A stretch of DNA of 64,000 nucleotides, from assembly GCA_004764695.1 (NCBI GenBank), contig SMSO01000032.1, positions 7,522,668-7,586,667 on the forward strand, read 5' to 3'. The notes below the pieces were generated by a model. It had not been told where the DNA came from. It was given only the letters and a program-made list of their open reading frames with translations, and did not search any database. The stretch is from Schizochytrium sp. TIO01 (lineage: Eukaryota; Sar; Bigyra; Thraustochytrida; Thraustochytriidae). Below are positions 1 through 64,000 of this stretch, piece after piece. The first letter of the stretch is position 1. The number at the start of each line of letters is the position of its first letter. Both the position numbers and the translations under genes were made by a program.

Positions 1-2
1 GC

Positions 3-161
3 GAATTCGACGGAAACCTACGGCGTGCCCAGGACTTTGCAGATCTGCAAATTGTCACCGGCTTTGAGCGAAGTCTTGGAGTGCTGAGAGACGATGACAG
101 CGCTCTAAAGTGCAACGTCAATGCTTCAATCCAAATGGAAATTGGCTCGTCGGCATCGTAA
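3..161 (+). CDS. possible 3' end of a gene entering from the left edge
   Basis: Frame 3 is open from the first base of the window to a TAA at 159-161, giving 52 residues. The translation has an ordinary mixed composition, with acidic, hydrophobic and polar residues and a segment QIVTGFERSLGVLRDDD. I do not recognise a family. A frame of this length can be open by chance, so the call rests only on the lack of stops and on protein-like composition. The other two forward frames stop sooner. It could equally be spacer. Confidence 0.25.
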   Translation, partial: EFDGNLRRAQDFADLQIVTGFERSLGVLRDDDSALKCNVNASIQMEIGSSAS

Positions 162-2273
162 TAACGGAGAAGTGACATCAGGCCGTCCAAGTGACCCGGA
201 AAATGCGGTAGGCCTGGGTCTGCACTTGAGCACTTGCTTAAGCCATTCTTGTAAACCGCAAGGAAGTAGAACCCGTTGATGATTGTGGAGCAGGCAAGGC
301 CTTTGGAGTTCAAGATACAATGACGTTGGTGAAGGTTATGAAAACTATTTTACTTCATTTGTCAACTTGAGGTGGACATTTGGACACCCGTCGCAGTTTC
401 GAATGTATTGTCACGGCGTAGTTCCTCGAATAGTCTGAAACGAATGTCAAGCTTCAGAGGTTCTTCCAGACTTGCGTTCTGGTGAACGGTTCGTGCGAGA
501 GCAAATACATTGACCTTGGAGTTATCGTTGTGCCATTAAGAACCTCGTCAAGTTACCCTGTGCAAGCTGTGGAGTGAGTGCCTTGGGTTCCCTATGCCGA
601 CGTAAGTTTATCAACGTGACGTCACAAATTTTGTTGGCGAGAGGAGAGTTCCCGCAACCTTCTCTCCAGAGTCAGTCTAACCTGCTGCCACCGATGTCTC
701 TGCTTGCATGCCTGCCTGCTAGTCCAAGCACAGTGAGCCTATCCAATATCCAAAGCTCAATCAAATTTCAAGCTTCTAACCTTTCGAAGGATTGTATCTC
801 AAGCATGGCTTATCATGGCTTGTCAGCATAAGCGAGTAATACTTCTCGCTGCACATCAATGGTCTCTAGTCAACTCGCGAAACTCTATGTCTATTGAGAA
901 GACCAAGTCATTCATCCAAACCTTGATCGCGCGTCATGCTATTAGAGAGCACCTTGATAATATGAACAAATAGACATATGTGTATATATTTCAATAATAA
1001 ATTATGTATTTATACTATGACACGGTCCTTGCGCGTATTCCTAAGGGTGCGACACCTTGGTATATTTATGGGTGTTTGTCAGGAACTCGTCGGGATTGTG
1101 TTCATTTGCGATAAAACATTAACACATTTACCATGATACGACTGGATATTATCACCACGACATGTATCTTCGTCAACTAGGTACCTCCCCCTTTGCCCCA
1201 AATGGTAACAACAGTCCAGCTGGAACATACAAAGCATACATGATATCTTTCTCAGCCACAACTGGGGTGGTAGATTTCATGGTACTATATTCTTTTCTTT
1301 GGCATTTGACGCGCTTTTGAAAAGCGAGCAGACGTTGAACGAGCAGCAGCACTCCTCTTGTTGTAATAAAACACCCTCATCGCCTCATTCGTGCATGACA
1401 GTGCAGTGCTCATCACCCCCTTCAATCCATGGCTGCACAATGGGAAGTACTAGGTACGTAACCAGCGTCATCATAGGACATGTGATGTGGACCCATCATG
1501 ACCCTCCATCCCAAAGACCCCTCAAAAGCGCATCAAACTTATCTCCCACCAAGAATAAGAAGTCCTCGCTTGCTTGTTTCTGCAATGGATGCTACAGCCA
1601 CGGCATCAAGCACCATGACAGCTAGGCATGACTTCGCCACCCCATCACAACTTGAAAGCTTTAGAGTTGTGAAGTTGTGCTGTACCGGCCAGTCCCAGCT
1701 GCTCTTGCTTGAGTAAGGCGATGAAATGAATGTCCTTCCTGCAACAAATGACGTTCCATCGAGCCCTCGATTATTGCGGTTTCTCTCGACACGCACACCG
1801 CTCATACAGAGGAAGGAGCACCTGGCCCCACTCGGAGTTTGCGGCAGCGTCGCCTTCACCCTCCAGCTTGGATGGCCATACGATCGTCTCCAAGTTCTTC
1901 ATGTTCTCATGTTCTTCATGTTCTTCAGTAGGCCTCGAAGACGTGTGGGAGCGCTGACCACGGCTGTTTTGGAGGCTGGCGGGCCCGACAGTCACCTCTC
2001 CAAGGAACTTACTTACTCGCCTCCCTGAAGCAGCTGAGCCCAAACTATTCACAGGCACAATGTCAGAGGAACTGGCCAATTTGGGCAAAGGCCGCCACAT
2101 TGGAGTAAAATGGAGCTCGCGTTCGCTTCACGCAACGGACTCAATCTTGGAGTTGAAACCCGCAAGAGATCTATCTGTCTACAAGCTCGAATGCAACTCG
2201 TTCAAGTTGAGCTCCATCGAAGAAGAGCGCTCGGACCTCCAAGTTTACAGCGCCCAAACTAACCAACTCATCA

Positions 2274-2301
2274 ACCAACTAACTAACTAACTAACTAACT
2301 T
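2274..2301. repeat. (AACT)n microsatellite
   Basis: About six consecutive AACT units at the end of a small open frame starting at 2060. The repeat supplies that frame's stop codon. Confidence 0.85.
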
Positions 2302-3173
2302 TCATACTTCCTGACTTCTGGACCCTTTCGCACGCAGCCTGCAGATAAATTCATACGCAGACAACCTCTTGCTGTGCAAGCATGGATCAGCTCCGGAGCG
2401 CCAAGGCCGCATCAGCAGCCAAACCGTCGATGATGGCCGGATCCACAGCCGGGCAATTTGGCGCCGTTTTCGAGGTCGAGCTTGAATGCGCCATAGTACT
2501 CGATGATGGCGTCACTCGCTCGATTCATAAGATAAGCAGCTTACCATTAGTACCTCCTAAACGCACCTAGCGCAGAGAAGATTCGCCCGAGCCAGCATCG
2601 TCTCGCATACAGAGGTCTCCGGCCTGCCCCCCTCGAAGCCGGGTCGCCACCAGCTTCTGCTTACCTGGCCAAGCTGCCGACGCCGAGGGGTTAGTTTGGA
2701 ACTACCCAACGATAGTGTGACCACCGGGGAAACCTTGGAGTAGAAACGCCGGCGCCGTGTGTGGTGCGGAATCTGAGATGTTAATACAGGCGTGTGATTG
2801 TGGGTCTTTGGGGAGAGATGGAGGAGCCGCAAGCGACGGCCCTTAGGCTTCGAACAGGGCGGCGCGGGAGCTCTCGTGACAGCCAGATTTACAGTCTGCG
2901 GTGTTGATTGAGCCCTGGGGTTTCAGGTTTATGTGATTCTATTTTAACTTATTTTTTAGTCCTGAAAGTTACACATTTATTTTTTACTATTTATTTATTT
3001 TATTTAAATTAAAAAAAATGTTCATTTATTTCATAAGAGAAACTAATCACAATTCAAGTTCATCATTTTTCAAGTTACATGAAATAGTTTCGAAATAGGT
3101 GGTCTCCCTTTCAGCGATTGTTCACTCTTATGGTTTATGATAGAAGGGCTGACAATGGGGGCAGCTCATAAAG

Positions 3174-3256
3174 CAAGAGAGAGAGAGAGAGAAAGAGCGA
3201 AAAGCCTAAACTTCGAAACATTTTCCCTTTTTCTTTTCTTTTCTTTTCTTTTCTTC
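3174..3256. repeat. (AG)n followed by (TTTTC)n simple repeats
   Basis: An AG run at about 3174-3193 is followed by several TTTTC units at about 3230-3255. Both are low-complexity spacer and break up any credible coding reading here. Confidence 0.8.
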
Positions 3257-4159
3257 TCATTTCATTTGATCTGTTTGTTTCTATTCTTCGGAATTTGCAT
3301 GAACGGTGGAAGCTTGCGAGTTTCCAAGAAAGGCTTATCAGAAGTGGTGGCGAAGCTCTTTCCAGCCATCGGAAATCCGCTGGCTTTGAGTCAAAACATC
3401 ACTGCAAGCACCCGTCTTTCAGGTGCCTTCCGTCTGAAGGTTTTGAGCCACCTGGTGAGCTCTTGCAGCGTTTCCACGGCCGAATGAATCGAAGGCATTT
3501 CCATTCCACGAACCTCCTGACCCTTTCTCTATGCTTTATTTTTATTTTATTTTTTTAAAGGTATCTACCTATGTACTTCCCTAGCAAGGACTAGTTCCAA
3601 CATTTTTCTATTTCTATTTATTTATTTATTTATTTTTATTTGTGGTTTTGTTTGTAAAGGTTTGGATTTGGTCAAAGCCTCGGATCCAACTTGGGCGGAA
3701 TCAATTCAGGTAAGACAATCAAAGCCTTCAGGATTTGCAGCACTTTAGTACATACTGCAGAGAGTGGAGGTTAATTATGGTCCGTTGTGGTGAAGACTTT
3801 GCAAAGGTTTAACTTACATTCGCAGGCGAGTTTTCTTTTCTGGAGCTGTCTTCCGTTTATCCAGGATGTACTTCCTTCAAATTTATTGCGCAGCATTCTT
3901 TTTGACGAGTGACCAGCGATTTTACGATTCTTATTAATTTTATTTTCAACTTAGGTACACAATGAATAAATGTTAGGAAAATAAGACAGCCTGACATCGC
4001 GTCGCTTATGCTCGACAAATGTGGAATCTTGACATTGCGCGAGGGCCGACCCCTCTTTGGTTAACTTGCAAGCCTGCACTTGCACGAATTAGTCCATGGC
4101 TTTACATTGACAGATTGAACCCCTTTTCAATGCTTCTTCTGTGTACTATTCAGATTAAA

Positions 4160-4202
4160 TAAGAATAAATAAATAAATAAATAAATATATAAATAATAAA
4201 TA
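4160..4202. repeat. (AAAT)n microsatellite
   Basis: Seven or so AAAT units in an AT-rich spacer. Confidence 0.8.
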
Positions 4203-5354
4203 GGGGAATAGCTGCAAAAGTTCCGAAGTAACCTTAGTGCCATCAATGAACGAATAAATAAGAATCAATGAATGAGTTGCAAATGATGTCTCAGGCTCCT
4301 TTGCATTGTAGTTTGTCTTTGCCTCTTATAGCCGCCTTCCCTTCCATTATGGCGGTCTTTAAGTTACATTCAAGAAAATAGCGCCGTTTGTATTCAGGTC
4401 ACTTGTTCCCACGATGGAAAATGATATGGAAATGGCAATGGGTAAATGGAAACGACAGGAATGAGCAATGCCTCTTCGTTTGCAGGCTGAGTTTGCAGGA
4501 GTAAAATATGCTTCTCTCAGGACTCGACCCGAGCAAATACCACAATGTCTCCGTTGCGATTTTGGTTTACCGGCACTGAATGATCTCCGCCGTCATTTCC
4601 TGATTGCAGAAGCTCCTCTCGTTAACAAATCAAGCAGATTATTAGCAGTAATAATAGTAATAGTAGTATTAGGAGCCTGCTATTCATAAAAACTAAGTTA
4701 AACCTGTGATAAAAGAAAAGAAAAGCTATGACTCATAATGCCGAGGTATATGGAACCTTTGGAACGGATGCTTCATTTGAATTGGATTGGTTAAAAAAAA
4801 TTAACAATTTAAATTACAATTCTGACTGATGATAGAAAAGCAAAGAACTTTGAAACTTGAAGAAGAAAAAAAGAAAAAGAAAAAGAGAGAGAAAAGAAAT
4901 GGAGAAAAATGGAAAATGAGAAGTGACGAAATAACTTTGAGCGGCAGACTGCCTTCGCTCCAGGCCCGGAGCGCGGCAGAGAGCGACGCGTTCACGCTCT
5001 TCCGCTGCCGAGGCGCCGCTGGGACTTTACGGTACGTTCGGGACTGATTTTCCGGAGGTTGGACCCCGAGGATCCTGACGAAGGTGGATGGGCAGTGATT
5101 AATGGCATGCCGATTTCGATCCAACCACGACGCTTTCTTCTGCCTTCACAGAAAAGCCAAAGGCTTGCATTGCCTTGACATGTTTGCGAGAGCGTGTTTA
5201 ATTGCGCGTTTGTATCTCGAGCTCTGTTTGACAAGAACGAGGGTTTTGCGGGGCGAGGGTGAAGCTGTGATGCCTAATGATGAACCAAGACTGACGGAAT
5301 CTGGACGGGAACTGTGGAATTTTGCGCAAACAAATGTCTTGAAATTTGATTCAC

Positions 5355-5380
5355 GTGGTGGTGGTGGTGGTGGTGGTGGA
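5355..5380. repeat. (GGT)n microsatellite in the methionine synthase leader region
   Basis: About eight GGT triplets, 150 bases upstream of the methionine synthase start. It may be transcribed as 5' leader, but no reading frame continues from it into the gene. Confidence 0.8.
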
Positions 5381-5528
5381 TTGGATCTCACCTTGCAGGT
5401 CTCGATTTGAACGTTTATAGAGGAGCACTATCTTAATTCACTTGCTTGCAAAAGTAGTGAAGACTGGCGCTGAGTGCATCTATTCGTGCACTGGCGACAG
5501 AAACTTTGTTGTCTTTCGGTGAGACATC

Positions 5529-8500
5529 ATGGCGTCCGATAATGTGGAGAAAAAGCCTCATGTGAAGTTCTCGTGGAATTCTGGCGATGCTGCCAAGCCC
5601 AAACCACAGACAAATGGCCCTCCGCGCCCACCTAGTGAAGCTGCTCGTAATTCTACGCCCAACCCGTACGATTACGAGGCATTCAACAACATTGAAGAAA
5701 TTGCGTCTCTTCGGAAGAATGCTGACAAACTCAACTGGGCCCAGCCGGCAGACCTGTACCCTCAAAACTTTCCCGCCTTTGTCCGTGCCCGTGATAGTTT
5801 GCGTGAGTACATTACCAAGCTCTTCACTGATGAAATTGCACTCTATGATGGTGCCATGGGTACCATGATCCAGAACTACGCCAAAGATAACACTCTTGAG
5901 GAAGCCGAGTTCCGTGGTGATCGCTTCAAAGACTGGTCTTGCTCAGTCAAGGGCAACAATGATATGCTCTCGATCACTCAGCCCAAGGTCATCAAGGACA
6001 TCCACAAGGCGTACCTTGAGTCTGGCTCCCGCCTCATTGGTACCAACACTTTCTCGTCTACCACGATTGCCCAAGCTGATTACGAGATGGAAGACTTTGC
6101 GTATGAGCTGAACTACATCAGTGCTCGTCTTGCTCGTGAGGCTTGTGATGAGGTGACCGCCGCTGACCCGACCAAGCCCCGCTTTGTTGTTGGTGCTATT
6201 GGCCCTACCAACCGCACTGGTTCGATCTCTCCGGATGTGGAGGACCCGAGTGTCCGTAACGTCACTTTTGACGAGCTTGTGACTGCTTACTTTGAGCAGG
6301 TTGTCGGTCTGATGGATGGTGGTGCCGATATTTTGATGGTTGAGACAATCTTTGATACCCTCAATGCCAAGGCCGCTTTGTTTGCTATCACAGAGTATCT
6401 CGAGATGACTGGTCTTGATGTGCCTGTTTTCGTTTCTGGTACATTGGTAGACCAGTCTGGTCGTACACTGTCAGGTCAGACCGGTGAGGCATTCTACGCT
6501 TCCATTCGTCATGCCAGGCCCATGTGTGTTGGTCTCAACTGTGCTCTGGGTGCTCAGCAAATGGAGCCTTTCTTGGTTCGCCTTAGCGAGGTTGTTGAGT
6601 GCTTCGTGCATGTTTATGCCAATGCTGGTTTGCCAAACGCCATGGGAGGCTATGATGATACCCCTCACGACATGGCCTGCTACAACACACCGTTCTTTAC
6701 CAAGAACCTTGTGAATATGGTAGGTGGTTGCTGTGGTAGCACCCCGGGTCACATTGCTGCTTTGGGCGAGACAATCAAGGCGCAGGGATTCAAGCCACGT
6801 CCTCTTCCTGACCTTGGTCTTCCGAAGATGTGGCTCTCCGGTCTTGAGGACTTGATTGTTGATGATGTGCATAACCAACACGGAATGCCTTTCTTGAACG
6901 TTGGCGAACGCTGTAACATTGCTGGCTCCCGCAAATTCAAGCGTTTGATTATGGAAGGCAACTACGGTGAGTGCATGGATATTGCCAAACAGCAGGTTGC
7001 TGATGGTGCACACGTAATCGACATCAATGTCGATGATGGTATGCTCGATGGTCTTGAGGCTATGCAAAAGTTTGTCAAGATCGCTATCACCGAACCCGAG
7101 GTCTCCAAGGTGCCCTTCATGCTCGATGCATCAAACTTTGATATCGTCCTTGCTGGTCTCAAGTGGTGCCAGGGCAAGCCTATTGTGAACAGTATCTCTC
7201 TCAAGGTCGGTGAGGAGAAGTTCAAGAAGCAGGCTACCTTGTTGCGCAAGCATGGTGCTGCTATTGTTGTGATGGCATTCGACGAGGAAGGTCAGGCAGC
7301 TACAGAGGATGAGAAGGTTCGAATCTGCAAGCGTTCGTACGACATTCTTGTGAATGAGATTCGCTTCCCGCCTGAAGATATCATCTTTGATCCCAATGTC
7401 CTGACTATTGGTACCGGAATGGAGGAGCACAACTCGTATGGTGTTGACTTTATCAACGCAGTGCGTCGTATTAAGGAGTCATGTCCGTTTGCAAAGATCA
7501 GTGGTGGTATTTCTAACTTGAGTTTCGGATTCCGTGGTGTACAGAAGATTCGTGAGTCCATTCACGCTATTTTTCTTGAGCATGCAATTTTGGAGTCTGG
7601 TATGGATATGGGCATTGTCAACGCTGGTGAGCTCTTGTGTGCAGACGATGTAGAGCCAGACTTGCGTGAGCTTTGCGAGGATCTCGTTCTCAACAAAATT
7701 CCTGAAGCCACTGAGCATATGCTTGAAGCGACAGCATATGAACGCAGCGTAATTGATGCTCGCAAGAAGGGCCTTCCTGCTCCGAAGAAGCCTCGTATCA
7801 AGGTGACGAAAAAGCCTCATGTGAAGTTCTCTTGGAATTCTGGTGACGCTACTAAGCCGAAGCCCCAAACGACTGGCCCCCCTCGTCCTGTCTCAGATGC
7901 TGCGCGCAACTCAACACCGAACCCGTACGATTACGAGGCATTCAACAACATTGAAGAAATTGCGTCTCTTCGGAAGAATGCTGACAAACTCAACTGGGCC
8001 CAGTCAGCCGACACGTACTCTTCTAGCTATCCTTCGTTTGTCCGTGCTCGGGACAGCCTGCGCGAGTACATTACCAAGCTCTTCACTGATGAAATTGCAC
8101 TCTATGATGGTGCCATGGGTACCATGATCCAGAACTACGCCAAAGATAACACTCTTGAGGAAGCCGAGTTCCGTGGTGATCGCTTCAAAGACTGGTCTTG
8201 CTCAGTCAAGGGCAACAATGATATGCTCTCGATCACTCAGCCCAAGGTCATCAAGGACATCCACAAGGCATACCTTGAGTCTGGCTCCCGCCTCATTGGT
8301 ACCAACACTTTCTCGTCTACCACGATTGCCCAAGCTGATTACGAGATGGAAGACTTTGCGTATGAGCTGAACTACATCAGTGCTCGTCTTGCTCGTGAGG
8401 CTTGTGATGAGGTGACCGCCGCTGACCCGACCAAGCCCCGCTTTGTTGTTGGTGCTATTGGCCCTACCAACCGCACTGGTTCGATCTCTCCGGATGTGGA

Positions 8501-11500
8501 GGACCCGAGTGTCCGTAACGTCACTTTTGACGAGCTTGTGACTGCTTACTTTGAGCAGGTTGTCGGTCTGATGGATGGTGGTGCCGATATTTTGATGGTT
8601 GAGACAATTTTTGATACCCTCAATGCCAAAGCCGCTTTGTTTGCTATCACAGAGTATCTCGAGATGACTGGTCTTGATGTGCCTGTTTTCGTTTCTGGTA
8701 CATTGGTTGACCAGTCTGGTCGTACACTGTCAGGCCAGACCGGTGAGGCATTCTACGCTTCCATTCGTCATGCCAGGCCCATGTGTGTTGGTCTCAACTG
8801 TGCTCTGGGTGCTCAGCAAATGGAGCCTTTCTTGGTTCGCCTTAGCGAGGTTGTTGAGTGTTTCGTGCATGTTTATGCCAACGCTGGTTTGCCAAACGCC
8901 ATGGGAGGCTATGATGATACCCCTCACGACATGGCCTGCTACAACACACCGTTCTTTACCAAGAACCTTGTGAACATGGTAGGTGGTTGCTGTGGTAGCA
9001 CCCCGGGTCACATTGCTGCTTTGGGCGAGACAATCAAGGCGCAGGGATTCAAGCCACGTCCTCTTCCTGACCTTGGTCTTCCGAAGATGTGGCTCTCCGG
9101 TCTTGAGGACTTGATTGTTGATGATGTGCATAACCAACACGGAATGCCTTTCTTGAACGTTGGCGAACGCTGTAACATTGCTGGCTCCCGCAAATTCAAG
9201 CGTTTGATCATGGAAGGCAACTACGGTGAGTGCATGGATATTGCCAAACAGCAGGTTGCTGATGGTGCACACGTAATCGACATCAATGTCGATGATGGTA
9301 TGCTGGATGGTCTTGAGGCTATGCAAAAGTTTGTCAAGATCGCTATCACCGAACCCGAGGTCTCCAAGGTTCCCTTCATGCTCGATGCATCAAACTTTGA
9401 TATCGTTCTTGCTGGTCTCAAGTGGTGCCAGGGCAAGCCTATTGTGAACAGTATCTCTCTCAAGGTCGGTGAGGAGAAGTTCAAGAAGCAAGCCACTTTG
9501 TTGCGCAAGCATGGTGCTGCTATTGTTGTGATGGCATTCGACGAGGAAGGTCAGGCAGCTACAGAGGATGAGAAGGTTCGAATCTGCAAGCGTTCGTACG
9601 ACATTCTTGTGAATGAGATTCGCTTCCCGCCTGAAGATATCATCTTTGATCCCAATGTCCTGACTATTGGTACCGGAATGGAGGAGCACAACTCGTATGG
9701 TGTTGACTTTATCAACGCAGTGCGTCGTATTAAGGAGTCATGTCCGTTTGCAAAGATCAGTGGTGGTATTTCTAACTTGAGTTTCGGATTCCGTGGTGTA
9801 CAGAAGATTCGTGAGTCCATTCACGCTATTTTTCTTGAGCATGCAATTTTGGAGTCTGGTATGGATATGGGCATTGTCAACGCTGGTGAGCTCTTGTGTG
9901 CAGACGATGTAGAGCCAGACTTGCGTGAGCTTTGCGAGGATCTCGTTCTCAACAAAATTCCTGAAGCCACTGAGCATATGCTTGAAGCGACAGCATATGA
10001 ACGCAGCGTAATTGATGCTCGCAAGAAGGGCCTTCCTGCTCCGAAGAAGCCCCGTATCAAGGTGACGAAAAAGCCTCATGTGAAGTTTTCATGGAATTCT
10101 GGTGAGGCTGCGAAGCCGAAGCCCCAAACGACTGGACCTCCTCGCCCTCCCAGTAAGGCAGCCCGCGCTTCAACACCGAACCCGTACGATTACGAGGCAT
10201 TCAACGACATTGAAGAAATTGCGTCTCTTCGTAAGAATGCTGACAAACTCAACTGGGCCCAGCCAGCAGACACGTACTCTTCCAGCTATCCTTCGTTTGT
10301 CCGTGCTCGGGACAGCCTGCGCGAGTACATTACCAAGCTCTTTACTGATGAAGTTGCACTCTATGATGGTGCCATGGGTACCATGATCCAGAACTACGCC
10401 AAAGATAACACTCTTGAGGAAGCCGAGTTCCGTGGTGATCGCTTCAAAGACTGGTCTTGCTCAGTCAAGGGCAACAATGATATGCTCTCGATCACTCAGC
10501 CCAAGGTCATCAAGGACATCCACAAGGCATACCTTGAGTCTGGCTCCCGCCTCATTGGTACCAACACTTTCTCGTCTACCACGATTGCCCAAGCTGATTA
10601 CGAAATGGAAGACTTTGCGTACGAGCTGAACTACATCAGTGCTCGCCTTGCTCGTGAGGCTTGTGATGAGGTGACCGCCGCTGACCCGACCAAGCCCCGC
10701 TTTGTTGTTGGTGCTATTGGCCCTACCAACCGTACTGGTTCGATCTCTCCGGATGTGGAGGACCCGAGTGTCCGTAACGTCACTTTTGACGAGCTTGTGA
10801 CTGCTTACTTTGAGCAGGTTGTCGGTCTGATGGATGGTGGTGCCGATATTTTGATGGTTGAGACAATCTTTGATACCCTCAACGCCAAGGCCGCTTTGTT
10901 TGCTATCACAGAGTATCTCGAGATGACTGGTCTTGATGTGCCTGTTTTCGTTTCTGGTACATTGGTTGACCAGTCTGGTCGTACACTGTCAGGTCAGACC
11001 GGTGAGGCATTCTACGCTTCCATTCGTCATGCCAGGCCCATGTGTGTTGGTCTCAACTGTGCTCTGGGTGCTCAGCAAATGGAGCCTTTCTTGGTTCGCC
11101 TTAGCGAGGTTGTTGAGTGTTTCGTGCATGTTTATGCCAACGCTGGTTTGCCAAACGCCATGGGAGGCTATGATGATACCCCTCACGACATGGCCTGCTA
11201 CAACACACCGTTCTTTACCAAGAACCTTGTGAATATGGTAGGTGGTTGCTGTGGTAGCACCCCGGGTCACATTGCTGCTTTGGGCGAGACAATCAAGGCG
11301 CAGGGATTCAAGCCACGTCCTCTTCCTGACCTTGGTCTTCCGAAGATGTGGCTCTCCGGTCTTGAGGACTTGATTGTTGATGATGTGCACAACCAGCTTG
11401 GAATGCCTTTCTTGAACGTTGGCGAACGCTGTAACATTGCTGGCTCCCGCAAATTCAAGCGTTTGATTATGGAAGGCAAATATGGCGAGTGCATGGATAT

Positions 11501-14126
11501 TGCCAAACAGCAGGTTGTAGACGGTGCACACGTAATCGACATCAATGTCGATGATGGTATGCTGGATGGTCTTGAGGCTATGCAAAAGTTTGTCAAGATC
11601 GCTATCACCGAACCCGAGGTCTCCAAGGTTCCCTTCATGCTCGATGCATCAAACTTTGATATCGTTCTTGCTGGTCTCAAGTGGTGCCAGGGCAAGCCTA
11701 TTGTGAACAGTATCTCTCTCAAGGTCGGTGAGGAGAAGTTCAAGAAGCAGGCCACTTTGTTGCGCAAGCATGGTGCTGCTATTGTTGTGATGGCATTCGA
11801 CGAGGAAGGTCAGGCAGCTACAGAGGATGAGAAGGTTCGAATCTGCAAGCGTTCGTACGACATTCTTGTGAATGAGATTTGCTTCCCGCCTGAAGATATC
11901 ATCTTTGATCCCAATGTCCTGACTATTGGTACCGGAATGGAGGAGCACAACTCGTATGGTGTTGACTTTATCAACGCAGTGCGTCGTATTAAGGAGTCAT
12001 GTCCGTTTGCAAAGATCAGTGGTGGTATTTCTAACTTGAGTTTCGGATTCCGTGGTGTACAGAAGATTCGTGAGTCCATTCACGCTATTTTTCTTGAGCA
12101 TGCAATTTTGGAGTCTGGTATGGATATGGGCATTGTCAATGCGGGAGAACTTCTTGGCGCAGATGAGGTTGAACCTGAATTACGGAAGTATTGTGAAGAC
12201 CTTGTGCTTAACAAGAATCCTCAAGCCACCGAGCGGATGCTTGAGGCTACTCAACGTGAGCGTGAACGTCTGAAGCGTTTGAAGGAGGGTGGCGGAGAAG
12301 CTGCTGCTGCAGCCAAGCCTACCGATTGGCGCTCAAAGCCTGTTAACGAGCGTCTCTCTCATGCACTGGTAAATGGTATTACAAAGTTCATTGAGAAGGA
12401 TGCTGAGGAGGCTCGGCTCGCATCATCAAAACCTTTGGATGTTATCGAAGGTCCTTTGATGGACGGTATGGGCATTGTTGGTGATCTTTTTGGCGCTGGC
12501 AAGATGTTCTTGCCTCAGGTGATTAAGTCTGCTCGTGTCATGAAGAAGGCTGTTGCCTACTTGGAACCTTTCATTGAAGAAGAAAAGGAGGCAAACCTCC
12601 GTGCTCTTGGTATTAACCCTGAGGACGCAGATCCTGATGAGGTTGCCCAAGGTACCTTCTTGATTGCCACGGTTGCTGGTGATGTTCATGATATCGGTAA
12701 AAACATTACAGCAGTTATTCTTGGTTGTAATGCCGTGAAGGTGATTGATCTTGGTGTCATGGTACCTTGCGAGGACATTATTAAGGCTGCAATTGAGAAT
12801 AAGGTGGATTGTGTTGGTCTATCTGGTCTGATCACACCCAGCCTTGACGAGATGGTTAAGGTTGCAAAGGAAATGAAGAAGGCTGGCCTTAATGTGCCCC
12901 TTCTCATTGGTGGTGCAACTACAAGCAAACGCCACACCGCGATTAAGATTGCTCCTCACTACGCAACTCCCGAGCACCCTGTGATGCATGTACTTGATGC
13001 CAGTCGTGCTGTCACTGTTGTGCAGTCTCTTCTTTCCGAAGAAGATAAGCCTGACTTCGTTGAGGAGGTCCAGGAGGAATATGAAGAGATTGTCGAAGAC
13101 TACTATGCTGGTCTAGAGGAGCGCAAGTTCTACCCCTTGCCGGTGGCTCAAGAAAAGCGTCTCAACATTGACTTTGAAGCTATTCCTCCTGCACCGAAGC
13201 CACATGTGGCTCTTGGGGCGCAGAAGGCACCAGATTGCCCGATCGAGGATGTAGTACCGTACATCGACTGGGGTCCGTTCTTTCACACCTTTGAGCTGCG
13301 TGGCAGGTATCCTAACCGCGGCTACCCGAAGATCTTCAATGATGCCAATGTTGGTGCTGAAGCCAAGAAGCTCTTTGATGAGGGACAGGAGATGCTGAAG
13401 AAAATTATGGCTGACAAGAGTTTGTGGCTCGAAGGCACATATGGTATCTTTGCTGCCAACCGTAGTGCAGACGGCGAGGATGTTGTCATCTATGAAGATG
13501 AGAGCCGCAGCACCGAACGTGGTAAGCTCTGCATGCTCCGTCAACAGGCACAGAGCGAGTCTGCAAACATGTTTAGCCAAGCTGATTTTATTGCCCCTTC
13601 GGGCTTCCGAGATTACATTGGTGGCATGGCCGTTGCTTGTCATGGTGTTGATGAGCTTGCTGGCAAATATAAGGCTGACAACGATGATTTCACCAGTATT
13701 CTTGTACAAGCTATTGGTGACCGTCTGGTCGAAGCTTACGCTGAGAAGCTGCATCGCGACATCCGTGTGGAGCTGTGGGGTTACGCCAAGTCTGAATCTC
13801 TTAAACACGAAGACTTGCTCAAGATCAAATATGATGGTATCCGCCCTGCCCCCGGATACCCCTCGCAACCCGACCATACAGAGAAGAAATTCCTGTGGGA
13901 GTTGATTGAAGCTGAAAAGCTTGCTAACATGAAGCTTACGTCTAGCTACAGCATGGTCCCTGCTTCTAGTGTGTCTGCTTTAATCTTTGCACACCCTGAG
14001 TCTGAGTACTTTGCTGTTGGCCAGATCCAGAAGGATCAGGTTGAGAGCTATGCCACACGCAAGGGCGAGTCCGTTGAGTATGTGGAGAAGTGGCTTGGCT
14101 CAAATCTTGCTTATGACACTGCTTAA
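5529..14126 (+). CDS. metH: cobalamin-dependent methionine synthase with triplicated homocysteine/folate half
   Basis: Transfers a methyl group from 5-methyltetrahydrofolate through cobalamin to homocysteine, making methionine in the cytosol. The 2865 codons hold three tandem Hcy plus folate modules (units from residues 8, 761 and 1514) and then one cap (about 2266-2340), one cobalamin domain (about 2350-2510) and one AdoMet reactivation domain (about 2577-2865). Zinc cysteines in GLNCALG and GGCCGS are at 338/401/402, 1091/1154/1155 and 1844/1907/1908. Each folate domain begins [11 protein letters not shown]. The cobalt-ligand motif GDVHDIG has its histidine at 2387, and RPAPGYP of the reactivation domain is near 2771. 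Ordinary MetH is about 1230 residues with one Hcy/folate half. The ATG has A at -3 and G at +4. No stop or frameshift interrupts 8.6 kb. Family identity is certain; what the extra modules do is unknown. Bacterial contamination is unlikely given the eukaryotic flanks. Confidence 0.97.
5550..7808 (+). repeat. methionine synthase Hcy/folate unit 1 of 3
   Basis: First 2259-bp in-frame direct repeat, beginning at [12 protein letters not shown] after only seven unique codons. It contains a full homocysteine domain (about residues 98-430) and folate domain (about 455-700), then a charged linker ending PKKPRIKVT. Its N-terminal linker differs from the later units around [12 protein letters not shown]. 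The rest of the unit appears identical in protein to unit 2, with scattered silent differences in DNA. Confidence 0.95.
7809..10067 (+). repeat. methionine synthase Hcy/folate unit 2 of 3
   Basis: Second copy, offset exactly 2259 bp from unit 1. Divergence from unit 1 is confined mostly to two linker patches, at about 7830-7918 and 8002-8065. They are separated by an identical tract at about 7920-8002. It keeps the same diverged tail and linker (LLCADDVEP, then [10 protein letters not shown]) as unit 1. Confidence 0.95.
10068..12325 (+). repeat. methionine synthase Hcy/folate unit 3 of 3
   Basis: Third copy, again offset 2259 bp. The core stays nearly identical to units 1 and 2 until about 12140. 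There the DNA changes abruptly to the tail that leads into the cap domain (LLGADEVEP, then an Arg/Glu-rich helix and an Ala-rich linker). Amino-acid differences visible against units 1 and 2 include His to Leu at NQLGMPF, Asn to Lys at GKYGECM, Ala to Val at VVDGAHV, and Arg to Cys at NEICFPP. The zinc cysteines are kept. Confidence 0.93.
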
Positions 14127-14648
14127 GCACTTTAAAAATAAAATTATCCCGCAATGTTTTGTTTTCGTGTCTCGTTTTTGATGCTGTTACATCCTACAGA
14201 AAGAAGTAATGATCTTGTTCTGAACTAAGCTGTTTTCATTTTCAAGTGTGAATATTTTGATTCGCTTGATCAGGCTTGAGGTGTACACTCTCGTCTGAAG
14301 ATCAGCTCATGCATGTGGGAAACTAAAATTCGTAATTATATTTACAAGAGGAGCTTAAGAATAATAATCAGTACGCACAATTTCCCGTTATATTATAAAT
14401 CTTGGCTCTGTGCCACGGCGATGGGAAATAATTTTTGTTTATTTTTTCTGATGTTGAGAAAGTTGAAGGAGAGGAAACAAACGTTGTTCGATTTTGTAAC
14501 TTTCAAAAAATAAAGTAGACGATAATCATATCTATTATACTATGGAAACGGTGAGATGAGAAGGATCAGTCATTCGACCTACACAAAACTCTTGCATCTC
14601 ACATTAAAAGATTGTCGTGAGAAACAAGCATGAACGGTGGAGTTTTGC
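14127..14648. other. convergent 3' spacer between methionine synthase and the SLC35C2-like gene
   Basis: About 520 bases of AT-rich DNA between two stop codons on opposite strands. It should contain the 3' untranslated regions of both genes. I see no gene in it; the small forward frame at 14313-14513 is AT-rich spacer. Confidence 0.7.
14137..14142 (+). promoter_or_regulatory. possible AATAAA polyadenylation signal of the methionine synthase gene
   Basis: AATAAA lies 11 bases after the methionine synthase stop codon. It is close to the stop, and the region is AT-rich, so it could be chance. Confidence 0.3.
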
Positions 14649-15965
14649 TCAGGATTTGCTGATTAAGCCATTTGACGCAATGATTTCGAAATCAGCTTCA
14701 TGAAGGTTGTGCTCTTCATCAAACTCACTTTCATAAAATGAGTCATCCAATCCATCTCCATGGTCGTCAAAGATGAATAGACCTTCCTCTTCGAGTTCAT
14801 TGCCACGAAAGCGTCCACCCCCAGAATCTTTACGCTCACGATTCTTCACAAGGGTGTACATGAACATGCCCAGTAGAGTGAGGCAGAAACCGAGCACATT
14901 GAGGGCTGTGAGAGCATCATGAAAGACAATCACAGACAAACCAATCTGCAGGATCTGCTTCACATAACTAATGACTCCTAGCGTGACAGAAGACGTACGA
15001 CGCAAGAGCTCAAGCTCAACTAGAATCATCGAAAAGGCAAACAAAGCACTGCCTAAAACATTCGCAGTTGTCAGCAAAAGAAGGTCACTTTCCAGAAATT
15101 TGGAGGCCCAGAGCCGAGGCCCATCCATCCAGAGGGCCAAGGGGACAAGTGATAACGCTGATGCAGGTGAAATGAGGTAGATAGTAAGAATAGCATCCAT
15201 GCTACAACGAATCTGCTTCATCAAAACCTGCGTTAGAGACCAACGAAAGCCACCCACAGCCGAAGAGCCAATCACAAGAAGGAAACCAATCATACTGAAC
15301 TCTACGTCACCAAGAGAAGCCATTGCTACTCCAGCGCCAATGACAAATACTGATAAGAACAGAGAAACCGAGCAGGGCTGCAATTTATACAGAATGGAAA
15401 ACAATAATGTGAAGATCAAGCTTGTGCTCTTCACAATGGTATAAAAAGTCACACTGATAAAAAGGTAAGACGCATTGCTTGCTGCTACGTCCAGAGCTGT
15501 GGCTGTGCCTACTGGTACTGCTGAGAGCCACCAAATTTTCCGTGGAATTTCAGGAATCGAGACAGAATGGCACCTAACCACAATTGACGATAGGAAGTAC
15601 TTAATCATCATATGAATCATTGAAATAAATAACGGGAAGTCAAAGCCCCCCTCCCAGCTGTGCAGTAGCCACTTATTATATACGACTAAAGAAATTGAGA
15701 ATGCGAACCACAAGGCACTCCAAAAGCAAATATCAAGAGCTTCAACTCCAAATGCGCGCCTCTTACCAGCAGTCATTCGCCGTTCGATCATCGCGCGTCC
15801 AAGGCGGAATAGTCCTGCCAGTGCAAAAAGGAAGACGCCATCAAGGACAAGAAAGATGAATTGTTTCTCCGATTCAGCCGCTGCTGTGTCCTTATGCGTG
15901 TTTGGCACTACCGGTGCCAGTGAAGTAGGCGCCACCGAGGGCATTGAGGTAAATGATGTATTCAT
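14649..15965 (-). CDS. SLC35C2-like triose-phosphate/nucleotide-sugar transporter family protein
   Basis: A 438-residue multi-pass membrane protein of the drug/metabolite transporter superfamily, TPT branch, probably in Golgi or ER membranes. About ten hydrophobic segments run from residue 34 to about 378. Family hallmarks are VVYNKWLL in the first core helix, SVTFYTIVKSTSLIFTLLFS in the middle, GGFRWSLTQVLMKQ, and a late helix with SYVKQILQIGLSVIVF. GGFRWSLTQ is typical of the SLC35C2/yeast YMD8 group. The C-terminal 60 residues form an acidic cytosolic tail. An extra N-terminal helix (34-56) precedes the core. The substrate cannot be read from sequence; members of this group have been linked to GDP-fucose or remain orphan. 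It is convergent with methionine synthase. The ATG at 15965 is the first in frame. Confidence 0.85.
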   Translation of the reverse strand: MNTSFTSMPSVAPTSLAPVVPNTHKDTAAAESEKQFIFLVLDGVFLFALAGLFRLGRAMIERRMTAGKRRAFGVEALDICFWSALWFAFSISLVVYNKWLLHSWEGGFDFPLFISMIHMMIKYFLSSIVVRCHSVSIPEIPRKIWWLSAVPVGTATALDVAASNASYLFISVTFYTIVKSTSLIFTLLFSILYKLQPCSVSLFLSVFVIGAGVAMASLGDVEFSMIGFLLVIGSSAVGGFRWSLTQVLMKQIRCSMDAILTIYLISPASALSLVPLALWMDGPRLWASKFLESDLLLLTTANVLGSALFAFSMILVELELLRRTSSVTLGVISYVKQILQIGLSVIVFHDALTALNVLGFCLTLLGMFMYTLVKNRERKDSGGGRFRGNELEEEGLFIFDDHGDGLDDSFYESEFDEEHNLHEADFEIIASNGLISKS

Positions 15966-16165
15966 GTTAACTCCGAGTTTGCTTTATAGGTGTGGCTTGC
16001 AGCAAGATCTATGAGGTTTGTCCTAAATTAAACGCACGACGAGCAAAGAATGCTCGTTGGAGGTCTCGCTGGTGCAGACTTTCTCGCACGCCCTACAACA
16101 ATGAAGGTTTTCAACACGCCGATATTCTTTCGGAGGTATCCGCTGAGGTACTGCTGGCTTGTAGA

Positions 16166-16597
16166 ATGAGTGATATGTCGACCTCCGCCAACAAAACAAC
16201 CACCAAAACAACGTCAACCGGTGTAGCACCAGCTCTTCCGCACCAAAAGCCAAAGGAGAAGTTAAAACTTGAAATTATAGCAACTCAGATTGCTTGCAAG
16301 CTCCACAGACTTTGGTCGCCCTCTGGCAAGGTGAAGCAGTTCGGAGTCCTTCAAAGACGACGAGAAAGGCAGCCAAGAAGTCTGCAAACCGGAACAAAGG
16401 AATCGTTCAAGTCGATCCCGTCCAGCCGATTTTGCTTCCTTCCACCGCGCCCACCGCTACCACAGCAGGGGCCTCGTGAGGTGATCCTGCCCAGACGCTC
16501 ACGCCCGGGGGTCCGTCGCACAGCAGGGCTTTCTGCAATGCAACGTATCTCGAACAGAATCACGCTTTCAAGCTTTGACGCGAAAATGATTCAATGA
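16166..16597 (+). CDS. doubtful small basic ORF
   Basis: A 144-codon frame from an ATG 200 bases upstream of, and divergent from, the SLC35C2-like gene. The start region MSDMSTSANKTTTK is typical of a real N-terminus, and the central part is Lys/Gln-rich. After about residue 50 the alternative frame (16294-16479) looks more protein-like, with SPSKTTRKAAKKSANRNKG. This suggests either a frameshift, a short intron or simple chance. No domain is recognised. Confidence 0.2.
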   Translation: MSDMSTSANKTTTKTTSTGVAPALPHQKPKEKLKLEIIATQIACKLHRLWSPSGKVKQFGVLQRRRERQPRSLQTGTKESFKSIPSSRFCFLPPRPPLPQQGPREVILPRRSRPGVRRTAGLSAMQRISNRITLSSFDAKMIQ

Positions 16598-17787
16598 GGC
16601 ATGGATCCCAAGTTGCCGATCCAGTACAGTATATGCTATGTCTCCGCCTTAAGCAAGGTCCTAGAGTTTAGGATAGAAGGCAGCGCTACTGGCCATTCGA
16701 TGGAATTTGATGGAAATCGTAACAACGCGAACTATCTAATTCAAGTTCTCGGTGAAAGGTTCTCCACAACGCCGCCTTCGAAGTCGCAGCTGGCGTGAGC
16801 CATGGCCAATCCAGGTTCCCGTGCTCGCCCTGTGGTGCGGAGCGCTTCCCTACCCTCCTCACCTCGCAGAGAAGAGAAGAGAACCGTGGCCAGTGCAGAA
16901 CTGCGATTGTGCGAGAACCAACCCGTTCCCCAGCGCTCACAGCAGCCAGCCGCCTCAGGTGACGGCGCCTGCCACACCTCAGGGGCATCCCTGGCTCTAA
17001 CATTTCGCCTACCAACTATGCACCGCGCCTCTCCCTCCTGGAAGGGACCTCCACGCAGCCCAAGCGCGCGCCCTCGACCTCGATGAACGTCTCTTAATCA
17101 TGGGACCGCCATCTTTCGAAACCTTCCTCAGTCACGCTATGGGTTCCCCATATTCCCCATAATCCCTCTGTTCCCTCTGTTCCCTTCCAAATTCTCTCGT
17201 GGTTCTTCAAACGTTCCTTTAGAATGCACCTTAAGTCACCTCTTTTGGGTCGCATGCTCCAGCTTACGCTCGCTTGTCCAACCCCTCAATTAAGGTGCAT
17301 TGTTGAGGATAACCGCCCTCTGAGGGGGGCACGCTAGACAGGTGGTCCACACCGCGGCGGGTTTTGATGTAACGAACTGTGGTGTTGTGGAGATGAAGGG
17401 GCGGTGGACGTAGAGCCGGGGTCCTTGCAGATACTTGTGGAGTACCCCCTGGCGGTTGCACGCGAGAAAGCTCGAAAAATTGGTCGATTGATTGAGGTGT
17501 CTGTGCTTTTGTTTGGGTTTGCAGAATTTCGAAGGTGCTAGATTTGTTTGCGGTGGGAGTGGAAGGCGAAAGAATGCGGTGCAGGGCCGGGCGTATGCTT
17601 CGAGGCTGGAGCATAGGCAGGGCAGTTCTGGAGCTGCGGCATAAAGCTGTAAGAATGGTTTTTATGTGCTGTAGAAAGTAAAGAATTTCGCCTTTTGGAG
17701 TAAGAATTGATAAGAAACAAATAAGAAAAAAGTTTTTTTTGTTTTCTTGTTTTCTTGTTTTTTGTTTTTGTTTGTGATGGAAGAATA

Positions 17788-17820
17788 AATGAATGAATGA
17801 ATGAATGAATGAATGAATGA
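17788..17820. repeat. (GAAT)n microsatellite
   Basis: About eight perfect tetranucleotide units. In the minus strand they read as repeated His-Ser-Phe-Ile, creating long false frames. Confidence 0.9.
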
Positions 17821-18496
17821 GGGAGCAGCAGAATTGCAATAAAACGATCGCCGTGCGTGCAAGTCTTGAAGGAAGCACTTGGCTCGTGTTGAGGACAGTG
17901 CCGGCCCCGGTGTCGCGAGGCAGTTTGGGTGACTGTGAGGTGCGCAGCCGCGGGTTTACAGGCGCACGGTCGTGCTGGAACTCGAATAGAAAAGGCAGTC
18001 TTGGACCTCGTCATCTCTTTCATTTAGTGAGCCAAAATCAGTAACAGAACAAAATCTACAACAGCAAACTACGAACTAGCAACACAACTAGAGATTGCGA
18101 ACCAAACCTCGTGTGGAAGGGGTTTTCCAAGAGCTTCGGACGACAGCTCTAGCACGCTCTAACGGCGGTGCTGACAAGACCAAGGGGTTTGACCTGCTTC
18201 GAGACACGCGAGGGCTCACTTAGATCGCTGGCGTACCGAGGAGCCCATATTACCGGTGCCTGAACGCTGAGTCCACTTTAGTGATAACTGGAGGTCCCCG
18301 TCTGTACAAAGAAGGGTTGGTGGGTCTCAAAGCTAAGAAAGGTAAACTCGACGGCATCAGAAGTAATAGGGTTGCGTAAAGAGCTCGACAGGAATTCTCT
18401 TAGAGGAGTGAACTGCAGAGTTCGAATTGCTATTGTATTGTTTGTTATATTTTGATCAATTGGGGCTCGGCCGACTAGATCGACCGATAAGATACA

Positions 18497-21400
18497 ATGA
18501 ACACGCCTTCCTCAGCGACGCGTGGCGCAGAGCAAGCTACAGGCAAACTCAGTGCCCAACAGCAGCAGCAGCAAGGTCTCGATGACTCGTATGATTCAAG
18601 GTATGAGTTTGACTGTCCCCAGTTCACAGACTTCACCCTTGAAGACGAGATGGACGAGAATAGTGAAGTCACTAACGAAGATGGTTTTTTTGCCGTTCGT
18701 AGTGATAGTGTCGTGAGTAGAAATAACCTCCCGAACGAATGGATCAAGAACATTGAAGATAAGATGGGCATATCAAACTCAAACAACTCACTCTTCGAAA
18801 CTATTGAAGAAGACACTGAAAACCAGAACTCTCTTAACTTACGAGCGAACCAAAACACCACACCGGGTCATCGTAAACCGGAGCCATTCAACCCATCCAC
18901 ACCTCTTTCAGAGGCACCAGGTGAAGTTGTTGTCGATGAACTCACGTTTGACCACCCATCAACCAACAAGAAAACCGTATTACCCTTTGCTAGCAGCACT
19001 CCTGATGTTCACGCACGGCCTTCTTCCCCAGAGCTTCTTGACGAGGTGGAAGAGCTTGACGAAATGGACGAAGCTCAGACAGATTTCCTGCTCGATGATC
19101 AAGAGGATGAAAACATCTTTGATGACCAACGCATTGAGCCTTTGCCAAGCACTGGAAGCGAGAGCTGCCCAGACCTCCTAAGCCCTCTCGGCCCTCCGGA
19201 CTTTAACGGTGCTGCACTTTTGGCGGCAGCTATCCAGCAGCAGCAGGATCTTCACGATCAAAAGCTCAACGAAGAGGAGCAGGAAGACCAGCAAGATTAT
19301 CATGAAGATGAAGAAGGGAACGAAAGCAACATGGGCGAGTTTGATGACCATGAAGAGGATGACTACTCGGAGGATCACGAGGCAGAGCAGGACTACTGTG
19401 AAGGTCACGAAGTAGAGCAGGATTCATTGGTTCTCACTCATATGGACCACACGCCCGCCCAGCACGGGTTTGCACCCGAGGAAGATGATATCATCGAAGA
19501 GGACGAAGAGGACGAAGAGGACGAGGAGGACGAAGTCTATGCAGAGGACGCAGCCGCCGATGAGGTTGACACCTCTATGAATGAGGGCGACTTCGATTCC
19601 AAGACCCCCGCAAAGAGCCCTGCGGCAGCATCCCCTTTTACAGCAAACACGCCTGCCGACGAGAAAGACAGTCCAATCGCAGCATCATCTCGGTCTTCGA
19701 ACACTATTACTGAAGCTATGGGAAATTTGACTATCACCCAGGAAGAGCAATACGATGAAACTATGTCTGCACTTGCAAAACAAAGCCCTTCCCCTGCTCC
19801 GTCACGTCCCGAGACTGACGACACTCCCACCCCTTCTCCTTCGAAGCAGGACGAAGTTGAAGAAGAAACTTTGGTACCCAAAGTCATGCCTGCAACGCCC
19901 GATGTTGAAATTGCGAGAGACGCCTCGTCTCAATTAGAGGACCACTTGCAAACTCTGAGTCCACCACAGATGGCCCCGCCTTCAGAATCCAAGCTTCAGG
20001 AACAGCGAAGCTCTACACCCGCAACTGGCCATGCCAAATCGGTTGCCAAGAGTAGTGCAAAGAAGCCTACTTTGGGGGAGGTTGTAGAAGCCCAAGAACA
20101 AGAAGAGGAGGAAATGCTTCCTGCCTCCGATACCTTTGCTAACGAGGAACACGCTGCACCAGTCACCCCCGCGCCTGAGCCACACGAAATGGATCATGAT
20201 GAGGATGGCGAAAGTGATGTTGAAGCTCTCGGTCCCAACATTACCACTCCTGCATCTGCTGCTCCTGTAACCCCAGCGGCTGACCCTGAAGGATGGGAAT
20301 CTTCGCAGCTCTCCGCTTCTCGAATTCCTCGTTTGTACCAACGCACAAGTGATAGAAAAGAAGAGCGGGGTCGGTCGCAGACTCGGCGTGGCCCCGAAGA
20401 CCGCAGTCGCAGTGTGCGGAGTGCCCAAAGTACCCAGAGTGTTCCAAAAAGGTCAACTGGTGTTCCTTCATATCTCCGTCCTACTTCGTCTTGGGCAAGC
20501 AAGCAAGCTTCCGATGCAAGCTCCAAAGTACCAACCATCAGCACTCATGGCGTTCCAGTGCCACGCAAGCCGTCCAATGCTGGTCGCGGATCCACTCCAC
20601 GCAGCACAGGATCAGCTCCAGTGATAAGTCATCAGCCACCTGTGAAAGTGTCAAGATCCAAATTGACTGAACCCAAGACACCGCGTTTTGCAACCTCTAC
20701 ACGTCCGCGTCGCGAAGCGCGTCCTAGCAGTACCACACAGGAATTACAACAGCTCCAAAAGGAGCGTGAGGAGTATAAGAAAATGGTCGAACGTCGTCAA
20801 GCTGAATTGCAGCGGGCGGCAAGTAACACTGCGGCAGGTGTCGAACGCCGTCCTCTGACCAAGCCTGAGACGCCTGCCTTCAAACTGAGCAAACGACTCG
20901 GATCTAAAACTGCTCAGGTTGAAGAAAAGGTACCCGAGAAGCGCCCCACTGCCACTGGAAGAGGCCCCGTTCGACCCACACGCCCGCAGGATTTCCACTT
21001 TGCAACAGATACGCGCGTCGCCTCGCGCAATGTCGGCAAGGAGAACTCGGAGGCTCAACCCTATGTCTCAATGGCTGCACAGGTACACGCGTTTAGCCAC
21101 AAAACCCCTGCTCGTTTCCGCCCTGGGAAGAAGATGGAGCTTCCCGAGAAGAAGCCCATGCATCTAACTGAGCCTGTTGAGCCGAGGTTTGCATCAGATA
21201 TGCGTGCACGCGCGACCCACGTGAAGTCCCGTGAAGAGCTGGAAGAAGAGGAAATGAAGAAATACAAACCTTTCAAGGCGCGTCCTTTGCCTGAAAGTGT
21301 TATTCATAGCAATGGTGAAATGGGCGTGCCTAAGGTAGAGAAGAAAGCTCCAGTCGTTCCTCATGGCTTCAACTTTCGTACAGATGCACGTGCCTCTGTT

Positions 21401-22345
21401 CGCCGCACTGCAGTGACGGAATCCGGTGCAGCATCTGTTGCTTCCGCTCCTCATCAACAAGCCCCTACTGCCCGTCCTCGGCGCAACTCCCTGGGAAGTG
21501 AAGGAGCTCAGGACCCGCACAAGCTCACACGGGCTGCACCTTTCAAGTTTCGTACCGATATGAGAGCAGCAACTCGTCCTTTGTCAACGCCTCCATCAAA
21601 GACCGAAGAACAGTCTAGCTTCCATGCGCGACCAATGCCAGATTTTAGCAAGCCACCTGCATTCCCTGTGATTGAGCGTCGTGCACTTTCTGGCCCCATG
21701 CCATTTAATTTGGAAAGTACTCGCCGCCATGAAATTGCAATGCAGCGCCGTGCCGAGGAGCTAGCACGACAGCAAGAAGAGGAGGAGCGTGCGCGTCACT
21801 TCAAAGCACGGCCAATTACGATTTCTGTACACGAGCCTGAGGTGATGGCAAGCGAGAAGCCCTTAACAGAGCCTGAGACGCCCATTGCCCTTCGCAGGTC
21901 AATTCAGAGAGCACAGGAGCGCGACGAAAGACTTGCTCGAGAAGCCGCTGATGAACTCGCTCGTCACAAGTTTAAGGCACGCAATTTGCCTAAGTCAACA
22001 TACGAGCAGACCTTCGTTCCTGAGCTCCCGAGACGTGTGTGTGGAGTTCTTGATATCAAATTGAGCAGTGATGCTCGAGCTGAGGAACGTCGTCTCTTTG
22101 ACCAGCGGGTTGCGGAGCACCTGCGGTTCAAGGAGGAGGAGCTTAAACGTGAGGAGGAGCGCAAGCGTGCCGAGGAGGAAGCAGCCCTTCGGGAGTACCG
22201 TAAGACCCTTGTGCCAAAGGCACGGCCTGTTCCAGAATATGTGCGAACTGGTACCGTAACACACATGCCTACGCCCCAGCGCTTGACTCAGCCCGAGTCC
22301 CCATTTCTCATGACAAAGTCCAAGTATGGACCTAAGCAGCACTAA
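18497..22345 (+). CDS. TPX2: TPX2-like spindle assembly factor
   Basis: TPX2 activates Aurora A and nucleates and bundles spindle microtubules, under importin/Ran control. In 1282 residues the N-terminus holds YEFDCPQFTDF (36-46), which matches the Aurora-binding motif and resembles the plant version. A long acidic Ser/Thr-Pro-rich stretch follows (about 50-600), with Glu/Asp runs near 260-350. From about 730 to the end there are repeated TPX2-type modules: LTEP-x-x-P-x-F blocks (for example LTEPKTPRFAT, LTEPVEPRFAS, LTQPESPFLM), F(R/A)TD-x-R-A blocks, and FKARPLP/FHARPMP/PKARPVP blocks. Charged helices lie between them (ELQQLQKEREEYKK, EERARHF). Human TPX2 is 747 residues, so this is long, mainly from the acidic region. 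ATG context has A at -3. Many Ser-Pro and Thr-Pro sites suit cell-cycle kinase control. Identity is inferred from motifs. Confidence 0.85.
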   Translation: MNTPSSATRGAEQATGKLSAQQQQQQGLDDSYDSRYEFDCPQFTDFTLEDEMDENSEVTNEDGFFAVRSDSVVSRNNLPNEWIKNIEDKMGISNSNNSLFETIEEDTENQNSLNLRANQNTTPGHRKPEPFNPSTPLSEAPGEVVVDELTFDHPSTNKKTVLPFASSTPDVHARPSSPELLDEVEELDEMDEAQTDFLLDDQEDENIFDDQRIEPLPSTGSESCPDLLSPLGPPDFNGAALLAAAIQQQQDLHDQKLNEEEQEDQQDYHEDEEGNESNMGEFDDHEEDDYSEDHEAEQDYCEGHEVEQDSLVLTHMDHTPAQHGFAPEEDDIIEEDEEDEEDEEDEVYAEDAAADEVDTSMNEGDFDSKTPAKSPAAASPFTANTPADEKDSPIAASSRSSNTITEAMGNLTITQEEQYDETMSALAKQSPSPAPSRPETDDTPTPSPSKQDEVEEETLVPKVMPATPDVEIARDASSQLEDHLQTLSPPQMAPPSESKLQEQRSSTPATGHAKSVAKSSAKKPTLGEVVEAQEQEEEEMLPASDTFANEEHAAPVTPAPEPHEMDHDEDGESDVEALGPNITTPASAAPVTPAADPEGWESSQLSASRIPRLYQRTSDRKEERGRSQTRRGPEDRSRSVRSAQSTQSVPKRSTGVPSYLRPTSSWASKQASDASSKVPTISTHGVPVPRKPSNAGRGSTPRSTGSAPVISHQPPVKVSRSKLTEPKTPRFATSTRPRREARPSSTTQELQQLQKEREEYKKMVERRQAELQRAASNTAAGVERRPLTKPETPAFKLSKRLGSKTAQVEEKVPEKRPTATGRGPVRPTRPQDFHFATDTRVASRNVGKENSEAQPYVSMAAQVHAFSHKTPARFRPGKKMELPEKKPMHLTEPVEPRFASDMRARATHVKSREELEEEEMKKYKPFKARPLPESVIHSNGEMGVPKVEKKAPVVPHGFNFRTDARASVRRTAVTESGAASVASAPHQQAPTARPRRNSLGSEGAQDPHKLTRAAPFKFRTDMRAATRPLSTPPSKTEEQSSFHARPMPDFSKPPAFPVIERRALSGPMPFNLESTRRHEIAMQRRAEELARQQEEEERARHFKARPITISVHEPEVMASEKPLTEPETPIALRRSIQRAQERDERLAREAADELARHKFKARNLPKSTYEQTFVPELPRRVCGVLDIKLSSDARAEERRLFDQRVAEHLRFKEEELKREEERKRAEEEAALREYRKTLVPKARPVPEYVRTGTVTHMPTPQRLTQPESPFLMTKSKYGPKQH

Positions 22346-22878
22346 ATTTGTACAATATCATTTCCCAGAGCTAAGCAAGGCATCATATGTCCCTCCTTTG
22401 AGTGTATTGGCGGTGTGCCAGAAGCCAATCTTTATTCTTTTCTTTTCGATGTCTGTCCGGGAAGACGTTTGTGTTCTATGCACATCTAAAAAAGCAACGA
22501 GAAGGGAAAGGGCTTCTATTTACTATTCTACATATTCATCTCAGATAAAATCGTTGAAACACATATTCTACATATACTTAATCTGTTTTCATACTCAAGT
22601 CCGTATGGATACTAGCAGGTTTTTTTAATTATTATTTTTTTGGTTTTGGTTTTGGTTTTCGTAATTTTGCTTTCTGGTTTCAAATGTTCTATGCACTAGG
22701 TCAAAGTTAAACTAGCAACATGATATTAAAATTTGAATATTAACAACAAAGAGATGCTGGGGATACTGTCTTGTTGCCTGAACATCATTGATCTTTCAAG
22801 TCTCTGAAACCACACAAATTTAACAAAAAGAAGATTTTAAACCCAGCTCCACCTATTGATTTTCTCAGGGAACTGAGA
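22346..22878. other. convergent 3' spacer
   Basis: About 530 AT-rich bases between the stops of the TPX2-like gene and the minus-strand coiled-coil gene. It includes a TTTTGG run at about 22640-22660. No gene is seen. Confidence 0.7.
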
Positions 22879-23568
22879 TTAGCTGAGGCTCGCTCGGCGT
22901 ACAATATTGGCTCCAAGCATGCTAAGAACCTCTTTTGTTCTTGTTACGTCTTCCTGAAGTTTATTCTTCCGGGCATGGTCTGCCACGGCAAGCGAGTGTT
23001 GGCGAAGACGCTCCCAATTTTTGTGCTCGTCGCTTCCAACGACAAATGTTGTTGTCTGGGCACGGTAAGAACGATCTTTCATGCGTGAAACAACGTTTTG
23101 AGCGATGGTAAAGCGGCGAAGGCTGTTGTCAAGAGAAGCGTCAACATCTTCGCTAGCGCGACGAATGTCTCGAAGACTCTTCAGAACATCCCTTTGGCTC
23201 CTACGAACCTCATATACAGAAGACTGAAGCTCTGCTAGAGATCCTCGACGCATATTCCTGGCGCCTTCTAGCTGAATTCTGGCGAAAGCTTCGTCAATGT
23301 TACCTTCATCGACAGTTTGGAAAAAGTCCCTTGCTTTATCAGCTGGTGATTTCGGTGAAGACGGAGATAATGCTGATGGCTTTGCCTGAGAACGTGCACT
23401 CGACAGTTTTGCTTTTGGCGAAGTCGGTGATGAAACTCCAGAGGAACGTGCTGCACTACGATCAAGTGGTTTGATTCGAAGGTCACCACGAGTGGCCGAA
23501 GAACCTTCAATTCGCATGCCTTGAAGGATCTCCTCCTCTTCGGCAGGGCCAGATCCCATTGCGCTCAT
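22879..23568 (-). CDS. unrecognised Ser/Pro-rich, coiled-coil protein
   Basis: A 229-residue protein I cannot assign. Residues 1-85 are Ser/Pro/Lys-rich and probably disordered, with several Ser-Pro or Thr-Pro dipeptides (SSPTSPKAK, SPSSPKSP) that could be kinase sites. Residues about 86-229 are strongly helical and charged, with heptad-like spacing in SVYEVRRSQRDVLKSLRDIR and again near the C-terminus. There is no signal peptide or membrane segment. The start is the first ATG in frame; a second Met follows at residue 4. It shares the minus strand with TAF1, 1.1 kb upstream. Low-complexity codon bias is absent and the frame is uninterrupted, so it is probably a real gene. Confidence 0.65.
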   Translation of the reverse strand: MSAMGSGPAEEEEILQGMRIEGSSATRGDLRIKPLDRSAARSSGVSSPTSPKAKLSSARSQAKPSALSPSSPKSPADKARDFFQTVDEGNIDEAFARIQLEGARNMRRGSLAELQSSVYEVRRSQRDVLKSLRDIRRASEDVDASLDNSLRRFTIAQNVVSRMKDRSYRAQTTTFVVGSDEHKNWERLRQHSLAVADHARKNKLQEDVTRTKEVLSMLGANIVRRASLS

Positions 23569-24700
23569 TATAGATCAAATTCTTGAACCCCTTTTTCTAT
23601 GCCAAACCTCCAGCTCAAATACAGTATATCTGAAGACAGTCTCTCTACCCGCGTGCTTTAGCGCTGACGTCTGCCAAACGAGATCTCTTGAGCATAGTTT
23701 TGCTTGATGTTTAAGTATACACTGAAAGAACATAATTTTTCTAATAAAGCAGGGCCTCAAGTTCATTTTAAGTTGGAGGTACTTGATAATTATTCCTTAA
23801 GTATCCTATCCGTTAAAGTCGTATCCAAGGTGTGTACTGAAATCGTTTTTCTTTTCCCTTCCTTGGCTTTATATTCTTCCATCCCAATTTAAAAACGAAA
23901 GTTCTCTTCATCCAATTATGAAAGAATAAAGCACCCAGATAATGATGAAAGGAGCATGCATATGCTGATAGACAGAGCCTCCAGCAGTGGGTACATTGGT
24001 AGATTTTTGCAAATTACAATTTGTTAAGGTGAAGATGACCTCTAGAAGTCAGCACATTTAAGTGTGTAGAGTTTGTCAACATTTTAAATCTAAGCAATGA
24101 CCTGCGCTTCAAGTTTTAAAGCTTTATAACTATGGAGTGTTTGAGGAGTGCATTTTCTAGTCTGTGCTTTTCTACTGCAAAGGAAATAACTTGTTGTAGC
24201 TACTTACGAATGAAAAAAGATGAGGACCCATTCAAGTTGGTTCTCCACCTGAGTTCATCAATATTCTGAAAACGTAAGTTTCATTTCTTTCTTTTTCAAA
24301 AAAAGAAAACCACAAAGTTTAATAAATTATATAGAATTAACAGGAGGTATGAATGTTTCAAGAGCTTCATTATGATTCTTCCATATTCTACAGGAGTCAT
24401 TTTCGAGAAAAAAAGCAATAATCAGAGGTGCAATTTATGTCATGAACTCGAGCTTCTTGCCAATACTCGGTTCAAATAAAGAGCTTGTGTGTGTGTGATA
24501 TTTAGAAATGAGGAAATTAATTATAGTAACTTCCTGTTTTGGCCAAAAAGAATTCTTTATCCACGAAAAAATGTGCTGTAAAATAAAGGCGGAAGTTCAC
24601 CCTTGCAGCAGATTTCGTAGGAGATTGGATAACCAGCAAGCCTAATCTTGAAATCATAAGTTGAAATGTTCATTAAACTTAGTATCATTTATGTACTTGT
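23569..24700. other. AT-rich spacer between the coiled-coil gene and TAF1
   Basis: About 1.1 kb, strongly AT-rich, containing the TAF1 3' end and the promoter of the minus-strand coiled-coil gene. No frame above about 60 codons looks like protein. No repeat of note. Confidence 0.65.
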
Positions 24701-27700
24701 TTATAAGATTTCTTCTTCCTCCTCTTCTTCTTCAAGAACGTTGTCACTATTGGCAAGGTCAATGTTATAAAGTTCGCTGGATGCGTCTGGGCTTGGCGCA
24801 GGCATGGGGGTAGTTCCTGGACCAGGAGATGGTGACGGCATCGGGAAGGGGATGTCGGGAGAGGGACTTGGTCGCGGCGCATCTGGACTTGGGCTAGGCG
24901 AGGCATGGCTGCTGAAGAAGTCATTACCCGGCGTCGCCGAGGGTGCACTATAGTCACCAAAAGGGTCATAACCAATTGACGACATGCTTGAGGATTGCTG
25001 CTTCGACGAAGATGGAGTGTTTGACTTTGCGTCTGCCACAGCAGTAGCAGAAGGCGGTTTTGACATACCCTTGATGATCGGGTTCACTTTGCGTCGTTTA
25101 TTTGAGGAAGACACCGATGATACAGAAGCAGAGGAAGAAGGGATTGCAGTAATCGCGGTTCCACTATCAACAATAGCTTGCTCAAGTTGTTCATAGACAT
25201 CGCTCTCGTCATTGAATGCGCGCTCTGCCGCTTGAGCCAAATCACGAGCACAAGTTGTAACTTCATCTTGGGGCCCATTGAATGTGGTGGAGTTGCTTAC
25301 AATAAGTTGAAGATCATCAAGAAACGCAGCACGAGTTGTGTACTGCAGCGCCTCATTCTTGTTTCCCATTTTTTTCAGGTACATAGGCTTAGTAATAATA
25401 TTGTAATAGTTCGGGAAATCCTTGCCGTTGACCTTGTCCCGAAACCACTTTGCCTGTCGCATCTTACCCAATCGTTGCAAGACCTTGCTAAGTTTCTCAC
25501 TGAAATCTCCCAGAGGGCCTGCGCGACGTATACCTCCACGTTTTGGGCGCTTTGAGGACTTGCTATTCCCATCAACGGATCGGCTAGAGCTGTCACGCTG
25601 ACGCTTCCGTACATTATTGAGAATACTCTTAACATCTCGCTTGCTGGTACGACTGGTAGGAACTGAAGTATTACTAATTGTAAGCTTCAACCCTCTCCGC
25701 TTGACTTGGTCATTATCTTTCAACTCCAGGCCACTTAAGGGGCAAATCACAGCATTACTGACGTGCCCAGGAAGCCCACAAGAGCGACAACGTTTCTGGT
25801 CGCCTTCGGCGGGAACGGAAGCGGGCCAATTTTTGCCATATTTTCGAATGTTGTTTTGATAATCTTCGTATCTCTTCCTGGCTGCAGCAAGTTCGCGATC
25901 TGACCTCACAGATGTCAACCCACGGCTTCGTGACTTGCTATCATGTCTACCGGAACGCCCATGAGAATCCAAAGGAAGGTTTTCACGGTTACGAATGTCC
26001 TCACGGACCTGACGAACCACACTATCAGATTTGATGTACTCCACTGAAACCTCAGTTTCACCATTCGGAAGATTGCGAATTACAGTACGACGAACAATCT
26101 GCTGCTTTCGAAAAGGGGGTAGACCAGGCAGATTTGCCGGAATTTGTCGAAGCTTGGCTCGTTCAGCAGCAGCCTTAAGAATTGCTTCATTCTCTCGCTT
26201 ATCATCCTCTGTAAGGTGACGTTTGTTAAGACTATCCTTGAACATCATCAATTGTTGCTCTTCGGCAGACATCCCGGGGCCCTTTTTACTTTTGCCCCTT
26301 GGTTCTGAGGACTTGCCCCCATCTCCAAGGACGTTGTCACTGGATTGTGCCGGGTTTCCAAGAAGAGCGACAAAGTTGTTCAGGTCTCCACCATCATCAT
26401 CCGAGTCATCGTCCGAGTCGTCGTCCGAGTCGTCGTCAGAATCTTCGTTACTCTTCTTCTTTGTTTTCTTTGTGTCTTTAGTACTACCTGCAGTCGGTGC
26501 AGCAGCAATTGGTGCAACGGTGTTTGTGGTGGAGCTGGTACTAGTACCGGTGCCAGAAGCTGAGCCAGCATTGGCAGTGGGACCGCTTCCATTGGTGTTT
26601 GTCGCACTCGCATTTTCATCACCAGTTTTGTTCGAAGATTTTTTCTGGTCCTTACTTGAACTGGATGATTTCTTTTGTGCTTCTTCATTGCTAGGATTCT
26701 CCTCATCAGAGCTGGCATCAGAGTCAGAGTCATCAGAGTCAGAATCACTATCAAGGTCCTCAAGAATAGCCTCATCTTCCTGTTCGCGTTTTGCAGGAGA
26801 TTTGGTTGCGTCTTGAGCTTTTGCTTCATCATCTGCCTCTTCATCTCCATCCTCTTTTTCGGCCTCCTCTTCCGCTTCATCTTCATCTTCCTCGTCCTCT
26901 TCTTCCTCGTCATCATCACCGTCATCGTCGTTGTTCTTTGCCTCATCATCATCATCATCATCGCCATCGTCATCATCATCGCCTTCGGGATCCTCTTCAC
27001 CATTGGCCTTACGCTTTCGTTTCTCGGCACGTTCCTTCTTACGCTTCTCCTTGAGGCGAGTTTTACGCTCTTGACGTTTCTCCTCCTCAAGAACATAAGC
27101 AGGGGCTTCCTTACGGCTGATGGCTTTAATTTGACGCTCAAAAAGAGCATTGACACGTTTTTGAATGACATCACGCTCACGAATATCCTTTTCTGTGAGC
27201 TTGGGGGCATTACGCGCAAACTTTGTCAAGAAAGGAATATTTTCTTGTCCATACGCTGAGGCATACTCCTCGACAAGCATGATACGATCCCAACGATCAA
27301 GAAGCTCAATTTCCTCCTTGTCGTGTCCAAAGAGAGCAAGAATTTTAGCACCGACATCAAGTGTAAGACCACGCAAGTCACGTTCTGTACCACCGTATCG
27401 ATCACTACGGTTCTTCTTTTTGTCCTTCTCATCTTTGTCCTGAAGTTTGTCCTCCGCATCAGCAGCCTTTACGGCGCTAAGCGCGGCAGCAGTTGCAGCA
27501 GCACCTGCTACACCACGATGACGAAATTTATTTCGTTGTCCCTTCCGAAGAGAACCCTCAATAGATTCAGGCAAATAACTGATGGCCTCATGACGGCCAG
27601 ACGGTTCACCCAATCCAATTAGTTTGAGACGCGGCTGCTCGGCACCACGGTTGTTGATGTAACTTTGTGTAAGGTACCACGGCGTCAGCTGAAGCTCGTC

Positions 27701-30532
27701 AACAATAAACTGCGCAGCACGAAGTTCTTGCTGCGCTGTCGGTGATAGAACATTATGTTTACGCGCAATGTCCTTTTCATGTTGTGAGCCTGGAACCACA
27801 CCAGCCGTTCCGCCAGAAAGAGCAGCTTCCTTCAACGCAAAACCTGCCCGTTCTTTTAGGTGATAGAAATCCATCAGAACAGCTTGAGCATGCATAACAC
27901 GAGTAACTTCGCATACAGCAGTATGCTCAATATAAAGGTCGCGAAGACGCTGCAAACCAGCCTGCAAACTTTCATACTGGCACATACCAGCACCTGAAAT
28001 CTTCTCACGCAGCTCGTCGAGATTGCTTTCCTCGCTTGACTTTAGGGTCACGAGACCACGTCCGCTTCGTACAGGATCTGTGATACGTTTGAGTGACTTT
28101 TGCACCACCGCTGGGGTAACCAGGTTGTGAAAGGTCTTTTCAATAATCTTTTGGTCCATGGGAGGATTGCGAGATTTCTGCCGACGCTTCTCTCGCTGGA
28201 AGAGGCGAATAATTTGATAGTCCACAAAGCACTCTTGAAACTCTCTCATTTTAGCCCGTTTATTTGCACGTGTCTCCGCCGTACCAGGGTGGAATACCTC
28301 GCGCTGGGGCTCAGTCTGTCCAACCAAGAAGAGCGATTTAATATTTCGGATGTACACCTCACTCTTGCCACCCTCAGCAGACGGCTTTGGTTTAGGTCTT
28401 ACTAGGAGAAAGTCAGTTTTGCTAACCTCATGCTCACTCACAGGCGCCACCATGAGGTTGTTGACAATGGCCGGATAGATGTCCTTAGGACGCAGAATTG
28501 CAAAGAAGGGCGAACGATCACCAGGCTGCAAAACGACAGTTCGGCCAGCTCCAAGAGGTGCAGGTTGAATAAAGCTATCATCAGTAGGCTTCTCAGCCTG
28601 ATAAAAATTACAAAGCATAGAAGCCATACCAACATTACAAAGAAGAGGCGGGCGCTCCTCCATGTACTCAAAGAGGCATACTGCACCTTGGTTTGCGCTG
28701 AGATCGGAGGGAGTCCATGTCTTGCGGTTTTGGCGAACACCCCCACTAACTCCTTGATGTAATGTACTGTGCTTGCCAACTTCGAGTATACTGGAAGCTT
28801 CGAGGTGAATCTTTGGCCTATGTAAATGCTGAGCAGCTTCTACTGATAAGAAAGGTTTGTATTCCTGAACGATGACTTCTTTAGGAATATGCGGCAAACG
28901 ACGGCAACGCAATCTTTCGCTGATACCACGACCCATCTCAGTGTTGCTCTCATTCTTTTCATCGATGAATCGAAAATAACCGTTTTCGCGCAACTTAGTA
29001 CGGCGCTCATCTTTACTGATCTTCTTAAGTTGCTTGAGACCGACATTTTCTTTGACAAAACGCTCCTTCTTCTTCTTTTCCACCACCATGGCTTCTCGAG
29101 CAAGTAGAGCACCCGGGCGATAGTCGTTGCCGTAGGCTTCGGTGATTTCCTCTCGTGTAAGGCAACCTGTGTCGTTGGCAGACTTTACGAGAGGAGCTCC
29201 AAAGGAAGCATCAATAACAACGCGCTTGTCCAGGAGGTCTTCATCCCAGCAAATCTGAGCTACCCAAGCACATGAAGCAAGCTCCTGATTCACTGGTGTG
29301 CGTAATTGATGGCCAATGGCTAATTCTGAGCATGTCAATTCGATCGGGGCGTTTGCGTCGTCATCAGCGAGCATACCCCAACCGCTTTGATTCCCAGATG
29401 CAGCCAAGTCAGCTGCAGAGGTAATGTCACCTATCGTAGGTGCAGACGTCGCACCTGCAGTTGGAGCATCAACGTGGACCACTTGAGCATGCTTGCTTGT
29501 TTTCCGAAGACCTGAGGCATTTCCAGGCCCACTTGAGTTCCAATCCACTCCGAGATCATCGTCTTCATCAGAATCATCATCGTCCATAGAGTTTGAGGTT
29601 TTTGAGGAAGATACAGTCGCTGGAGCTAGAGGCGGAGGAGGCGGGTGGGGTGCCGCCCCGTTATTAGAAGATGCTGGGAGAGAGCCACTCGTAGGAGAAA
29701 GTTTGCTCTTAAGCACGATTTTTGGCAGACGGGGCAATTTCCCTGGTGATGTAGATCCATGTCCAACTTTGCCGCCTTGCGACTTATTTTTATCTGGCTT
29801 CCCGTCGGTCTTTTCTGAATTAATAACGACAAGGGTCTTCGCATGAGACTTAGGTGATGACTTCGAAGGGGCTAAATCTTCTGGCTCGTCTTCGTCTTCA
29901 TCATCGCCCCAACTAATGGCATTCTCCCATGCAGTATCAACAGCAGCAACAACCATTGACTCTCCCTTTACTGGTACGTCCAGGATATCAGAGGCACTCG
30001 CTGAGCTCAAGTCAGAAAGCGCTCTATGCTCACTGCTGCCACTTCCTTTGCTTGTTTCGCCAAGACTCTCTGGATCATCATCCACTGAGGAGTTGTCTGA
30101 ATCAGATGCTTCTTCTATATCGTCCTCTAAGATATGTCCAACAGTTAGTTGTTCAGCCGGTGTTCCTAAGAGCGAAATACCGACTGAATGGCACAGGACC
30201 TGAACTTTTTTCATAGCATCATGTTCCCAACTCTCCTCATTTACCTTGACTTCACGCTTTCCACGTTTACTTACAGCATTTGGCTGCACCAATGGATGCT
30301 GTTGACCTGACTCCGATGGAAGTAGGGCTGAGAACTTGAGCGAAGGAGCTCCGCCAGTGCTGGTATGTCCTAGTTTCGGGAATCTCTCCAGCTCTGCTTT
30401 ACCCATTTCAAGGACCTCCGTTTCTGAAAACTTGCTCATGATACCCCGAGGAGCATGACGTCCATCATCCCGAGATTCTGCACGAGCTGCTGGAGCCCTC
30501 CCTGCTGCTGCTGTCCACCGAGCTAACGACAT
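24701..30532 (-). CDS. TAF1: TAF1, largest subunit of general transcription factor TFIID
   Basis: Nuclear scaffold of TFIID, binding TBP, TAF7 and promoter chromatin. In 1943 residues, the N-terminal 400 are acidic and Ser-rich with ILEDDIEEASD near 132, in the region where TBP-binding segments lie. The conserved TAF1 core (DUF3591) spans about 480-1010, including ERFVKENVGLKQLKKISKDE, KTWTPSDLSANQG, RPPLLCNVGMASMLCNFYQ and QPGDRSPFFAILRPKDIYP. A winged-helix-like stretch follows, then a charged Lys/Asp/Glu region (about 1150-1350). The zinc knuckle CRSCGLPGHVSNAVIC is near 1577. One bromodomain lies at about 1675-1775 (NYYNIITKPMYLKKM and FNGPQD with the acetyl-lysine-contacting Asn). A Pro-Ser-rich tail ends in a Glu run. 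Human TAF1 has two bromodomains; single ones occur in plants and protists. No introns are visible. Confidence 0.95.
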   Translation of the reverse strand: MSLARWTAAAGRAPAARAESRDDGRHAPRGIMSKFSETEVLEMGKAELERFPKLGHTSTGGAPSLKFSALLPSESGQQHPLVQPNAVSKRGKREVKVNEESWEHDAMKKVQVLCHSVGISLLGTPAEQLTVGHILEDDIEEASDSDNSSVDDDPESLGETSKGSGSSEHRALSDLSSASASDILDVPVKGESMVVAAVDTAWENAISWGDDEDEDEPEDLAPSKSSPKSHAKTLVVINSEKTDGKPDKNKSQGGKVGHGSTSPGKLPRLPKIVLKSKLSPTSGSLPASSNNGAAPHPPPPPLAPATVSSSKTSNSMDDDDSDEDDDLGVDWNSSGPGNASGLRKTSKHAQVVHVDAPTAGATSAPTIGDITSAADLAASGNQSGWGMLADDDANAPIELTCSELAIGHQLRTPVNQELASCAWVAQICWDEDLLDKRVVIDASFGAPLVKSANDTGCLTREEITEAYGNDYRPGALLAREAMVVEKKKKERFVKENVGLKQLKKISKDERRTKLRENGYFRFIDEKNESNTEMGRGISERLRCRRLPHIPKEVIVQEYKPFLSVEAAQHLHRPKIHLEASSILEVGKHSTLHQGVSGGVRQNRKTWTPSDLSANQGAVCLFEYMEERPPLLCNVGMASMLCNFYQAEKPTDDSFIQPAPLGAGRTVVLQPGDRSPFFAILRPKDIYPAIVNNLMVAPVSEHEVSKTDFLLVRPKPKPSAEGGKSEVYIRNIKSLFLVGQTEPQREVFHPGTAETRANKRAKMREFQECFVDYQIIRLFQREKRRQKSRNPPMDQKIIEKTFHNLVTPAVVQKSLKRITDPVRSGRGLVTLKSSEESNLDELREKISGAGMCQYESLQAGLQRLRDLYIEHTAVCEVTRVMHAQAVLMDFYHLKERAGFALKEAALSGGTAGVVPGSQHEKDIARKHNVLSPTAQQELRAAQFIVDELQLTPWYLTQSYINNRGAEQPRLKLIGLGEPSGRHEAISYLPESIEGSLRKGQRNKFRHRGVAGAAATAAALSAVKAADAEDKLQDKDEKDKKKNRSDRYGGTERDLRGLTLDVGAKILALFGHDKEEIELLDRWDRIMLVEEYASAYGQENIPFLTKFARNAPKLTEKDIRERDVIQKRVNALFERQIKAISRKEAPAYVLEEEKRQERKTRLKEKRKKERAEKRKRKANGEEDPEGDDDDDGDDDDDDEAKNNDDDGDDDEEEEDEEDEDEAEEEAEKEDGDEEADDEAKAQDATKSPAKREQEDEAILEDLDSDSDSDDSDSDASSDEENPSNEEAQKKSSSSSKDQKKSSNKTGDENASATNTNGSGPTANAGSASGTGTSTSSTTNTVAPIAAAPTAGSTKDTKKTKKKSNEDSDDDSDDDSDDDSDDDGGDLNNFVALLGNPAQSSDNVLGDGGKSSEPRGKSKKGPGMSAEEQQLMMFKDSLNKRHLTEDDKRENEAILKAAAERAKLRQIPANLPGLPPFRKQQIVRRTVIRNLPNGETEVSVEYIKSDSVVRQVREDIRNRENLPLDSHGRSGRHDSKSRSRGLTSVRSDRELAAARKRYEDYQNNIRKYGKNWPASVPAEGDQKRCRSCGLPGHVSNAVICPLSGLELKDNDQVKRRGLKLTISNTSVPTSRTSKRDVKSILNNVRKRQRDSSSRSVDGNSKSSKRPKRGGIRRAGPLGDFSEKLSKVLQRLGKMRQAKWFRDKVNGKDFPNYYNIITKPMYLKKMGNKNEALQYTTRAAFLDDLQLIVSNSTTFNGPQDEVTTCARDLAQAAERAFNDESDVYEQLEQAIVDSGTAITAIPSSSASVSSVSSSNKRRKVNPIIKGMSKPPSATAVADAKSNTPSSSKQQSSSMSSIGYDPFGDYSAPSATPGNDFFSSHASPSPSPDAPRPSPSPDIPFPMPSPSPGPGTTPMPAPSPDASSELYNIDLANSDNVLEEEEEEEEIL

Positions 30533-33334
30533 TGTGTTTTAAGTTTAATCTCTCCAAATAAGCAAGACCCTTGATTTTAAAAATATATACTATCGTCAAG
30601 CGTCGTTGCTATCTACGATATGGATCCTTCGCCCTGCAAACTCAAATCTACGAGGTCCTCAGCCACAAGCGGGAGCGTTAGAATCCGAAGATTGGGATCA
30701 AGCTAAAATAGTTTTGAAAACAGCACTTGGAGGGGCAGAAATATCGATTTTGGATACAGCTTTGAAACCCGAACACCAAATAGCCAGGAGTCGTACGCAG
30801 AGCTTTTACAGTTGCCAAAGAGGTTGGAGAAAGTTGACTTTAAAAGACGGTGGTTTGTCTGGGGAAATGGACGAGGGCCTCCGGCCGTGAAGGTCGTGTC
30901 CGTGTACTTGTGAACCGCTGCGCTCTGCAGCGAGGTGCGCTAGACGTCGCCGATGCGTTGCGGCACAGCTGTCCACGCAACCTACCACGGCGCTACCCCT
31001 GGCGCCTGTGGTACGTCTGCGGAAACGGAGTCGCCCTCCGTCTGCCAAAGCCGCGCCGCGAGCCGCGCAACCGCTCCTGGGCCACGCTCGCACCGAGGGA
31101 AAAACGAGATTGGAGCGACCGCAACTTCTACTTTCGCTCCCTCTTGCTCATTTGTTGCCTATTGTTCTTCCTATACTCTACTGTGTACTTTATAATTCAC
31201 TTTTACTTTTACTGCTTTACTATAGAATATACCATTCTCAGTGAAGATATTACCGTCAAGAAGTCGGGTATAATACTCATAGCCCTCTATTATTGTAAAC
31301 TATAGGACTTGATAAAATACATGCGGCGGAAAATGCCCTCTCTCACGAATGTTTTTTCCAATTTTATTTATCATTATCATTATCATTACTATTAGTGAAA
31401 ATTAAACAGAGAAGAGAAAAAGAGGCTTGGTTTTCTATACTGATATTACTAGAGTTTTTGATAAGCAGTATCATAGGATAGTAGGTAGATATGGCTTTCT
31501 CTATGAGTAGCCGATCTCAATATGCTCTGTAGGTTTCTAGATCATGGATTGCCTTACTCAGGTTAGGTGGAATAGTTGCTGAAGTACTTCTTCAAATTCT
31601 TTAGGAAATATGATCCTCTCAATTCGAAGAAGCATTGCTCTTTTAGGTTGCAACCGAAACGGTGGACTCATCTGAGCCTTTTAAACTGTATAAATGATTG
31701 TTTACAACAGTCTTAATGGTACTTACTAGTACTTTCTGGAGGGGTTGAGATTGAGAACAAAGTTGAGAACGAGGGTGAAAAAAAAGCTCGTAAGACAGTA
31801 GTGCAAAACGTTCTGTTCGTATATTTACAGTCCCGCCAACTGTGCTTTGACTAAAGTATATGATTCTCTCCATTTTCACGCTATATTGTCTCATAGTACC
31901 AACCCGTAGAGATCAATTCTTCAGAACTTCTCGAAAGATTTTGAAGACACAAGATATTCAGGACTAGCTACAGTTATTCAAAAAGCAAATAAAAACACGG
32001 CATGGCCTCTTAAGACTACCTCACGCTGGCAGTGGGTATTGCTTTTACTCTTTGCGGATGCAATATAACAACTTCGACGTTCCCGATCAAAGAAATAGAA
32101 TTTAAAAAAAATCAAACTTGCCCACTTTTCAAAATATGAATGTTTTTGTTGCATGAACTCTACCTCACTCCCTTTTCAAAAAGAGTAATTGCAGCTACCT
32201 CTCGGTTGCCATTTCCATAAATCGTAAAAAATGTGCTGATGTTCAGAGTATACAAGTATTTTGGGTTTGAAGCGTACCATGAATGCGAACACCCCTTAGC
32301 TGCTCCTTTTTATATGAACTTGATCTGATCTTGAAGTAGCAAGAGCTTCAAGAAAGTTGCCCTTGAGTTTTGCATTTGCAACACGATCCGAACTTTCTAT
32401 TTTTTTAATTCTAGTTTTTTTAAACCTAATTAGACCCCTCCATGAAACCCACAATTACATAAATCAATCATTGATGTACTCAGCAATAGCACACCTCGGG
32501 TCAGACTAGGTTCAAGCAATGTTGAATGTTTGAAATCTGGTTTTCTGTATTGATTCCTAACGGTAAGTTAAATTCTCATCATAGTACATTTGATATCAAA
32601 TGATAATATCTTGACATCTTTACCTTATCTCCATTGCCCATACGGGAACAAAGCCTACTACTGACTTCCAAGACAACGTCAACCAAAGAATGCAAAAAGA
32701 GTCTAACCTACTTTGGGGTAGAGGATAACCTACATGACTAGTTTACATTTTAATTATGACAGAACTGAATTAACTAAAGGGAGTTAATTTCTTTTTCGCC
32801 GTTGCGAAGAGTTCCTTGCCTTCGCTTGTATCTCTCCGCAACTGTTCCTGTACCGTTACTTCCACAGGCAACTAATCAAACTATGTCATACTTCCATGCT
32901 TTATATTTCTCCATAACAGTGACAGTTCCAAGACGATGGTATTGCGACGGATCTGCGCACGCTCCAGACCCGTTCTCCCGTTCTCGCCCCCTTCCTCTCA
33001 CACGCGTCAAGCAGAAGTCATCCGTGGCAGGCACCAGTAGCATTCCTTCGCCCAACTGCTCAACTACTCCTGCAGACCCCGAACTCTGCCAGGATGGCTG
33101 TTCAGAAAGTTTAAGCGTGGCGAGTTTTATCGCAGAACTAGGCTTTCATTCAAAGAACTCAGAGCTCCCTCGCATCAGTAATATTCATCGAGACCTTGCA
33201 ATCTGTCACCATGTTCACCATGAGCTCCAGCAACGAAGAATCGGACGCCTCTGTCACGCAAGCCTGCATTGAAAACACCCACGAGCCCAGTCCGGGCTCC
33301 TTTGTCTCTTCACGTGCTGTTTTGCAGTACACTC
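30533..33334. other. divergent promoter spacer between TAF1 and the GTPBP1-like gene
   Basis: About 2.8 kb. The part next to TAF1 is GC-richer (about 30840-31120), with overlapping small frames on both strands, none family-like. From 31140 to 32800 it is AT-rich. The segment 32802-33272 is open for 156 codons from a non-ATG codon and shows no recognisable domain. The TAF1 and GTPase promoters must lie here, but I see no clear core motif. Confidence 0.6.
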
Positions 33335-33537
33335 ATGCAACGGCACGAAGCTGCGGAACCCATTTTAGTTCCCGAAGTGCCTCGAAGCGGCTCTGCGGCC
33401 TCGGACTTCAGTCCGCAGAACCTGAAGGCGGCATCGGGTGCGCCCATTGCGGGCATGGAGGACAGGATACGTGGCCTAGGTGTGGGCGCCGTAGCTGTGG
33501 CGCCCGCGTGCGGCTCTGCGACTGCTTTAGCGCCTAG
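33211..33537 (+). CDS. overlapping upstream ORF of the GTPBP1-like gene
   Basis: A 108-residue frame begins at an ATG with strong context (ACC before ATG) and a second well-placed ATG three codons on, reading MFTMSSSNEESDASVTQ. It overlaps the start of the GTPase in a different frame and stops at 33535-33537. It may be a regulatory upstream ORF that limits GTPase translation. Alternatively, it may be the true N-terminus, joined by an unseen intron or separated by a sequencing frameshift. After about residue 45 it becomes Cys/Arg/Gly-rich and less protein-like. Confidence 0.3.
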   Translation: MFTMSSSNEESDASVTQACIENTHEPSPGSFVSSRAVLQYTHATARSCGTHFSSRSASKRLCGLGLQSAEPEGGIGCAHCGHGGQDTWPRCGRRSCGARVRLCDCFSA

Positions 33538-35383
33538 TAGTATGTTTATGATGGATGCCACCACGGTGCATTCTGAGATCAGGACTGTACCGCGCGAGAC
33601 CACGGCGGGCAACTTCGTCAGGAGTGACCGGGTAGAGTTCTGCACGGAAGCTTCAACTGGATCCTTAGATGGAGTCAAAAGATATCCACCGGAAATAGAG
33701 GCTGGCAACTGCGAGTACAAACTGCAGCTTGCGACCTGTTCGGAGGGACGTCTCGGAAGACTTTCGTCTCAACTCAAGTGGCGCCTTGCAGAAGGTGGCG
33801 GCGAGGCGGTCTACGTTCTCGGTGTAGAGGACGACGGAAACCCTTTGGGAATTTCGAAGGTTCAGATGAAAGAGTCGCTCAAGAAGCTACGATTTATGGC
33901 TGCATCAGTGGGCTGTGAAATTGCAGATGTGTCCATGAACAAGGGTTTCCAGGGTGTGACTGCGGAGGTCAGGGTACGCCGGCAGCAAGTTGCAGAAATT
34001 CCAGTGGAGGCCCAAGTTCTTTTCTTGGGCGCAAGTCGGGTAGGAAAGACCACTCTCGTTGGTGTTCTGAAGACAGACGAGACCGACGATGGTCAGGGAC
34101 TCGCTCGGCTTCATGTGCTCAAGCACCAACACGAGATGGACCAAGGCCTCACTTCGGCTACCTCATGTCACAGGCTTCGCTTTGATGCAGATGGCGAAGC
34201 TATGCTTGAGAGTGAAGAAGATCAAGACGTTCCGTCAGAGATTTTTACCGACGTGGATGATCAAGAGATTTGCAAAATGGAAGGTGTTAAGTCTACGGTT
34301 ATGCTAGTTGATACTGCTGGTCATCCGAAGTTCTTCAAAACAGCAGTTGATGGCCTGACGGCTATGCTTCCTGACTATGTTATGCTGGTTGTAGACACTG
34401 AAGCACTTCAGATTTACGATGACGAAGTCGTTTGCGATGATGAAGCTGTCACAGAACGGATTCGGATGACTGTAGATTTGCTTACCATGTGTAAACTCCT
34501 TGAGTTCCCCTTCGCTGTTATAGTGACTAAAGTCGATCTTCTTGACCTCCCTACAGAAGATAAGGTCGCGTCTAAGACTCGGTTGTTGGTAAATAAGCTG
34601 CTATCGTGCGTCTTCGAAAACGAGCAGATTACCACTGTACCAATGTTTGGTTGCTCAAGCATATCCAAGATCGGCATTGAGTCTTTGCGTGATTTCCTTG
34701 GAACAATCAGGCCCAAGTCGACACCAGGAGACCTGCAAAGTGGATCATGCATGTATGTTCGTAAGGTGTATCCGCGAAACGAATACGATGGGGTCATTGT
34801 GGAGGGCCGCGTGGCATCAGGCCTTATTGCTGTCCATGACCGCCTTTTGTTTGGACCAGATCCACATGGGGATTTTGTTCATGTTCTTGTACAGAGCATC
34901 CGTACAGATTACGGTGCAGACTTACGGCAGGTTTCTGCTGGTCATACGGTGACTTTAGGTTTAAGAATGATTCCGGATAGTGCTGCCTCTTGTCCGCCAA
35001 GTGGAGAGGAGCGTGATTTAATATCATTGGGTGAACACTCTAATTCATCAGGGACATATCATCGCTTGCAGGACATTGCACGCCGAGGCAGCTGTCTTGT
35101 CTCTGAGGTCATGATGCCACCTGTGTGCTGGGACCTTACATTGCAAGTGCTTGCTTGCTTAGATCTCACTTCTGGAGCTGTTACGTTGGCCTTGGATGGC
35201 GCAAAGCATCATCAGTTCACCTTGCGCTCAAGCACTGTGAAGCAGCATGTTTTATGCGCGTCGGTTGAGCAAGACCAACTCGCTATCAAGTTTATAGATC
35301 GTCCGGAGGCCATTCCATTGTACGAAAGAATCATTTTGCAACGGGGCTCAACTGTTATCATAGCTCGTTTATGTCAGGCTTGA
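33335..35383 (+). CDS. GTPBP1/GTPBP2-like translational GTPase
   Basis: A 682-residue cytosolic GTPase of the GTPBP1/2 branch of the EF-Tu-like family, linked elsewhere to ribosome rescue and mRNA turnover. An Ala/Gly-rich leader (1-110) precedes the family N-domain with SSQLKWRLAEGGGEAVYVLG and MKESLKKLRFMA. The G domain has P-loop GASRVGKTT (232-240), the GTPBP-type stretch LARLHVLKHQHEMDQGLTSA (switch I region), DTAGHPKF (326-333) and TKVD (398-401). C-terminal beta-barrel domains follow, with an EGRVASG-type turn and an LRSSTVKQHVLCA segment. Length matches human GTPBP1 (669). The P-loop has Arg-Val where most members have Asp-Ala. An in-frame stop at 33221 and lack of other ATGs put the start at 33335, but its context is poor (C at -3). 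Confidence 0.85.
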   Translation: MQRHEAAEPILVPEVPRSGSAASDFSPQNLKAASGAPIAGMEDRIRGLGVGAVAVAPACGSATALAPSSMFMMDATTVHSEIRTVPRETTAGNFVRSDRVEFCTEASTGSLDGVKRYPPEIEAGNCEYKLQLATCSEGRLGRLSSQLKWRLAEGGGEAVYVLGVEDDGNPLGISKVQMKESLKKLRFMAASVGCEIADVSMNKGFQGVTAEVRVRRQQVAEIPVEAQVLFLGASRVGKTTLVGVLKTDETDDGQGLARLHVLKHQHEMDQGLTSATSCHRLRFDADGEAMLESEEDQDVPSEIFTDVDDQEICKMEGVKSTVMLVDTAGHPKFFKTAVDGLTAMLPDYVMLVVDTEALQIYDDEVVCDDEAVTERIRMTVDLLTMCKLLEFPFAVIVTKVDLLDLPTEDKVASKTRLLVNKLLSCVFENEQITTVPMFGCSSISKIGIESLRDFLGTIRPKSTPGDLQSGSCMYVRKVYPRNEYDGVIVEGRVASGLIAVHDRLLFGPDPHGDFVHVLVQSIRTDYGADLRQVSAGHTVTLGLRMIPDSAASCPPSGEERDLISLGEHSNSSGTYHRLQDIARRGSCLVSEVMMPPVCWDLTLQVLACLDLTSGAVTLALDGAKHHQFTLRSSTVKQHVLCASVEQDQLAIKFIDRPEAIPLYERIILQRGSTVIIARLCQA

Positions 35384-35437
35384 TTTCAAAAATGTTGTCT
35401 CTCACTCACAAAACTATAGTTGTATAGACTCCCAATC

Positions 35438-35443
35438 AATAAA
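35438..35443 (+). promoter_or_regulatory. possible AATAAA polyadenylation signal of the GTPBP1-like gene
   Basis: AATAAA lies 55 bases after the GTPase stop, at a spacing typical of a compact 3' untranslated region. Confidence 0.4.
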
Positions 35444-37951
35444 AATTAGAGAGTAGGTAGTACCATACCATGGTAGGCATGATGTTTTTTTTTTGTATTG
35501 TATTTCTCTGATATCCTGGACAAGTTTGTCTCCAATACAATTGACAAGTAAACTACGATACACAGTCCCTGGACAAATTTATCATTAATACAATCGACTG
35601 GTGAACTAGAATAGATAGTCCCCGTCATTTGTTTTAAAGCTCTCTTTATATCAGAATTTGCAATATATAACACGGACTGCTTGAGAATTAGGAAAAATAA
35701 TGGACAGAATAATAAGCTCGGATGAAAGTCTATCAGATAATAAGACTACAAGGTCTGATTTCCTCAGTTGTCGAAGTTTGCAAAAGCCCTCCGTTGCTTA
35801 TTATGGTACACCCATACCTTCGTTAAGGATGTAGCCTTACCTCTTCATTCCTGTTGGGCGAATCGCCCTCCCCCCCCGCATAGCATTCCTAGTGTCCTAT
35901 TCTTTCGGTTTATTCTTCCCGTGCTTAGTAAATAACATAAAATTGTATGTAAACCCTTGGCGGCGCCATGTTCCATTTTCTCATTCTGCACTACAAAAGC
36001 CGCTTTCACTCTTGATCGGAGACCAAGCTTTTCTATCAGGTGGCACGGGCGGTGAGTGAGTGAGCGAGTGCGTGAGTGGAAGAGTGCGACCAGCCAAGTA
36101 CTCAGCTCGCCCGCCACCTCCCGCGACTTCCATAAACCCAATAAATCCGTGACTCTCGCTTCGTTAAACTTGTCTTCACTCGCGCCCAATCAATCAAACA
36201 AACACAACCACAGAAGCATGCCAGCTTTTGCTCTCATCATGTGCCACGGGCCATCCGACCTTTACATGCATATCCCCAATAAATGCCACTTTCACCTTGG
36301 CCCAGATCTCCACGAGCTGGGCAGTCAGTTGCGCCCAAAGGGACCAACCAGCAAGCGAGCCTAACTGCTGATGGAGGGAGCTGGATGCGCCGTGATCGTC
36401 GTGTGATATGCTACACGCACGCCACTGCCTCCACCCACGACCACCAGGCGGGAATTACAGATTCCGGCGAAGCACCAAATCAAGCTGTGCCTATATTTAT
36501 TCCATCTGCCTGAGTATGCATATTCATTCTCAGGCGCAGAGCTTATTCAACCGCGCCTGCGACTTTGATCTTCTTTCGACGATCGAAACCAATTCTATGG
36601 CCCTATATTTGGTCTCCCTTGCTTTATTTGGGGAAAGGAGCATGGAAAGAGAACAAAGTTCTGGTGGCCATTCTCGTGGTCCTCGTTCTGCTGGTTCTGC
36701 GCAGAGGGGTTCTCAGAGAATGAATGTTAAATGAAAGCAAGACGTGAGGAGAGGAAAACCTAACTTTTCCAGGATCAGCTGAGTTGCCTGGTGTCTGCCG
36801 CCGCCCACGAATCGCTCGCAAATCGGCGCCGCACAGAGCTGCGTGAGCGCAGGGAGCGATCTTTTCGGCTATGCAATTATTTAAAACACGAACCAATAAT
36901 AGCAACTTGAACTTGAAGAGTTTCTCATCTCGAAGTCCATGGAGAGTCAGCGAGAATCACTGCGGCTGCTACAGTTATCAATAGGCATTAGTATAGTTTT
37001 CCATAGGAGGCTCTCTAGCAGTATCATGAGAGCTTTTTAGCAGCCATAACTTCTCAGAGCAATCAAGCGACTGTCAAGTAAATAATGGAGGGGTCGCGAG
37101 CCTGGGAGAGAGATTACGTTGTATTGCAGGTCGTGCACCGAAGATGCCGTAAAATTGCCGACTGGTTCTGTCGTTTTCTGCAAATAGAACCTTTGGTCTT
37201 TGAGGTTGTTCGAATATTGTGGAGACTAGCGAGCTTGTCGTTGCCTTCACTGAGCTCTGTTCGTGAACGAGCAGTTCTTTCCAAGTATTAGGTATATCTA
37301 TCTACCTACGATTTCTTTAGAGTTCTTTTTAGTTTTTTTAAATAGACGATCAACAAATGAAAGTTGAACTTCAAAGTTATCGAAAACTTGAATATTCCGT
37401 ACTACTCTGCAGCTATGTTTCAAGAAGAAGTTGAAGAAATGCCAAATATCCAAGAGCCATCGCAACCTTGGTCCGCGCAACCTCCAAATATCAGCTTTGT
37501 GGCGAAATACAGATAATTTTGTCCTCAGCAGATCATGCTTCAACCATAAAAAAGATGGCCTTTTGGGAGGTTGATAACAATAAATGAGAGTTCGTTCCTT
37601 TTCAAAACAAAAAATTAAGTTTAAAAAAATGAAAAATGAAAAGTATATATATATAATTATCAAAAAACCATAGATGCGCCGCTGCAAAACATCTCGTCAT
37701 ACACAGCCTTCATGACTTTCACATTGCAAGCAAGAGCATCCACCACGCCGACCGTTCACTCTTACAATTTTCCAGTACCGTACCCTTATAGCGATCAACC
37801 TTGAAGGTCGGTATTGTCTTCAAGATCTGGACCCAGTCGTGAACTCTTTAGGGTAAGGTACGCAAGTGCCTAGGCAATTAGGCTTATCTGCTACAAGTCG
37901 CGCCAGTACGTAGGTGCTGGTAGCAGTAGATCATCCCTCTATGCCTAGATA

Positions 37952-38203
37952 TTAAATAGGAGTGCCTAGTAGTAAGAGGCCCATTAACAATACGCCTAGT
38001 GATAGTAGCACAACAATAACCCAGTTCATTGGAGCTTCCGGAGCTGGGCCTTCTGATTCCGTGGTCTTCCGCAAAAGCTCTGTAGTGGACTGCTCCAAAA
38101 GAAGAGATCCCTTCAGTATTTCTGATAAGAGTCCATGACGAATGATTGATTGATTATGGCATTGGCAAAGTTTGGAACCCACATTGTTTTGTACAGCTCG
38201 CAT
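37952..38203 (-). CDS. candidate tail-anchored membrane protein, perhaps the last exon of a split gene
   Basis: From the ATG at 38203 the frame gives 83 residues. It has an amphipathic helix (LLSEILKGSLLLEQSTTELL), a short Pro/Glu hinge and a strong C-terminal membrane helix (WVIVVLLSLGVLLMGLLLL) with three residues after it. This is the architecture of tail-anchored proteins such as SNAREs, though I cannot assign a family. Just upstream on the same strand, 38245-38403 is open for 53 codons and also protein-like (NLEDLEIYKHELG). An in-frame junction could be made by a short intron (about 50 bases, GT to AG), so the real gene may be larger. It is short enough to be chance apart from the hydrophobic tail. 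Confidence 0.3.
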   Translation of the reverse strand: MRAVQNNVGSKLCQCHNQSIIRHGLLSEILKGSLLLEQSTTELLRKTTESEGPAPEAPMNWVIVVLLSLGVLLMGLLLLGTPI

Positions 38204-41200
38204 AAAGCGGTGGAAGGAACAGCTTCTTTTCTTCAAAAATCAGACTAGCTATATATATATTTGAAGTTGTTCTGTGAAGCAACATAGCCTTCGAGTTGCT
38301 TAATATAATAACTTGATGCTCCTAGTTCATGTTTGTAAATCTCCAAGTCTTCAAGATTCTTTCCCACAGGGTTGCTATCGGTGGATGTTCTTGATCTCGA
38401 TCTTCACTTTGATACATCAAACCAAATAACCATTCGCATCCACCTCACGAACGCCGACTCGAGGATGCTGCCGATGCTCAAGATTCTCCAAACAAACTCA
38501 AGACAACCATTATCTGAGCCTTGAAGACTAGCCTTCACATACAAGGAGTTCGGAGCGATGTTTCTTATTCAGGTCCTGGCGCCAGCCGCCTGAACTTAGA
38601 CTTTAACTTAATCTTCAAGCATCTCTGCTCGAGCTACCTTAAAATATGAGGTTGGTAGGTATTTATTAATTTATCTATCCCAAAAGTCCATGCATGCAAT
38701 CCAATGGCGCCTTCGTCTTCACCAAATAGTGACCTATTAAGCCTCGGCCACGTTGTTTCTTGCCACCACCGGCATGCTTTTTTCTAGCGCTGCGGTTGCA
38801 AGTCTCCTGATGTCATTTCATTTGCCCCTAGCTAGAGGTAGCTTGGCCTTTAACTTAAAGGCATGATGGCTGGTATTGGCTGCGCTGAGCCTAATGATGC
38901 TCAGAGCAGCACTTGCACCAGAAAAGGAAGCTTTACGGGTGGCGCGGCGTACCGGACCACGGGCACCCTATTCAGGCATATGCGACTCCTAGGAGAGGTT
39001 TTGCGACGAAATTTACAAGTGCCCGGGCTCTTAGGGGTGCGCTAGCGCGTGACTAAGCGGGCTTTCCGAGCCTTTCGCAAGAGTGAAAGGGCGATTGGTT
39101 CTTGGAGTGGGCTCTCGAAGTTGCGCTGGAGAAGGGTTCGCGTTCAGGTCGCGAGGGCTTACGCAGGATGTTGCGAAGAGAGCGAAGGCTCACGCGGTTC
39201 CTGGAGCCGCCAAAATTTCATGCGGTGCTCCAATGATGCGGAAATCCAAGTTTAAGCAGGCAAGCAAGCAAGCAAGCGAGACCAAATAAACCTCGTGGGC
39301 CGGAACTCTCGATACTTTGGCTCCAGGAGGTGCTCATTGACTCTGGTTTCTGCAGCGCTAACTTACGGCGACGGAGAGTTGGCGGCCGTTGTCTACGCTG
39401 TGCAAGTGGCGACGCTCGCCCGGCAGAAGTCGCGGCGGGGTGCAATGTTGTAGTTCTCCAGCAATTCGTTCGTTTGGGCTACGATCTTGCTCCTCAACCG
39501 CTCAGGTTGGCCATTCCTTTCGCCGAAGGTTTCGGTCAACGAAGTTTCCTGTCAAGCTACAACCATCTTCACTGCGGCACAACTCTCCACGATTCCACAA
39601 CCAGCGTCCGCTGCCAAGGCCTCCTCGAGGGCGTCTCAGGCTGCTTCTTCGCAGCTCGACGAGTCAGAATCTGCCGGAGACTCTGGGATGATGGACTTTC
39701 ATCGTCGCTGTATTGCTTTCCGTGTACGAAGGAAATGTAGCTCTTTCAAGGCCAAGCAAGTCACCGAAAGCTGGGCGGGCATCGCGAAGGTCTCCCAGCA
39801 GCGCCTCACTCACTGCATCCCTCGTGAGTTTCCACCGCCGCCGCCACTTCGAAGAACGTCCTTTCGTGGATCAAGTGAGGGATTGATGCATGAATTTCAT
39901 TCGCCTAATCTGTCATCGATTGTTGTTACGAGTCATCACCTTTGGAGTGTTTGTTTTTGGTTTATTTTTTTAATTTAATAATTAATTAATCAATTAATTA
40001 AAACTAGCTATGATGCATACTGGGAAAGAAAGATAGAGGAAATTAAAAAAAACTCTTTTGGAACCCTGACTTCAAGTTGAGGCTACCAAACAAAGCAGAA
40101 GCAGATGTTTTGTGGAATGGAAATATCGTATCGAACTTTCGAGGTGCCGCTGTAACCGAACAAACAACCTCGTGAAGAAGTCAGACACATTAGCACTGCT
40201 ATCAGCACCTTTCCGCCTGGAGACAAACTGCGCGAGAACAGGCCAATTCATTTGTCCTCCTCATTCAGGGCTAGCTACTACCTGCTACCTAGGTTGTAAT
40301 TAGTAACTAAACACTATAGGTGTGCTAGCAGAGAGTCCGCCGTTTAACAAATTTTCCACGTAGTCTCGCAAAAATAAACATTCTTAGTGTTTCTCTTAAC
40401 TGGTTTTACAGAGGCAGTGCGAGCGAAGCGAACGGGAACGGCATCGAGAACCACCAGCAGAACCCGAACTAGCTTACAAGTCAAAGACCCCTTCAGGAGA
40501 GCGCCCCAAGCCATAGATCTGCGTCTGCGCTGCCTTAGCGTCAAACCAAAATCCTTTGCTGCAGCCTCGGCAGAGTCTTCATCTCTTCCTGCAGCACGTG
40601 AACCTGCGACACGTGCAGCACGTGAGAAGCTCAGAAAAAGCAGCGCGAACGAGGGAGCCCAAGAGATAGTGATACATTTTTGAAAAAATTATAACCAATC
40701 GATCCCTCTAAAGGTTTGCAAGTAAAAGGAAAGCATACCTGAGTCACAACTTTGAAGAGAACACAAGCAAGCCAAACCGGCAATTGAGGAACAGGTCTCT
40801 CAGGAGGTGAGAGACACGAGGCTATCGGAAAGGTGAATTTGCTCAGAGCGACCTCTTGCGACGCTATCCACTAGTTACCACTTATAGTAGGAGCCCTTAG
40901 TACCTTGCTACTACGAGACACATATACTGATTACAAGCGGCCGCGAGCTGGTGCAGCCCGACTCTCTTAGAGCTTTCCTGTTGCGTGTGATTTTCAAGTT
41001 GGGATAGCTGCAATCGAGCTCGTCATTTAAGAAGCTTGCACACAGTAAACCTGGAATCATAGTCCTGGTGAACAGCTGAAGAAAGTCAGTGTTTGTTTAC
41101 AGCAGTGAGCAACCTTAATTTTTGAGCTTACTACTCGTGGCGTTTGCGAGCGAGCGATTATTGACCTTGCTACCGGTTCGGGTAGTAGTCTTGATATTCG

Positions 41201-41406
41201 GAACCACGGCGACAAAGAAGAACAAGTTAAAGGAGCCGGAACCTACGAGCAGCCTGCTCCTGGTACGTAACATTGTGGGTGGTAAATAATAAAGCAAAGT
41301 AGCATATTGCCAGCGGGCATACATCCAGCAAACCCCAAACGTGACCCAAGTCCATCAAAGAAATTGAATAGACAGGGGAGCAAGAGACAATTTCGTATAG
41401 CACATC

Positions 41407-42228
41407 ATGTGGGGTACTTTCCTTTGCGCGTCTTATGTCACATGCCTGCATGTCTTCTCCATGCTTGGAGGTCTCACCGTGATTGGCTTGACAGCATGGC
41501 TCATTATTGAGAAGTTTCAATTTGGCATCTTTACAGAGGAGGATTGGATCATTTGGATTCCACTCGCGGTTGGTATTTTCATTACCTTGCTAGGCTGTGT
41601 GGCAGCATGCAAGTCCAACCCTGCCAACTTCAACATCAACATGATTCTTGCCTGTATCCAAGGCATTCTCGGCCTCGCCATCGGCTGCTTAGGAGCTCTG
41701 GCAATGATCACCGTCGTGTATATGGCTGAGACCTCCGAGACGTCTGCACCAAACCTTGCCGGTGGGATTGGCGACTATCGCCAATTCCTGTCAGACTACT
41801 CTCTTGGTTTGTACGGCAGTTGCTGCCGGCCTAAGAACCTTCCCGATGGTTTTGACACAAAATGTTCTACAGATAACTCCACAAGCTTAGATGCTGTATG
41901 CTACTGGACCAAAGCCAACCGCAATTCTGGCATGTACAACGTATCTTCTACAGCATGTGACGATGTGAATGATCTCGACTTATGTACCCTCTCTTCGGAT
42001 TGGAAAGACTTTCAATCTGGTTTAGCCGACTGGTTCCATGACTATGCTTGGCCAGCAGGCATTGCCTTTGTTGCCTACGGTGGGGCATTGCTTCTTGCCG
42101 TCATTGGCAGCTGTGTACTTGCCGCCAAGCACGCCCAGGCAGCCGAGGAAGAAGCTGGCGAAGAAGAGGAGGCCCCAGAAGACGACGATGGCAACAAAAT
42201 GAAACTTCAAATGCAGGCCTTTGTCTAA
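41407..42228 (+). CDS. tetraspanin-like four-helix membrane protein A
   Basis: A 273-residue protein with membrane segments at about 8-34, 47-68, 78-106 and 215-240, and a large loop (107-214) between helices 3 and 4. This is the tetraspanin layout. The loop has a Cys-Cys pair (139-140) followed by Cys 153, 165, 184 and 193, enough for three disulfides. Tetraspanins usually have CCG; here it is CCR. Two N-glycosylation sequons (NSTS near 157, NVSS near 178) fit an extracytosolic loop. The C-tail is very acidic (EEEAGEEEEAPEDDD). Loop start GGIGDYRQFLSDYSLGLYGS matches the paralogue at 49576. ATG context has A at -3. Likely surface or endosomal membrane; partners unknown. A diverged or convergent family is possible. 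Confidence 0.75.
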   Translation: MWGTFLCASYVTCLHVFSMLGGLTVIGLTAWLIIEKFQFGIFTEEDWIIWIPLAVGIFITLLGCVAACKSNPANFNINMILACIQGILGLAIGCLGALAMITVVYMAETSETSAPNLAGGIGDYRQFLSDYSLGLYGSCCRPKNLPDGFDTKCSTDNSTSLDAVCYWTKANRNSGMYNVSSTACDDVNDLDLCTLSSDWKDFQSGLADWFHDYAWPAGIAFVAYGGALLLAVIGSCVLAAKHAQAAEEEAGEEEEAPEDDDGNKMKLQMQAFV

Positions 42229-44100
42229 GAGACGTATAAAACTGCCGCCAAAACTGCTACCTAGTAGCCTTACGTGGTAAGGAAGAGAGGAGATAATATT
42301 GCAATATGTCAAGCTTGCTCAACTCTTCGGTGGCCAGTTTTTGAAGTTGAAGCTGCAAGTGTCGTCAAGGGTCGACGATGAAAGCAGCTATCTGAAGGCT
42401 GACGATGTATCAACAATTTAATAGAGACTCGTTCATAAGACCTTGAGCGATTTTCGCTCTTTCGAAGTTTGATAAGGTGGCGCACTTGGTGAAGGTTAAC
42501 TCTTGCCTAACTCCTTCGGGGTGAAGGTAGGGCTAATCAGCAAATTCAAAATGAGAGGAACCCTCTACAATTAAGAACACTCAAAGTAATAGCAAATTAC
42601 CCCCCAAAACAATCATAAAAAGAAAAAGGAGAGAGAAACACCTCAGCAATGCTCAATTTTAATTAGTAAGAATGGCATTGTATCCTAATAGGTTGGACGC
42701 TGTAATACGAAATTCCCTCAACCCAGCTAAGTTCCGAAGGGTTCTGCAATTCATTTTCTAAAAGCAGCACAGCAGTCATGATGATAGTACTCTACATTAC
42801 TTTCAGATACGGGTCAAAGCTAAGGGAAGCATTATTTCATGCGGGCTGTTTCTTCCGGATTTGGTGTTTCTTTTGTAGGACTGCATTGTAAATTATATAT
42901 AACTTTTAACACTTGTCATCATCGATCGTATTAGTACCTACTCTTCAGTTCCAGCGAAGAGCCAAGCTTTTCAGAGCAATCACGGAGAGATTCTCTCTCA
43001 TGTTATCCATCTTTCTTTGACATCTTCATTGCAAATTATACTTGTTCTGTTCAGAACTCTCTAGTATGACATTCTTGACAGTTGTATTTTAGCGTCTAAG
43101 CGGGAGTTAGAGGTTAGCAAATTAAATCTAAACCTACAGTTCGCTTCTTCCGATTTTGATGCCTCCACTTGCGTATTACTAGTAGGTACTTACTTCCTTG
43201 GTAGAGTGATTCCAATTCGTTAGCTCCCAACCATGACAACATTACAACCTGACGCATCAACCGTTGCAACCTCAGGCTGTCTTCTCGTTCCCATAATTCA
43301 GTCTCTCATCCTTCGAAAGGTTTTTCAAGTCCTCCCTCACCCCACTGATCCGAAGCTTCTAGCGGCATCGCCTTGTTCGAATAGGATTTCAAGCTTGCTT
43401 GGGTGGCCAGACGCATCAGAAGCCAGCAAGATTTCAAAGTATCGAGAACTTACTTGTTCGATGCTAATATAGTTTGGAAAGTCTATCTAGTCAGCCACTT
43501 TGGCAATCTGAACAAGTGTTTGACTATAGGCCCTGATTATTAGGAACTGCTATTGTACCATTAAAACTATCAAGCAATCACGAGACTAGCTCATTCGAAC
43601 TGGCCGATTGGTTTCTACGAAGGTTGAACCTCGGGGTAGTACCAAAATAGGAGCCCTTGCGTTGTGCCTCTGAGAGGTTTTCTGGAAACGAGATACTTAT
43701 AATGCTAGAGCCAGCATCTCAAACTGAAAAAGGTTACAAAATAAGCTTTCTTAATTATTTTTTAATTATTTTTTAATTTTTTAAAATGGAAAAGTTTTCA
43801 AAGTATGGCTGATCGCTGGTAGCGTATACCTTAGAAAGAAGGAATTTTATGTTTATTTTCTATTTTGTAAAATATAGAAATTAAAAGGAGAAGCAACTCA
43901 AAAACACAGAAGTCGTTTTGATGAGCTGAAGAGTTGGACGCCTGGTAGCTAGCTCAAGTGTCACTTTCAAGGCAACATCCCGTGCGTGAAATTCTCTGTG
44001 GATATACGCGTTTCTCTTCATGTTGCCACTATCTTCAAGTCGGCCGAATCCTTTGTTTGAAAGAATAGCAAGTTTTTCAAATTTGACCGATGAGCAGGTC

Positions 44101-44158
44101 AAATCAACTCCAATCAACTCCAATCAATTCCAATCAACTCTAATCAACTCCAATCAAC
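44101..44158. repeat. 10-bp tandem repeat (CAATCAACTC)
   Basis: Five to six head-to-tail copies of a decamer, with single substitutions in two of them. Confidence 0.85.
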
Positions 44159-44333
44159 AGCTGCGCTGGCACTCCCAGGCTGTTGCTCATCTTTTAAATG
44201 TTATCAGTGACAGAGGCGAATAGAAACTGAAATACAATCGTCTCCTCTTCTTTGAGACCTGGCTTTCAACAAATGATATTCACAGACCCCAATTCTTTAT
44301 TTTTATTTTAAATATAAATATATATTTTTTAAT

Positions 44334-44337
<4 letters not shown>

Positions 44338-44364
<27 letters not shown>
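44338..44364. repeat. poly(A) run of 27
   Basis: Twenty-seven consecutive A after an AT-rich stretch. It could be a retroposon tail, but no processed gene copy is recognisable to its left. Confidence 0.9.
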
Positions 44365-44367
<3 letters not shown>

Positions 44368-45739
44368 AACTTGAAGATGAGGAGCTAAATTAATACGAAA
44401 GGGAAGTCGTAGATAGTATAGATTCTGCACTTTATCTGCTTCTCCTGCCCTGTCCTTCATTTTTCTTTCAGAAAGCTCACCTTGCCGACAAATAGACAAA
44501 GCTCCTGATTGCGAGTCATTAGTATTTTTTTAATCTAGCCCAAATATTCTGACAAGCTCGAGCTGGGCCGACAGCGTTTCTAGGCGTTACCGTCAATTTA
44601 TACCACGAGAAAGGAAGAGAACTCATGGCTCGTTGGAAAAGTGCATCCGACCGCAGTAGCACTAGTAGCAATTTGGCTATTCATGCAAACAAATGAGAAA
44701 CGAAAGTGTTGTGTGTTTTCATTGTCAACGCATATCGCTGCCCGTCGAGATCGTCTTTTGCTGTCTCCAAGCTCCTCGTCACCATCAAAGCTGGTGACTC
44801 ACGATACCTGCACCATGACCGACTCTACGGCCGCAGATGAGGTGCGATGAAAGAGGAATCTCGAAACTAAACAGCAGCTACGAACCAGCAATAACTTAGA
44901 GTGAGTTGGTCACAAACACCACACCAAGTTCTTTCCTGAAGACATCGCCTACTCACGTACCGTTCCACTACTCTACCATGGGATAGCAAAGTCCTGGCCG
45001 TGCTGGTGATGGCAGAGTTTTGTGACAAGCTCGTAGCTCGTAGCTTCTGGCGCCAAAGAAATCATTCCACCCCAACGCTCGCAGTCTGCTTTGCCTCCAT
45101 CCAGGCTATCGCAAGAGCCCCTTTGGAAGTCTACCTGGAATCAACCAGTTTCGATGCAAAGCTGAGACAGCTGCTGATTCTGCTCCCTCACCCTGGTTCG
45201 TTATATCTGCCTAGCTAGTTTGTTGTTGTCGATCAGGTTCTTATTTTCTCCATTGCGCAGTGTCTTTAAAAATAGAAGTCAGGCTGCTACGACCGTGCTG
45301 TCCCCTGACTAAACATTAGGAAGCCGGCCTTTTCATTTACATTTTATAGATCCTAATTTTTATTTTTTCCCCCATGGATCTATCTATAAGTGAAATCTTT
45401 CCTTGAAGGTTCTTTGATGATGAAGCCGCGGGCGCCTCTTCTGTAAACACGACGAAGAAGGAGAAGAAGAAGAAGGAGAAGGAGGCCTGGCGGCTTGACG
45501 CTCAGCAAGTTGAGTGAAACCATTTCTCTCTGAGGTTGAAAAACCGCTGCCTGAGTTTGATGATATTCAGAGGAGGTGCAATAATTTATTTCTATCTTGC
45601 CCTTCGCTGCTCGCCACCATCATGGCTCGCCTTCGAGTGGCCAAGCGTTCAAGCTTGTTCTCAGAAAGGGCACTCACTCTCACGACCAATGTCGCCTTGC
45701 ATGCATCAGCAACCAGATGCATGAACGCAGCGCAGGAAG

Positions 45740-45978
45740 TTCATTCCAAATGCTTGCTTGCTTGCTAGCTTGCTAGCTTGCTAGCTTGAGAATGCATCAA
45801 TTTCGGCGCCACAGCTAATCTGCGCTGCTAATCCCAAGCTGGCTGGCTGGCTGGCTGGGTAGCTAGCTAGCTTGTTTTCAGAGCACCCGCATCAACCTCC
45901 AGCCAACAAACCAGCCAACGCCCAGGAGAATCGATCCTTGTCTAGCTAGCTAGCTAGCTAGCTAGACAGCTAGCTAGA
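45740..45978. repeat. cluster of (GCTT)n, (CTGG)n and (CTAG)n tetranucleotide repeats
   Basis: Short runs of CTTGC/CTAGCTTG at 45751-45790, CTGG at about 45839-45858, and six CTAG units at 45942-45965 with more just after. CTAG runs are self-complementary and can form cruciforms. Confidence 0.8.
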
Positions 45979-46069
45979 GATCGTCACCCATCATGAGGCT
46001 CCGGACCCTTTCTGTCGTACCCGCGCAGCTTCTTTCTCGCATCCCAAGGTTCCCTTTCTCTTGTCTGTC

Positions 46070-46078
46070 TGCTGCTGC

Positions 46079-46133
<55 letters not shown>

Positions 46134-46138
46134 GCCGC
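46070..46138. repeat. (CTG)n triplet array
   Basis: Seventeen uninterrupted CTG units at 46081-46131, flanked by CTG/CCG variants. It reads as poly-Ala on the plus strand in a frame of doubtful reality, and as poly-Ser on the minus strand in one frame. Confidence 0.92.
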
Positions 46139-46453
46139 CCATCATCGATCGCATCGTAGGCGCCACCTTTCGAGGCGGCTGGCCAGCTCCTCTCGAGCTA
46201 CAGAGAGGAAGAGCGCCTGCTTTCTTGGAAACTTCGAGGGATGGAAATTTGAAAAGAACTGGGAACCGAGGCGGAGCCAGCAGCCAGCCAGCCAGCAGCC
46301 AGCTTTGCGAGACAACCAACACCTGCTGCGCGGGATCGAGGTCACTCTTCGCGCGAGCATTCATTGCCCTCCTCGCCGAGCTCCCAAGGCTTCACGAGCT
46401 GCGTAAGCTAGCTGCCGGCGGAGGGGATGATGCTCGCGGCGCCGGGGTCTCAT

Positions 46454-46500
46454 CATTCATTCATTCATTCATTCATTCATTCATTCATCCATTCCTTCCT
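46454..46500. repeat. (CATT)n microsatellite
   Basis: About nine CATT units followed by degenerate CCTT-type units. Confidence 0.88.
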
Positions 46501-46672
46501 TCACTCTCATTCATGCATGCACAGTGTTCGGTGATCTGGGCTTCTGCGAGAGCGGCTGCGCCTCATCATGGCCAGCCATGCCGCCTTACGCGTAGTACAA
46601 CTTGCTTGGAGCGCCATTTCGAGGTTCCCGGCGTCGTCGCTGTCGGCGGGGATGATGATCTTGTCTTGGCTT

Positions 46673-46698
46673 TGCTTGCTTGCTTGCTTGCTTGCTTG
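46673..46698. repeat. (GCTT)n microsatellite
   Basis: Six GCTT units in GC-rich spacer. Confidence 0.85.
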
Positions 46699-46903
46699 AT
46701 ACGCCCGCCATGCGCTGGCTGCCTTCTCCGCGAAGGTGTCAGCCGGACCACATCGCTGTAGCGTTTCCAGGTTTGAAGACCAATTCCTCAGGAGCTTGTC
46801 TGGCCGACTTGAGCTTCGCGCTCTCGTTGGCGCCTCCACCACCTGCTGCTGCGCCGAGGCCAGCTTCCTGCGAGGCCTTTTGAACGAAGCCGCTGTCTAG
46901 CTA

Positions 46904-46904
<1 letters not shown>

Positions 46905-46934
<30 letters not shown>
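46905..46934. repeat. second (CTG)n array
   Basis: Ten perfect CTG units about 770 bases after the first CTG array, and just before the 217-bp tandem duplication. Confidence 0.9.
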
Positions 46935-46936
<2 letters not shown>

Positions 46937-46967
46937 TCAGTTCGTTCCTCGTGGTCGGTGGCGGTCC

Positions 46968-47402
46968 GTCGGCCTACGCGAGTGAGGCCAACCAGCTGCT
47001 TCGAGTTTGCTTCGTCTTCTTCGAATTCCAATCGTCGGATCGTTGTTCGAATCCATTCATCGACTTGATCCATGGATCGTTTCAAATTCGAGGCCTGAAA
47101 TTCAAACGGAGGTGCCCTGACAGAAGAAAGAAGAGAAACGGAATCGCATTGACATCTTCAATCTCCACTCTTCGTGAACAATTCGTCGGCCTACGCGAGT
47201 GAGGCCAACCAGCTGCTTCGAGTTTGCTTCGTCTTCTTCGAATTCCAATCGTCGGATCGTTGTTCGAATCCATTCATCGACTTGATCCATGGATCGTTTC
47301 AAATTCGAGGCCTGAAATTCAAACGGAGGTGCCCTTACAGAAGAAAGAAGAGAAACGGAATCGCATTGACATCTTCAATCTCCAATCTTCGTGAACAATT
47401 CG
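46968..47402. repeat. 217-bp tandem duplication, two copies
   Basis: The segment beginning GTCGGCCTACGCGAG at 46968 is repeated at 47185, immediately head to tail. The two copies differ at only two positions I could see (CCTGACAG against CCTTACAG, and CCACTC against CCAATC). The period is not a multiple of three, and neither copy keeps a frame into the other, so it is not coding in the ordinary sense. No target-site duplication or terminal repeat marks it as a transposon. It looks like a recent segmental duplication. Confidence 0.93.
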
Positions 47403-47784
47403 AGTAAATAAACGGCCCCACAAAACCGTGATTCAAAGAAAGTTTGGCTTTTCATGATAGTAAACCCATACATGTACACATCCAAACAACAAAAATAAAT
47501 ATTAATTCTGAAAAAGAGAGGAAAAAAATAAAAATAAAATAAGAGGAAAAAAAGTATAACTCGAAAAAGAGACAGACTGACAGCAGACAGACCCCTTCTA
47601 CTCTTAGCTTACTAGCTGGTGTTCTTACTTCACAGCCTCACTCGCCATCCGCACCGGAGACGCCTATCTCCCGTCCCTCTGGCAAGTAGCGAGGGCCCAC
47701 ATCCCCACAGCGCTCCCACAGCGCTCCCCATCCCTTCGTACTGAACACGGCTCCCGTGCCCAATTGAAAATTCGAGTAGTTTTG

Positions 47785-47809
47785 AAGAAAGAAAGAAAGA
47801 AAGAAAGAA
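47785..47809. repeat. (GAAA)n microsatellite
   Basis: Six GAAA units. Confidence 0.85.
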
Positions 47810-48124
47810 TCCTCATATCATTCCTTCGTTCCTTCGTTCGTGGTTGATGCGAGAGATTATACATACTGCATCTATCTCGAAGTCCGCGTTTCCCGTGATC
47901 GCGGGCACCGCTCTGCAGAACGGCGTGGAAAAGTTGGCCTCGAACGAGCCCGGCATCGGCATCGGCATCCCGTCGGCCGCCCCGTCGGGGAGGAAGCGAG
48001 CTGGCCTGTCAGTCAGCCTCGGCGGCTGGATCCTGAAAACGCCTCGAAGCGATCCCTAGGCATCGATTTGCCAGCGCGCGAACACCCTCATCAGCGCCAA
48101 CGTCGACGTGGAGGTGGGCACGAA

Positions 48125-48180
48125 GATGGACCTGAGCATGGACCTGAAGATGCATGGACCTGAAGATGCATGGAAATGAA
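48125..48180. repeat. 18-bp imperfect tandem repeat
   Basis: Two to three copies of ATGGACCTGAAGATGC-type units, the last one degenerate. Confidence 0.75.
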
Positions 48181-49575
48181 TGCACAGGGAGGAGGGCTTT
48201 GTGTGTCGACGCGGCGCTCGGGAGATTCTGCCGCATGCAGAAGAAGAAGCGGCCGCACGAAGGAGAAAGCGAAAGGTTCTCTCGCGCCGCTCGATATATG
48301 AGGAGAACTCGAACTGCTTTCTATGCGCTCTTTTCTTCAGCCGCCTCCCCAAAGTTATTCCATATCTGATCTGATCATCAGTATTAAATTATAACTGACA
48401 ACAGTAGTTTGGAATTTTTACTCTCTTTTTAATTTTTGTTGTTTTCAATTTTAGAAAATATGTGATCTTTTCTTCATCCTAAAAAGAGATTGCTTCTTGC
48501 TTGGAGGTACATATTATATATACGGGTTCTTCTAGCCTGTTGCCTCTTGAGGGGAAAGAGGGACACTGAGGGGCTCAGAGCATCGCTCAATCGGCGCGGC
48601 TCTTGGAGACTTGGAGCGCTCTGGGTGGAGATCACAGGCGTGGCCGATCCTCAGGTTCTGCAGGGGTTTAGATCCCACGGTCCTCGAGCTCTTTCGATCT
48701 TTGCTTGCTATCTTTTGCTATCTTTTGCAATCTTTCTTTTGCGAGATCACTCATCGTTGTGATAGATTAATGCTTTCAATGGAACTTCCTCCTTTTTAAT
48801 AAGCTTTTCTTTTCTCGCGCAGGGAAGAGTTCCTCCTCCTTTCGACCCTTTCCTTCGCTGTTTCTCCTCTGCTGATCCTCTCTTCCGCGCAGCTTCCGCA
48901 CTCAGACCAGGATGGCGACTGAGGGAGATTAGAGGAGTTGCTGCGGGAGATTTTCAGGTGAGGCGCTGGCCTCTGTGAGGATCAAAGCCACACAAACATG
49001 GCCAGAGGAACTAAGAGGCTCTGTGGGAGTGAGAGTCTCTGAGACTGGTCAGCAAGCCATCACAAGAGAGGAGACTTCATAGACTGGTCCCTTACCACTT
49101 CCAATTAGCTGATGAGTCAGTCATTAAATAGAGATAAACTTGAAGGAAGGAAGGGAAGGAAAGAAGCAAAGAGGAAAGAAACTGAAGACAGTTCAGGGTT
49201 CATCATAGTCCTTATATGACTTTTCGTCTTGTTTTTGAATATTAATCATCATATTATTTTTTATAATTAAATATATTTAGTTATGAAAAGCTGATTGAGA
49301 GGATCGAATACAATTTTTTTCATTCATGAGAGATGGAGGAATCAGCAAAACTGAAACGTGGGCTAGAAGTCAGCAAGCGACCATCCTGCTTGCATCGGTG
49401 GCTGCGAACCAAAGTAGTTTGAGCCGTCAGCAAATCCCGAATTGCAAATCTCAAACAGGTCGTGCCTGTCTCGAAGTTCGTGCCGGCAACAGAAGAGGAC
49501 GGCAATCGTCCCTAACATTGAGAGTGAGTAGTTCTGTGGGATTGGACGTCAAGTGAATAAATCCAAAGCAGCAAG

Positions 49576-50406
49576 ATGGGGTCTTGTAGCCAGTATTTCC
49601 TTTATTTTATGAACTCGCTCGTGCTCCTTGTGGGCTTGGGCGTGCTCGCAATTGGCATTTTCCTTGCGGTGACCTTCAACGGCGACCAAAGCAATGTCTT
49701 CGGCGATGATTACCCGAAGTGGGCCAACTATGTGGCCATTGCAATTGGTGCAGTGATCGCCATTATCGCCGCCGTTGGTTTCTGCATCACCAAAGCTGAG
49801 AACCGTATCATGCTTGGCATCACCGGTACTCTTCAGCTCCTCTTTGCCATTGTTCTTATTGTTGCAGGTGCATTCATCCTCGTTTACACTGGCTACCTTG
49901 AAGACATCCGTGATACCCCTGTTCTTGAGCTTGGTAGCGGTATTGGCGACTCTAAGCACTACCTCTACGACTACATTGTTGGTATCTACGAAACCTGCTG
50001 TGATACTCTTAGTCCCGCAATTGAACAGTGTAATTCAGTTGACACCTCGCTCGCTGCTATTGACCAGTACTGCTACTTCGATAGTGATAGCTTTCAGTCT
50101 GGTCAAGATATGGACAACTCTGCCTGCACTGCCTTCCAGGACGGGGGTGAGCTCGCATGGTGCCCCACAAGCGACACCACTTCAGGCTCTGGCCTCAAGG
50201 AGTTCCAGACCGAGGCTGCTCAGTACTTCCGCGACTACATCTGGCCTGCTGCTGTTGCCCTTGTTGTCCTCGGCGGTGTACTCTTCCTTGCATGCATTGC
50301 CTCTTACCACCTTGCTTGCAAGAAGCACAGTGACGCAAACTACGAGCATGTCCCTGAGTCCACCAGCAGGCCTCAGTATGATGAAAAGGGCATGACTATG
50401 GCATAA
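49576..50406 (+). CDS. tetraspanin-like four-helix membrane protein B
   Basis: A 276-residue paralogue of the protein at 41407. Membrane segments are at about 8-33, 50-72, 78-106 and 223-247, with a large loop at 107-222. The loop contains SGIGDSKHYLYDYIVGIYET followed by a Cys-Cys pair (141-142), then Cys 152, 166, 184 and 196, the same six-cysteine layout as its neighbour. The CCG signature is CCD. The segment before helix 4 (AAQYFRDYIWPAAVALV) matches ADWFHDYAWPAGIAFV of protein A. The cytosolic tail differs: it is short and has YEHV, a possible tyrosine sorting signal, instead of the acidic tail. ATG context has A at -3 and G at +4. Function is inferred from fold only: scaffolding in surface or endosomal membranes. 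Confidence 0.78.
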   Translation: MGSCSQYFLYFMNSLVLLVGLGVLAIGIFLAVTFNGDQSNVFGDDYPKWANYVAIAIGAVIAIIAAVGFCITKAENRIMLGITGTLQLLFAIVLIVAGAFILVYTGYLEDIRDTPVLELGSGIGDSKHYLYDYIVGIYETCCDTLSPAIEQCNSVDTSLAAIDQYCYFDSDSFQSGQDMDNSACTAFQDGGELAWCPTSDTTSGSGLKEFQTEAAQYFRDYIWPAAVALVVLGGVLFLACIASYHLACKKHSDANYEHVPESTSRPQYDEKGMTMA

Positions 50407-51762
50407 AGCTCTTGCCTTATCGCAACATGTAAGCCAGCTTCATTCAAACGGTTTTATTTTTGCCTTGCAAGAACACCCAAATCAGGCCAAGTTTTTTGAA
50501 TTTCACAAATCTATCGAACAATACTCAAACTATCCACTTCTACTACCTTTATAATTAAATCTAGTACCTGTCTTCTAAACATAAACTCAATATCAAGCAT
50601 TAAGTTTCTCTCAAAAGAATGCATTTTGGCCTGGTTGCACATGGTGTGCATTACGGTCGATGAAAGTGCTCTGTATTTTTTTTTCTTCGCTTTCGAACTC
50701 TACTTCTGGACCAGCCCGAGGTTGACTATGAGGTGGAGATAAGACTCTTAGGAAGCACGTGAGAAAGCTTTGCATACTTTAAAGCTCATAGAATTAGCGA
50801 TTTGCTGACCTTGGAGATGAATACCAAGGTAGACTGTCTGCTATTCTAATCAAGAACCTAAGACAGATCAAGTGTGTGCAATAAGGGAAGAACTGATGTC
50901 AGCCTGCTTTCTCAATCGATCATTCGTTTTTTCCCCATACATAATCGCTTGTACATGCAGAGCATTTTCACATCTAGAGGCCCCTTGGTCTCACGCCTTT
51001 CTATCTAAAAGTCTCGTTCTTATCCTTGTCCTATATGATCCTTATACTTTAGAACTTCTATTATTATTATTATGTCAAAGACCTACCCCATATTACCTGC
51101 TGATCGAAAATCTCAAAATTTGTATGATGCTTTCGTTGGTAATGAGCTAAAAACAAAATGAAAACACTTGCCTCCATAAAAAGACAAGAGACGCGTATGA
51201 TCGAGTGTTAATTAAAGTCGACACGCTTTCTTATGTAGGATTTACACAGGATGCATTCATTCGCTCAATGAACATTGCTTTGCCGTTTGGTCGCACTTGT
51301 CTCAGGTTCCATGCAGATGGCAACCCCGCGACTTAAAGATCTTGCTTTTCACATCTGCGAAACTACTTTTACTTTTGCCCTCAGATTGTAACATCGCTAC
51401 TATCGAAGGGTATTATGCACTGATCAATTTGGATTAGCAACATTTACTGGAACCAGGGGCTTCTTCACGGCGTACAACCGTGCCGCCAAATACTCTTCAA
51501 GATCGCAAGTAAGCCCAAAGACAATCTTGACAAAACAAACAAATATTTCACGTTGAAATTTATTATTATTATTAATGTACGCCAATGTATATGACAATTA
51601 ACAATGTATATGACAACTAAGGGAATCAACAGGTGTATACGTAGCCAGAGAGATGATATGCTTCGATCAACACTAACTCAGGTAGGTTTTGAGGCAGATG
51701 CGCTCAGAAGTGCTCTAGGACTCAACTGAGGCTTGAAGTTCTCTCTCATCAACAACAGAAAT
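50407..51762. other. convergent spacer between tetraspanin B and the glycosyltransferase-like gene
   Basis: About 1.35 kb, AT-rich, with short TTA runs near 51060 and 51555. It should contain both 3' untranslated regions. The 92-codon forward frame at 50872 has no recognisable domain. No gene is supported. Confidence 0.65.
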
Positions 51763-54075
51763 TTAAGGAATTTTGTTTGTAGCCAGGGCTTCCTTGTACA
51801 TCTGTATAATCTCAGGAGCTTTATGTGCTTGCGTGAAAAATGTTGCGTGTGCTACAGCCAATCCCATATATACTTGCTCCCGCTCACCAGCAGCAAGGGC
51901 TACTGTTGTAATGGCGTGCTCATCATCTGGGCGATTCTTCATGACGTAAGATTTCGCCTTTTGGAGCATGGCTCCACGAAGTCCAATAAAGTTAATAGAA
52001 CACCGATCAGTATATGGTTCAGCAACTCCGTTCTTGCGAAGTTCAGCAGTTTTTTCCAGAACCTGATCTATGTTGTCAATCAACCATCTATGCATTTTCA
52101 CAATTTTATCGGGTTCACCCCACATAGGAGGCCCCAATTCTGCAGGTAAGAGTCCATGCTTAACAATTCTAGCCCCAGCAACGTCATTGTTAAAAACAGT
52201 GGCCGAGAAAAAGAATGTGTCTTTATCGGCACGAATGAAATCCACGAAAGATGGCACTCCTTTAACGTCCAAAAAGACAACATCATCATCAACTTTGAGC
52301 AAAACATCATCATCAAGGATTTCCATATAAGAGCTTGCGTAAAACTCATAGTACACGTGCCACTTACAAATACTGGGCGTAGCAATCTTGACACGTGGAT
52401 CCGCACGAGCAAGACTATGGAGCCACTGCCTATCTGTGTACCACTGTTTATCATTTGGTCGTTTTTCCTTAGTAAGACAAGTAATATCCCATATATGCAT
52501 CTCTGAAATATAGCCCTGGTCAAGAAGTTCTTTCACGTATCTCACTTGCAAATCAAAAACTCCTTCTCGACCTGCAAAATTCGTCCAGATAGTCTGAGGG
52601 GTTCGCTCTTTACGCGGGCGACGGAAAATCGAATCTCCATCAAGAAGAGGAATATCAACGTAGCGATTCTGAGATTGCATTGAATGAAACCTAGCAACTC
52701 CAGATCGAGTGTCGAACTTTAGGATCGAGCTTAGTAGGCCAAGGTCACGCCAAACATGGTATTTCTGTTCTATCAACATCCCAGGCACATCTGAGATTGT
52801 CTGGGGCTTTCCAGATGCTTGAGCAATAAAGGACGCAATTCTGGAAGCCTGGCGTCCCGAAAAAGAGAATTGTACTGCTTCTGCATCATCGTTCATTATA
52901 TCACTCGCAGAGCCTGCCTGCTCTGTTTTTCCTGCAAACTGAGCAAACTTATCAAAATCTTTAGACAGCACAGCGATACCATCCTTGGGCAAGAAATCAT
53001 TGCTAACCAAGCCTTCTTTAACTTGCCAAGGGTTACCCATACTATTACTGATCCAGCCAATTACATTCTCGCAGCTGGAATGCTCGCAAGGAAGATTGCC
53101 CCGAACTCGTTCTGCGAAATCAAACACCCGACGGCCATCCAAAAAGTTAATTGATGGGCTTGCAAAGATGACAACATCGTCTTCACGAAGAGATGTCTTA
53201 TAAAAGTTGAAAATGTCCTCCACACTTGCATATCCTTCATTTGCAGCTACCCGTTTCCATACCGAGCCGAGAAACTTATTCGCATTTGATCCATGGGTAG
53301 CCGCATTCCAAACGTGAACAGTGTCAATGGAAGCAGACCCTTGAGTAAGAAACTCAGCATATTTTCTTGGCATCCCGAGAAGAGGAGCTGTTGCATCGAC
53401 AGAAAATGTAGCAAGAATAATGATAGGCGCGCCATTCTCAGGACGATTCTCAAGAAACTCGTCCTGAATTAAAGATGCAGGTGGTGCATGGACAATGCTA
53501 CTATCAGCCTCTGGTACGTCTGCTGCTTGTGCGTCTGCTGCTTGTGCGTTTGCTGCTGGTGCGTCTGCTGCTGGTTCGCCTGCTGCTGGTTCGTCTGCTG
53601 CTGGTTCGCCTGCTGCTGGTTCGTCTGCTGCTGGTTCGCCTGCTGCTGGTTCGCCTGCTGCTGGTTCGCCTGCTGCTGGTTCGTTTGCTGCTGGTTCGTC
53701 CGCTACTGGTTCGCCTGCTGCTGGTTCTGACTCAGATGTTTCGGCGGGGATCACTTCATCAGGTTTGGCACGAAGATTGCCAGAGCTCCCTGTCACCTTC
53801 GCGCTCTCCTCGCTTGGACCGACATGCCCAAGGTCCTGAATTTGATCATTCGAGTGTTCATTATTTGAGGTCTCAGGTACTGTCACTTGAAAAGCGTTTT
53901 GAACCTCAAATACTGAAAAGGATTGGGACAGGACAAGAACGAGGATTATAAGACATCCAATTGAGCGCCGGCGAGAGAAACTGCTGCCTTTCGCCATAGC
54001 GATGCTTTCCATTGAAGGTGTGGAATACAGGTGATTGCTTGAAGAAGAAGAGTCACCAGGACGGTTGAATTGCAT
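51763..54075 (-). CDS. type II membrane glycosyltransferase-like protein with duplicated domain
   Basis: A 770-residue protein from the first in-frame ATG at 54075. A basic cytosolic tail and membrane anchor (about 39-55) precede an Ala/Glu/Pro repeat stem (about 118-190), as in Golgi glycosyltransferases. Two homologous regions follow. Region A (about 215-365) has LREDDVVIFASPSINFLD; region B (about 493-770) has ILDDDVLLKVDDDVVFLD. The Asp triad at 596-598 in B fits the DxD nucleotide-sugar/metal motif of GT-A enzymes, while A has Ser-Pro-Ser there. Both continue into a matching helix (FDFAERVR / SFVDFIR) and a GL-x-LP-type segment. B has later conserved-looking stretches (DRCSINFIGLRGAM, RPDDEHAITTVALAAGE). 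The exact GT family and sugar are not recognised. A later Met (41 codons into the longest open frame) is an alternative start. Confidence 0.7.
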   Translation of the reverse strand: MQFNRPGDSSSSSNHLYSTPSMESIAMAKGSSFSRRRSIGCLIILVLVLSQSFSVFEVQNAFQVTVPETSNNEHSNDQIQDLGHVGPSEESAKVTGSSGNLRAKPDEVIPAETSESEPAAGEPVADEPAANEPAAGEPAAGEPAAGEPAADEPAAGEPAADEPAAGEPAADAPAANAQAADAQAADVPEADSSIVHAPPASLIQDEFLENRPENGAPIIILATFSVDATAPLLGMPRKYAEFLTQGSASIDTVHVWNAATHGSNANKFLGSVWKRVAANEGYASVEDIFNFYKTSLREDDVVIFASPSINFLDGRRVFDFAERVRGNLPCEHSSCENVIGWISNSMGNPWQVKEGLVSNDFLPKDGIAVLSKDFDKFAQFAGKTEQAGSASDIMNDDAEAVQFSFSGRQASRIASFIAQASGKPQTISDVPGMLIEQKYHVWRDLGLLSSILKFDTRSGVARFHSMQSQNRYVDIPLLDGDSIFRRPRKERTPQTIWTNFAGREGVFDLQVRYVKELLDQGYISEMHIWDITCLTKEKRPNDKQWYTDRQWLHSLARADPRVKIATPSICKWHVYYEFYASSYMEILDDDVLLKVDDDVVFLDVKGVPSFVDFIRADKDTFFFSATVFNNDVAGARIVKHGLLPAELGPPMWGEPDKIVKMHRWLIDNIDQVLEKTAELRKNGVAEPYTDRCSINFIGLRGAMLQKAKSYVMKNRPDDEHAITTVALAAGEREQVYMGLAVAHATFFTQAHKAPEIIQMYKEALATNKIP
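53514..53736 (-). repeat. 15-bp coding minisatellite (Glu-Pro-Ala-Ala-Gly/Asp repeat)
   Basis: About fifteen tandem 15-bp units inside the glycosyltransferase-like gene, encoding alternating AAGEP and AADEP pentapeptides that decay to AADAQ at the membrane-distal end. Unit length is a multiple of three, so copy changes keep the frame. It probably forms an extended stem whose length can vary between strains. Confidence 0.9.
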
Positions 54076-54589
54076 CTGAGATACAAATAAAGGTTTTTCT
54101 ACAATGCAAGCCAAGTGCTTCGATGCTTGATGCACGTTTTCGCCTCGAGCAATATTAACAACAATGGCAGGTTGACAATGTTGCTAATGAGTGACAATGG
54201 CGATGGCCGTAAAATGCGCAGTATTGAAGTGCTCCACAAGACACCTTGAACGCCCTGCTAACGAAGATTTGGGCTCACTCAAGCGTGACTCCGCACCTCC
54301 AATCCGCGCGCTCCTTGAGTACACAGAAGAGCAACTGGGCAGTCGCCCGCCCGGAACGAGCGTGTTGTATGCGCTGCCTGCGTCCGCTTTCCCTGACCCA
54401 GCCACACGCACAGCGCGGCAATGAGTTTTACTTTCCATTTTTTTCTGTGTCGCCGCTTGCTTCTTCACTTTCGAGTCCTAGAGTCATAGTCACTTTGAAT
54501 AGCTCCCAATTCATCATATACGCACATAAAGATTCCTAGTTCCCAAAACAGAACGTTTATATACAAAACAAAGGGTTGAACTCACAAAC

Positions 54590-54590
54590 A

Positions 54591-54641
<51 letters not shown>
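54590..54641. repeat. (AAAG)n microsatellite
   Basis: About thirteen perfect units. Confidence 0.92.
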
Positions 54642-55404
54642 CCTTTACTTTTCCCTTTCCCCTTTCTCTTCTTCCTTTTAAAACACCAAAGCCTAACCTT
54701 CTCCTATACCAAAGCCTAGCAAGTTCAACTGATCATGTCTTTAGTCAAAGAGGCCGTATTAATAAAGCTTCACGGGACTTTCGTTGGTTCGTTCTTCTTT
54801 CGAGTACCCTCTATCGCCGTCGTCGTCGTCGTCGTCGCATGCGTGCGTGCGTGCGTGCATCTCCAATGCTTGCTTTATCGGCGCCTCTCCGCTTTTCCAC
54901 GAGTTGAAAGGAAATCGAAGGCTTCGAGTGAAGGGAGGGAGCCTCAGAAAGTCTCTGCTTCCTCCTTATGTCTTGACCAGAGTTTCGTTTTTTTTTCTTC
55001 CTTTCTTTCCTCCTTTCATTCATTGCTTTAGTTCGTTAACTTGACGAGTGAGAAAAAAAAGTTAAAAAGTTTTAAGTTAAAAGTTAAAATTGTTTTCAAG
55101 TTTTTTGTTTTTTTTTTAGGGGGAGTGACAGTTGCTAGGTGGTGCTAGTAGTGCAATATTACAAAATAAGTTAAAATGTTTTCCGTTTGGTGGCAGCATT
55201 GGAAGCAGGTGGATCAGACAGTCAGTTGAAGTAAGAGTGATCTCTCTGTATTCGGCCGATGTTATCGACGCCTCTGCAGAGCTCAGAGCTCTGAGAGGGC
55301 CCTTGAGACATGCTCGGCCAACCAGCGCCGCCGTTGAGGCAGCCAGTTTGGTTGAGCTCAGGTAGGAAAGGCAGCGCCAGAGGAGGGAAACTAACACTAC
55401 ACTC

Positions 55405-55458
55405 TTCTTCGTCTTCGTCTTCTTCGTCTTCGTCTTCTTCTTCTTCTTCTTCTTCTTC
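55405..55458. repeat. (TTC/GTC)n trinucleotide tract
   Basis: Interleaved CTTCGTCTTCGT units passing into pure TTC repeats. It reads as poly-Lys/Thr on the minus strand and is probably not coding. Confidence 0.8.
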
Positions 55459-55646
55459 TCTGTGAGAAAGAGGTTCGACGCGTCCAATTATAGGACCGCT
55501 TTCTTTTTAGTGCTCTCTAAAAAAAATAGAAAATTATCGTGACAAAAATGTTTAATGTGAAAAGAGAGCGGCCTGTAGCTAGCCGCCCTCCTACGTAAGG
55601 CTAGGAGGAGTTGTGCAGGAATACAAGAATCTAGGATGGTGTGCGC

Positions 55647-55804
55647 GAGCATAGCATAGCATAGCATAGCATAGCATAGCATAGCATAGCATAGCATAGC
55701 ATAGTATAACATAGCATAACATAGCAAAGCAAAGCAATGCATAGCATAGCAAAGTAACGCAAAGTAACGCAAAGCAAAGCAAAGCAAAGCAAAGCAAAGC
55801 ATAG
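55647..55804. repeat. pentanucleotide array (CATAG/CAAAG)
   Basis: About thirty 5-bp units. The left half is CATAG; the centre mixes CATAA, CAAAG and CAATG variants; the right half is CAAAG. The graded change of unit along the array suggests stepwise expansion by replication slippage. All three minus-strand frames stay open, giving false Cys/Tyr/Leu-rich proteins. Confidence 0.93.
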
Positions 55805-57182
55805 TAATCAGAAAGATATTTGTTTGAGGGCCGAACGTTCAACTTAGTGCATTCTTGATCTACCTGCACAAAAGGCCGCCCTATTCTTGCCAGCCTGTCA
55901 CCGCTCTTTGGGATCCCTGCTCAGTAGGTAGGTACACACCGCAACGATTGCACTTCTCCAAAGAAAATGGGTGAGTGCACTAATTTACACACAATCAGAT
56001 ACTCACGAGTTGCATGCGTCAAAGCCTTGCACTGCTCAAGCAGTCGTGCGTGCAAAGCAGATGGCCATGGCAAGAAGGTTTGGACGTCGAGTGTTGGGAC
56101 CTCGAAGGCTTGGGGTCTGACCAGCTGGTACGTATGGAGAAAGTATGGGTTTTCTTGAAAAGCAGCTTAGCGTGGTTCCCTTAGATGACGAACTTGGAGC
56201 TGATTTTCCGAGAAACGAAGGTGAAGAAGATTAGTTATCCATGAAGATCATTCGCCTCTCCGAGCAGTTTGGCTTCAGTTTTTATATAAAAACCAGTGCC
56301 GAGGTGGACCAGAACTTGGGTTTCAAGAGCTTCAAGCAAAGACAAGAACCTGCGGAGTTGGTGATACTTTCTGTGCAAAACAGATAATGATGATCAAGTT
56401 GATTCGATGTTGTTGTCTTCATTCCCTTTTCTTTTAAATCGTCCATGACTTTGAGACTTTCTTCTTTTTCCATTTCTTTTTTATAAAGCTATAAATGATA
56501 TTGAAATTTAATGCTCTTTTCACTCTGGAGCTCCAAGCTGCATGGCGGAAACCCGTTTTGTGCAGCTGCTGAGCTAGCTTTCCACGATTGCGGCAAACAA
56601 TAGACGTTTTCAATATCACCAACCTCTTCTTTGCCTTTTATCATCGGCAGTGAATGCATCGCGGCAGTCTTTACATCGCACACTCATAGAAAGCAAACAA
56701 ATCATCTAACTTGAGTTTTTTAATTGATGATGTCAGGAAATAAGCTATATGGAGGTAGTAGACCTCGCTGGTATCGGATCGTAGCATTTCCGCTGGATTC
56801 TCGTTCATGTGGTTTTAATGAAAATTTTATTTTTATAATTTCTAGTTAGAACTTTCACTGCCGGTAAAATGGAAACAATGATCGGCGCAGAGTGGGATAG
56901 TCGCTGAGGAGCAAGACTACTCTAGAGAACTTGAAGGCCGATATCTGTGAGAACGAAGCTCGCGTGGCCTGCTTCTGTGATTGCATACCAGGCCCCAGAA
57001 GGTTATTCACCCACAAAATTGTAATCGAAGAGGCAGATAAACCTAAACTCGAATGAAGTCTCAGTCTGGAAGTGAAGAACGGCGGTTCAACTGCCCTCGC
57101 TGTTGATGTTACTGCGGCGGTTAGAAGTAAAGGGTCAATTAGGGCTGGCGTACTCATGATGATTTCAACGAGGCAACGTCAC

Positions 57183-57252
57183 ATGCCCTTCAAGGATAAA
57201 ACTGGGAAAGACGGTAGATTGCCCCTCAAGAATAAAACTTGGAAAAGACAGT
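57183..57252. repeat. two imperfect 35-bp direct repeats
   Basis: Two adjacent units of the form TGCCC-TCAAG-ATAAAACT-GGAAAAGAC-GTAGA differ at several positions. No coding role is seen. Confidence 0.7.
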
Positions 57253-59199
57253 AGACTTTAGAATATAGTTGCCTATCGTTGCATGAAGACTCTATCCAAT
57301 TAGGACTCAGCCTGAGTATCCTGCTTCACCTGCCTGCTCCTGGTTCGCTAGCTAGTCTAATATCAACACTATGTATGGCAATAATCAAGAGAATTAGAAG
57401 CTTAAAAGTAGCTTATGTTCGCCGAGTCTATTAACTTCGAAAAATAAAATTAAACATGAAACAAGCAGCATCCTAATGATCTGAATAAGGTAGAGGTAGG
57501 AGGTGACAGGATCAGTCACGAGTGCTTTAGTTTGCTGTGTTATTCTACTAGATAGAACACAACTCGGTGCTTTCTTATTAGCAATTAACCTGCCTTTGAT
57601 TGTAAATTTACTGACAGGACGTCAACGCAAGATTAAGATTTAACTCTTTCTGCAGAACAAACGAGGATAAATTATGCTCAGCTTTAACATCTACTAGATC
57701 TAGGTTTTGAGTTCGAAACGGTATCCATTTGGTGCATTGGTACGGCCTGCATCAATATTCATTTCCGAATTTTCAGGCTTTGATCTCTTTCAGAACCTGT
57801 GATTATACATGCAATTGAATGGTATACCAATCAACACCACATTGCGATAATATCTTGATCATAGCTTTACATCTTGTACAGGAACTCAAAACAAAAGGGA
57901 TCACTAACTAATTTTTTTTAGAATCCAAGCATGCGAATATGAGAACAAGATTGAGGAAGCTCTGCCAACCAGCTTATCGTGACAGTCAAGAATATCATTT
58001 TCAAAGAGTATCAAGATGTTTACATTACAAAAGAAAATTGCCATCTTCATTTCTCTCAAATAAATTAAAGTAAGCTTCAGACGGAACTTCTACTTCTGAT
58101 GGAAAAAGATGACTTGCAAATGCAAGAGTATATCTGACCGAAGGTTCTGATGAGGGTTGACAGGCTTGTTTGGATCTAGTTTCAAATGGCGTTGTCGAGA
58201 GAATGACAAACTCAAACAGCGATAGAAAATGTAAGTACACAATGCTACATTGGGAAACGACAAAGATTTGGTTCTAAATAATAAACACTTCCCCCAGTGA
58301 ACAAAATCCTTCAAGGTCAAATTAGCGACGGTGGTTTCATGAACAGGACTCATGGAGATGTTTTGTTTTTTGCTTTATTACTATTGACTATGACAGAGAA
58401 GATTACACACGACGTGACGCGACACGACAGGATACGACAGGACATAAATTATTATATTTCGTTTTAAAAGTATTGAAAGCGTGAAAGCACGATACCCAAA
58501 AGATATAGATGAATGGACACTACACTAAAGAGCCATCTCGCGGTAGGAGAGTACTTGTGAGCTAGGTTCAAGTTGTTACAGTGAACCATAGATTGTGCAA
58601 CTATGGAGGATGCCGCGGTCTCATTTCCAAACCCCGTCATGACCTTGCGTACAATGCTTACAACCGTGCCTGATTTGGCGCAACTTAAGTATTAAAGATG
58701 GCTCTTAAGCTCTGTTGAAGAGCAAAATAGATGTGAACCTTTCTCATTCTAACATGTGGAAAGCTCATCCGAGAAACCCTTGCTACATATAACCCAACGT
58801 AGGGAACTCCCTCCCCAATAAACAAAGAAAAAAACAAATACAGTCTAGACTGTCTCAGATTGCTCAATTTTCCTGAAGAAAAAAGTAACCCTTACATGTT
58901 TACACCTGAGCTTCCATGCCAGACCACTTTCCACAGCTACCCACTCATCTAATCAATGAAGTTATGCATGCCGCTGAAATACTGCTGCTATTTGTTCATG
59001 TTGAAAAGAAGCTATAGCAAAATCACAGCTTTCAAACCACGCTATACAACCCACTCGTTGTTCTAGAAACCCAATCAGGCTTTAACAATCGATTATATCA
59101 GAACCGACAAGTCGTCCGAAGTCTTAAATGCAAGGTCCAGGTATATTTGCACTACTCACTCAACGAAGGGAATTACAAGGACTCAACTGTTACAAGGAC

Positions 59200-60837
59200 T
59201 CAACTCTGCGCAGATTGTGATACAACATCCAATGGCCACCTCGGAATTGCCGATGTTGCTTCGATCTCCTTTGGATCACTGAGAAGGAAGGTCTCTGGGT
59301 CATGCGCCGTGAGTTCAGCGCCAGCCCAAGCAATCATAACGCCATTATCTGTGCACAAGCGGGGAGGGGGCACATATAACGGAATACCAAATGTGTACGC
59401 AAGATCTTGAAGCCGCCGACGCAAGTCCTGGTTTGCAGCAACTCCTCCAGACACTACCAGCGCTGTAGGTGGTGTATCAGCTAGCGGTGTATCAGGCCTC
59501 CTAAGGAACTCCTTCTCATACTTGCGGCGTACGGCGTTGCTGGAATTTTCCCAACGCTCCTCCGGCATTGTGCAGCCCGAAAACACGAGTGCACGACGCG
59601 TGGAGTTTTCAATATGCGTGAAGGCAGCATGCTGAAATCCAGCCGCAACATCCGCGCGACGCGATTCAAGAACTCCTGCGGCTTCGAGTTTCATACAGTG
59701 ACGGCGCACAGAAGCTTTGAGACCAGAAAACGAAAAGTCGCAGGATCTTACATTCGGGGTACGCGTAAGTGGCACGCTGAAGGGTACGGAGTTCGCATCG
59801 CCACATGACGCCAGGGCCTCGACCTCTTTTCCAGGATGACCGTTGACGCCAATACAACCAAGCACGCGAGCAACCTTATCGAAGCACTCACCAGCAGCAT
59901 CGTCGAGGGATTGGCCGATGACGCGGTAATCACGAACACCGTTTACGTGCACTAACAATGTGTGGCCTCCAGACGCAATGAGCGTAAGAAACGGGAACGA
60001 CGCAGGAGAGGCCTCAAAGAGACGTGCCACAAGAGCGTGTGCCTCAAGATGGTTCACACGGATCAAAGGCACATTCGTAGCGACGGCCTGGGCAGACGCG
60101 ACGTTGATGCCAGCCCAGAGGCATGGAGAGAGACCAGGCCCAGAAGTAACAGCGACGGCGTCTATGTCAGACCAGGTGAGCTTAGCCTCGCGAAGAGCCG
60201 CCTGCAGAACGCGAGGAAGGTTATCCTGATGGGCTCGAGCAGCCAACGTCGGAACAATTCCGCCATACTCCTGATGTATCTCAAATTGAGATGACACCAC
60301 ATTTGCGAGGATTTCTGCAGAGAGGCCGATAGAGCTTTGAGCTATGGATCTTGCGGTCTTAGAATCCTCATTCAAAGACGCAGAGCTCTGAGAATCTGTT
60401 TCTACAAACTTTGCAGGTTCTGAATTTGGGGCTCCTAGATCCAAAGAGCTCGAGTCTGAAGAGCACGTCAAATTCGAGGTGTCTTCTTGTGAAAAATCGA
60501 TTTTCGATTTTGAATGTGATGACAAGTTCGAATTTGCATCCATCTTCAAGGTCTTTGTCGAGGCAATATCGGCAGAGTCCATCGTACTCGAGGTAGGGCT
60601 CTGATTTTTTCCTTGGGTGATTTCTGGAAGCTTCACCCTCAGAATGCCAACGCCAGTATCGTCGCAGCTTGTCTCCACACCCACGATGATGGCCTCACGG
60701 CGTCCGGAGCGGGGCCACTTGGCAAGTGATCGAGCCCATAATCGCACTGGTGCCCGCTGTGACAGTCCTGACACCTGGATACCAGCCCGAAGTGGTAGCA
60801 GGGACGCGCCAAACCTGGCAGCAGGACCCAGAACCAT
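59200..60837 (-). CDS. mitochondrial-type tRNA N6-adenosine threonylcarbamoyltransferase (OSGEPL1/Qri7/TsaD family)
   Basis: Transfers threonylcarbamoyl to A37 of ANN-decoding tRNAs. In 545 residues, the first 45 are Arg/Ala/Leu-rich and lack acidic residues, as expected for mitochondrial import. The ASKHA fold begins IIVGVETSCDDTGVGIL (50-66) and continues FEIHQEYGGIVPTLAARAHQ (185-204), VTSGPGLSPCLWAGINVA, the metal-binding HLEAH (His 263 and 267), ASGGHTLLV, SLDDAAGECFDKVARVLG, DFSFSGLKAS, SGGVAANQDLRRRL and PRLCTDNGVMIAWAG. Between the first strand pair there is a Ser/Asp-rich insertion of about 100 residues (70-172) absent from the family. Bacterial TsaD is about 340 residues, so the excess is the leader plus the insertion. 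The first in-frame ATG is at 60837. The HxxxH form HLEAH differs from the common HMEGH but keeps both ligands. Confidence 0.92.
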   Translation of the reverse strand: MVLGPAARFGASLLPLRAGIQVSGLSQRAPVRLWARSLAKWPRSGRREAIIVGVETSCDDTGVGILRVKLPEITQGKNQSPTSSTMDSADIASTKTLKMDANSNLSSHSKSKIDFSQEDTSNLTCSSDSSSLDLGAPNSEPAKFVETDSQSSASLNEDSKTARSIAQSSIGLSAEILANVVSSQFEIHQEYGGIVPTLAARAHQDNLPRVLQAALREAKLTWSDIDAVAVTSGPGLSPCLWAGINVASAQAVATNVPLIRVNHLEAHALVARLFEASPASFPFLTLIASGGHTLLVHVNGVRDYRVIGQSLDDAAGECFDKVARVLGCIGVNGHPGKEVEALASCGDANSVPFSVPLTRTPNVRSCDFSFSGLKASVRRHCMKLEAAGVLESRRADVAAGFQHAAFTHIENSTRRALVFSGCTMPEERWENSSNAVRRKYEKEFLRRPDTPLADTPPTALVVSGGVAANQDLRRRLQDLAYTFGIPLYVPPPRLCTDNGVMIAWAGAELTAHDPETFLLSDPKEIEATSAIPRWPLDVVSQSAQS

Positions 60838-62070
60838 CACACGCAACGTTCTCAGGCGCTCAAGTTTGCAGCTTCAGCTTTGCCGCACAACCAGAGACGC
60901 CCCTTCTGCAGGGACTGTCTGCACAACCCATTTTCAGAGCCTGCAGAACCCATTTTCGATGTGCTCAGCGGCAACGACCACCTCGACCAGATAAACGCAA
61001 TAAGCGGGCTTCGCATCGAGCTTTACCGTGAAGTCTTCTTTACAACACCAGACGTAACAGACAGAACTTTCTGATATCGGTCACAACTTGTTCAACTGCG
61101 ATGGGTCGACTTCTAGTTAGTTTCATGAAATTCGCCCAGGACCAATTTACTTAGATTTGCAGCTAGCTGCCCAGACATTCCTTAAGCGAATAAAAGCCAC
61201 GCAGATGCGGGTCTACGCATGATTGCGCTACATTATCATGAAATGCGGCTTTGGAGGCCCATTTTATCTAGCGCAGTGATCCCTTGGCTTCTCAGCCCAT
61301 ACCTTTCCCTGTTCATCCTGAGGCCTTTGCTGACTCAAGCTCATAATCTCAGGCTTCACCGCACCCTAATTAACCAACTTTGTCCACACAATTATATAAT
61401 TTTTACCTGTGTTGTGAAGCATTCCCCGGGTTCCCCGCAGTGGTTATACGAAGTTTGAAGTAAGGATAGGGTATCTCTATAGTAAACGATAGCAGCGATA
61501 CTTTAGATAGATAGCCTGAGAGCTACTGTGACATTCTATAGAGAAAGTCACATCTTGATGATCCTTGGCGCTCGCAGAAGCGCATCCAACGGTGGCGCCG
61601 TCTCCGCCAGACGCTGGCGCGAGGGCTTCCGCGAGTATAGGAGGCGCAGCGGAGGCGCCGGACGCAGTACTTGAGAGTGTTTGAAGTAGCACTCGGTCCC
61701 TGTGTTTCCCCAGAGACCGGATCAGCTGCGCATCGAAGCCTCATCGAGGCAGTAGGAGCAGTGAGGAAGGAAAGCGCGTCTAGTGCTGCCTTCGCCCAGA
61801 TTCCATACTCTGTTTTTTGGTCCTGGAACCTCAATTTCTCCATATCTTTGGTGGCCTCTTTGCTTCGATAGATAAAATTTCTACTTGAGGCCTATTTTGG
61901 GCAAAATTAGCTTGACGATTCGAGAGTGATATTCGAGATTTAAATCGGATTCAAGGCTAACATCAGATATATATTTAGGTCCAGCATCAGACTGAGGTAG
62001 ATTAGACTGCCTCAAATCAGATTGGACTGGTTTGGATTAGATTGCTGGTTTAGGCAAAAGAGACGATACC
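60838..62070. other. divergent promoter spacer between OSGEPL1-like and TPR-like genes
   Basis: About 1.2 kb with both start codons facing outward, so both promoters lie here. A GC-rich block at 61560-61680 contains inverted GGCGCC/GCGCC motifs. The 130 bases before 62071 contain repeated AGATT-GACT-GG elements. The overlapping small frames at 60617-61074 extend antisense to the OSGEPL1 leader and look like shadows. Confidence 0.6.
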
Positions 62071-64000
62071 ATGGTCACCTCCAAATTCCTCTCGGATGAG
62101 GAGCTTGATCGTGCAATGCAGAACGAGGCAACTTGCGGTTGGATTGTACGCAAAGCTGAGGAAAAGCTTCAGCGTCTCGAGACCGAGGCTGAAGATCACT
62201 CAAAGCAGCTCGTTGACCTTCGCGATGAGAATGTCAAGCTCCTCGAAAAGGTTCGCGACGGCGAGACCGCTGCAGCTCTTCAGAGCCAAATCGACCGCCT
62301 TGAATCTCAAGTCATCCAACTCCGCGTAGAAAAATCTGACCAGGCCAATGAGCTGGAAAGAGCCTCGCGAAGGGCAAATGCTGCTGAGGAGCTTGCTGAT
62401 AGCCTTCGTACGAGAACCCGTGAGCTTCGCGACGAGCTTGAAGAACTGAACACGAGGTACCTTGAGCAGCAGAGAAATGCTGTGGCCATCGACGAGGCCC
62501 GGGCCCAAGGCCAAACTATGATGGCTCAGGAAGAGGAAGCTTTGTGGATCCGTAAAATTGAGCTCAAAGACCGCGAAATCAACTGGCTTCGTAGTTCACT
62601 CAATCAGCGCGACTTGGAGGTTCGTGAAATGCGCTCTGCGAATGATGCCGCTACTCGCGAGCAAGACTCGCATATTAATGAGCTTTCGGAAAGCCTTCGT
62701 GTGAAGGAGGAACAGATAATCAAACTCAACGCAAAGATTGACGGCATGGCAGCCGAATCTGTTGAAGTTGAGCGAAACCACGCGAGGGAATTACTCTCAG
62801 CCAACCAGAAGTTTGAGGAGGCTAATGAGTATGCTCGCAAGCAAAGCGAAATCAATGAGGAACGTGCAGAGATCATGAAGGGGGACGAGGCCCGTATCGC
62901 TGAACTTGAAGCGCGTATCGAAGAGGAAGTCAAGGCTCGCGAAGACCTCATTGACGGAAACATCAAGGTACTCGAGCAGCTCCAGGAGCAACACTCAGAA
63001 AACATCGCCGAGCTTCAACGCGAGCATGAGGCAGACATTAAGGCCTTGGAAAAGGAGCGGGCTGCCAAAGACGATGAAATCCGTCGCAAGACGGAAGAAA
63101 TTCTTTGTATTGGAGACCTTTCGCAGACTGCAGCAACGGAGGAGCTCGCTAAGCGGGGTATCTCGCTCACTGATGCCTTCGCAGAGCTCGAGAAGGCTCG
63201 CCAGGAACGTCGTCAGGACCAAGATGAAATTGCTCGACTCAAGGGGCACCTTGGTCGCATCCTTGAGGACATGGAGCGCACAGCCCCGCAGGTTAGAGAA
63301 CTCCGAAACCAGCATGCACTCCAAGTTGAAGAGCTTGAAAGGCTCAACTACGCCCTGAGCGATAGCATGGAGGAGGCAGACAATCTCCGTGTGGAGGCGA
63401 GAAGGAGCAACGAGGCCCGCAATCTCGCCGAAGAAGAGCTTGCAAACGCCAAGCTCAAGGTTGAAGACCTGACGCGACAGGTTCGCCAGCTCCTGCGTAC
63501 ACAACAGGAAGCACGTCGCGCCCAAGGTGACTCGGGCAAGCTTGTGGTCCCTCCACGTGCGATGAGTTATGGCAACGGGCTCGGCAATTCGACAGCGGCA
63601 GAGCTCGTTTCTCGAGAACTGGTGGTGTATTCTTCAATTGAAGAACTTCAGGCAAATCATATGAAGCTTCTGGCAGTGGTCCGAGACCTCATCATGCAAC
63701 AGGAGGAGACCGAAGCTAGGCTACAAGAACGCATGAATGATGCAACCGGTCAGATTCTTCGTGCGAGTGAAGAAGAACTCGAGAGAGTTCGAGAGGACCG
63801 GAAACGGCAGGAAGAAGTTGTGCGTGCAATTGTCATGCAACGTAATATGTATCGCACATTATGCATGCAGAGCAATCAGCAGGCCCTTGAAACTGGACTT
63901 TTGCCGGATGCTGAGATGGCCGAGGATGGAAATGTGCTTCTACTCAAGAATGCGCAAACCCCAACTCCTGCGAAGAAGAAGGTGTTTTCAACACCCGGTC
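62071..64000 (+). CDS. TPR/MLP-type nuclear pore basket protein, N-terminal part, cut by the window edge
   Basis: The first 643 codons of a long coiled-coil protein that runs off the right edge. Nucleoprotein TPR (Mlp1/2 in yeast) forms filaments of the nuclear basket and acts in mRNA export and the spindle checkpoint. After the start MVTSKFLSDEELDRAM the chain is almost continuous heptad-rich, Glu/Arg/Leu-rich coiled coil. Near residue 510-535 it reads ELVVYSSIEELQANHMKLLA and then VVRDL, followed near 585-600 by IVMQRNMYRTL. This pair corresponds to the conserved TPR/MLP segment (EELQ-x-x-N-x-x-LL-x-VVR-x-L and QRDMYR-x-L). An in-frame stop at 62038 and a good context (ACC before ATG, G after) fix the start. 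Human TPR is about 2360 residues, so most of the gene lies outside. Confidence 0.8.
   Translation, partial: MVTSKFLSDEELDRAMQNEATCGWIVRKAEEKLQRLETEAEDHSKQLVDLRDENVKLLEKVRDGETAAALQSQIDRLESQVIQLRVEKSDQANELERASRRANAAEELADSLRTRTRELRDELEELNTRYLEQQRNAVAIDEARAQGQTMMAQEEEALWIRKIELKDREINWLRSSLNQRDLEVREMRSANDAATREQDSHINELSESLRVKEEQIIKLNAKIDGMAAESVEVERNHARELLSANQKFEEANEYARKQSEINEERAEIMKGDEARIAELEARIEEEVKAREDLIDGNIKVLEQLQEQHSENIAELQREHEADIKALEKERAAKDDEIRRKTEEILCIGDLSQTAATEELAKRGISLTDAFAELEKARQERRQDQDEIARLKGHLGRILEDMERTAPQVRELRNQHALQVEELERLNYALSDSMEEADNLRVEARRSNEARNLAEEELANAKLKVEDLTRQVRQLLRTQQEARRAQGDSGKLVVPPRAMSYGNGLGNSTAAELVSRELVVYSSIEELQANHMKLLAVVRDLIMQQEETEARLQERMNDATGQILRASEEELERVREDRKRQEEVVRAIVMQRNMYRTLCMQSNQQALETGLLPDAEMAEDGNVLLLKNAQTPTPAKKKVFSTPG

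Follow-up and report, generated by a model that had tools for sequence, protein, structure and literature searches.

The question raised by this locus is whether a methionine synthase (MetH) gene can truly hold three N-terminal substrate-binding halves with a single cobalamin-binding C-terminal half and, if so, what the additional halves would do. The window (the whole stretch of 64,000 nucleotides of Schizochytrium sp. TIO01 that was analyzed) contains a metH-like gene as one uninterrupted forward ORF, 5529-14126 (+), encoding 2865 amino acid residues (315.7 kDa). The ORF starts in the context TGA GAC ATC ATG; an in-frame TGA directly precedes the ATG, and the ATG at 5529 is therefore the first in frame. 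The ORF scored over the cut-off for the metH equivalogs NF007024 and TIGR02082 (NCBIfam). By Pfam, PF02574 and PF00809 were found in each of three units, and PF02607, PF02310 and PF02965 were found once, downstream of unit 3. The usual MetH ratio of one N-half to one C-half, a customary arrangement that catalysis does not demand, is thus broken, with three N-halves to one C-half. The features are as follows.

5529..5840 (+), N-terminal segment ahead of the unit 1 homocysteine match; no Pfam family over the cut-off
5841..6773 (+), unit 1 homocysteine barrel; PF02574, with GLNCALG at 6531 and VGGCCGS at 6720
6903..7622 (+), unit 1 folate barrel; PF00809, motifs 7125 to 7497
7623..8099 (+), unit 1 tail and linker to unit 2; 159 residues between Pfam matches
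8100..9032 (+), unit 2 homocysteine barrel; PF02574, motifs at 8790 and 8979
9162..9881 (+), unit 2 folate barrel; PF00809, motifs 9384 to 9756
9882..10358 (+), unit 2 tail and linker to unit 3; between Pfam matches
10359..11291 (+), unit 3 homocysteine barrel; PF02574, motifs at 11049 and 11238
11421..12140 (+), unit 3 folate barrel; PF00809, motifs 11643 to 12015
12345..12566 (+), Cap domain; PF02607
12654..12929 (+), cobalamin-binding domain; PF02310, with DVHDIGKN at 12681
13242..14066 (+), AdoMet/reactivation domain; PF02965 at 347.8 bits, with RPAPGYP at 13842

The ORF scan and the Pfam domain order confirmed the claim of an earlier note, made from the letters of this DNA, that a single ORF joins three homocysteine-plus-folate pairs to one cobalamin half. 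The hallmarks of MetH (homocysteine barrel, methylfolate barrel, Cap/cobalamin domain and AdoMet reactivation domain) were present by both Pfam and motifs. GLNCALG and VGGCCGS, which we take to be the Zn site of the homocysteine barrel with its Zn-binding cysteines, each occur three times and align to the same motifs in human MTR. DVHDIGKN presumably represents the DxHxxG motif of the cobalamin lower ligand. On these features the product of 5529-14126 is classed as a cobalamin-dependent methionine synthase, with a predicted methyl transfer from methylfolate to homocysteine.

The best PDB match was full-length human MTR (9ssp, identified as such in the available text of PMC13376404), with an alignment spanning residues 81-1351 of the C-terminal 1352; the first 87 residues of the N-terminal segment fall outside the alignment to this protein. 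The five domains stand in identical order in human MTR, bacterial MetH and the present ORF, and the catalytic motifs are kept. Relative to human MTR, the differences are two added N-halves in front, the 159-residue spacers, an N-terminal extension and the size (2865 versus 1265 amino acid residues). The inter-unit linker matched no Pfam family over the cut-off; its four matches in the genome all lie within ORF 5529-14126, and 12 pattern matches in viral contigs gave none that was confirmed. A basic stretch of 11 residues occurs at both unit junctions (7785-7817 and 10044-10076 of the window) and may resemble a nuclear-import signal. No Rfam element was matched at the gathering score in the 64-kb window.

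The bacterial comparison set comprised the 80 best loci out of at least 598 matching stretches. Exactly one ORF of >200 amino acid residues with the homocysteine motif GGCCG was found at all 80 loci; it was joined to the cobalamin part in 73 and formed a separate ORF of 344-365 residues in 7, and frames carrying the cobalamin motif reached at most 1444 residues. PF02965 was found in 185 of 198 genomes of one bacterial phylum, that of Mucilaginibacter locus L018 (presumably Bacteroidota), where the longest open frame among the matches listed was 1387 residues. No tandem MetH appeared among the matches listed in the literature searches, most subscription papers lying outside their coverage. Within these three bodies of data, the earlier statement that no MetH with such an architecture is described is consistent with what was found. 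In the IMG/VR viral collection, the MetH homocysteine motif and the cobalamin part lie on separate ORFs in contigs L012 and L014-L017. Such split MetH, together with that of the 7 bacterial loci, resembles the present gene in that heads and carrier rearrange as modules; however, split MetH separates the heads from the carrier, whereas the tri-headed MetH multiplies the heads, which is the opposite direction.

Self-comparison at a lag of 2259 bp gave 91-100% identity in 16 windows of 250 bp (starts 5751 to 9501), 74% and 84% in two edge windows, and 20-34% in the remaining compared range. Together with the unit alignment, it bore out the 2259-bp period and the unit starts at 5550, 7809 and 10068 that had been reported. 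As a correction to the note, the units differ in part: the front segment, 276 bp at the start of a unit, is only 83-91% identical among units, and unit 3 diverges from units 1 and 2 from 12140 on, into the normal folate-to-Cap stretch. For further comparison, each unit was divided into a front (codons 1-92), a core (codons 93-690) and a tail (codons 691-730). The catalytic cores (1794 bp) are 98.6-99.2% identical, with 15, 26 and 23 differences between units 1-2, 1-3 and 2-3, respectively, a likeness that chance does not explain. In the same order, dS was 0.039, 0.055 and 0.047 and dN was 0, 0.0036 and 0.0036 in the core, while in the front dS was 0.82, 0.84 and 0.25 and dN was 0.083, 0.071 and 0.060. 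The tails of units 1 and 2 are identical; against unit 3, both showed saturated dS and a dN of 0.17. Fourfold-site tests supported the contrast of front with core (p 2.7e-14, 1.5e-15 and 3.5e-06) and of tail with core against unit 3 (p 1.4e-12 and 4.3e-15), and found the unit 1-2 tail indistinguishable from the unit 1-2 core (p 1). The core of unit 2 switches between unit-1-like and unit-3-like stretches, with 7 runs over 26 informative sites (shuffle p 0.0099 for the core sites only; p 0.0016 with the unit-3 tail sites added).

Each of the seven barrel motifs was found three times and each of the five C-half motifs once, and no unit lacked a checked motif. A degenerate reservoir role for the extra heads is less likely, because the motifs are intact in all of them. 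An alignment to 73 bacterial MetH proteins of full length had 376 columns with at least 97% conservation, 40 of which were flagged as deviating. Of these 40, 23 deviate alike across the three units, 15 belong to the one C-half, a single column is specific to one unit (I to V in unit 3), and the last is a gap of the alignment within the C-half. With 23 columns deviating in all units and one in a single unit, the heads depart from the bacterial consensus together. Between the cores of units 1 and 2 there are 15 synonymous and no nonsynonymous differences (binomial p 1.7e-10), and between those of units 1 and 3 there are 21 and 5 (binomial p 4.1e-10). Gene conversion makes this core constraint weaker evidence for the use of each head, since idle units can stay clean in that way. 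The front segments, which lie outside the homogenized core, are also constrained (p 7e-10 for units 1-2, and 1.3e-10 and 0.00067 for the others). Unit 2 has its first in-frame ATG at 8115 and unit 3 at 10374 (residue 103 of the unit), inside the homocysteine match, which begins at 8100 and 10359, respectively; internal initiation would therefore not yield an intact head.

Based on these data, the architecture appears genuine and long retained. An assembly stutter is unlikely, because the fronts reach a dS of 0.84 and the tail of unit 3 shows saturated dS relative to units 1 and 2, despite the nearly identical cores. The simplest account of the repeat would begin with an ancient duplication of the N-half, in frame, giving two heads whose edges then diverged. 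A later unequal crossover between misaligned cores would have produced the middle unit, with its unit-3-like front and unit-1-like tail, and gene conversion since then would hold the catalytic cores nearly identical; this order of events is the one we infer. A single crossover does not explain the identical unit 1-2 tail alongside a unit 2-3 front dS of 0.25, so the account also requires that the tail was converted afterwards.

The genome searched comprises 64.06 Mb in 37 contigs, with the window on contig C31. PF02965 had a single match genome-wide, in ORF 5529-14126 (7 of 14 controls were positive). Profile searches with PF02965, PF00809 and PF02574 detected no separate C-half or N-half gene: PF00809 had four matches, namely the three units and one on contig C13, possibly, we assume, a dihydropteroate synthase, and the three further matches of PF02574 scored best as stand-alone homocysteine methyltransferases, one of them over an NCBIfam cut-off. 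Searching the DNA of the genome with unit 1 as query hit the three units and nowhere else, so this assembly shows neither a second allele nor a contig carrying a different number of copies. PF01717 (MetE) had no genome match, with 10 of 14 controls positive, although an intron-split gene could escape this search. The genome also encodes a further B12 enzyme, methylmalonyl-CoA mutase, and MTHFR had three matches. The light-harvesting domain PF00504 had no genome match (single positive control, Synechococcus), whereas a PUFA synthase is present; the two results led us to discard a diatom origin, which base composition had suggested at first, in favor of a probable thraustochytrid-type labyrinthulomycete.

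The neighboring genes in the window encode a TPT transporter, a TPX2 protein, a DUF3591-bromodomain protein (presumably TAF1-like) and TsaD, and two neighbor genes are long uninterrupted ORFs of 1282 and 1943 amino acid residues. Two other repeats were seen in the window: a 217-bp unit present twice at 46967-47402 (99% matches), and a 15-bp unit repeated 14.5 times at 53511-53727, inside a 790-residue reverse ORF, 51763-54135 (-), for which no Pfam match was obtained at 0.001.

Another tandem array in the same genome is the carrier region of the PUFA synthase (OrfA/PfaA), located at C4:607500-617499 (positions 620-9716 of that piece). It contains 10 tandem carrier units, 89-96% identical to the first, with 10 GIDSI motifs (GIDSI being, we assume, the carrier-unit motif); seven of the nine spacings are 330 bp, one is 381 and one is 324. 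The PDB matches of the KS-MAT region were general polyketide synthases (best 60 of 217), and self-BLAST found no repeats of at least 200 bp inside a large PKS region of the genome. The KS-MAT frame (620-3712) differs from the carrier frame (3201-9716), owing to an indel of the assembly, a genuine break or some other cause. Both the PUFA synthase and the present MetH hold nearly identical tandem domains in one chain with common partner domains. However, the PUFA synthase repeats the carrier, whereas here the catalytic substrate-binding heads are repeated and the carrier is single.

The reading that we prefer, and to which we give about an even chance, is that the triplicated N-half architecture has one tethered B12 carrier serving three interchangeable heads. 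The gene would be translated as one 316-kDa chain, in which the mobile cobalamin module would visit any of the three tethered heads, leave a head that still holds product for one already loaded with substrate, and thereby raise the methionine output per bound B12. Both the sharing of the carrier and the benefit per B12 are inferences. According to the available text of PMC13376404, the N-half of human MTR is a rigid barrel pair, Linker 2 is flexible and the halves act independently; the corresponding text of PMC10567725 describes methionine synthase as five domains on long flexible linkers, like beads on a string. A shared carrier is plausible because the human halves are flexibly linked and 159 residues lie between each folate match and the next homocysteine match. 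Where loading or the release of product is slow, a higher number of heads per carrier could be of advantage. The tandem ACP array is somewhat like this arrangement and is the nearest functional precedent; PUFA productivity climbs with ACP number, as given in the available part of PMC5067506. Counting against the shared carrier, the array could be strain-specific.

A possible but doubtful alternative is a near-neutral array, in which in-frame unequal crossover adds heads that are tolerated, only unit 3 is served in cis, and heads 1 and 2 are passengers kept clean by conversion. Conversion is indeed visible in the alternating unit 2 core, and the PUFA synthase carriers provide another in-frame tandem array in this genome. 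Against this, the fronts and tails outside the homogenized core are still constrained, their divergence (dS from 0.25 to saturation) points to long retention, and every head keeps all checked motifs.

It is unlikely that heads 1 and 2 work in trans, by serving the cobalamin modules of other molecules, using free methylcobalamin, or storing homocysteine and methylfolate. In E. coli, the isolated N-half is active with free cobalamin, which counts for this possibility. The human N-half has likewise been solved as a separate structure (4ccz; an N-half construct in the available text of PMC13376404), so heads can fold alone. Nevertheless, cis tethering is an odd design for a trans-acting head, and the genome searches detected no free-standing N-half gene.

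A conventional mature product, from which splicing or proteolysis removes or separates units 1 and 2, is very improbable. Although the nearly identical repeats would permit unit-skipping splicing and the basic stretch lies in both junctions, the uninterrupted neighbor ORFs of 1282 and 1943 residues make introns look uncommon in the window, no NPGP motif (which we take to be the 2A-type motif) was found in the sequence, and there is no in-frame ATG upstream of the unit-3 barrel. Least credible of all is an assembly artefact concealing a true gene with one or two units: nearly identical 1.8-kb repeats are error-prone, and the PUFA synthase frame break in the same assembly may be a base error, but each unit has a private front and the tails fall into two classes with saturated dS, which stutter or allele mixing alone would not make, the contig reaches beyond 7.5 Mb, which suggests long reads, and the frame is intact across 8.6 kb.

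For the preferred shared carrier, a selective cause may tentatively be proposed, although we are inclined to doubt it: scarce cobalamin would be shared by three heads, whose number would be set by unequal crossover and, in a marine protist dependent on B12, kept by selection for the methionine gained per B12. Scarcity of B12 is compatible with the absence of a detected MetE. B12 auxotrophy is reported in three thraustochytrid species in the available text of PMC12734794, which also calls thiamine the unique essential vitamin for an Aurantiochytrium sp. Another stramenopile carries METH without METE (available part of PMC12614181), and a Schizochytrium sp. has a MetE-like fusion gene responsive to cobalamin lack (available part of PMC9734096). 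The B12 pressure on the host may be weak, given this MetE-like fusion, the thiamine-only Aurantiochytrium sp. and the other homocysteine S-methyltransferases encoded here. The available portions of PMC12221091 and PMC6451014 contain no description of a thraustochytrid MetH.

MetH is the classic case of a single carrier domain swinging between substrate sites. With a tri-headed MetH one could ask how far a tethered cobalamin domain reaches, and three substrate modules per carrier would allow one to ask which step limits turnover: the loading of modules, the release of product or the chemistry of cobalamin. If the number of heads tracks the B12 supply, it would constitute a genetic means of economizing on B12, in addition to the known choice between MetE and MetH.
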